A stretch of 44,131 nucleotides of DNA, from NCBI GenBank assembly GCA_021821445.1, contig JAKACK010000008.1:1-44131 (forward strand), in the 5' to 3' direction. The stretch comes from Microcaldota archaeon. Its GTDB lineage: Archaea > Micrarchaeota > Micrarchaeia > Micrarchaeales > Micrarchaeaceae. Made by a program: the position numbers and the translations under genes. Shown here one piece after another: positions 1-44,131 of the stretch (its first letter is position 1; each line of letters opens with the position of its first letter). The notes beneath the pieces are model-generated. The model was not told the DNA's origin. It was given only the letters and a program-made list of their open reading frames with translations, and searched no databases.

Positions 1-140
1 CCCCCAACTGTAAATTTTAGAGGTTCTCCATCAAAATTTGAATCGAATTCAGTTCCATCTTCAAATGTTCCTTTGTAGAATACACTTACTTTATCTCCTA
101 TTTCAACTGGTTTTTTAGATTTGTTGTTTTCATCTACCAT
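1..140 (-). CDS. FKBP-type peptidyl-prolyl isomerase, N-terminal part (runs off window edge)
   Basis: Reverse complement from ATG at 140 reads MVDENNKSKKPVEIGDKVSVFYKGTFEDGTEFDSNFDGEPLKFTVGG, a typical FKBP start; similar to the FKBP at 6581..7177. Confidence 0.85.
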   Translation of the reverse strand, partial: MVDENNKSKKPVEIGDKVSVFYKGTFEDGTEFDSNFDGEPLKFTVG

Positions 141-156
141 TTTATTACCTCATTTA

Positions 157-176
157 GTACATGAAAATTCATGTAC
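157..176. promoter_or_regulatory. 20-bp dyad GTACATGAA-AA-TTCATGTAC upstream of the FKBP gene
   Basis: Perfect 9-bp arms with 2-nt spacer, 16 bp upstream of the FKBP start codon. Confidence 0.5.
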
Positions 177-293
177 ATTAGGAGTTTATCCCAAAAACAT
201 AAAAAAGGTTACCGCAATACTATTTATATGGCTAAAATCAATATTTGATAAAAATAATCAAAACCCATATAAAAATATTTTTTAGTGAGAAAA

Positions 294-809
294 ATGCCAA
301 AAACATTTGATGATGATTTAGTTTATTCAAAAAGCATACTTGATGATTGTATAAATATAGATGATGCTATATCAGATAATTCTAAAATAAAATATGATCT
401 TAAAAAAGGAATTCATTATATCTGTTTAGAAGATGATAAAAAAATAGTGATATCGGAAAATAACATTAACTTAGAACTTTATAAATTGAAATCGAAATTT
501 ATAATAAAAGGTATTGGCCTATTGATAAAAATGTATTCTTTAATAGATAAAAAAGATGTTATCAGTATGAAAGAAATATCTAATATTTTGGTAGATTTTT
601 CCAATAGGTACCCAGCTGAAACTGAACTCGTACTCTTAGCTCATAAAAGGGCTAAAATAAATAATATAGAAAGTACCGCTTTTTTAATTTATTTAAATAA
701 AAATACAAAGATTGATAGTATGATAAAAGAGAAGGTTAGAAAGGATTACCAGAATGTATTCAATCAAGAGTTACAAGATAGTATGGATAATAATTTCAGT
801 ACCAAATAA
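294..809 (+). CDS. hypothetical protein
   Basis: ORF track 285..809 (GTG at 285); ATG at 294 is the more likely start; no family recognised. Confidence 0.6.
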   Translation: MPKTFDDDLVYSKSILDDCINIDDAISDNSKIKYDLKKGIHYICLEDDKKIVISENNINLELYKLKSKFIIKGIGLLIKMYSLIDKKDVISMKEISNILVDFSNRYPAETELVLLAHKRAKINNIESTAFLIYLNKNTKIDSMIKEKVRKDYQNVFNQELQDSMDNNFSTK

Positions 810-864
810 TAAACAATTTTTATAGAAATCTTTAAATTTAAAAGAACTAATTTTATTGGTAAAT

Positions 865-1716
865 ATGAAAATCTTGTCTTTGCCCTCTTCACAGGAGCTT
901 GCCTTAAAAATTGCAAACAGGATGGATTGCAAAATAGCTGATTATAAATCTGTTAGATTTCCAGATGGTGAAATTTACACAAAAATAGATACACCATTAG
1001 AAGGTGAAATGGTAATTGTAATAGGAAATACAAATACAGATTCTAATATTATATCTTATCTACTCTTATTGGATGCTGTAAAAGAGGAAAATCCTAAAGA
1101 ATTAATCGCATTTATACCATATTTTGGTTATGCGAGGCAACATAAATTGTACAATAAAGGTGAAGCTATAGCATCAAAAGTTATGACAAAATCAATAGAT
1201 AATTTTGCAGATAAAATAATTGCTGTGGAGCTTCACGATGAACAAACTCTGAATTATACAAATAAACCTTTTATAAATTTAAAAATAAAAAAACCTGTAT
1301 TTAACTTCTTTAAAGATAAGGGTATAGATTATGTAATATCACCCGATGATGGTGGATATCAAAGAGCTAATGATATGGCGAATTTGCTTGGATGCAATGC
1401 TTATTATATAGATAAAAAAAGAATAGATGCAGATACAGTAGAAATGAAATTGCCGGAAGTAGAATTTAAAAATAAAAATATTCTATTACTAGATGATATG
1501 ATATCTACAGGACATACAATGCTAAATGCTATAAATTTGATTTCAAATAAAGGAGCTAAAAAAATATATTGCTGCGCTATACACGGTATATTTGCAGAAA
1601 ACAGTGATAAACTTATAAAAGAAAAAATTGATGAGATTGTAGTAACCGACACCATACAAAGTGAGTACAGTAAATTATCAGTAGCTGATGAATTTGTAAA
1701 ATTATTTGAAAAATAG
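865..1716 (+). CDS. prs: ribose-phosphate pyrophosphokinase
   Basis: FPDGEIYTKI, IPYFGYARQHK and ILLLDDMISTGHTM (PRPP-binding) motifs; ORF track starts at a TTG at 856, ATG at 865 more likely. Confidence 0.93.
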   Translation: MKILSLPSSQELALKIANRMDCKIADYKSVRFPDGEIYTKIDTPLEGEMVIVIGNTNTDSNIISYLLLLDAVKEENPKELIAFIPYFGYARQHKLYNKGEAIASKVMTKSIDNFADKIIAVELHDEQTLNYTNKPFINLKIKKPVFNFFKDKGIDYVISPDDGGYQRANDMANLLGCNAYYIDKKRIDADTVEMKLPEVEFKNKNILLLDDMISTGHTMLNAINLISNKGAKKIYCCAIHGIFAENSDKLIKEKIDEIVVTDTIQSEYSKLSVADEFVKLFEK

Positions 1717-1758
1717 CCTGTTAATTATTTAAAATAAAAGAAAAAATAAAATTATTAT

Positions 1759-2325
1759 TCAATTTTTTAAAGTGCTCAAATCTTTTATTATTTGATCAAC
1801 TTTCTTTGAAAGCTCTTCATCGGATTTAAACTGCTCTGAATTTTCTAGTAGGTAACTCACCTCATTTGATATATTATCCAATTGTGAGCTGATATTGTAT
1901 TTTTTTAGATACTCGGATGTTTCTAATTCTGTATGTCTCTTGAACATTCCCATAAATGGATCTGATATCTCTTTTATCAATTCAGACCCTTTATCTGTTA
2001 TTGAATAATATTTTATTCCTTTTTCTTCTTTCATACTGAGATATCCCTCTTCATACAGATCTTTTAAAGCTGGATATATATTTCCAGGTGATGGTCTCCT
2101 TCTTCCTTCAGTAACATCACTTATTGTTTCTATTATCTGAGCTCCATTTATCTCTCCTTCTCTAGCCATTTTTAGTATCATGTATTTTATACCGATAAAC
2201 CCACCGATATGATGCATATGGTGCATCCCCATCATACCTTCATGGCAACCTTTTCTATGCATCCTTCCGTGCATCTTTCCTTCTCTACCCTCTTCATTTC
2301 CCATTTCATTCATATTTCCATTCAT
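1759..2325 (-). CDS. PadR family transcriptional regulator with Met/His-rich N-terminus
   Basis: PSPGNIYPALKDLYEEGYLSMKEEKGIKYYSITDKG is the PadR winged-helix signature; N-terminal MHGRMHRKGCHEGMMGMHHMHH. Confidence 0.88.
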   Translation of the reverse strand: MNGNMNEMGNEEGREGKMHGRMHRKGCHEGMMGMHHMHHIGGFIGIKYMILKMAREGEINGAQIIETISDVTEGRRRPSPGNIYPALKDLYEEGYLSMKEEKGIKYYSITDKGSELIKEISDPFMGMFKRHTELETSEYLKKYNISSQLDNISNEVSYLLENSEQFKSDEELSKKVDQIIKDLSTLKN

Positions 2326-2333
2326 GTTATCAC

Positions 2334-2361
2334 ATCTAAATATAGATATCTATATTTAGAT
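2334..2361. promoter_or_regulatory. 28-bp perfect palindrome, candidate autoregulatory operator
   Basis: ATCTAAATATAGATATCTATATTTAGAT is its own reverse complement; each 14-bp half is itself an ATCTA-N4-TAGAT dyad; ends 8 bp from the padR start codon. Confidence 0.7.
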
Positions 2362-2407
2362 ATTTATATGTTTCTATTTTGAAAGGGTTTGCAGATAAAA
2401 ATAAAAA

Positions 2408-4969
2408 TCAAAGTTTATTCCTTTTTATAAAATTAATATTTATTCTCATTAATTCCATAGATTTAGCGACCTGTAGAGCTATAACTTCACTTGGTTTATT
2501 AACTCTGAAGAAATCCTCAACATCCTTTAGAATTACAGGATCTGACACCAATTCAAGATTTTTGAATAAGGATGTTCTAAATGAAGAATTAGGTGAATAG
2601 ACCTTTTCTATTTTACTCCAATTATCCTTTATCCATTCCCATACAACCTTCTTACCATAAGGATTCCCTATGAAATGCTTAACTGTATTAGAAGCTATAT
2701 TACCGGACATTATTGATGGGATCACATAAGAATTCTGCAATTTTACATATTTAGAAAATGAGAAGTCTAAAGCTTCCTTATCAATTTTCTCATTTTTAAA
2801 TAATCCTAATGATATCAGCAGCTTTAAACTTTCTTCTTGGACCGTCTCTTTTTTGTAAAGTTCCATTAACTGTTTGAATTCTGTTTCTCCACCGTTTAAC
2901 GCTATTATTGAGTAAACTGCAGATGTCAAAGTGGGACTTACACTTTTTATATTTTTAAATAGGTCTCTTGCCTTCTTAACAATTGGTTTATAACCTAATA
3001 AACCTAAGTTATACAGTACATTAAGTCTGAATATGTCATCAGTATCATTTTTAGGTACAAAATCCCAATTGTACTTTTTATATTGCTTTTCAAGATACCA
3101 AAGCATTATTTCCTCTATTTTCTTATTTCCTTTATCTTTATACGCTAATGTATTAATTACATTTAAGGAATCTAATAGCAAATTGTTGGCAGGATAACTT
3201 ACATTGTACAAATATTTCTTTATTAATTCAAAATAGTAATCTAAGGTTATATTTCCAGATCTTACAAAATTATAAAGGTCATTTACTATACCCCATTCAT
3301 CTATACCATTTAATTTTCCCGATTTAATCTCCTCGCAAATGGCTTCTAAGGATGGTTTATCATACATTACTCTGTAAATTCCCTTCTGCTGATAATTAAG
3401 TTTGAATGGCTTACCTTTAACGTCTTCTATTTTATCCACTCTATCCTTTAACATCTTATATTTTATGCTTTTATCTCCAATTAAATTGTATCTTATTGGT
3501 ATATCCCATTTTATATTTGTACTTTTATCATTATCTAATAAGAACCTTTTCTGCTCTAATTTTACCAAATTTTTATTTTTGGATACCATTACCAATGGAT
3601 AGCCACCTTTTGTAATCCAGTTCTTTATCATCCCTTTTACATCTGAATTAATATGCCTATCCTTAGCTGCTTTATCCAAGCTGTACCATAAATCTTCTTT
3701 TGTTGTGTTTGAATATATATGAGAATTTATATATTCTATTAAACCTTGCCTGAATGTTTCTGCTCCTAAGTAATCCTCAATCATAGATAGTACACTGGAA
3801 CCCTTTTCATAGCTTATCACATCAAATATTGAATTTATCTTTGCAGGGCTTTCTACCTTAACACTTATAGGGTGGGTATTCTTAAGTTGATCATAGAATA
3901 AAGCATCTTTAATTTCATTCTCATAAAACTGATACTTTACACCTATATCTGGAAGGGTTGCATCTACCGCTTTATAACTCATAAATGTGGCAAAACTCTC
4001 ATTCAGCCATAAATCATCCCACCATTTCATAGTTACCAAATCACCAAACCACTGGTGAGCTAATTCGTGAGCTATTGTTATTGAAACTCTTTCTTTTGTT
4101 ATTGAAGATGATTTGTTTGTTGCGAATATCGCTGTATCCCTGAATGTTATAGCACCCCAATTTTCCATAGCACCTGCTGAAAAATCTGGTACCGCAATCA
4201 AATCCATCTTTGGTAAGGGGTAATCTATGTTGAAGTATTTGAAATAAAATGACATGAACTTTTTTGTATACTCTAAAGCGAGTTTTGCATATGCCTTCTT
4301 TCCTGGAATTGTCAACACTCTTAAAGGTAAGTTTCCAACTTTTCCCGATACAGATTCGAAATCCCCTACACCCAAATATACTAAATAGGTAGACATCAAA
4401 GGTGTAGTTTTAAAAGTTACTAATTTCATCCCTTTAGATCTTTTTATGGATGATTTTATTGGCATATTAGAAACAGCTTCTAAACTTTGATTTATTATAA
4501 ATGATATATCAAAAGTTGCTTTGAAATTTGGTTCATCAAAGCATGGAAATGCGGCTCTAGCATCACTTGGTTCAAATTGTGAAGATAATAGATACTTCTC
4601 TTTTCCTTTTTCAGTATAAGAACTTTTATAAAAACCATACATTTGGTCATTATTTTTACCTTTAAAATTAAGCACTAATTTTACTAACCCTATCATTTTC
4701 TTTGGGAGTTTAAAAGTTACTGTTTCATCTAATTTATCTACTTTATAAGTCACTTTAAATTCTTTATTATCTTTAATTAAGAGAGCTTTTGTTATCTCAA
4801 TTTCTTTGGAATTTAATCTTATCTTATCGGTTTTATCTGATAAATTGATTGATATTTGTTCATCACCAAGAAATGTAAAGGTCTTAAAATCTGGCTTGAA
4901 GATTAAATTATAATTTAGAGGAGTTATATTTTCGTCTAATCTTTTGTATATATCCACCATATTTATCAT
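2408..4969 (-). CDS. M1 family zinc aminopeptidase
   Basis: GAMENWGA and HELAHQWFGDLVTMKWWDDLWLNE (HExxH...E) motifs. Confidence 0.95.
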   Translation of the reverse strand: MINMVDIYKRLDENITPLNYNLIFKPDFKTFTFLGDEQISINLSDKTDKIRLNSKEIEITKALLIKDNKEFKVTYKVDKLDETVTFKLPKKMIGLVKLVLNFKGKNNDQMYGFYKSSYTEKGKEKYLLSSQFEPSDARAAFPCFDEPNFKATFDISFIINQSLEAVSNMPIKSSIKRSKGMKLVTFKTTPLMSTYLVYLGVGDFESVSGKVGNLPLRVLTIPGKKAYAKLALEYTKKFMSFYFKYFNIDYPLPKMDLIAVPDFSAGAMENWGAITFRDTAIFATNKSSSITKERVSITIAHELAHQWFGDLVTMKWWDDLWLNESFATFMSYKAVDATLPDIGVKYQFYENEIKDALFYDQLKNTHPISVKVESPAKINSIFDVISYEKGSSVLSMIEDYLGAETFRQGLIEYINSHIYSNTTKEDLWYSLDKAAKDRHINSDVKGMIKNWITKGGYPLVMVSKNKNLVKLEQKRFLLDNDKSTNIKWDIPIRYNLIGDKSIKYKMLKDRVDKIEDVKGKPFKLNYQQKGIYRVMYDKPSLEAICEEIKSGKLNGIDEWGIVNDLYNFVRSGNITLDYYFELIKKYLYNVSYPANNLLLDSLNVINTLAYKDKGNKKIEEIMLWYLEKQYKKYNWDFVPKNDTDDIFRLNVLYNLGLLGYKPIVKKARDLFKNIKSVSPTLTSAVYSIIALNGGETEFKQLMELYKKETVQEESLKLLISLGLFKNEKIDKEALDFSFSKYVKLQNSYVIPSIMSGNIASNTVKHFIGNPYGKKVVWEWIKDNWSKIEKVYSPNSSFRTSLFKNLELVSDPVILKDVEDFFRVNKPSEVIALQVAKSMELMRININFIKRNKL

Positions 4970-5125
4970 TATTAATAATCGCTAAATAATTAAAAACATT
5001 TAGTACAGAAGATTCTAATTTTATAACATAAAAATTGATTTTCAGAAATTATAAAAGAGTGTCTGTCAAATAATAATTTGATTTAATAATTTTATTGAAA
5101 TTATATTAATTGTTTAGGGAATAAA

Positions 5126-6505
5126 ATGGTTGATAATTCGTATACACTTAAGAGAGTACTTGGCTTAAAAGAATCTGTTATAATAAATTTAGGCGCAATT
5201 ATAGGTGCAGGCATATTTGTTATAATAGGTTTAGCTGCAGCTAAAGCTGGACCTGCAATTGTATTATCCATATTTATTTCTGCATTAATTGCAATATTCA
5301 CAGGGTTAAGTTTTTCAGAGATAGCGCAGCATGTATCAAAAGAAGGTGGTGTGTATGAATATGCAAAAGAGACCTTCAGACCATCTGCGGGTTTTGTTGG
5401 AGGTACTATGTGGACTTTTTCAAATATGATTGCATTATCTGCAGTTTCATTAAGTCTTGGAAGTTATGTGAATGCTCTTTTTGGTATACATGTTGATACG
5501 ATAATATATGCGATCTCAGTTATAATCTTGTTCGCATCTTTGAATATAGCAGGTATAAAGAATTCCACTAAAACACTCACAGCTTTGGTACTGATAAACC
5601 TTTTAGTACTCGCTATTTTCATAATATCAGGTTTGTTTTACTTTAATGCATCGCACTTTTCTAATTTTATACCTAATGGATTTGGAGGTATATTGGCAGG
5701 TTCAGCACTTATATTTTTCGCTTTTACGGGTTTTTCAAGGATAACAACTGTTGGTGATGAGGTTAAGGATCCAGAAAAAACAATACCTAAAGCTATCATA
5801 TTATCCATAATCATATCTTCAATTCTTTATGCTGCAATAGCAATTGTGGCTGTTGGACTGGTTAATACAAGTGTATTGGGGCATGCAGCAGCTCCATTAT
5901 CAACTGCAATAGCTATAATAAAGAATCCTTATTTGGATGCGATAATTGCGATTGGTGGTATAACAGCAACTGCGGGTGTTATACTCACAGGTATCTTGGG
6001 AACTAGTAGGGTACTTTACGCTATGGGTAGGGATAATGAGATTCCATCTAAATTTGGTTATGTTGATAAATATTCAACACCTTTATATTCGATACTTCTT
6101 TCTACAGTAATAAGCTTGATATTCGTATATTTTGTATCTTTCTCAACCATTATAGAGGCATCAAATGTATCTGTATTAATAGCTTATATAATAATAAACT
6201 TTTCAGCGATAGTTCTTTGGAATAAAATTAAAAAAGAGGATAATCCACAAAAATTAAGAGAACATAAATATTTCTTCCTCATACCGTCGATAGGTATTTT
6301 GACCATATTAATCACAATATCGTATTTAGGTATTCATGCGATTGAGATAAGTTTGGCTGTTTTATTCATAATCTCCTTAATATATTACCTAAGGTACATC
6401 TTATTTACTGAAGGATACATAAAAGTGGTAAATAAAAGAATACCAAGGATAAGCTTAGTTAGGGTTATAGGTAAAAGCAGAGCGGTAATCAAAAAAGATC
6501 TTTGA
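5126..6505 (+). CDS. APC family amino acid permease
   Basis: N-terminal GAIIGAGIFVIIG motif, about 12 hydrophobic segments, FSRITTVGDEVKDPEKTIPKAI. Confidence 0.9.
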   Translation: MVDNSYTLKRVLGLKESVIINLGAIIGAGIFVIIGLAAAKAGPAIVLSIFISALIAIFTGLSFSEIAQHVSKEGGVYEYAKETFRPSAGFVGGTMWTFSNMIALSAVSLSLGSYVNALFGIHVDTIIYAISVIILFASLNIAGIKNSTKTLTALVLINLLVLAIFIISGLFYFNASHFSNFIPNGFGGILAGSALIFFAFTGFSRITTVGDEVKDPEKTIPKAIILSIIISSILYAAIAIVAVGLVNTSVLGHAAAPLSTAIAIIKNPYLDAIIAIGGITATAGVILTGILGTSRVLYAMGRDNEIPSKFGYVDKYSTPLYSILLSTVISLIFVYFVSFSTIIEASNVSVLIAYIIINFSAIVLWNKIKKEDNPQKLREHKYFFLIPSIGILTILITISYLGIHAIEISLAVLFIISLIYYLRYILFTEGYIKVVNKRIPRISLVRVIGKSRAVIKKDL

Positions 6506-6580
6506 TTTACACAATTTATTATTTGTTTATTTAGGATATCTTTAAATTAGTTAGCAGAAAAATTAATATGGTGATTTAAA

Positions 6581-7177
6581 ATGTCAGAGGATATTAACCA
6601 AAAAGGAGCAACGGATAATAGCAAGAATAACAACTCTAATGTTAAACTTGAAAAGAAAGGATTTAAAATTTCTTATGTAATTGGAATAATCGTGATTTTA
6701 GCGTTTATAGTTATAGTTTACAGTTATATTAGAAATTATACAACTAGCCCTACACCATCTGCACAGGTAGTATCTGCTGGTGACAATATAAGTGTATATT
6801 ATACAGGAAGTTATGTAAATGGAACTGTATTCCAATCAAATTTTAATGGAACACCTTTAAACTTCACAGTTGGATCTGGTGAATTAATAAAAGGATTTGG
6901 AGATGCTGTATTGGGAATGAAAGTTGGTCAAATTAAAACGGTCACAATACCTGAAAATGAAGCTTATGGTCCTGTAAACCAAAGTCTTATAAATGTAGTC
7001 CCATTGTCCGAATTTAAAAACCAAACCGTAAATGTCGGAAGTATTATAACAGATTCTTCTGGAGCGAGAGGTATAGTTATTAATAAAACAGATACAAATG
7101 TAACTGTTAATTTCAATTCTCCATTAGCAGGTAAAACTTTGGTCTTTAAAATAGAGGTTTTGAATATATCAAAGTAA
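6581..7177 (+). CDS. membrane-anchored FKBP-type peptidyl-prolyl isomerase
   Basis: N-terminal TM segment (ISYVIGIIVILAFIVIVYSYI), then FKBP domain DNISVYYTGSYVNGTVFQSNF...GSGELIKGFGDAVLGMKVGQIKTVTIPENEAYG. Confidence 0.92.
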   Translation: MSEDINQKGATDNSKNNNSNVKLEKKGFKISYVIGIIVILAFIVIVYSYIRNYTTSPTPSAQVVSAGDNISVYYTGSYVNGTVFQSNFNGTPLNFTVGSGELIKGFGDAVLGMKVGQIKTVTIPENEAYGPVNQSLINVVPLSEFKNQTVNVGSIITDSSGARGIVINKTDTNVTVNFNSPLAGKTLVFKIEVLNISK

Positions 7178-7243
7178 TTTGTTTTATTTTGAATTATTTT
7201 TCTATTTTTTAACTAATAAAAATTATATTTATAAGATGATATA

Positions 7244-7642
7244 ATGTTTGTAAACAAGGATACCGTTATGGTTTACGATACAGATTATCAGGGAGTCGCG
7301 CATTATGCCGCATATTATAGATTCTTTACTGACGCGATAGAAAACTATAAAAAACAGGTTTTAGGAATTGATATAAATGCGGTGAGTAATGAATTGTGGT
7401 TTGTAGTTGTGGAATCAAAAGCGCAGTATTACAAATCATTACACATAAATGATGTGATATCTGTTGAACTTAACCCTGTTGTATCTGATTCAAAAAAGAG
7501 TATAACTTTTAATCTTAAGATAAAAATAGACAAAACAGGAGAAACTGCCACGGAGGGATATTTGACTATGGTTTCAATAAACCCAAAAGTTTGGAAATCT
7601 GTTGAGATGCCGCAGAATTTAATTGAAAAATTTAAATCATAA
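7244..7642 (+). CDS. acyl-CoA thioesterase, 4-hydroxybenzoyl-CoA thioesterase-like (hot-dog fold)
   Basis: VYDTDYQGVAHYAAYYRFFTDAIENY matches the YbgC/4HBT active-site motif. Confidence 0.85.
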   Translation: MFVNKDTVMVYDTDYQGVAHYAAYYRFFTDAIENYKKQVLGIDINAVSNELWFVVVESKAQYYKSLHINDVISVELNPVVSDSKKSITFNLKIKIDKTGETATEGYLTMVSINPKVWKSVEMPQNLIEKFKS

Positions 7643-7777
7643 TTACCAAACGTAACCTTTATCAGAGCAGTCAAGTTCAGCTCCGCAATTAGAACATTTC
7701 AGATGGCATGCTTGCATATGAAACATTTTATAGCCACAAAGAGGGCATAATTCAAAATCATTTTCAATAATATTCAT
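7643..7777 (-). CDS. small zinc-ribbon protein (44 aa), not in the ORF track
   Basis: Translation MNIIENDFELCPLCGYKMFHMQACHLKCSNCGAELDCSDKGYVW with two CxxC knuckles; stop abuts the thioesterase stop. Confidence 0.8.
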   Translation of the reverse strand: MNIIENDFELCPLCGYKMFHMQACHLKCSNCGAELDCSDKGYVW

Positions 7778-7798
7778 AAAATCAAAATCTAAAAATTT

Positions 7799-7909
7799 TT
7801 ACCTTAAAAAGTCTCTGTAGTATAGTAGTAAAAATGCTTTTGATTCCATATCTGCATCTTCAGTAATATTTTTTCTATTTTTATAATCTTTTGCCATTTC
7901 GGTTGTCAT
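7799..7909 (-). CDS. small ORF (36 aa), possible operon partner of the zinc ribbon
   Basis: MTTEMAKDYKNRKNITEDADMESKAFLLLYYRDFLR*; same strand, 21 bp upstream of the zinc-ribbon start. Confidence 0.5.
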   Translation of the reverse strand: MTTEMAKDYKNRKNITEDADMESKAFLLLYYRDFLR

Positions 7910-8032
7910 AAAATCACAATATTATATTTTATTAATGGTATTTATTAATATTGTATAAGTTTTACATTTGAATAATAAAATTTGATAAATAGAAATAGAA
8001 TTTAACAAAATATATTAATACCAATATAAAAA

Positions 8033-9232
8033 TCAAAATACTTTATATTCTCCTGCCAACATACCTTTTGTTAAAAATATTATATTGTCAAGTTCTTCTT
8101 GTGCTAAGTCGCTTACCTTCTTTTTTACTTTTTCAATATCTTCAGGTTTTTCGGCTGAAAGAGATATGTTCAAGTGTTTTGGATCGTTTATTGGTCTTCC
8201 TATCTGTGATACTAAATTTACATTACATTCGCTTATTTCAGGAAATGATGTTATTATATCATTTGCTAACTCATTCGCAAATATATTATATATTTTTCCT
8301 ATGTGGTTTACAGAATTTTTTCCAGCTGCAGCCTCTAAACTCATCGTTCTGAAAGGTGTTATTATTCCATTTACTCTGTTTCCCCTTCCAACAGATCCAT
8401 CATCTCCAGATTCACAGCTCAATCCAGATTTTGTAAGATAAACAACAGAATTCTTTATATCGTCCCCATTATTTATAACAACTTCTACATCATCCTTGGT
8501 TATTTTCTTAGCGTTATTCAGTATATCTTCTTTTATTTCATTTTTATAAGCTTCATATTCACCAACACTGGAGAAATATTTTGATACAAACGCTATTGCT
8601 ACCGTTAAGGTTATACTTTTTTTATCTCTAACTCCCATAACCTTTACATCTTCGCCAACTGCCGGTTTCTTATCTTTATACTCAGCAGAATTAAGCATAT
8701 GCTCAGTTTCAATGACTAATCTTTCGGTAGGTGTAAAAGGTGCAAATCCAACTCCAAAAGATGTATCATTTGCTAAAGGCATATCTGTATGTCTATTAAA
8801 TATATTTGTAAGATCTGCTGATCCTTTAACTATCTTTGACATATAAGTTACCTCATTGTCAACATCTAAAAATCGGGTATTCTTTCTTAAGTATTCTTTT
8901 GCTGTATCCAAAGCAATTTGATCAACAGGTATATTTACACCGTTATAATTTTGTATTGCTCTACCAGTCATTATTACCTCTATTGGCCTTATTATTTCGG
9001 CACTGTCGAATGTAACGTTTGATGATCCTCCAATTATCAAACCTTTATCAACATTGTGATGAAGTACCTCACCGAATTCGTCCAAGTATGCTTTTGATAA
9101 GGCTAAACTCACACTATCCATTATACCGTCAATCAAACTATCTGGATGTCCTATACCTTTTCTTTCAACATACTCTACAGGTTGCTTATATAAAGGAATT
9201 GAACCATTTTCTGAAACTCTAATATTCGCCAT
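8033..9232 (-). CDS. mat: archaeal-type S-adenosylmethionine synthetase
   Basis: ERKGIGHPDSLIDGIMD, GRGNRVNGIITPFRTMSLEAAAGKNSVNHIGKIYN. Confidence 0.95.
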   Translation of the reverse strand: MANIRVSENGSIPLYKQPVEYVERKGIGHPDSLIDGIMDSVSLALSKAYLDEFGEVLHHNVDKGLIIGGSSNVTFDSAEIIRPIEVIMTGRAIQNYNGVNIPVDQIALDTAKEYLRKNTRFLDVDNEVTYMSKIVKGSADLTNIFNRHTDMPLANDTSFGVGFAPFTPTERLVIETEHMLNSAEYKDKKPAVGEDVKVMGVRDKKSITLTVAIAFVSKYFSSVGEYEAYKNEIKEDILNNAKKITKDDVEVVINNGDDIKNSVVYLTKSGLSCESGDDGSVGRGNRVNGIITPFRTMSLEAAAGKNSVNHIGKIYNIFANELANDIITSFPEISECNVNLVSQIGRPINDPKHLNISLSAEKPEDIEKVKKKVSDLAQEELDNIIFLTKGMLAGEYKVF

Positions 9233-9343
9233 ATTTACACCAATTTATTAATTCATTATTTAAAATATCTTTAAGAATAAGTATGTATCAAATTTTTATC
9301 TTAATAAATTTTCTACATTATTTATAAATATAAAAAAAATAAA

Positions 9344-9973
9344 TTAATTATAACGTAATCTCTTCTTAAATATCTCAAGATTTTTACTTGCTCTTTGAAG
9401 TGCTTTAATCCTAGATGCATCCTTTTCATGATAAATCATTTCATCTATATAACTTAAATTTTCAAGAATTTTTTCATCTTTTCTTTCAAATTCTTTTGGA
9501 TTGAATTTTATTTTATTTACTTTATGCATTTCCAAACCTAATCTCTCTTTTGAATCTGTTTTAAAAGTTAAACGCAAACTCAAGGAATTTCCTTCTGAAT
9601 GATATTTTTTTTCTATTATGAGGTCCTCTGATTTAATTTCAGATAGTGTATCTAATTTTTGTATAACTTCTGTTTTTAAATTTTCATCTTCTGGTACTAA
9701 TTCAAATAACTTTTTATCTTTTGTCTTTATAAAATATAAGAAATCATACTTAAATACAGGTTTACCTTCTTCTGCAGTTATTTTTGTAAATAATTTTTTT
9801 GATATTGTTATTCTATCAGAATTATTTATATGATCCAATAAATTTTTATCACCTTTAATTATAAAAGGTATAGTATCCTTATCACTAGATATAAAATAAC
9901 TTATCGAAATTTGATAGTCCTTACTTTTATTACCAACACTCATATCCATAATTCCACCGATATATTCAGTCAA
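9344..9973 (-). CDS. hypothetical protein
   Basis: Long ORF in a compact region; no family recognised. Confidence 0.55.
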   Translation of the reverse strand: MTEYIGGIMDMSVGNKSKDYQISISYFISSDKDTIPFIIKGDKNLLDHINNSDRITISKKLFTKITAEEGKPVFKYDFLYFIKTKDKKLFELVPEDENLKTEVIQKLDTLSEIKSEDLIIEKKYHSEGNSLSLRLTFKTDSKERLGLEMHKVNKIKFNPKEFERKDEKILENLSYIDEMIYHEKDASRIKALQRASKNLEIFKKRLRYN

Positions 9974-10032
9974 ATTAGTGTTTAAAAAGCTTTTGTATAA
10001 ACTTTCAAATTTCTATGAGATGAGTTTTCATA

Positions 10033-11814
10033 TTATAGAACTCTAAATATTAATCCCCTAACTATGTATATAGCAAGAACTAGTATTAATAAAATTGCTA
10101 ATAATGATATATAACTTTTTGCTGATTCGGATAAATCGCCCATTATTGATGGTTTCAAATAATGGTTATTTGAAGTTGTACTATTTGATATCAATATATT
10201 GTTATGATCGTCAGGATTTGGTATTGAATTATTTATAGGGCTAAAGTTATTTCCTTCATAAATTATTTCATTGTAGTTTGGTCTTCCAGTAGTTGTTTCT
10301 ATAGTCCCATTTTTTAATACCTGAGTAGTTAGATTAATAGCAGATTCTTCCGTATTTACACCAAATGTGTATAATGAGGGAAATTCATTCCAACTTCCGT
10401 TTGAATAATAGTAAAGGGATTCCGTTGAATTCATACCATTAAAAAATGCGGTTTCCCCACTATATTCTCCCCCAAATATTAAACCGACATCAAATAAATT
10501 GTAACTACCTGTTCTTATGTATGGATTAACCTCTATATAAGCGGATGAATTTGGTATATTAATAGTTACATTATTATAAAAATAATAACCACCATTTGAA
10601 TAATACCCAAATGAAACTACGGGACCAGAGGAACTATTTGAAATCTTTATTACTGGAGAAAAAATAAGTGGATACTTTATAGATGAGGATAAATAAGGTT
10701 CAGAATTTGAACCATAATAACTTTCTTTTTTTACAACGCCATTTAATGTAGTATTTATACTGCCTATATAACCATTATTGAAGGTTATGCTAGAACTTGT
10801 TATATTTGCATCACGTTGAGTATCATTCCATATATTAGAATAAATATTGTACCTTGAACCTTTTAAATTTAGTGAAGCCACATTTTGAAGCCAATACTGA
10901 TATGACTTATTTCCAGATATTACATTTAACATTGCATTCAGTTGTATACTTGCACCTTGTGGTGATGGATTTTCAATATAAGGTAAATTTGCTACGGATA
11001 TATTTTTTATATCAGCATTTCCCATCACCTCTTTTGCCTCTACTACATATGGAACATGATTTCCTGATATATCACTTATTCCATAACTGGCTATACCTAT
11101 TGGATTAGGACCAGATTGATTTATATCTTTAATAGGATTTACTAATTGGGTTGATACATCTGTATAAAATACCAACTTTATATTTTGACCACCATAAAAA
11201 TTAATTTGATTAATGCCTCTGTTTAAATAATAGCTTATTTGGTATTCTGTATATGCAGGTAATGTATAATTATCGCTTTTATCAAAAGCTATTTTTATAG
11301 TTTTATTTGATATTATTTCAATCGATACATTACTATAGTTTTTAAGATTTATAGAATAGTTTGCGTTATCTGAAAAATTAAGCTCTTTGAATTGATTTGA
11401 TGGAACGCCAAATGTGTCAAATTCATAGGTTATTGGATTATATTTAGCATCTAAAATTACATAATAAGAACCCTCTTTTACATTATATTCTGTTATATTG
11501 CTGCCTTTAATAGTTGATCTGTAAATGTATGTAACAGGTTCTCCTAATTTATATGCATTGTACTCTGATGCATTTATTATAGATAAGATAGCGGTATTGC
11601 TAATATTGTAAGCCATAATTATTGTTGTTTTATTATGAGCAATTATCTTATTGGCTGTATAATAACCTTTATTCATTGAGTAAATTGAAGTTTTTATATA
11701 TCCAGAACTTGATCCCGCATTATATCCACTAGAACTACTAACTGAAGCTGAAAAGAAGATTGGAGTCGAAATCGTAAAAAATAATATAATCAATATAAAG
11801 ATATATCTTTGCAT
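10033..11814 (-). CDS. thermopsin-family (A5-like) surface protein with signal peptide and C-terminal TM anchor
   Basis: N-terminal signal-like segment; GIASYGISDISGNHVPYVVEAKEVMGNADI, GASIQLNAMLNVISGNKSYQYWLQNVASL and a GG/TFGVNTEESAINL-like C-terminal block; C-terminal TM ISLLAILLILVLAIYIVRGLIF. Confidence 0.82.
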   Translation of the reverse strand: MQRYIFILIILFFTISTPIFFSASVSSSSGYNAGSSSGYIKTSIYSMNKGYYTANKIIAHNKTTIIMAYNISNTAILSIINASEYNAYKLGEPVTYIYRSTIKGSNITEYNVKEGSYYVILDAKYNPITYEFDTFGVPSNQFKELNFSDNANYSINLKNYSNVSIEIISNKTIKIAFDKSDNYTLPAYTEYQISYYLNRGINQINFYGGQNIKLVFYTDVSTQLVNPIKDINQSGPNPIGIASYGISDISGNHVPYVVEAKEVMGNADIKNISVANLPYIENPSPQGASIQLNAMLNVISGNKSYQYWLQNVASLNLKGSRYNIYSNIWNDTQRDANITSSSITFNNGYIGSINTTLNGVVKKESYYGSNSEPYLSSSIKYPLIFSPVIKISNSSSGPVVSFGYYSNGGYYFYNNVTINIPNSSAYIEVNPYIRTGSYNLFDVGLIFGGEYSGETAFFNGMNSTESLYYYSNGSWNEFPSLYTFGVNTEESAINLTTQVLKNGTIETTTGRPNYNEIIYEGNNFSPINNSIPNPDDHNNILISNSTTSNNHYLKPSIMGDLSESAKSYISLLAILLILVLAIYIVRGLIFRVL

Positions 11815-11874
11815 ATTTATTTTATAAATTTTAAAATTTAAATAGATATCATAATTTTATTAGGTGTTAAATAA

Positions 11875-12642
11875 ATGAACAAAATTTCAAATACAGATAC
11901 AGTTTATTTAGATAATGATGACGTTTATATTAATGGAGTAAATTACAAAATAAACGTTTATTTTATGAATAGGAAAACCATAACTGGATCTGTAGAAGAT
12001 GATAAAATTATAATAAAAATTCCTGTGTATTTTAGTAAAGAGCAAAAAATTAAGTATTATGCTAAATTAAGAGAAAAATTGATTAAACGTATAATAGATG
12101 GTAAATTTTATAAAACTTTAAATTTTTTTAATAATGAGGAGATTATAATAATGGGTAAACCAATTAAAATATCTGCATTATTTGATTCTAAAATTAAACG
12201 TACTTCAATAAATTTTAATGGTAATTTACTTTCTTTAAAAATTCCTATAAAATATAAGGATACCGAAAATGAATACATAGATAAAATTGTAAAAAAGTTT
12301 CTATCAAAATGGGCTTATCCAATTTTAAAAGATAGGATTGAATTTTTAAATGATAGGTTCTTCAGATTCAGGATAAATCAAATAATTATATATGGACCTA
12401 AAAAAACTATTTTGGGCAGTTGTAATTATAAAGATAAAAAGATATATTTGAATTTAAGATCATTATTCGCTCCTTCCGATATGCTTGATTCTGTAATAAT
12501 ACACGAACTAGCCCATTTAAAATATCCAAATCACTCTAAAAAATTTTGGAACTTGGTTTTATCAGTTATGCCAGATTATAAAACAAGAAAAAAATGGTTA
12601 AATCGCAATATTTATAATTTAGGACTCCCTATTAAAAATTAA
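11875..12642 (+). CDS. YgjP-like zinc metallopeptidase (DUF45)
   Basis: IIHELAHLKYPNHSKKFWNLVLSVMPDYKTRKKWLNRN. Confidence 0.88.
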   Translation: MNKISNTDTVYLDNDDVYINGVNYKINVYFMNRKTITGSVEDDKIIIKIPVYFSKEQKIKYYAKLREKLIKRIIDGKFYKTLNFFNNEEIIIMGKPIKISALFDSKIKRTSINFNGNLLSLKIPIKYKDTENEYIDKIVKKFLSKWAYPILKDRIEFLNDRFFRFRINQIIIYGPKKTILGSCNYKDKKIYLNLRSLFAPSDMLDSVIIHELAHLKYPNHSKKFWNLVLSVMPDYKTRKKWLNRNIYNLGLPIKN

Positions 12643-12648
12643 TTTATA

Positions 12649-13314
12649 TTATTTATTCAAATCTCTATTCTTTAGATATGTGGTTTTGTAATAATTACAG
12701 TACTTTCTTATATTGCATATGTTACATTTTGGATTTATTGGTTTGCAAATGCTTTTACCAAATTCAACTATAACTGGATTGAATTCTACTTGATATTCTT
12801 TTGGTATTATTTTTTTTAATTCTTCCTCGGTCTTTTCTGGGTTTTTTGTGCTCACTAATCCTATTCTATTGAATACTCTGTGTACATGTATATCTACAGG
12901 TATAGCAGGAATTTTGAAAGCTTGTGTCAGCACTATATTTGCTGTTTTTGTTCCTACTCCGGGTATTTTCATCAGCAAATTATGTTCTTCTGGAATCTTT
13001 CCATTAAGCTCTGTTTTTATGTATCTAGAAATTTCTATTAATCTTACAGATTTTACATTACTAAAACCCACTTTTCTAATTATTTTTTTAACATCTTTAG
13101 AATTCGCATTTGACAATCCATTTACATTTTTATATTTATTATAAAGTTTTTCTGCTGCATCTCTTGTTACCTCATCTTTTGTTCTTTGAGAAATTACAGT
13201 CATTATTAGTATCCAGAATGGATCCTTAAATAGGAAAATATGATTTGGGGCTTGTTCCTTTATAATTTTATATAATTTGATAAATTTTTCTTCTTTTGAA
13301 TTATAATCAGACAT
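12649..13314 (-). CDS. nth: endonuclease III
   Basis: LMKIPGVGTKTANIVLTQAF (HhH), PVDIHVHRVFNRIGL, C-terminal Fe-S cysteines CKPINPKCNICNIRKYC. Confidence 0.93.
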   Translation of the reverse strand: MSDYNSKEEKFIKLYKIIKEQAPNHIFLFKDPFWILIMTVISQRTKDEVTRDAAEKLYNKYKNVNGLSNANSKDVKKIIRKVGFSNVKSVRLIEISRYIKTELNGKIPEEHNLLMKIPGVGTKTANIVLTQAFKIPAIPVDIHVHRVFNRIGLVSTKNPEKTEEELKKIIPKEYQVEFNPVIVEFGKSICKPINPKCNICNIRKYCNYYKTTYLKNRDLNK

Positions 13315-13435
13315 TTTAAAACCTTAAATTATATATCTAGAAATTAATTTACAATAAAGTTTATGCAATTATGTATATATCTATTTGTAAAATTCAATAT
13401 TGTATCTGTTTATAAAATTTATTTTGGGGACATTA

Positions 13436-13789
13436 ATGAATTCTAAATATGAAGAAGGGGTGGCGAACCTTAGAGGGATTAATAAATCTGTAAAGTATAT
13501 AACAAAAAAGCTTGGATTAAAAAAGGATGCTGTAGAGCAGGTAATAGCAACTTGGATACTAAAATCAGACCCTTACATAGATGAAATGATAAGTGGTAAA
13601 AAATCAGAATTTAATCCAACACCCTTTGAAATGGTTGAATTAATAAAAAAACTTGATGATGCAGATTTGTTTAAAAATGAGAAAATATTATCTTATATAA
13701 TGTTACATAGAACTGACCACCATGATAGATTTATGGATTATTTAAGATTTAAACTGCTCAAATCAAAAAATTTACATAATAAAATATGA
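13436..13789 (+). CDS. hypothetical protein
   Basis: ORF track starts at 13400; MNSKYEEGVANLRG at 13436 is the more natural start. Confidence 0.6.
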   Translation: MNSKYEEGVANLRGINKSVKYITKKLGLKKDAVEQVIATWILKSDPYIDEMISGKKSEFNPTPFEMVELIKKLDDADLFKNEKILSYIMLHRTDHHDRFMDYLRFKLLKSKNLHNKI

Positions 13790-13824
13790 TAATGTATTTA
13801 GATATTTGTCACTAATTATAAATT

Positions 13825-14154
13825 ATGATAGAAAGAGTAAAGAAACCAAATAAACTTATAGTAAAAAAGAGTTTTAGCTTTGATAAAGTTAGTTATATAA
13901 AGTTGAAAACAGTTAATAAAATAGGTAATGGGGCTAAGGTAGATTCAGAAAAAAAGTACATAGGAAAATTTGCTTATGTATTTATATTAAAGAAAAGTTC
14001 AAATGCGATTGTAACTTACAAGGATGAATCATTAGATATAAAATCAAATATACTTTTAATATCAAAAGCCAAGATACAGAAATTTGGAAAAGGGGCACGT
14101 ATAAACTGCTTAAAAAAATATATTGGTTATCAGGCTTTAATTGTAATAAAATAA
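13825..14154 (+). CDS. small protein with two DUF2080/AbrB-like modules
   Basis: Internal duplication: KIGNGAKVDSEKKYIGKFAYVFILK and KFGKGARINCLKKYIGYQALIVIK. Confidence 0.6.
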   Translation: MIERVKKPNKLIVKKSFSFDKVSYIKLKTVNKIGNGAKVDSEKKYIGKFAYVFILKKSSNAIVTYKDESLDIKSNILLISKAKIQKFGKGARINCLKKYIGYQALIVIK

Positions 14155-14325
14155 TCTAAAAAAGGTTATTTTTTATTAATTATAAAATTTAGGATTAAAT
14201 AAAAATATATTAATCTTTATATAAATTTTGAGTTTTAAAACAATATTTTAAAATATTATTTGATTTATAACTTAAATTTATATTATTTATAGATAAAGTT
14301 TCAAAAAATTATTTTTAGGGATATT

Positions 14326-15477
14326 ATGAATAAATATGATAAAGAAGATTTAAAACAAATTTCAGATTTTGAAAATAAATTTGTAGAGGACAATAACAAA
14401 GTTGTTAAAAAATTTGGTGCAAAAAAGCTAGTGGATATTGGAACGGATCTTCCGGAATTTTACACTTTTAAAAATGGGCTTATTTATTCACATAGAGATT
14501 TTGACATTTTTATGCAAAATCTAAAAAAAGGAGAAAAATCTGCTATAGTATCAGGTTTCAACCCAAGTAATAATATCCATATAGGTCATATTGGAGTTTT
14601 TGATACAAATCTATTTTTTCAAAAAGAATATGGTTTAGATGTTTTTGTACCTTTATCGGATGATGAAAGTTATGTGGCGGGCAAAGTACCTGATCAGGAG
14701 GAAGGATTAAAAAGAGCTTTAAGATTAGTTAGATCTCTAATTGCATATGGATACGATTTGAATAAAACACATGTAATAATAGATCAGTTATATACGAATA
14801 TATACAATTTAGCAATAAAACTTTCCAAAGGAATTACAATGTCAGAAATAAAGGATGTTTATGGTTATACTAATGATCAGAATACAGGACTTCATTTTTA
14901 TCCTGCAATTCAATCAGCTCATGTAACATTTCCACAAACGTTAGGAATTCCAAATGTATTGGTTCCTATAGGTCCTGATGAGGATGCACATTTAAGAGTA
15001 TCAAGAGATGTATCTGTAAAATTTGGTTATCGGAAAACCGCGGTTTTGCATTCAATTTTCCTTCCAGGATTTGATGGGGATCCAAAGATGTCAAAATCAA
15101 AGGGCAATGCGGTATTTTTATTAGATGATGAAAAAACCATTAAAAAAGCTGTTATGAATGCATTCAGTGGAGGTAGAGCAACAATAGATGAACACAAAGA
15201 AAAAGGAGGTATACCTGAAATAGATATATCTTACCTTTATTTAAAATATATGTTCTTGGATTCAAAAGAATCAAAGGTTTTATATGAAGATTATAGGAAT
15301 GGAAGGATACTTAGCGGAGAAATGAAAAAACTACTTTTAGATAAAATTTTAGATAGATCTGAGAAATTTAAGAATGCGTACAATAAAGTTACAAATAAGG
15401 ATATTGCAAAAATAATAATGACAAATGAGGATGTTGATGTAATATCTTTAATAGATAAAATGAAAATCTTTGATTAA
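14326..15477 (+). CDS. trpS: tryptophan--tRNA ligase, archaeal type
   Basis: GFNPSNNIHIGHIG (HIGH), FLPGFDGDPKMSKSKGNAVFL (KMSKS), AFSGGRATIDEHKEKGG. Confidence 0.92.
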   Translation: MNKYDKEDLKQISDFENKFVEDNNKVVKKFGAKKLVDIGTDLPEFYTFKNGLIYSHRDFDIFMQNLKKGEKSAIVSGFNPSNNIHIGHIGVFDTNLFFQKEYGLDVFVPLSDDESYVAGKVPDQEEGLKRALRLVRSLIAYGYDLNKTHVIIDQLYTNIYNLAIKLSKGITMSEIKDVYGYTNDQNTGLHFYPAIQSAHVTFPQTLGIPNVLVPIGPDEDAHLRVSRDVSVKFGYRKTAVLHSIFLPGFDGDPKMSKSKGNAVFLLDDEKTIKKAVMNAFSGGRATIDEHKEKGGIPEIDISYLYLKYMFLDSKESKVLYEDYRNGRILSGEMKKLLLDKILDRSEKFKNAYNKVTNKDIAKIIMTNEDVDVISLIDKMKIFD

Positions 15478-15488
15478 TTTTATTAAAC

Positions 15489-16214
15489 TTAAAGAGATTG
15501 TTGTTTTAGTATGTTTTCAGAGCTGCTAACTAAATGGTCTATTCTAGCAGGGGGGCCAAAATCAAAGTTTAATATACTGAGATAATCAGGTATTGATACA
15601 TTTGCAAATCTCTCTAAATAATGTGTTTTATATTTTATTAGAAAATATATTTCAGTAGCGTATAATGCACCATTTATGGCTATGTGAGGCTTTGGTTCGT
15701 CTTCATCTATATTGTAAAATTTTAGGGTTTTATCTAATGATACATGAACTCTTGGTGGAAATCCCACACTTATGTTATATCTTCTACAAACGTCATTTAT
15801 TATTGGTTGATTACTTATATCCATCAATACATTTCTCTCAAATATCTCCTTTATATCATAGTAATAGTTCGGAAATCCAGAAAAATCAATATTGTTCCTT
15901 CTCGCAACTCCATATAAAAACATTATATCAAAGGATACATTAAACCCGGATATTGCATTTACGTTATGGTAATTACACCAATTTTTAAAATCTTTAAAAA
16001 CCTCCCCTTCACTCTTTTTGTCCTTTTGTTTTAATTCCTCTTTTTTAAACCCATTAATTTCAAGCGAGCTTTCATCTATCTCTACATCATCACTTACTCT
16101 GCATTCTTCATAAAATTTATCATCCGAATTTATATCTACAGCCCCTAGGCTAATTATACCATTATTAAACCATTTTAATCCGGTTGTTTCACAATCTATT
16201 ATCGCAAGTGTCAT
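15489..16214 (-). CDS. DnaQ-like 3'-5' exonuclease
   Basis: LAIIDCETTGLKWFNNGIISLGAV (DxE) and GFNVSFDIMFL motifs. Confidence 0.85.
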   Translation of the reverse strand: MTLAIIDCETTGLKWFNNGIISLGAVDINSDDKFYEECRVSDDVEIDESSLEINGFKKEELKQKDKKSEGEVFKDFKNWCNYHNVNAISGFNVSFDIMFLYGVARRNNIDFSGFPNYYYDIKEIFERNVLMDISNQPIINDVCRRYNISVGFPPRVHVSLDKTLKFYNIDEDEPKPHIAINGALYATEIYFLIKYKTHYLERFANVSIPDYLSILNFDFGPPARIDHLVSSSENILKQQSL

Positions 16215-16622
16215 CTATATCCGCTTTAATAATTATCTAATAAAAAAATATCTTGTATAAGAATTAATTAGGGGTTTATATATTTACTCTTTAAATATTT
16301 AAAAATTTACTATAATATATTTAGCATTTTCTATAAAATTAGAATTAGTTTTCAATTTAATTATAAAAATTTTCTTATAAATTATAATTCTCTTCCGATT
16401 ACTCGTGTAATGCCCCCTTTTAAGCTATATGTATCTATACTATGATATTTTTTAAGATAATTTGATACGAATTTAGATGTATTCCCATGATAGCATAGAA
16501 ATATGTTATTTTCAAGTTCTTTAATTGAATTTTTATCTATATTTAATATTTCTTGAGGTGATATTGAAATAAATACCTCTCCGAAATTATCCTTTTCATC
16601 ATAATTTAAGAGATCAATTATG

Positions 16623-17011
16623 TGACATCCTCCCACCCATAAATGGTGTGAGCTTTCAGGGTGGCTATAATTGGTTATGCCACCCATATAGTTCCTGCTT
16701 CATTGGCAACTGCCTCCTTTGCGGAAGGTCTTACATCGTCTCCACCGGCTTTACTTCCCGAATGCCCTTCGGTAGTTTTGACAGATTTTCTGTCAAAATT
16801 TGAACTCTGTATTGACACTTACAGCAACTACTACGCAACCAGCACTTTCAGCCTTGTATTGTAAATAGTCAGTAAATCTATTCCAAGAACATTCCTCTAT
16901 TGACCTTGCGAATCTATAGTTCTTTATACCTATTATTATATCATTCAAATTTATATACTTTGTGGTGGGGTTATATCCCACCTCTGAAGAGAGTGGGTTT
17001 TAGGCCCACAT
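16623..17011 (-). mobile_element. internally deleted IS200/IS605-type (TnpB) element, ~389 bp, with LE and RE hairpins and a relic of the omega-RNA/RE region
   Basis: TnpB relic IGIKNYRFARSIEECSWNRFTDYLQYKAESAGCVVVAVS; out-of-frame C-terminal relic HSGSKAGGDDVRPSAKEAVANEAGTI; RE hairpins GGGTGGC-N-GCCACCC and CTCACACC-N-GGTGGGAG; end ...GGGAGGATGTCA; LE hairpin CCCACTCTCTTCAGAGGTGGG. Confidence 0.82.
16776..16798. repeat. 9-bp hairpin TTTTGACAG-ATTTT-CTGTCAAAA inside the element
   Basis: Perfect arms; sits at the point where the TnpB-like frame is lost. Confidence 0.7.
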
Positions 17012-17258
17012 TGATAATCTAAAGGTTCCATACCTAACCAGATTATTTTTTTATTATTCTCTTTTGCATATTTTAGAGATTCTTCGTAATCCAGCTCTAA
17101 ATTATTTTCATTCATTTTAAATAACCCCTCTTATGATTAATATAAATATATACATTATAATATATAAATTTTTGGGGAGCATTAATTTTAGACAAATTCT
17201 TAATTTGTTAATAAAAATAGTTTAAATAACTTAAAATTAGTTATAAATTTTATCGCAC

Positions 17259-17813
17259 TTATTTTTTTATGAATATAAGCATATAATGGCTATCAAGATC
17301 TATCTTATTTACAAGCTGAAAACCCTCTTTTTTTAGTCTATTTATTGCTTGTTCTTCAGATAATCTAACAGAATAAGGAGGTCCAAAATCAGTATTCTCT
17401 TTTTTAAAATCAATATCAACATAATGTCCACCCTCCTTAATTACTCTGCTTATCTCTTTTTCATATCCTTCAGGTAAATAATGGAATGAGTTTGCGGTAA
17501 ATATGGTATCTATTGATTTATTATCAAAAGGTAATTTATCCGGATCAACTTTTAATATTTCAATATTTTTTATACCTTCTAAATTTGTCTTTAATGCTTC
17601 GATAGCATCTTCTGAGATATCCACAGGATAAAGCTTTTTTGGATATTTACTTATAACATAAGAAAAAGACCCACCACCTGCACCTAATTCAACAACATTA
17701 TCCTTTGAAAATATATCTTTATTTTCTTCTATTGTATTTATAAAAAGTTGGCTTAATTTATAAAATTGTGGTTTAAAATTTGGAATAACCCAAAAATTTT
17801 CATCGTTTTCCAT
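17259..17813 (-). CDS. class I SAM-dependent methyltransferase
   Basis: VVELGAGGGSFSYVISKYPKKLYPVDIS (motif I), LPFDNKSIDTIFTANSFHYL. Confidence 0.85.
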   Translation of the reverse strand: MENDENFWVIPNFKPQFYKLSQLFINTIEENKDIFSKDNVVELGAGGGSFSYVISKYPKKLYPVDISEDAIEALKTNLEGIKNIEILKVDPDKLPFDNKSIDTIFTANSFHYLPEGYEKEISRVIKEGGHYVDIDFKKENTDFGPPYSVRLSEEQAINRLKKEGFQLVNKIDLDSHYMLIFIKK

Positions 17814-18198
17814 TATATCATCTTAATTTTACCATCCAGACTTAAAGTTTGAAATCTTAAATATCTAATTAACATTTTTATTATAATATTTATAAATCTA
17901 CTTTATTTTACTTTGATAATTAGTGTGCCTTTTATTATTAATCCCCTAAATATTATATTATAGATATAAAATATAAAATTTTCAGATTAAAGTGAATGCT
18001 AAATACAAATTTTATTTAGTGAATATAAATTATTGTATGTCATTACAAAATAATTAACTAGTTATGCTTAGATAGTAAGAGGAAATCTTCTTATAACTTA
18101 AAATAATATTTTTATTATCTTTAAATAATCCGACTTTTACCTTATATAGATAAAATAAAAATGTTTATATGTTTTTTAATAATATATAATCGATTGAT

Positions 18199-18432
18199 AT
18201 GAATAAATCAAAAAAATTAGATAAGGAAAATAATAATATAATTAAGGTATTGAAAAATTCTTACAAAGTAGATGATGCAAATGCTAATACGGTATCTCCA
18301 GAGGAATTACCCAAAGGTAAATATCTTACTATTTATAATCGGAATGGAAAGCCTAAAAGATACATAATTTCAAAGGATAAAGAGGATATAGAAACTATTT
18401 TGGCTAGAGAAAAAGATGAAAACAAAGAATAG
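18199..18432 (+). CDS. hypothetical small protein
   Basis: 77-aa ORF, ATG preceded by AT-rich TATA-like sequence. Confidence 0.5.
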   Translation: MNKSKKLDKENNNIIKVLKNSYKVDDANANTVSPEELPKGKYLTIYNRNGKPKRYIISKDKEDIETILAREKDENKE

Positions 18433-18583
18433 TAAATAAAATATTTTAATAAATTTCAATTTTTATTATCAAGATTCTGATTTTATTCAATGTTATAACT
18501 TTTACTAGTAAAATATTATAGGTTAAGCTAATTTTTATCTCTTGTATATATTTTTCGTCATTAAAATACAGATATTTATTATG

Positions 18584-18672
18584 AGCCCAGAGAGGGAATT
18601 GAACCCTCAACCTCCTGTTTTCTAGTTTTGATTAAATACAAGACAGGCGCTCTGCCATTGAGCTACCTGGGC
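18584..18672 (-). tRNA. tRNA-Thr(TGT) with 17-nt intron (18620..18636) after position 37
   Basis: GCCCAGG-TA-GCTCAATGGCAGAGC-G-CCTGT CTTGTA[TTTAATCAAAACTAGAA]A ACAGG-AGGTT-GAGGGTTCAATTCCCTC-TCTGGGC-T; all stems pair. Confidence 0.93.
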
Positions 18673-18799
18673 ACACTGAATATACATTATATATTCTAAA
18701 AATATATTTAAATCTTTATTTTATTTCAAAGTGATAAAAACCTCTAGATATAATGTTTTTATATGACATATAAATAAAATACTATCCTAATTTCAATAT

Positions 18800-20374
18800 T
18801 TATTTGACAAATAAAGCTATATATGTTGAGATAATATTAATAATTGTTCTGGATTTCTTGTATCTATCTTTTATGCTTTTTATGAATTCTAAACTAGATT
18901 TATCTATTCCTTTAAATGCAGATGCTAATGGTACGAAGATTATAAATGTTAATATAAGATTTAGTAATATAGCTATTTTTGACTGCTTTAATATTATCGA
19001 AACTAAATAAAGTACTACAAAAAGCAAGGCAGATGCGGATATTATACCAAATAACCTTTTCCAATAAAATTTAATCTTAAAATTTTTATAAAGAACCAAT
19101 ATGTATATCAAACTGAATATGATGGGACCTATTAAGAATAATGAAAGAAGCACCCCATATACTTTTAGAATTGGGGTTAATATGAGTAAAAGAGAAAGTT
19201 CTATTATTAGGGTTAAAATTTGGTATTTCATAAATAATTTTGTTTTACCGTACCCAACCATAAGTTGCCCCGAGTACATTCCAATTATATTTATCAACAA
19301 TCCAATTAGTATCAATGAAAAATATATGTATGAATACGTATAACTTTCTGAAAAAAGTAGGTACATCAAAGGCTTTGAGACCGATATTAAATATACCGTT
19401 ATTGGTGCTAGTATAAGAAATGAATAATATATACTGTTATTGAATATTTTATTGATATTTCCCTTTTTCAATTTATCGGTAATTACATTGGAAAATGTCG
19501 GAAGCAGTACAAATGTTAAAGATGCAGTAATAACCTCTATTATTCTTCCAGATCTGAATGCAACTCCATAAGTTCCCACTATGGAAGGAGAAACAAATAA
19601 TGCTAAGAAAGCTATTGCAAAACTAGTCAGTCCTAGATATACCAAATTTGAGACTAATATAGGAGATGAGAAAAAGAACATATCTTTTAATTTTTTCAAT
19701 GGTTGGAATTTAAATTTATAAACCAAGAATTTTCTTAAATAATAAATTGATATTAAAGATCCTATTATTAAACTTATTACTATACCACTCAATGCTCCTA
19801 TTATGCTATAACCTAATAGTACAAGAGTTAAAACAGCTAATGCTTGTGATATTGAATATATTATCGTTATCTTTGATGCTTCCTTTACTTTGTTTATTCC
19901 AAACAATACTGCAGAAGTTACATTGTAAAGCACCGTAAAAAATATTGTTATAGATGCGATTACAAATGGTATAACTAATAATGGTTCATGATAGACAGTG
20001 AAAGCCATATATTTACTAATTAATATACCTATTACTGCGAGTATAAAGCTGATTGATAAGGATAATGTTAATCCACTACTTATCACATTTGATTTTTCTT
20101 CATTACTTATGTTATTTTCAGATAGCTTTTTTCTGAATGTGGTGCTTATTCCAAAATTACCCCCAGCACCTAAAAGTGTTGAAAATGCAACTACTATTGT
20201 ATACAGACCATAGTAATCTGATTTAAGGTATCTAGCTAAGAATATAAGAATTACAAGTATTACAACAGAGCTTATTATCTTGCTAGAAACATACATTGCT
20301 CCGTTTCTCGCTGTAGCTAAACCCAAATCCTTATATGATTCTTCATTATTTGTAGGTAAACTATTTTTCTCCAT
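18800..20374 (-). CDS. oligosaccharide flippase / polysaccharide biosynthesis protein (MOP superfamily, Wzx-like)
   Basis: About 12-14 TM segments; YYGLYTIVVAFSTLLGAGGNFGISTTFRKKLSE N-terminal pattern. Confidence 0.85.
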   Translation of the reverse strand: MEKNSLPTNNEESYKDLGLATARNGAMYVSSKIISSVVILVILIFLARYLKSDYYGLYTIVVAFSTLLGAGGNFGISTTFRKKLSENNISNEEKSNVISSGLTLSLSISFILAVIGILISKYMAFTVYHEPLLVIPFVIASITIFFTVLYNVTSAVLFGINKVKEASKITIIYSISQALAVLTLVLLGYSIIGALSGIVISLIIGSLISIYYLRKFLVYKFKFQPLKKLKDMFFFSSPILVSNLVYLGLTSFAIAFLALFVSPSIVGTYGVAFRSGRIIEVITASLTFVLLPTFSNVITDKLKKGNINKIFNNSIYYSFLILAPITVYLISVSKPLMYLLFSESYTYSYIYFSLILIGLLINIIGMYSGQLMVGYGKTKLFMKYQILTLIIELSLLLILTPILKVYGVLLSLFLIGPIIFSLIYILVLYKNFKIKFYWKRLFGIISASALLFVVLYLVSIILKQSKIAILLNLILTFIIFVPLASAFKGIDKSSLEFIKSIKDRYKKSRTIINIISTYIALFVK

Positions 20375-20616
20375 ACTTTAATCATTAAATATTTTATAAT
20401 CCTGTTTATATTATTTCTGTTTTTATAGCAATTTATAACAATAAAAAATTAAAAAATATTTTTTTATTTAAAAAGGTTTCTATATATATTTTAGCATATA
20501 TATTTTCAAAAATAGTGGATTTATAATAAAAATCAATATTTTACCTAATTTTCCCTTATAAATTTACGCTTTCATTTTTGATAAATTTACAATTTTGCAG
20601 TACAAAAGATTTAAAT

Positions 20617-20647
20617 ATTTGATTAAAGAGCTTTATATAAATCAAAT
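20617..20647. promoter_or_regulatory. nested inverted repeat in the promoter region of the 20654 gene
   Basis: Outer arms ATTTGAT/ATCAAAT, inner arms TAAAG/CTTTA, next to a TTTATATAA TATA-like box. Confidence 0.35.
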
Positions 20648-20653
20648 TTTTGG

Positions 20654-21178
20654 GTGGTAATAATGGAAATGTTAATTTTTGATAATAATAAGGGAAATGA
20701 GATAAAAAAGGAAAGTAAGGTGGAGAATAATAAGACCTTAGAAAGATCAGAAGTTAAAACTATAAATAATAAGGAACTTATAAAAGTTAGAAAATCAGAA
20801 AAGGATAATTCAAAAATTTATTCAGATATGTTTAAGAGTTTACAGAATTTACAGATTTATGGTCTCGCTAAACCTTCTACTGTGTTAAATTTATTATATG
20901 AACTTACAGGTAAAAATGAATCAATATCAAGATATAATTTAGATGATTATTTTATACAATTTAATTTTAAAAATAGTGGAATGAATAAAAAACTCATGAG
21001 TATAAGTGTTGAAAAAGGTGATAAAATTATATATGAATCAAAAGGCTTTACTGAAAAATATACAGCTATACCTGATAAAGGTGAAATGAAAAAACTATTA
21101 GAAAAAATAGAAAAAATAAAAATTAATTCAAATAAAAATGTAGATAACAACACAATAACTAATATTTATAGAATGTGA
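20654..21178 (+). CDS. hypothetical protein
   Basis: 174-aa ORF (ATG at 20663 also possible); GGTGG upstream. Confidence 0.6.
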   Translation: MVIMEMLIFDNNKGNEIKKESKVENNKTLERSEVKTINNKELIKVRKSEKDNSKIYSDMFKSLQNLQIYGLAKPSTVLNLLYELTGKNESISRYNLDDYFIQFNFKNSGMNKKLMSISVEKGDKIIYESKGFTEKYTAIPDKGEMKKLLEKIEKIKINSNKNVDNNTITNIYRM

Positions 21179-21180
21179 TG

Positions 21181-21513
21181 TTATTCGTATTCATTTGGTA
21201 AATCAATCTCATTTCCGTCTTCTGAATCTGTTAATTTGTTCAAAGTTGTAATTACATTTCCATCTTTATCATAAAGATATATTTTTCCACTCTCTTCTTT
21301 CATTGTTTTTGCGTGATGCCCATCACAAAATGGTTTGTTTTTTGATAATCCGCATGCACAAAGATGAATCTCATAATTACTCAATTTTTCAAATTTATTC
21401 TTTTGTTCATCATTATCTGCTTGCCCTAAAAGATTTTCAAATCCAGGTAAATCTTTCAATTTTACTACATATGGATGATCTCGGTCGTGTCTTATTCCTC
21501 TCACTTTAATCAC
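21181..21513 (-). CDS. CDGSH iron-sulfur domain protein
   Basis: CACGLSKNKPFCDGHHAKT (CxCx9-10PFCDGxH). Confidence 0.92.
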   Translation of the reverse strand: MIKVRGIRHDRDHPYVVKLKDLPGFENLLGQADNDEQKNKFEKLSNYEIHLCACGLSKNKPFCDGHHAKTMKEESGKIYLYDKDGNVITTLNKLTDSEDGNEIDLPNEYE

Positions 21514-21681
21514 AATATAGATTATTAATTAAAGCTTATTAAATTGTTGATTGAAAATTAATATTTTAATTATAAATTTTGAATTTATTCCTAAATTAAT
21601 ATCCATAGAGATAGCTCATTGTTCTGTAATTATATAGAATAAACTAAATATTTTCATTTAAAATAAGATAAAGGTAATTTA

Positions 21682-22554
21682 ATGAATGTTCTAAACTCTA
21701 TGCCTCCATATAATTTATTTGGATTGGATAATTCAACCTATGAAAATTCAAAGATAGTTGCTATTCCAATACCCTATGATTCTACAACTAGTTATAAATC
21801 AGGTACACGGGAAGGGCCTAGAGTTATAATAGAGTCTAGCAGAAATATAGAGTTATATAGTGAACTGCTTGAAAAAGATATAAGTAAAGTGGGTATATAC
21901 ACAACAGATGAAATACTTCCAGACATGAGTTCTCCAGAAAATATGGTTAACCGAATTTATAATGAGGTAATTCCTATATTAGAAGATGATAAGATACCTC
22001 TTTTATTAGGTGGAGAGCATACAATTATGGTTGGAGCTCTAAAAGCAGTATCTGAAAAATATGGAAAAGACAATTTTAGTGTTTTACATTTTGATGCACA
22101 CTCTGATTCTAGAGATATTTTTATGGATACAAAATATTCTCATGCGTGTGTTATGGCTAGAGCTAGAGAACTATGTAATAGCTGTTATAGTGTTGGTGTA
22201 AGGAGTATTGATGAGGAAGATTATGAAAAATATTCTGATATACTGTACATGAAGAATATACAAAATATGAGTAATGATGAGGTATCTAATTCTATAATAA
22301 AAAATACAAAAAAGGATATTTACCTGACATTTGATCTTGATGCAATTGATCCTTCTGAAATGCCAAGTGTTGGTACTCCAGAACCTAATGGTATGAAGTT
22401 CAAAGATTTAGTAGATATATTTTCAAAAGTTTTAAAAGAAAAAAATATAATTGGGATGGATTTCAATGAATTAGATCCAATACCTGGATTTAATGCACCT
22501 AATTACTTAGCAGCTAAGCTAATATATCTTGTAATTGGTTATGCATTTGAATGA
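21682..22554 (+). CDS. speB: agmatinase / ureohydrolase
   Basis: GGEHTI, HFDAHSDSRD, TFDLDAIDPSEMPSVGTPEPNG metal-binding motifs. Confidence 0.9.
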   Translation: MNVLNSMPPYNLFGLDNSTYENSKIVAIPIPYDSTTSYKSGTREGPRVIIESSRNIELYSELLEKDISKVGIYTTDEILPDMSSPENMVNRIYNEVIPILEDDKIPLLLGGEHTIMVGALKAVSEKYGKDNFSVLHFDAHSDSRDIFMDTKYSHACVMARARELCNSCYSVGVRSIDEEDYEKYSDILYMKNIQNMSNDEVSNSIIKNTKKDIYLTFDLDAIDPSEMPSVGTPEPNGMKFKDLVDIFSKVLKEKNIIGMDFNELDPIPGFNAPNYLAAKLIYLVIGYAFE

Positions 22555-22625
22555 AAATAATCTATAGAATATAAAATTTAGATTTAGCAAAACCTTTAAA
22601 TATGAATTAAGATTTATAATAATTA

Positions 22626-24011
22626 ATGTCAAACTTAAATTTAAAGATTAAAGAGGCTTTTAACAAACTTAAAGATAATTATAGTAGTAATATTATTTTG
22701 AAATATGATAAACGTACGAAAAGGAATAGGGTTTATGAGTTTATAAAATTAAGGGAGGGGAAAAGCGATAATGAACATTTTAGGTATAAATATATAGGTT
22801 ATATAACCGATGATGGATTTTTTATACCAATAAAAACTAATTTTATCGATAAAAGGGATATAGAGCTCAATCAATTCAAAAAGATCAATGAATTAGAAGA
22901 AGAATTAAAAAATTATGAATATGAGAAAAAAGAAGAAAAAGTAAAAGTCTCAAAGTACGATGAACAGATTTTAACCGCGTTATCTATGAATGCGAGATTA
23001 CCGTATTCAAAAGTTGGAAAGTTAGTTGGTTTAGAGAGGACTGCGTCAACATATCAGGTAGAGAAGGTAATTAAAAAATACAATATAAAACCTATTTTGG
23101 AATTGCATACAAAATCTATAGGATTTTTTCATTATATAATGTTTGTAAAATTTTTAGATGGTATTCCAAACGATATCAAAAAGTTAACGGATGAATTAAA
23201 ATCTTACCCAGAAATACAGTTAGCTGCAATGACCTCTGGGGAATATGATATGTTTATCTATATACTTTCATTAGGTATAGATGATCCTGATTCAATAATA
23301 TCCAACGCATATTTATTCTTAAAAAACTATAATGTAAAAGTTGTTATCTCGGAGTTTGATCAAGAATTTGGTTTTATACCTTTAAGAGATGAATTTTTTG
23401 AAGAATTAAAACACAATATTTGGATAAAAGATAAAAACCATCGTAGACCAGATTCAAATCAGTTTACTCCTAATGAATTTGAATTTTTAAGAGAATTAAA
23501 CAAGAATCCAACAGAAAATTTTGTGAGTATCGATAAAAAATTAGGTTTTGATTTAGGTACATCTAGATTTTTATATAATAAACTTTTGAAAATGGGTATA
23601 ATATACAGATCAACAATTCGCATTTTAAATAATGGTATAAAGCAAACTGCAATCATATCTGCAAAATTGTATAAAGGAAATTTATTTTATGATAATATAA
23701 AGGTTTTAGCTTATAATGTTTTAGAAAAAGATAAGCTAATTGACAATTATTCTCTTATGGGTGATTATTATACAGATAGATCTGAGTTATTTGTAAAACC
23801 TTTGATAGAAGATGAAAATCTAGATGAAGTTTTGTTAAAACTTAAAGAGATTTATATTGAAACAAAATTTGATGTACTTATAATAACAGATATTTTATTT
23901 GGAGAATTTGTATTCAGAAGATTTGATAATACCTATTCTGACCCATATAAGATATTAGTTAAAAATTACAATCTAAAACAAGACAAAAAAATAGATTATT
24001 TTAATTTATAA
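22626..24011 (+). CDS. Lrp/AsnC-like transcriptional regulator, two HTH-type modules and an N-terminal extension
   Basis: DEQILTALSMNARLPYSKVGKLVGLERTASTYQVEKV... followed by RAM-like LAAMTSGEYDMFIYIL; second HTH-like module from about residue 285. Confidence 0.75.
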   Translation: MSNLNLKIKEAFNKLKDNYSSNIILKYDKRTKRNRVYEFIKLREGKSDNEHFRYKYIGYITDDGFFIPIKTNFIDKRDIELNQFKKINELEEELKNYEYEKKEEKVKVSKYDEQILTALSMNARLPYSKVGKLVGLERTASTYQVEKVIKKYNIKPILELHTKSIGFFHYIMFVKFLDGIPNDIKKLTDELKSYPEIQLAAMTSGEYDMFIYILSLGIDDPDSIISNAYLFLKNYNVKVVISEFDQEFGFIPLRDEFFEELKHNIWIKDKNHRRPDSNQFTPNEFEFLRELNKNPTENFVSIDKKLGFDLGTSRFLYNKLLKMGIIYRSTIRILNNGIKQTAIISAKLYKGNLFYDNIKVLAYNVLEKDKLIDNYSLMGDYYTDRSELFVKPLIEDENLDEVLLKLKEIYIETKFDVLIITDILFGEFVFRRFDNTYSDPYKILVKNYNLKQDKKIDYFNL

Positions 24012-24013
24012 AT

Positions 24014-24040
24014 TTAATTTCCTCCTAATGGCCCCTTCAT
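24014..24040 (-). other. micro-ORF MKGPLGGN with SD and TATA-like box (candidate small transcript)
   Basis: AATTTATAAAGG (24069..24080), then GGTGAT (24044..24049), then ATG AAG GGG CCA TTA GGA GGA AAT TAA. Confidence 0.3.
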
Positions 24041-24166
24041 TATATCACCAATATAAATTGGTTAGATACCTTTATAAATTATATTGCAAATTTAGTATAT
24101 TGATCTAAATATGTGTTTATCGCAATGAGCAAAAAGTTTATATAAATAAAGTTTTAAAATAAATAT

Positions 24167-24820
24167 ATGAAAAATGAAGATAAGCTTACTTTTGTAATAT
24201 CCTTGGGAGGATCTTTCTTATTTTCTAATTTTGATGGTTTAGCCCAATTAAAAAAGATTGTGAATTCAAGAAGAGATAAATTCGTTATAATAGTGGGTGG
24301 GGGGAAATTAGCTAGGGATTATATAAACTTTGGGAAATCCATTGGAATATCAGATACTACCGAACTTCACAATATAGGTATTAAATCAACCCAGCTTAAT
24401 GCATATGTTATATCCAAATATTTAAATGGGAATTTCTTTGAAGGCAATCCTAAAAATATTAAATTGGATAATGGCGTTAGAGTATTGGTAAGTGGTGGAT
24501 ATAAGCCAGGCTGGACTACTGATGTAGGTTCTGCATATGCTGCAATATCTATTGGTGCAAAAGTTTTATTTAATATATCTAAAGAGCGAGGTGTTTATGA
24601 TTCAGACCCAAAAATGAATCAAAGAGCAAAATTCATCAAAAAGCTAAACTTCAGAAGACTTTACGAATTAACCAATACAGAAAGATACCCCGGAATGGAT
24701 TATATATTTGATCCAAAAGCAGCAAAAATTTGTGAAAAAAATGATATAAAAGTAGTTGTAACAAAAGACGTTGATGATATAATAAATTATCCAAAAATAT
24801 CCGGATCTATTATAGAATAA
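24167..24820 (+). CDS. pyrH: UMP kinase (archaeal type)
   Basis: VISLGGSFLF, IIVGGGKLARDYI, GGYKPGWTTDVGSAYAAI. Confidence 0.9.
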   Translation: MKNEDKLTFVISLGGSFLFSNFDGLAQLKKIVNSRRDKFVIIVGGGKLARDYINFGKSIGISDTTELHNIGIKSTQLNAYVISKYLNGNFFEGNPKNIKLDNGVRVLVSGGYKPGWTTDVGSAYAAISIGAKVLFNISKERGVYDSDPKMNQRAKFIKKLNFRRLYELTNTERYPGMDYIFDPKAAKICEKNDIKVVVTKDVDDIINYPKISGSIIE

Positions 24821-24827
24821 TTTTTGA

Positions 24828-26792
24828 TTATTCCTCCTTTTCTACTTTTGACACGGTGTAGATACGCTTTCCGGTATATGGTTTGAACGGAACCCCATTA
24901 CCTTTGAAGAAATTTGAGAACAATTCAACATATATCAACCTTGCACCTTGTATACCAGGTTCAAACATCGCAATTACTAATGTAAATATCTGTCCGAATA
25001 CCAAAATTATTATACCCAATATTATCATCGGTATGGAATGGTTTAAGGATCCTAAGAATATTGTATCAACTACACCAGCTAATATGACTGAAGCTAATAA
25101 TATACCTATCAACCTTGTATATGACAATATATTACTTACCAATGATGGTATCTCTATCAATGACTCAGTTCCATCCGCATAAAATATAATCCCAATACCA
25201 AGAACCATCATTATATAGTATATGATGGCTGTTGTTGTTCCTAGATCTGCTGTAGCTGTGTGAAGTATCATTAATCCCAAGAATACAATTCCAAATTCCA
25301 ACAATATCCATCCTATTCTTCCTATCGCATGCTTTTTATTGTTAACCCTCCAGGAATTTATAAATCCTAAAACCATACCAAAGGTTATCATACCAACTCC
25401 AATCCATCCTGATATGAGCAGCATTGTTGAAAGTTTTGCAGTTAAACTGAATCCTGCGTAGAATGGCAGATGGAATCCTAAATATTCATTAAATATAACA
25501 CCAAATATTATCGCTATTATAGATCCGGGTATTATAGATTTTGCAAGAATTAAAAGTCCGTTGTCACTCACTATCGTGTGTACAAAATTCATTATTTTGT
25601 TAGGCTTTTTCTCTAGGTTCTTCTTACTATTATTCTTTCCAAGGAAATGTACCAAAGCCAAGCTCAATATCAGCATTATAATTCCATATCCTGCATCCCC
25701 AACCATCAAACCAAAAAATATTGGGAACATTATGGCGAATAGTAGAGTTGGATCAAATTCATTGCTTTGTGGTAATGAATAGAATTTTATAAATGCTTCA
25801 AAAAGTTTGTAATGCTTGTTGTTACTCAGCTTTGTGGGTGATACTTCTTTAGTCTTTATTTTTTGAAGTATGTACTTTCCTTCTGTAACCTTCTTTAGTA
25901 TTGAATCTAAACGCTTTAAATCCTTTGATGCAATCCAACCGTCTATTGTCATTATATGCTTTGTTGCTCCTAGTTTACTCATTATACCAAATTCTTGTGA
26001 CTCTACATCTAATTGCTCGTTTATCGCACTTACTATGTTGTAATATTTATCGGATAACTCTTTAATGTGGTTTTTCAAATCATCTATTTTTGATGAATAA
26101 TCTTTATTCTCATTAACTATTTTATCTTCAACATCTTTTACAGTTCCGGAAAGTTCAGGTACGGCTTCAACTTTAACTTTGTGGGTTGAGAATATTTTTC
26201 CCAAATCACCCTCATAAATTCTATTTATAGTTACTATGTATGCATTTTCTAAATCTATTACCATTGAGTCTTTTATTGATTTTCTTATTGAGTTAATTGT
26301 ATCTAAGATTATTTCCTTCTGTGATTTTAAGGATGTATCCTTATATATAACATAAGAGATCAACTTTGTTGAATTTAGCAAGGATAAATCGGAATTAAAG
26401 TCTTTGATATTATTCAACAATTCCAAAATATGTTCATTATTTGACTTTTCTGCCTTATAATTATCAATAGACTTGCTTGTTTTTAGAACATCATCGTATA
26501 TGTCAATTCCTTCTGCCTTGCTTATCAACTCATCTATACTTTTGAAATCGAATTTCTCGGTAGTTTCGGATTCATAAAGCATTGATTTTAAACTTTTGAA
26601 CTTTGAACTGTACTTATTAAGTACATCCTCGTAGTAGTTACCCTCATTCATGCCGACATATTTTGAAAGATCTTGTGGCATCTCATCTATCTCCATTATC
26701 CCAAAGTCATATAGATAAGATAAAACTTTTTTATAGTAATCTTTAGATATGATAACTCGTATCTTTGTCATCTTCTCTGGCATGAGCAACAT
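24828..26792 (-). CDS. atpI: A/V-type ATP synthase subunit I (a)
   Basis: MFPIFFGLMVGDAGYGIIML, NILSYTRLIGILLASVILAGVVD, FEPGIQGARLIYVELFSNFFKGNGVPFKPY. Confidence 0.95.
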   Translation of the reverse strand: MLLMPEKMTKIRVIISKDYYKKVLSYLYDFGIMEIDEMPQDLSKYVGMNEGNYYEDVLNKYSSKFKSLKSMLYESETTEKFDFKSIDELISKAEGIDIYDDVLKTSKSIDNYKAEKSNNEHILELLNNIKDFNSDLSLLNSTKLISYVIYKDTSLKSQKEIILDTINSIRKSIKDSMVIDLENAYIVTINRIYEGDLGKIFSTHKVKVEAVPELSGTVKDVEDKIVNENKDYSSKIDDLKNHIKELSDKYYNIVSAINEQLDVESQEFGIMSKLGATKHIMTIDGWIASKDLKRLDSILKKVTEGKYILQKIKTKEVSPTKLSNNKHYKLFEAFIKFYSLPQSNEFDPTLLFAIMFPIFFGLMVGDAGYGIIMLILSLALVHFLGKNNSKKNLEKKPNKIMNFVHTIVSDNGLLILAKSIIPGSIIAIIFGVIFNEYLGFHLPFYAGFSLTAKLSTMLLISGWIGVGMITFGMVLGFINSWRVNNKKHAIGRIGWILLEFGIVFLGLMILHTATADLGTTTAIIYYIMMVLGIGIIFYADGTESLIEIPSLVSNILSYTRLIGILLASVILAGVVDTIFLGSLNHSIPMIILGIIILVFGQIFTLVIAMFEPGIQGARLIYVELFSNFFKGNGVPFKPYTGKRIYTVSKVEKEE

Positions 26793-26794
26793 TA

Positions 26795-27169
26795 TTAAAC
26801 ACCAAATTTATTTTTTAGAACTTTTATGAAAACAGATATAGCATCTTCATCTTTTATATCCTTCAGAGATTTCGCTTTATCCTTTACTGATGCAATCTCT
26901 TTTTGATAATTTTCATCAGCATCCTTCTGTGCCTTTTCAATCTTTTCTTCGTATTCTGAATCCTTTTCCTCTTTTGCTGCGACTATCTCTCTTTCAGCAT
27001 TGAGCTTAGCTTCTTCAACTTTTTTAGCTGATTCTTCTGTTTCTTTTTTTATAGCATTTTCAGAAGCTTGTTCAGCATCATGAATCTGCTTTAAATCTTC
27101 AAGGTTCTTATCATTCTCCTTATCAACTTGATCATTATTTTTATTATTCTTATCATTTTTTTCAGACAT
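26795..27169 (-). CDS. A/V-type ATP synthase peripheral stalk subunit H-like coiled coil
   Basis: Highly charged Lys/Glu coiled coil directly upstream of atpI, as for subunit H in archaeal operons; ORF track starts at 27178. Confidence 0.6.
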   Translation of the reverse strand: MSEKNDKNNKNNDQVDKENDKNLEDLKQIHDAEQASENAIKKETEESAKKVEEAKLNAEREIVAAKEEKDSEYEEKIEKAQKDADENYQKEIASVKDKAKSLKDIKDEDAISVFIKVLKNKFGV

Positions 27170-27389
27170 GTAAAACACCCACTGATATCAGTATAGCCAA
27201 TGCGGCACCTAATGCGATTATCTTTATAGCCTGTGACACTCTGATTATCTTTTTGAATTTATTAACCTGCAATTTCGCATATTCACTTGAATACTCCGCC
27301 TCACCTAATGAGGGTTTCACCTTTGAAGTGTAATCATACTTCTTAAGATTACCCTTGTATATTATATTAAGTAAATTATGCGGATTCAT
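27162..27389 (-). CDS. single-pass membrane protein (75 aa) embedded in the ATPase operon
   Basis: C-terminal TM AIKIIALGAALAILISVGVL; overlaps atpD upstream and the H-like gene downstream. Confidence 0.65.
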   Translation of the reverse strand: MNPHNLLNIIYKGNLKKYDYTSKVKPSLGEAEYSSEYAKLQVNKFKKIIRVSQAIKIIALGAALAILISVGVLHV

Positions 27390-27999
27390 TAAGTTTACCT
27401 TTTATTGTCTTTAATGAGACTATCTGGTCTCTTTCCATATCATCTAATCTGGCCTGTATGTATTTAGCTTGATACACCATATTTGGTATTGATATATGTT
27501 CAATCGCATTTGATCTTCTGTTGAGCTTCTCTATTTCATAAAGTATCTGCTTTAAGGAATTTTCCTTTTCTGCAACTTCTAATAATAGATTGAATAATGT
27601 ATTAAAAGAATTTATAACATCCAATACCTGTATTGGCATATAAACTGGTGTGAATTTATCTTCTCCACTTGATGTTATATCAGGTATCTTTACGCCCATA
27701 ATGTTTTTTGAAGATACATTTGCTATGATATTCGCTCTCTCATGTGCTATCTGATCAAATACTAATTTGCCAAGAGTTATATCTGCGAGTTCATTTGAAT
27801 TTACTGATTTTTGAATTGAGTCCTTCATATTCTGCTTCATCTCCTCTATCTGCTTAGCCAAATCTAGGAAAGCGATAACCAAGCTAGACCTTTTCATCTT
27901 TAAAAGGTTAAGCCCTTTCTTGGCTATCTTTATCTGCCCTTTTATCCTTATGAGCTCAATTCTTGTAGTTTTTATGTTAAGACTTTTCATTCTTTCCAC
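27376..27999 (-). CDS. atpD: A/V-type ATP synthase subunit D
   Basis: Coiled-coil subunit D pattern [29 protein letters not shown]; position after subunit B. Confidence 0.92.
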
Positions 28000-29366
28000 T
28001 TTCCATATTTCTGTATAAATGCATCTTTTATACGCTTCATCTCAGATTTTGATATATTTGACAATAACTCCCAACCAAGATCAAGACTTTGGTCTATCGT
28101 TCTATCTTCATAATAATCCTGCTTTATGAATCTTGATTCAAATAAATCTGCGAATTTGAGGTACTGCCTGTCAACTTCACTTAAAGCCTCCTCTCCAACT
28201 ATCTCTGTAAGGTTCCTTATATCCTTTCCATGAGCATAAGCTGCAAACATCTGGTCAGTAACATTTCCATGATCCTCTCTTGTTTTTCCTTTTCCAATTC
28301 CTTGATTTTTCAATCTTGAAAGGGATAAGAGAACATCTATAGCTGGATACATACCCCTTCTGAATATATCTCTGCTCAGTACTATTTGCCCCTCTGTTAT
28401 ATAACCTGTTAAATCAGGTATTGGGTTTGTTATATCATCTCCTGGCATAGTCAATATAGGAATTTGTGTTATTGAACCCTTTTTATCCTTTATCTTTCCG
28501 GCTCTCTCGTATATAGTTGAAAGATCTGTGTACATATAACCTGGGAATCCTCTTCTTCCTGGAACCTCTTCCCTAGCTGCTGAAACCTCTCTTAAAGCTT
28601 CACAGTAGTTAGTCATATCGGTAAGAATTACCAAAACATGCGTATCATGTTCGTATGCCAAGTATTCGGCTGCTGTCAGAGCCATTCTCGGAAGCATTAA
28701 TCTTTCCATAGAAGATTCTGATGACATATTCAAGAACATAATTGAATTTTCTAATGCTCCCATATCTTTAAATTCATTTATGAAGAAGTTAGCCTCTTCA
28801 CTATTCAATCCTATACCACCGAATACAACGTTGAATTTTTCGTTATTTCCAATCAATTTAGCTTGTCTAGCAATTTGAGCTGCTATTTTATTGTGTGGCA
28901 AACCGGATCCTGAAAAGATAGGAAGCTTTTGACCTCTCACCAAGGGATTCATCGCATCTATTGCGGATATTCCTGTTTGTATAAACTCTGAAGGTTCTTC
29001 TCTTGCATAAGGGTTCATAGCACTTCCGTTGATATCATACTCTTCATCTGAGTATATCTGTGGACCGCCATCTCTAACTCTGCCCATACCATCGAATATC
29101 CTTCCTATCATGTCCTTGCTGACCTTCAATTTTGCAGTTCTACCTGTAAAATTTACCTTTGTAGTTGAAAGATCCATACCTGTAGTACTTCCAAAAGATT
29201 GTATAACCGCAACTCCATCTTTTGTATCCAAGACCTGCCCATCAACTTCTCTTCCATCATCCAATTTTATATGGACTACCTCGTTGTAAGCAGCATCCTT
29301 TATACCTTCTACAAATAAAAGTACATTAGTTACTTGTTTCACACTTTTATAATAAATATCTGACAT
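27987..29366 (-). CDS. atpB: A/V-type ATP synthase subunit B
   Basis: [66 protein letters not shown]. Confidence 0.97.
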
Positions 29367-29367
29367 T

Positions 29368-31128
29368 TCATTCGCCCTCTTTCTTTATCTTATCTATAGC
29401 ATTTATAGATTCTTGCATATCCTTGAAATACGCATCTATCTGATCTTCAGGTGTAAGCTTCATTCTAGCCATTTTTGCCTTTGCATCTATATTTGACATT
29501 TGGCTTGTTGGAACTCCTCTTTCTATCGCTTCAACCTCCTTTTGGCCTATCAATGTTATCCCTTTTAACATTAAGAATTGCTTGTGCATTGATGTGTAGG
29601 TATCAATCTCATCAAATGCGTTCTGCTGCAGTAAATCCTCCCTTATCATCTTAGCAATGTCAAGTGTTACCTTATCTGATTCTGGAAGAGCATCGTAACC
29701 AACTAGCTGTACTATTTCGTTTATATCCGCCTCTTTCTGAAGTACACTCATCGCATTTGAATATAATTCACCCCATTCTGGATCAACTGTATCTTTGTAC
29801 CACTGTGAAAGATTGTCAATGTAAAGTGAATAGCTGTTCAACCAATTTATTGAGGGGAAATGTCTTGCGTTTGCAAGTGATGCATCGAGTGCCCAGAATA
29901 CTCTTGTAACTCTAAGTGTATTTTGTACCACAGGATCTGAAAGATCTCCACCGGGTGGTGATACCGCACCTATAGCAGTTATTGACCCCACACTTCCATT
30001 TAATGTGTTAACCCTTCCGGCTCTTTCATAGAATTCTGATATCTTTTTACCCAGATAAGCAGGATACCCTTCTTCTCCTGGCATTTCCTCCAATCTTCCG
30101 GATATTTCTCTAAGTGCCTCAGCCCATCTGCTTGTACTATCAGCCATCAAAGCTACATCATAACCCATATCCCTATAATACTCCGCTATAGTTATCCCTG
30201 TATATATGCTAGCTTCTCTTGCTGCAACTGGCATATTGGATGTATTCGCTATTAGAATTGTTCTATCCATAATAGGTTTTCCTGTTTTTGGATCTTTCAA
30301 TTCAGGGAATGTTGACAATATTTCAGTCATTTCATTTCCTCTTTCTCCACATCCTACATAAACTATTACTTTGCTATCACTCCATTTTGAAAGTTGCTGC
30401 TGTATTACAGTTTTTCCTGAACCAAAAGGACCAGGTACTGCTGCTGTACCACCTTTAGCAACTGGGAAAAGCGTATCTATTACTCTCTGCCCTGTTATCA
30501 ATGGCATATCAGGTGGTAATTTATTCTTAACCGGTCTTGCATATCTTACAGGCCATTCCTGCATAAGCTTAACCTCTTTATCTCCAGAATCTGTTGAGAT
30601 AACTGCAACAGGTTCATCAATTGTGAAATCACCCTCACTTATAGATTTTATAGTTCCAGACATTCCAATTGGAACCATTATTTTGTCTGTTATCATGCTG
30701 GTTTCTTCAACCTCACCAATTATAGAAAAATCAGATACCTTGTCCCCTTTTTTAGCGGTTGGTTTAAAGCTCCATTTCTTCTTTAAATCTAATGGTGATA
30801 CTGAAATACCCCTAGATATAAAATCTCCACTTTTTTCCATAATCTTATCCAATGGTCTTTGTATACCATCATATATACCACCCATTAGACCTGGACCTAA
30901 CATAACTGAAAGTTGTTTTTCAGTATCTACTGTAGGTTCACCTGGCTTCAATCCTGAAGTGTCCTCGTAAACTTGTACGATTACATCTTCACCGTTGATT
31001 TTTATAACTTCACCAACTAATCCAAGTTCTCCAACTTTTACTACATCATTCATCTTTGCATCAGGTAATCCCCTAACTGTAACAACAGGTCCTGAAATTC
31101 TATATATATAACCATCCATAAAATTCAC
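29368..31128 (-). CDS. atpA: A/V-type ATP synthase catalytic subunit A
   Basis: [19 protein letters not shown] (P-loop), [40 protein letters not shown]. Confidence 0.98.
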
Positions 31129-31137
31129 ACTTAAATA

Positions 31138-31473
31138 TCATTTATTTTTTAAATTTGAAATGTCAATACCCAAAACTCTTTTTGCAAGTTGTGCGACTGA
31201 TTCCTTTTCAGATGCATCCTTTGAAATTGGTATGAATATGACAACAGGTTTTAACATAGCCTCTATCTTTCTAAGCTCATCATCATATATCTGAGACATG
31301 ATGGAATCTGAAGCGATTATCAAACCATACTCCTTGCTAGATATCGTAGATCTCAACATTGATAGCATTTCTTTTGGATCATCAGAGATAAATATATCTT
31401 GAATACCGATCATTTCGAAACCCATAGCTATTTTTCTTTCTCCTATTACTGCTATCTTGTCAAATTCTGTCAT
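31138..31473 (-). CDS. atpF: A/V-type ATP synthase subunit F
   Basis: IAVIGERKIAMGFEMIGI...GLIIASDSI; operon position. Confidence 0.93.
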   Translation of the reverse strand: MTEFDKIAVIGERKIAMGFEMIGIQDIFISDDPKEMLSMLRSTISSKEYGLIIASDSIMSQIYDDELRKIEAMLKPVVIFIPISKDASEKESVAQLAKRVLGIDISNLKNK

Positions 31474-31475
31474 AT

Positions 31476-32522
31476 TTACACACTTATCAGATTTTTCTTG
31501 ATGAAATCTGGACTCATTCCATAACCTTTACTCAATATTGCAAGCCTCAAATTATCCCTTTCTATCTCAGCTTTTAAAATGTAATATAATATAAAACCAA
31601 TACCTGCAGATGATGTTTTGAATCTTAACATGTAATTATTGTAAAGAGTATTCTTCATCATCATACCCATATTACTCAAACTTTTATCTTTTTTGTACTC
31701 ATCTACTGCTTTATCTAATCCTTCCCATTTAATCGCTTTTATATCATCTATATCATTCAATTTTATATTCATTAGTTCACTGCTTGGTATGTTACCACCG
31801 TCTATGATAAGATTTTCTATATCTAATTTTGTGATCGTTGATTTAGCTAAAAGTAAAATATTTTCCATATCAATTAAATCTCTGACGAATTCTCCTATCT
31901 TGCTCTCAGCTCCTCCGTAAACTTTTAATTGCTCTATCAAATTTACATAATAATATTTATCGAGTGAATTGAACATATCAGATAGATTTCCACTCATCTT
32001 ATACTCGTCCACATATTGAAGAAGTATTCGGCCATAATCATTTTTTATTAATGTGTTTATCACACCTTCAACATCTGGCTGCTCCAAAAGTGATTTGTAA
32101 TCATCAGCAGATAAAACATTTGTTGTATAACCTATTGGGTTTTTATTTATCATTAAAAATTGGTCTGTTTGGGATATATCGTATTTAAGGACTTTTGAGG
32201 ATAAGATTACTTTTATATTTTCTATATCAAATTTACTCAGGTAAGCTGAAATGAACATTTTCGCATCATAAGGCAGGTACATCAATGCTTTATTTACTCT
32301 ATTCACCATATGTGCATTTAAAATTATACCAGTTAATTCAGAAGAGGTTTTAAACTCACCATAAAATTTATCTACCTCCTCCTTATAATATCTGCTGCTC
32401 AGATAATTTATTATATCCTCAGAATTTTGGAGCCCTAACACTGCATTTATATCTGATCCTTTCAAAAATTCATTATTCAAGGAACTAAGCTGCCCATATT
32501 TTCCTAGATATATTGGATTCAT
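31476..32522 (-). CDS. atpC: A/V-type ATP synthase subunit C (d)
   Basis: Length, operon position and helical pattern of the subunit C/d family. Confidence 0.9.
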   Translation of the reverse strand: MNPIYLGKYGQLSSLNNEFLKGSDINAVLGLQNSEDIINYLSSRYYKEEVDKFYGEFKTSSELTGIILNAHMVNRVNKALMYLPYDAKMFISAYLSKFDIENIKVILSSKVLKYDISQTDQFLMINKNPIGYTTNVLSADDYKSLLEQPDVEGVINTLIKNDYGRILLQYVDEYKMSGNLSDMFNSLDKYYYVNLIEQLKVYGGAESKIGEFVRDLIDMENILLLAKSTITKLDIENLIIDGGNIPSSELMNIKLNDIDDIKAIKWEGLDKAVDEYKKDKSLSNMGMMMKNTLYNNYMLRFKTSSAGIGFILYYILKAEIERDNLRLAILSKGYGMSPDFIKKNLISV

Positions 32523-32526
32523 ATTA

Positions 32527-33087
32527 TCATTTTATAAATTTCATAAGGTTTATTGCAATCTCATCATATACATCAGATAGAATATTATCTATTGTCTTAT
32601 CAACCTCCATAAGTCCATCTTTTGAGATTACTATAACTCCACCATTTATTGATTTATCTTCAACAACCTTTATACCTTTTTTAGCCTTTATTTTTTCAAC
32701 ATCATCCTTTGAAACATGCACTGATGCTCCTGTGCCTAACTCTTTTACACTGTTATCCACTATTTTATTCAACATTTTTTCGTAGATTGGATCCTTTTTA
32801 AATTTTGGAATGTTTGCCTTTATAGCTTCGAATGCATTATCTAATTTTGATTGAATCTCTTGGTCCATTATTGTTTTTGAATCTATTTTTATCTTTGAAT
32901 TTGTTTCTGTTTTAATCCTATTAATCTCTAGCTCAAGCTTTGAATCAAGCTTTTCATTGTAATCCTGTATCTGCTTATTTTTATTTGATTCAATATCTGA
33001 TATCTGCTTATCCCTATCAGATTTTATCTTTTCTATTTGCTTCGCTGAATCTTCCTTTATATTATCTATCAAGTCTTTCATTGCCAT
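32527..33087 (-). CDS. atpE: A/V-type ATP synthase subunit E
   Basis: N-terminal coiled coil plus C-terminal KKGIKVVEDKSINGGVIVISKDGLMEVDKTIDNIL. Confidence 0.9.
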   Translation of the reverse strand: MAMKDLIDNIKEDSAKQIEKIKSDRDKQISDIESNKNKQIQDYNEKLDSKLELEINRIKTETNSKIKIDSKTIMDQEIQSKLDNAFEAIKANIPKFKKDPIYEKMLNKIVDNSVKELGTGASVHVSKDDVEKIKAKKGIKVVEDKSINGGVIVISKDGLMEVDKTIDNILSDVYDEIAINLMKFIK

Positions 33088-33121
33088 AGAAGCACCAAAA
33101 TAAACAAAGTTTAAACTTTGT

Positions 33122-33343
33122 TCATAATATCTGCAATAATAGTATTAATCCCAATACGAATCCTATTATCCACAATGTTTCGGGTATTACGAAGAAGAAT
33201 AACACCTGTCCGAATTTCTCAGGTTTTTCCGCTATTATACCCATTCCTGCAGCACCTATTCCTTGCTGTGCCATTCCTGTACCTATTAAACCTCCTGCGA
33301 ATGCAATTGAAGCTGCAATTTCTACTAATGCACTTACTACCAT
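33122..33343 (-). CDS. atpK: A/V-type ATP synthase subunit K (c-ring proteolipid)
   Basis: 73-aa two-helix hairpin with ion-site carboxylate VIPETLWIIGF. Confidence 0.93.
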   Translation of the reverse strand: MVVSALVEIAASIAFAGGLIGTGMAQQGIGAAGMGIIAEKPEKFGQVLFFFVIPETLWIIGFVLGLILLLQIL

Positions 33344-33365
33344 TTATTTCACCAATAATATTAAT

Positions 33366-33401
33366 TCAGGTATATTTTTATATTAAGATTTAAATACCTG
33401 A
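33366..33401. promoter_or_regulatory. 8-bp inverted repeat flanking the TATA-like box of the ATPase operon
   Basis: TCAGGTAT (33366..33373) and ATACCTGA (33394..33401), perfect arms, TATA-like sequence between/adjacent. Confidence 0.5.
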
Positions 33402-33514
33402 CTTTTTTTATTTTAGATATAAAACTAATATTATTTATCCTTTTTTATGAATAAAATTGAAATTGTCTAAGTTGAACAAAACTAATAAATACTATATGCA
33501 ATACAAGAATATTC

Positions 33515-34480
33515 ATGCAATTATCTTTATCAAATAAAGTAAAGAAAATGTACAAAGAACTTGAGATTAACCTCAGGGTTAATGGAAAGAATATTGAACT
33601 CGCAGGTTCTGCTATTTTAAATACAAATTTTTCAGATGAATTCAACATAATAGCAGGTTATAGAGGAGCAAAAGAGCTTTTTGAAAATCAAAAGTTTTTG
33701 GTTACAGGAGGGTCTGCAAAAAAAATGCTTTTAAGATACAATTTTGGAAGTATGCTCATAACCTCACACGATGCTGATGGAATATATTTAGGTTCAAGTA
33801 ACGAGTTAAAAAATAAGTTTAAAAATTATGGATTTGTTGAAGGATATCTTATAGATAGTAGTAAAACCATATTGGAGGGAATTGGAAATTATAGGATAGT
33901 TTATAATTATTCCCCTTTTAAGAAACTCGCAGATAAAAACGATTTGATTGATGTATTCACTTATGGAACTGGTCAAGGTTCAATACCAATAGATGAAAAA
34001 TTAGGCAAACATAAATTAACACTTGAAATAAACTATGTTACAAAAGATGGCAATATCTATAATCACAAATTTAATATTGATAGCTTACCACATCTTATAG
34101 CGACAAGTTTTAATCCCCTATCTACACCTCTGGAAGGAAATGGAAAAAGAATCTTACCTATAATTTACATATTATCCGAACTCAGTGATTCGATAGATAT
34201 AGGAAAAGAAGTAAAAGAATCTTTATATTATTTAAGGAAGGGTAGTAAATCCGTAAAAAGGATATTGGAAGATTCCAATAATAACGAAAAATTTGAAAAT
34301 AATCCTAATTATACAAATTATGATGGTATTATAAGGGAACTACCTGATTATTTGACAAATGGTAAAAAATTTGATTTGAATTCTGTTAAAAAAGGACTTA
34401 ATAATTTCAATTTAAAAGAAGTATCTGATAAGATAGATGAAACTATAAATGATATAAAAGGTATACTAAGAGATTATTGA
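33515..34480 (+). CDS. hypothetical protein, possible nucleotidyltransferase fold
   Basis: LVTGGSAKKMLLRYNFGSMLITSHDADGIYLGS resembles the GG...DxD motif of AbiEii-like NTases. Confidence 0.5.
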   Translation: MQLSLSNKVKKMYKELEINLRVNGKNIELAGSAILNTNFSDEFNIIAGYRGAKELFENQKFLVTGGSAKKMLLRYNFGSMLITSHDADGIYLGSSNELKNKFKNYGFVEGYLIDSSKTILEGIGNYRIVYNYSPFKKLADKNDLIDVFTYGTGQGSIPIDEKLGKHKLTLEINYVTKDGNIYNHKFNIDSLPHLIATSFNPLSTPLEGNGKRILPIIYILSELSDSIDIGKEVKESLYYLRKGSKSVKRILEDSNNNEKFENNPNYTNYDGIIRELPDYLTNGKKFDLNSVKKGLNNFNLKEVSDKIDETINDIKGILRDY

Positions 34481-34530
34481 TATAGTATCTGTTTTTTAAC
34501 TTTTGTTGATAAATTTTATCTGGTGACTTA

Positions 34531-34968
34531 TTGAAATTAACAATTTACACAGATGGTGCATCCAGAGGTAATCCAGGTATGAGCGCATCTGGATATCAGA
34601 TATATGATGAAAAAGGAGAATTGATTGCAAAAAATGAGATATATAATGGAGAAAAAACAAATAATTATGCAGAGTATAATGCGATTATAAACGCGCTTAT
34701 ATGGTGTAAGGACAATATTAAAAGTTTAAATCAAGTAGATATAGAGTTACACTCTGATAGTAAATTGGTTGTTAATCAGATAAATGGAAATTATAAGATA
34801 AAATCCCCTAATATGTATGAGTTGAATCAGAAGGTTCAAGATTTGATAAAAAATTTTAAATCGGTTAAATTTATCAATGAACCTAGAGCGGTAATAGGTA
34901 TAAGTAAGGTTGATAAGGCAATCAATATTTTCTTAGATAAAAAGACCTTAGAATTGAAAAAATCATAA
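34531..34968 (+). CDS. ribonuclease HI (TTG start)
   Basis: IYTDGASRGNPGMSASGY, NNYAEYNAIINAL, ELHSDSKLVVNQINGNYK. Confidence 0.92.
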   Translation: MKLTIYTDGASRGNPGMSASGYQIYDEKGELIAKNEIYNGEKTNNYAEYNAIINALIWCKDNIKSLNQVDIELHSDSKLVVNQINGNYKIKSPNMYELNQKVQDLIKNFKSVKFINEPRAVIGISKVDKAINIFLDKKTLELKKS

Positions 34969-35601
34969 AGTTATTTCTTTTACCTCTCCATTTGGGGATT
35001 CTTCTTTGAATATCTGTGTTTGAAATTTGTAAACTTTTGCTTCAGGTTTATTCCAGCAGTCTTCACATACGCCGGCTTTTAAGCAGGTTTCCTTTAAGAA
35101 TTCTTCTGAATTAAACTTTTGTTCTACTGCAACTATTGGTAATAATAATCCATTATAAACCCCATATTCTATCAAAAGTCCGTCTTCTCCTATCTTTATT
35201 TGATCTGGAAAACTATTTGGATTTCCTTTAAGCTGCTTCATTTCAGATAGTATACTAACTTCTATAACTATATGATCAAGTTCATCTCTTTTTATATTAC
35301 TAAATCTATAATCCTCAAATGCTGCGGATAAAGCAGCATCAACTATGCTATCTTTTAACTTTTCAATTGGTCTAGGAAATCCCACACATCCCTTAAGTTC
35401 GTTGTCTTTATGACTATACAATGTTACGAATATTCCAAATTTTGAATTCAATTCTGGACTTTTTAACTTATCAATAATAAGTTTTTTATCAAAATTTTTG
35501 TTTTTCTGATATTCTTTAATGGATTCCCGAGCTGCAGAAACCAATAATTTACCTTCATCTAAATTTAATACCTTCATAATTATCATTGTATTATTATGCA
35601 T
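34963..35601 (-). CDS. AMMECR1 domain protein
   Basis: GIFVTLYSHKDNELKGCVGFPRPIEKL...AALSAAFEDYRF...GLLIEYGVYNGLLLPIVAVEQKFNSEEFL. Confidence 0.93.
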   Translation of the reverse strand: MHNNTMIIMKVLNLDEGKLLVSAARESIKEYQKNKNFDKKLIIDKLKSPELNSKFGIFVTLYSHKDNELKGCVGFPRPIEKLKDSIVDAALSAAFEDYRFSNIKRDELDHIVIEVSILSEMKQLKGNPNSFPDQIKIGEDGLLIEYGVYNGLLLPIVAVEQKFNSEEFLKETCLKAGVCEDCWNKPEAKVYKFQTQIFKEESPNGEVKEITL

Positions 35602-35643
35602 TCAAATATTTATAAAATAGCAAATTTGGAAATCTAGGATATT

Positions 35644-36846
35644 TTATTTATTATTCCCATTATAAGTTCCGTATACTGTGAATTCTCTTCTATTATGAGG
35701 TAATTTCTTTATTTTTATATTCTTAAAGTTTTTATAAAGCTCTTTTTTGATTGTATTTATATGCTTATTGAAATCTTTGGTCACCAATTTAGTTGTCATT
35801 ATCAATGACGCATTTTTATTTAGCAATTCAGTTAATGAGTTCACAATTGCTGTACTTTCTAATGGAGAGGTGTTTGTATCTATAGTCAATAAATCAAATT
35901 TTTCAAAATTTTTAAAAATCTTGGTTTTATTATTAATGTCAATACTTGTTTTTATGTGTATTATATCATATTCGTTATATTGCAATTTTTTTGAGATATG
36001 CTTTATAGCAACTTCCAAACCTGAATTTTTTTCTTTTATTATTTCTTTGGTTTTATCTAAATCTTCATCATCTGTTAGAACAAGAATTCTTTTGTTATTA
36101 CAAATTTTTTTATAATCTAATCTAGTTTTATCCACAGCAACCATTCTTAAACCTTGCTGGGATAGATAGTTAGTCCAACCACCTGGTGCAGCACCTATAT
36201 CTAAACCCAATTTATATTTACTTAAATTCAGTCCAAAAAATTGTACAGCTTCTTTTATTTTAAATTCTGCTCTATTGAGCCTCCTTATGCCCTCTTTATT
36301 TGACTCTCTAAATATATCTAATGTGTAATTATTTTGCATATTTACATTTACATGCCCTATCATAATGAATTTTTTAAGAATAATTAGGTATATGATAACC
36401 GTAGGTTTTATCAGATCTATATTATATCCTAGATATTCCAAATCATTTCCTAAATTAACCTCTATTGACTTTGCGCTTTCTGAAAGTAAACGATCAACTT
36501 TTTTTACTTCTAATTTGAAGAGTTGATTCTTTTTGATTATTCGCATTATTGAACTCTCTATAATTTTATAATCAATTTTTTCTTCATCTAAAATTATATC
36601 TATTGGAAGTATGAAATCAACAAATGATAGATTAGAATTTTCAATTTTTTCAGAAATGTCGTTTGATATGTCCTTAACACTTAATTTAAAAAAAATTGTA
36701 TCCATGTTCTTATTATTCCGAACTTTATATGGAATTAATTTAGATTTTGGTAAAATTTGCTTTATTTCAGATTCTGCTAGTTTATCAAATCTGTGATCCA
36801 CAAAAATTAGATAGGTTCTATTTTTTATTTTCTCAGCATTATGCAT
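35644..36846 (-). CDS. THUMP domain / FtsJ-like (RlmM-like) RNA methyltransferase
   Basis: LGLDIGAAPGGWTNYLSQQGLRMVAVDK (FtsJ motif I) after a THUMP-like region SAKSIEVNLGNDLEYLGYNIDLIKPTVIIYLI. Confidence 0.82.
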   Translation of the reverse strand: MHNAEKIKNRTYLIFVDHRFDKLAESEIKQILPKSKLIPYKVRNNKNMDTIFFKLSVKDISNDISEKIENSNLSFVDFILPIDIILDEEKIDYKIIESSIMRIIKKNQLFKLEVKKVDRLLSESAKSIEVNLGNDLEYLGYNIDLIKPTVIIYLIILKKFIMIGHVNVNMQNNYTLDIFRESNKEGIRRLNRAEFKIKEAVQFFGLNLSKYKLGLDIGAAPGGWTNYLSQQGLRMVAVDKTRLDYKKICNNKRILVLTDDEDLDKTKEIIKEKNSGLEVAIKHISKKLQYNEYDIIHIKTSIDINNKTKIFKNFEKFDLLTIDTNTSPLESTAIVNSLTELLNKNASLIMTTKLVTKDFNKHINTIKKELYKNFKNIKIKKLPHNRREFTVYGTYNGNNK

Positions 36847-36995
36847 ATAAATTACCGATTTATTTGATTTTTAGAAAAATATGGTTTATTTTTGATTTTT
36901 TTGACTATATGTCTTGTATTATTAGTTTATTTAAATTAGTGCTTACTGCTTAAATATTTTGCTTAATAAATATAGAATAGACCAGTTGTGATTCC

Positions 36996-37727
36996 ATGGA
37001 TAAAGAAGATGAAATCTCTATAGATGCAAGTGAATTTAATCTTGAGGAATTCATTAAGAACGCAACTTGGAAAGAGATTTTAATACACTTGGTTGAAACT
37101 AATAAACTTGACCCATGGGATATAAATATAGGTGATGTTGTTGATAAATATACTAATTTCATTAAAAAGGTACAAATTTTGAATTTAATAATACCTGCGA
37201 ATATGGTATTAGCTGCATCTATATTGTTGAGGATAAAAAGTGATACCTTAACTTTTAATGACAGCAATGTAGATCAGGATGAAAATCTTGAAGATGAAAG
37301 TAGTATTATACAGATAGAAAGACCAAATTTAGAGCCATTAGTATTCAGGCTCAGACCGGTACAACCTAGAAAAGTAACTCTTAATGAATTGCTTAAAGCG
37401 CTTGATCAATCAATTAAAAAAGAGGTAAAAAGAGAAAATTACATAAAGGAAATTAATACACCGATGCAATTTCTTGTAAATAAAGATGATATTGATAGAA
37501 AAATAGAAGATGCTTATAAAATGATAAAAAACAGTATAGATAAGTATAAATTGGCTTCATTCAGGAATTTGAGCAAAAATTTTGATACGAAAAGTAGTAT
37601 TTTACTTGATCTTTTTGTACCTATCTTATTTCTCGCAAAAGAGAATAAAATTTCAATTTACCAAGAGGAATTCTTTGGTGATATAATAATAAAGTATTTA
37701 GAAAATGGAGATATAGATGAACAGTAA
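36996..37727 (+). CDS. scpA: segregation and condensation protein A
   Basis: NATWKEILIHLVETNKLDPWDINIGDVVDKYTNFIKK...MVLAASILLRIKSDTL. Confidence 0.92.
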   Translation: MDKEDEISIDASEFNLEEFIKNATWKEILIHLVETNKLDPWDINIGDVVDKYTNFIKKVQILNLIIPANMVLAASILLRIKSDTLTFNDSNVDQDENLEDESSIIQIERPNLEPLVFRLRPVQPRKVTLNELLKALDQSIKKEVKRENYIKEINTPMQFLVNKDDIDRKIEDAYKMIKNSIDKYKLASFRNLSKNFDTKSSILLDLFVPILFLAKENKISIYQEEFFGDIIIKYLENGDIDEQ

Positions 37728-38190
37728 TTTAGATAGCGAAACTAAAAAAACAATAGAGGCGGCTTTATTTATATCTCCCAATCCGCTTACATTAGATGAA
37801 TTATCAAAGATAGTTAAAGTTGGATCTATTGGATATGTGAAAAGAATTCTAAATGATATTATAGAATATTATAAAAATAACGATACTGCATTATCAATTC
37901 AAAATATAGATGATAAATACATATTCACATTAAAGGATGAATATATGAACAAGGTTTCTTACCTTGCAGCTAAACCTGATATATCAAATGGTGCTCTTAA
38001 AATTCTCGCTTATATAAGTAAGAACGAACCGGTGATACAAAGTCAAATAATAAAAATATTTGGTGCACAATCTTATGCGTATATAAAGGAGCTTCATGAT
38101 GCAGATTTCCTAGAAGAATCGAAATTTGGAAGAACAAAAAAATTAAAGACAACAAAAAAGTTCAGGGAGTATTTTCAACTTAATAAATAA
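37717..38190 (+). CDS. scpB: segregation and condensation protein B
   Basis: KKTIEAALFISPNPLTLDELSKIV...ALKILAYISKNEPVIQSQIIKIFG; overlaps scpA. Confidence 0.9.
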   Translation: MNSNLDSETKKTIEAALFISPNPLTLDELSKIVKVGSIGYVKRILNDIIEYYKNNDTALSIQNIDDKYIFTLKDEYMNKVSYLAAKPDISNGALKILAYISKNEPVIQSQIIKIFGAQSYAYIKELHDADFLEESKFGRTKKLKTTKKFREYFQLNK

Positions 38191-38262
38191 GGGCTTGTAG
38201 TCCAGTGGTAAGACGTTACCTTCACACGGTAAAGATCCGGAGTTCGATTCTCCGCAAGCCCA
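38191..38262 (+). tRNA. tRNA-Val(CAC)
   Basis: GGGCTTG-TA-GTCCAGTGGTAAGAC-G-TTACCTTCACACGGTAA-AGATC-CGGAGTTCGATTCTCCG-CAAGCCC-A. Confidence 0.95.
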
Positions 38263-38267
38263 TGATT

Positions 38268-38672
38268 TTATTCAGGATATTTTTCAAGTTTCTTAGGACA
38301 AATCCCAAGTTTGCAACCATATTTTTCTAACTCTATCAATTGCTCTTTATGAAATCCTAAAAATATACCCTTACCTTTTCCACCCACATATAGATTTCCT
38401 TTCAACTTAATAATTTTTCCTAAAGTTGTACTCGTTAGATACATTGTATGCCCTTTAAATGGTATGATTACTTTGCTTTTATTCCAATCCACTTCTGGAT
38501 AATCACTATGCCTTGGAAGAATTACTTTTCTAAATGCAGGATCCTCTATATCTATATGAGTAACTCTTGCTCTAGCATAACCCTTTATATGCAAATATAT
38601 TTTTGCATCTGGAAGAGGTGTATCATCAAGTTTTATTTTACCATTTATTGGTATTTTTCCTTCAGCGACCAT
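38268..38672 (-). CDS. hypothetical protein
   Basis: 134-aa ORF with good codon structure; no family recognised. Confidence 0.6.
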   Translation of the reverse strand: MVAEGKIPINGKIKLDDTPLPDAKIYLHIKGYARARVTHIDIEDPAFRKVILPRHSDYPEVDWNKSKVIIPFKGHTMYLTSTTLGKIIKLKGNLYVGGKGKGIFLGFHKEQLIELEKYGCKLGICPKKLEKYPE

Positions 38673-38735
38673 TTTATCAATTCAATATTGGGATAATAGT
38701 TATAAATATTGTTTTTGTATAGTAACTGTAGTCTT

Positions 38736-41471
38736 ATGGAAAAAAATACACTTATAATAGCAAATCCAGGTACTGGTAAAACAACAGGACTTGTGAAAAA
38801 GTTCTTTGAATTATTACAGCAAGGATATACCTACGATGATATACTTTGCATTACATTTACGAATAAAGCAGTTGGAGAGATTAGAAATAAAATGCAAGCT
38901 CTTTCTAATAATGATGAAAAAAATTCTGAATATGATCATTATAAAGATTTTAAGGATAGTGTATCAAAAGCTAATGTACACACATTCCATAGTTTTGCAC
39001 TCTATTATTTAAATCAAAATGGATTTGATCACGAAATATTGAGTAGAAATGCATTGAGATATTCAATATTCAAAAGCTTGATTGAAAATAAATTCCTAAC
39101 TTACGATAAGAAATATTTGATATCTGATATAGTTCCAAAATTTGAAACCTCAATAAGGTATATGAAAAGTTTTAATATAACACCAGAATTTATTAATTCA
39201 AAAATTAATGATATAGAACCGCATATTGAAGATTTGTATAAAAAAATGAAAATAAAGGGGGTTAGCTTGGAAGAAGAAAAGAATCTCCTCAAAGATTTAA
39301 GTGTTGTATTTGCTGATTATGAAAATTATAAAAAGGATACAAAAAAGATAGATTACAATGATATGCTTTTGAATTTTATAAAAGAGTATGACCCAAAAAA
39401 TTTACATTATAAATATGTTCTAGTTGATGAACTTCAAGATGTAAGTAATATAGAGTCTAAAATAGTTGAAATGGTTGGAGATAACTTTTTCCTTGTTGGT
39501 GATAGAAAACAATCGATATTTGGATTTCAAGGTGGAAGTATAGTAAATTTTAATAAATTTAAAAATGATGAGAGATTTGAAAAGCGTACTATTGGAATAA
39601 ATTATAGAAGCGGTCAGTTCATATTGGATTATTCTAAAGATTACCTAATAAATAATAGCGAAGATAAAGATTACAAAGAGGAATTAGAAAATTTTAAGGA
39701 ATCCGAACATATAGATTCGAATGTTAAGATAATAGAATCGGATAATGACACCATAAACGATGTGGCTGTAAATAAAGCTTTAGAGTTAATAAAGGAAGAT
39801 GGAAAAACTGCAATAATAACTAGAACTAACTCGCAAATAAATAGCATCTCAAAGATACTTGATTCAAGGGGTATTGATTATTTAACAACAAATAAATCAT
39901 CGGATTCAAAAGCAAAAAATGATATTATTAATTATTTAGGAGGGCTCTTTTATGATGATCAGGACCATATCTTAAATGCACTCATAACACCATTTTCTGG
40001 GATAAGTTTGAAAGAGGGAATAGAACTTAATGAAATTTTAAGGGATAATTTTAAGATAACCTCTGATATAAAAAATAAAGCTAATCAATTTTTTAAGGTA
40101 AAAGATAATATTTCAATTAAAAATTTAGATAATCTCTTCACCCAAATTATATTACCCATAAGTGTAAGTATAGGGGATGATTATTATTTTACCTCATCTT
40201 CAATAATGTCCAGTATAGACGAGTATTTACATATGGGAGAACCTATATCAATTGATGGATTGTTTGATTATTTATCTATAATAGAACAGGATGATACGGA
40301 TCAAACCATTAATATGGCAAATTCGAATGCTAAATTAATATTGATAACAGTACATAAAGCGAAAGGATTAGAATTTGATAATGCGATATATTTACCTTCT
40401 AATCCAATCCATAGGCTTAAATTCATTGATGTGATAACTTATTCAATAGTTAAGGAAAAGGAGAATTTAGACGTAATTGAAGAGTTAGATGAGGAAAGCT
40501 TAAGAGTAGACTTTGTAGCATTTACGAGAGCTAAAAAAAATCTTTATGTTTTTAGTAAAGGAAATGCTATAAATAACTACACAGTAAATAACAAATATGA
40601 TAAGGAAGAATTGCTACTTGGTACAAATGTATTACAAGTTCCTAAAAGATATGATGAAGCATATTCTTTATTTGTAAATAAAAGATATGAGGATTCAAAA
40701 AAGTATTTGGAGTTTAATGAGAATTGGATTAAACCAATTATATTGAATTATTTTAATAATCTTGACAAAATCTCTTATTCATTATTATCAAAAATCAAGT
40801 ATCCCTATGATTTTCTTACCTCATACATCTTAAAACTTCCATCTATTGGGAGTGAATCATTAGAGAGGGGATCTAATGTACATAAGATTGCTTTCGATTT
40901 ATTTCATAAAAAAGTTGATGAAGCTGAATTAAATAATGAATATAAAAAATATTTTTGTAACATAAAAAAGATAATTTCTGAATTAAACAATATGGGTTAT
41001 GTAGAAGTTGAGGCTGAAAAGGATATTTCATCAAATCTAAATAAAATTTATGATACAGATAATGATGAAATTATTGTGAATGGAAAAATAGATGCATTGT
41101 TTAAATCTGAGGATGGAACTTATTTCATACTTGATTATAAAACCAATAAAAAAGAAAATACAGAATATAGACAACAATTAGGGTTATACCGTAGGATACT
41201 TGCAGATTCACAAAATATAGATATAAAATCAATAAAAATTGGTCTAGCTTATTTAGGATTAAAAAATACTGTAAATAATGGAGAATTAAATTATAAACTT
41301 GATAAAAAGGATATAGAATCAAGGGGCATGAAAGCATTAAATGATAGCATAGAAAAATTACTTCTTTATAAAAGCAATCCAGAAGAATTTATATCTAAAC
41401 TTTTAGAGGATAAAAATAATGATAATGACTTATTAAAGGAAAGATTATTAGGGGAGATAGAAAAACCTTAA
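38736..41471 (+). CDS. UvrD/RecB-like SF1 helicase fused to a C-terminal PD-(D/E)XK nuclease
   Basis: ANPGTGKTTGLVKKF, VDELQDVSN, GINYRSG, VHKAKGLEFDNAIYLP, VAFTRAKKNLYV; nuclease RGSNVHKIAFD...IDALFKSEDGTYFILDYKTNK...YRQQLGLYRRIL; ORF track starts at 38709. Confidence 0.88.
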   Translation: MEKNTLIIANPGTGKTTGLVKKFFELLQQGYTYDDILCITFTNKAVGEIRNKMQALSNNDEKNSEYDHYKDFKDSVSKANVHTFHSFALYYLNQNGFDHEILSRNALRYSIFKSLIENKFLTYDKKYLISDIVPKFETSIRYMKSFNITPEFINSKINDIEPHIEDLYKKMKIKGVSLEEEKNLLKDLSVVFADYENYKKDTKKIDYNDMLLNFIKEYDPKNLHYKYVLVDELQDVSNIESKIVEMVGDNFFLVGDRKQSIFGFQGGSIVNFNKFKNDERFEKRTIGINYRSGQFILDYSKDYLINNSEDKDYKEELENFKESEHIDSNVKIIESDNDTINDVAVNKALELIKEDGKTAIITRTNSQINSISKILDSRGIDYLTTNKSSDSKAKNDIINYLGGLFYDDQDHILNALITPFSGISLKEGIELNEILRDNFKITSDIKNKANQFFKVKDNISIKNLDNLFTQIILPISVSIGDDYYFTSSSIMSSIDEYLHMGEPISIDGLFDYLSIIEQDDTDQTINMANSNAKLILITVHKAKGLEFDNAIYLPSNPIHRLKFIDVITYSIVKEKENLDVIEELDEESLRVDFVAFTRAKKNLYVFSKGNAINNYTVNNKYDKEELLLGTNVLQVPKRYDEAYSLFVNKRYEDSKKYLEFNENWIKPIILNYFNNLDKISYSLLSKIKYPYDFLTSYILKLPSIGSESLERGSNVHKIAFDLFHKKVDEAELNNEYKKYFCNIKKIISELNNMGYVEVEAEKDISSNLNKIYDTDNDEIIVNGKIDALFKSEDGTYFILDYKTNKKENTEYRQQLGLYRRILADSQNIDIKSIKIGLAYLGLKNTVNNGELNYKLDKKDIESRGMKALNDSIEKLLLYKSNPEEFISKLLEDKNNDNDLLKERLLGEIEKP

Positions 41472-41503
41472 AACCAATAAAGAATATAAAAATTAAAAAT
41501 AAA

Positions 41504-42238
41504 TTAAATTATTTTTCCTTTTGAGAAAGATATTGATGCGAGTATTAACATCACTAATGCAACTATTATCAAAACTGCTGTATCTATATAACCTCCCATA
41601 GTCCCAAATACAGATATTCCTATAAGAACTGACCTCATCCCATCAACCCCATAGGTTAGAGGATTTAGATATGTTATATATTTAACTATACTTGGAAGTG
41701 CAGTTATCGGATATATTGCACCAGAAAGGAAGAATAATGGAAATATTAATAGATTTAATATAAGACCAAAACCCTGCATATCTTTCATGAATGATGCAAT
41801 TATTAATCCTAAACATATGAATATCACCCCAATAAGGAACATGAAACCATATGCTTCAAGTATACTCAATATTGTTGGTATGCTAAATCCAATAAATAAT
41901 GATATAATTATCAATAATGTACTTTGTATCAATGCGGTAGTTAGCCCGCCAAGTACCCTGCCTATTACTATACTAACCCTCTGAACTGGAGCAACCATAA
42001 CCTCTTTCAAAAATCCAAACTGCTTATCCCAAAGTAAGAATATACCGCTGGTAGTAGCTGCGAATAGCATTGACATTCCTATTATACCGGGTACAAGAAA
42101 ATCAAGATAGCTTATACCAGCTGGAAGTCCTAAGAATTTTCCAAGACTACTAAATCCTGCATCTAAGAAAAGTAAAAATAATATAGGCATCGCTACTGAT
42201 CCTATTATTTGGGAAGGTGATCTTATAAATCTCTTCAT
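41504..42238 (-). CDS. ABC-2 type transporter permease (DrrB-like); true start uncertain
   Basis: LDFLVPGIIGMSMLFAATTSGIFLLWDKQFGFLKEVMVAPVQR; conserved-looking N-terminus extends upstream of the first ATG. Confidence 0.88.
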   Translation of the reverse strand: MKRFIRSPSQIIGSVAMPILFLLFLDAGFSSLGKFLGLPAGISYLDFLVPGIIGMSMLFAATTSGIFLLWDKQFGFLKEVMVAPVQRVSIVIGRVLGGLTTALIQSTLLIIISLFIGFSIPTILSILEAYGFMFLIGVIFICLGLIIASFMKDMQGFGLILNLLIFPLFFLSGAIYPITALPSIVKYITYLNPLTYGVDGMRSVLIGISVFGTMGGYIDTAVLIIVALVMLILASISFSKGKII

Positions 42239-42287
42239 AGCTCTAAGCCATAAAACATATATTACAGATATATTTCTATTTATTTTA

Positions 42288-43310
42288 TCATCTCATCCTG
42301 CTACGTACAATTGATTGCATCATTTCGTTGCCTGCCGCCTCTTCGTCTCTTATACTCTTTCCTGTATAATGTATGAATACATCCTCTAAGCTTGGTTTAC
42401 GTATATCTATACTTGTTATATTTAATTTCTTCTTAAACGCTTGTTCAATTATTTTAGGAAGATCGGATCCTGTTTCTAAAACGTTAATGTACGCCACTTT
42501 CTTATCTGCTTCATCTATCTTAAATGAGGATACATTTTTAAAACCTTTAAGAGCTTTATCCAACTCTGAAATCTCTTTTTCGGTTTTCATTGTAATTTTT
42601 ATTATGTCTCCATGTAATCCTTCCTTTAATTTTTGTGGTGTATCACAAACAACTATTTTTCCGTGGTCTATTATAGCTACCCTATCACATAGGTAATCTG
42701 CTTCCTCTATATAGTGTGTTGTCAATAGTACAGTCAGCTTATACTTTTCATTAAGTTTTTTTATGTACTCTAATATGTGCCTTCTTGTTTGTGTATCTAA
42801 ACCTACTGTGGGTTCATCTAAGAAAAGAACATTGGGTTCATTTAATAAGCCTCTTGCTATTTCTAATCTTCTTCTCATACCTCCAGAATAGTTTGACATG
42901 ACAACGTTTGCTTTATCAGAAAGTTCAACCATCTCTAGCATTTCTTTTATTCTTTTAGTACGAGTTTCCTTATCTATACTATACATCATCGCGTGAAGTT
43001 CAAGATTTTCATATCCTGTAAGTCTATCATCTATTGAAGGATCCTGAAATACTATACCTATATGCGCTCTAACTGCATCTTTATCCTTTGATACATCAAA
43101 TCCCGCTACTTCCGCTTCACCACTCGTTTTATCTATAATTGTTGTTAATATGTGCACAGTTGTAGTTTTTCCTGCTCCATTTGGTCCAAGTAATCCGAAT
43201 ATTTCTCCTTTTTTAACATTAAAAGATATTCCATTAACAGCAGTGAAATCTCCATACTCCTTTATGAGTTTTGATACCTCTATAGAATTTTTAGATAACA
43301 TATAAACCAA
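42288..43310 (-). CDS. ABC transporter ATP-binding protein (DrrA-like)
   Basis: LGPNGAGKTTTVHIL, YSGGMRRRLEIARGLL, VLFLDEPTVGLD, LTTHYIEEADYLCDRVAII. Confidence 0.95.
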   Translation of the reverse strand: MVYMLSKNSIEVSKLIKEYGDFTAVNGISFNVKKGEIFGLLGPNGAGKTTTVHILTTIIDKTSGEAEVAGFDVSKDKDAVRAHIGIVFQDPSIDDRLTGYENLELHAMMYSIDKETRTKRIKEMLEMVELSDKANVVMSNYSGGMRRRLEIARGLLNEPNVLFLDEPTVGLDTQTRRHILEYIKKLNEKYKLTVLLTTHYIEEADYLCDRVAIIDHGKIVVCDTPQKLKEGLHGDIIKITMKTEKEISELDKALKGFKNVSSFKIDEADKKVAYINVLETGSDLPKIIEQAFKKKLNITSIDIRKPSLEDVFIHYTGKSIRDEEAAGNEMMQSIVRSRMR

Positions 43311-43385
43311 TATAAATTTAGTTAGTTTATTTTTAAACCTTTCTAATTTAATTATTTATTATATTAGTACTAAAAATAATTTTAA

Positions 43386-44102
43386 TTAAATTTTTTGATT
43401 TAGGTTTTTAAACAACGTACTTACCATATATGAAGCAGTATTAAGACTTTCAATTGATGACTTTAAATCCCATTCTAATTCTCCATGTGCTAGTAAATTT
43501 CTAACATTTAATGATATCTTAAAGCATTCTGCATAATTCTTATTCATATATTTTTCAGCCCAATTCAATAGAGCTCCTTGTGAATATGGAAATTGTTCTC
43601 CATTAATTTTTACGTTGTAAATTCCAATATGATTCATTCTCAGATATAGCTTTAATTTTCTATAATTCATATTAGTTAATTTTATATTTCTACCATTATT
43701 GAATAAAGTTGCGGATTTACCCACGTATTGAGAATAAAGTTCTCTTAATCCCATCTCCATCAGAAGGTATATTTCAAGAGTTGCAATTTCATTTAAATCT
43801 TCATCCTTTAGATTTATTAGTTTCTCAGCAATCTGTTTTATACGCATTAAATTTTCAGGTAATTCTTCTGATTCTGATTTATTTCCTACAAATAATAGAG
43901 GCAAGTTTGCAAGCGCTATACCTTTAGCTAAATCCTCATCATTAGACTGATTTAAATTAAATTGAACATTTGATATGTAAATTTTACCATTAGAGAGCAT
44001 TATATTATTCAGAGCTTTTGATACTATATCCTCATCTCCTTTACTTCTATATTGAAGAAAAGAGTAAATTTCATCTGAAATAGACTTAATTAAACTATCC
44101 AT
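43386..44102 (-). CDS. hypothetical protein with HEPN-like Rx4H motif
   Basis: C-terminal VRNLLAHGELEWDLKSSIESLNTASYMVSTLF. Confidence 0.55.
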   Translation of the reverse strand: MDSLIKSISDEIYSFLQYRSKGDEDIVSKALNNIMLSNGKIYISNVQFNLNQSNDEDLAKGIALANLPLLFVGNKSESEELPENLMRIKQIAEKLINLKDEDLNEIATLEIYLLMEMGLRELYSQYVGKSATLFNNGRNIKLTNMNYRKLKLYLRMNHIGIYNVKINGEQFPYSQGALLNWAEKYMNKNYAECFKISLNVRNLLAHGELEWDLKSSIESLNTASYMVSTLFKNLNQKI

Positions 44103-44131
44103 TAAAACACGACTTTATATGAATGTATTAA

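Follow-up and report, generated by a model that had tools for sequence, protein, structure and literature searches.

The window (the whole 44,131-nt stretch of DNA analyzed) has archaeal gene content, including an AdoMet synthetase (PF01941) and V/A-type ATPase genes. The region considered here surrounds the start of a minus-strand padR gene, which is a single-gene (monocistronic) unit with no partner gene adjoining it. The features are:

End at 1716, convergent to padR and downstream of it: PRPP synthetase gene
1759–2325, minus strand: padR, encoding a 188-residue PadR-family winged-helix regulator (Pfam match, predicted fold)
2326–2333, minus strand: GTGATAAC, with the Shine-Dalgarno-like GTGATA, between operator and start codon (sequence; relatives)
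2333–2362, minus strand: candidate operator, two overlapping TATC-N8-GATA dyads with a common GATATC (sequence and ortholog alignment)
2334–2361, no strand assigned: perfect 28-bp palindrome (palindrome search and shuffles)
2362–2369, minus strand: TATA box ATATAAAT, conserved as CGAAACATATAAATATC in most orthologs
2370–2374, minus strand: BRE-like GAAA(C), preceding the TATA box (sequence)
2408–4969, minus strand as padR and upstream of it: M1-family aminopeptidase gene

The sequence-only reading had described 2334–2361 (ATCTAAATATAGATATCTATATTTAGAT) as a perfect palindrome, each half of which is itself a dyad, 8 bp from the padR start. All of this was confirmed: the symmetry is perfect over 28 bp, both 14-bp halves are dyads with 5-bp arms, and eight bases (2326–2333) separate the palindrome from the padR ATG (2325, minus strand). 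No perfect palindrome in the window is longer: its arm is 14, compared with at most 12 in 300 dinucleotide shuffles, and no second copy with up to three mismatches was found in the window or in its own assembly (839,642 bases, ~85% complete). From base composition, ~0.0017 such palindromes would be expected per window and 0.03 per genome. In DNA that is 71% AT, such a palindrome alone would be notable but not compelling, and it is conservation that decides. Two further perfect palindromes are present in the window, AACAAAGTTTAAACTTTGTT (20 bp, 33103–33122), just upstream of a minus-strand ATPase gene cluster, and AAAATAAACGTTTATTTT (18 bp, 11947–11964).

The conserved unit slightly exceeds the palindrome, since its half-sites are TATC and GATA and extend over 2333–2362. 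Read on the minus strand, this 30-bp candidate operator is TATCTAAATATAGATATCTATATTTAGATG (2362–2333), made up of a first dyad TATCTAAATATAGATA (2362–2347) and a second dyad TATCTATATTTAGATG (2348–2333), with GATATC common to both. The order on this strand is GAAAC (2374–2370), ATATAAAT (2369–2362), the operator, the rest of GTGATAAC, and ATG, and the operator runs from the last base of the TATA box at its 5′ edge to the Shine-Dalgarno-like sequence at its 3′ edge. GTGATA or GGTGAT likewise precedes the ATG in relatives, and is presumed to be Shine-Dalgarno-like on the basis of archaeal 16S 3′ ends. By canonical archaeal spacing, transcription is predicted to start near 2339, within the second dyad, with the array of dyads mostly upstream of this position. 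The expected overlap with the transcription start region thus holds.

A search of 60 related genomes identified six close padR orthologs (53–57% identity), and a wider search added a seventh, in G263 (the others are in G001, G002, G006, G011, G031, and G034). All seven have a tandem ATCTA-N4-TAGAT array between the TATA box and the padR start, composed of two or three units spaced 14 bp apart. Loss of the motif upstream of padR orthologs, named in the sequence-only reading as grounds for giving up its proposal, is therefore not what is seen, and the two adjacent dimer sites that it predicted would fit the two or three units in relatives. In the alignment, CGAAACATATAAATATCTA is found in most orthologs, followed by ATCTA-N4-TAGAT-type units with nearly constant half-sites and an N4 that varies among units and species. 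A third unit, at times degenerate, precedes the start codon in most relatives, and the window has two; AGATGTGATAACATG follows the array in the window, G006, G031, and G263. A tRNA-like sequence, recognized by eye, lies directly upstream of the padR promoter in the last three of these genomes (L005, L006, and L170, in G006, G031, and G263).

Perfection over all 28 bp needs complementary N4 spacers (AATA/TATT), and this complementarity is not kept in the relatives. With half-sites fixed and 4-bp spacers variable among orthologs, the overall perfection is partly chance: what is conserved is the tandem of dyads, and the 28-bp symmetry arises because the spacers of the two conserved dyads are, by coincidence, complementary. 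That the whole is a functionless accident of AT-rich DNA is nevertheless extremely improbable. The genomic expectation of 0.03 does mean that the symmetry by itself is not extreme, but the tandem dyads are conserved at the same position in seven relatives, and TATC-Nk-GATA is enriched upstream of PadR genes across the family (see below).

The same comparison bears on whether the palindrome acts as RNA, either as a hairpin in the padR leader or as a terminator of the upstream aminopeptidase gene. RNA of 2326–2361 can indeed form a 12-bp stem (−11.7 kcal/mol, z −4.6), but this long stem depends on the spacer complementarity that is not kept, and the corresponding RNAs of relatives fold differently and score less (z −1.6 and −2.6). 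Most of the array would not be transcribed from the predicted start, the G+C-rich stem and T run of an intrinsic terminator are absent, and PadR genes in general are marked by these half-sites at other spacer lengths too. A role as RNA is very unlikely on these grounds.

Within genomes, the strict form of the operator is confined to padR. ATATCTANNNNTAGATATCTA occurs without mismatch in seven of the 60 genomes, including the window's own, which are exactly those with a close ortholog; it is always at padR, with three overlapping matches in G001, and matches elsewhere in the seven genomes have two mismatches. The regulon search suggested earlier thus gave no second strict site, at other promoters or elsewhere, in the window's own assembly (~85% complete) or in six close relatives. 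This would fit autoregulation alone, with room left for weaker or single sites. Since padR is monocistronic and its neighbors differ among relatives, the operator goes with padR rather than with a neighbor. Near matches to the operator are not commoner than those to a reversed-pattern control, those inspected being mostly in coding sequence, and the shorter dyad with one mismatch is also at control level. A multi-gene regulon of strict sites was accordingly rejected, with none outside padR, as was TAGATATCTA as a regulon marker (5 occurrences vs. 12 in the control).

Two other observations were made in the genomes of relatives. An intergenic TATCTACAATTATATACATTATGATATCAAC is conserved upstream of a gene for a Lys/Ala-rich protein (L221 position 2262 in G002 and L222 position 2477 in G001); the window's genus has two other species, and both have it. 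It might be a weak operator, or no more than a conserved promoter. At L209 (G001:C2 near 76275), two tandem genes of ~430 residues (ORFs 140–1426 and 1562–2866) have near-identical starts (LNWDNLIGVQVPIKTKDYNENN...), apparently from a recent duplication.

More distant PadR genes were compared in a survey of 70 non-redundant loci, archaeal and bacterial, using 350 bp upstream of the PadR domain; a scan of GTDB contigs with a generic PadR peptide pattern, which returned distant PadRs only, contributed to this set. TATC-Nk-GATA was found at 13 of the 70 loci with k = 6, 10 with k = 7, and 14 with k = 8, compared with 0.4–0.6 each in dinucleotide shuffles, and at none with k = 3, 4, 9, or 11. Tandem GATATC-Nk-GATATC accounts for six, three, and two cases, respectively (0 in shuffles). 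A TATA-like element lies no more than 14 bp upstream of the first half-site at 20 of 34 loci, where 1.7 would be expected. Bacterial loci often carry (c)GATATATC(g) instead: GATATATC is present in 25 of the 70 upstream regions (0.7 expected), most of them bacterial and including that of E. coli nfeR. Sites resembling CGATATATCG, with the same half-sites in a different arrangement, are found at bacterial loci L088, L103, L108, L135, L156, and L193, among others.

Spacer length is not scattered at random among these loci. Those of Bathyarchaeota, Thorarchaeota, and Nitrososphaerota mostly have k = 6, and L097 has five k = 6 dyads at a 12-bp period; k = 7 is found in some members of the window's order and in several Thermoplasmata, and k = 8 in two PadR clades, one of them the window's own. 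Mapped onto a tree of the PadR proteins, k requires 6 changes, compared with 16.8 under label shuffling (none of 200 shuffles came that low), the tree being a quick one with modest support in which related sequences inflate the clustering. The label tracks protein clade more than taxon; the window's order has members in both the k = 7 and k = 8 clades, and one Bathyarchaeota PadR that groups with the k = 8 proteins has this spacer too. At two k = 7-array loci, L214 (G059, 6425–8982) and L215 (G045, 4902–7515), padR is followed by genes for an ABC-transporter ATPase and permease, the classic pairing of PadR with efflux, here with a tandem operator.

The match of spacer and clade speaks well, though not conclusively, for reading of the adjoining site by the encoded PadR. 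Another winged-helix protein could in principle read 2333–2362, and the window's own genome has two more, weaker PadR-domain matches (C7 and C23 proteins), so a different regulator might mainly read the site and control padR from outside. It is unlikely that one does: the spacer class follows the PadR encoded beside the site, the strict array is absent at other promoters, and the genes of these two proteins are without it.

Whether the pattern can be generalized is, in our judgment, an even call. The proposal would be that archaeal PadRs share an old operator code of head-to-tail TATC-Nk-GATA units starting from the TATA box, with neighbors sharing GATATC and with k (6, 7, or 8, for periods of 12, 13, or 14 bp) a property of the PadR clade; dimers would compete or stack on the shared boxes, and the number of units would grade autorepression. 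An autoregulatory PadR operator is a known kind of element, and the one proposed here would be an archaeal version in which tandem dyads share boxes. Any novelty for a specialist may lie in the comparative spacing pattern. The literature searched, where journal coverage was partial and does not establish priority, gave no account of TATC/GATA tandems in front of archaeal padR genes. Archaeal PadR regulators of this little-studied group now have a concrete candidate operator, and the combination of fixed half-sites, clade-specific spacer, and TATA-adjacent tandem units could be used to find PadR operators, and to predict their geometry, in uncultured archaea.

The regulator itself is a clear family member, at 51.3 bits against Pfam PF03551 (curated cut-off 27; E = 1.1e-13). 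Its AlphaFold2 model has a confident winged helix at about residues 45–121, followed by several C-terminal helices (133–161 and 169–187) in an s1-like arrangement. Foldseek placed the model closest to BC1756 (6JYI) and to B. subtilis PadR bound to operator DNA (5X11), with a low whole-chain TM (~0.38) that makes domain placement unreliable. Residues 1–42, adjoining the confident winged helix, are predicted to be disordered (pLDDT ~40–55, no fold in the model) and contain seven His, nine Met, and one Cys, which agrees with the earlier description of a metal-ligand-rich PadR. His 35, 38, and 39 are invariant across five aligned close orthologs.

A single dimer could be accommodated by TATC-Nk-GATA with k = 6–8, where half-site centers are 10–12 bp apart; a distance of ~34 Å separates the recognition helices in the structure of C. 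difficile PadR1, consistent with half-sites ~10 bp apart (PMC5050560). At the window's site, TATC and GATA, with centers 12 bp apart, would each take one recognition helix of a PadR dimer, and the two tandem dyads, 14 bp apart with a common GATATC, could hold up to two dimers. GATATC alone has centers only 2 bp apart, unfit for a dimer, so it is most likely shared by neighboring ones. Dimers 14 bp apart would be rotated by ~120 degrees, and since the half-sites of neighboring dyads overlap by 2 bp, simultaneous occupancy by two is uncertain and they may compete.

The inverted-repeat half-sites overlie the padR promoter and are conserved in orthologs, and the palindrome is very probably the autoregulatory operator of padR, at which PadR would block its own initiation, probably with relief by metal bound to the tail. 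Binding, repression, and stoichiometry are all inferred from sequence. Bound PadR would cover the DNA between the TATA box and a point past the predicted start; its simplest effect would be to block recruitment or initiation of RNA polymerase, holding down its own level. The simple autorepression proposed at the outset gains support from the array between TATA box and start in all seven close orthologs and from the lack of a second strict site. It is quite unlikely that PadR binds here instead as a pure activator of padR that depends on a metal or ligand, or as a dual regulator of padR. Nothing direct speaks for this beyond the fact that a regulator's effect cannot be read from its site alone, whereas TATA box to start is the classic position for repression in archaea, where activators usually bind upstream of TATA/BRE.

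That the signal is a metal is a narrower call, and we lean only slightly toward it: the His/Met-rich N-terminal tail may bind a metal ion, judging from its composition, analogy to NfeR, and the gene neighbors of a relative. Metal on this flexible tail beside the winged helix would loosen the protein from DNA, leading to derepression, as described for E. coli NfeR with nickel. Counting against this, the strict-site search of the window's own assembly and six close relatives found no second target for a putative metal sensor. In relative G011, L210 (G011:C32:39000-53049) has on one strand, at 4449–8021, padR followed by genes for a SAM methyltransferase, an ArsR-type HTH protein, MerA (524.9 bits vs. 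a curated NCBIfam cut-off of 454.45), and a small membrane protein. The PadR ortholog stands at the head of this row, which resembles a mercury-resistance cluster. For more distant tailed PadRs, at L217, L218, and L219 (G265, G267, and G057), padR is likewise followed by a methyltransferase gene of the class-I SAM type (Methyltransf_11). This suggests a conserved padR-methyltransferase operon, absent from the window's genus, and these neighbors would support a theme of metal or metalloid detoxification. Possible methyltransferase partners elsewhere in the window's own genome were rejected, being distant homologs (window 17259–17813; C37) with no array upstream.

Among characterized relatives, M. 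tuberculosis Rv3488 has a PadR fold with solved structures and is one of the nearer solved relatives of the window's PadR. It is however a short protein of PadR-s2 size, and the window's PadR scores just 20.3 bits with its NCBIfam model, far below the cut-off of 140. B. subtilis PadR has a winged helix and several C-terminal helices as here. The conserved PadR-type motif ATGT-8N-ACAT, with 4-bp inverted half-sites and an 8-nt spacer (PMC5050560), has the same geometry as TATC-8N-GATA. The half-site letters differ, and B. subtilis PadR is without the tandem array with shared boxes, the His/Met-rich N-terminal tail, and the archaeal promoter. C. difficile cdPadR1 is similar in having two inverted-repeat sites in its own promoter, with AT-rich spacers and proposed autoregulation (PMC5050560). 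Its TACT-N11/12-AGTA sites are separate and non-overlapping, though, and it belongs to the PadR-s2 subfamily, with a single C-terminal helix and many further genomic sites.

E. coli NfeR (YqjI), which represses nfeF and is relieved by excess nickel according to PMC7981267 (citing Wang et al. 2011 and 2014), differs in its bacterial promoter, in its Cys pairs (MSHHHEGCCKHEG...) where the window's tail has many Met and a single Cys, in GATATATC where the window has a TATC-N8-GATA tandem, and in its divergent ferric reductase target. No such nfeF gene lies beside the window's padR, between its M1 aminopeptidase and PRPP synthetase neighbors, and padR was not filed as an NfeR ortholog. Both proteins nevertheless have a metal-ligand-rich extension before the PadR domain, His-rich in NfeR, with 32% identity over 75 residues, and half-sites of AGATAT/ATATCT type are found at both ends of the nfeF-nfeR intergenic region. 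These common half-sites suggest that the family reads old DNA letters, with spacing and unit number as the parts that change.
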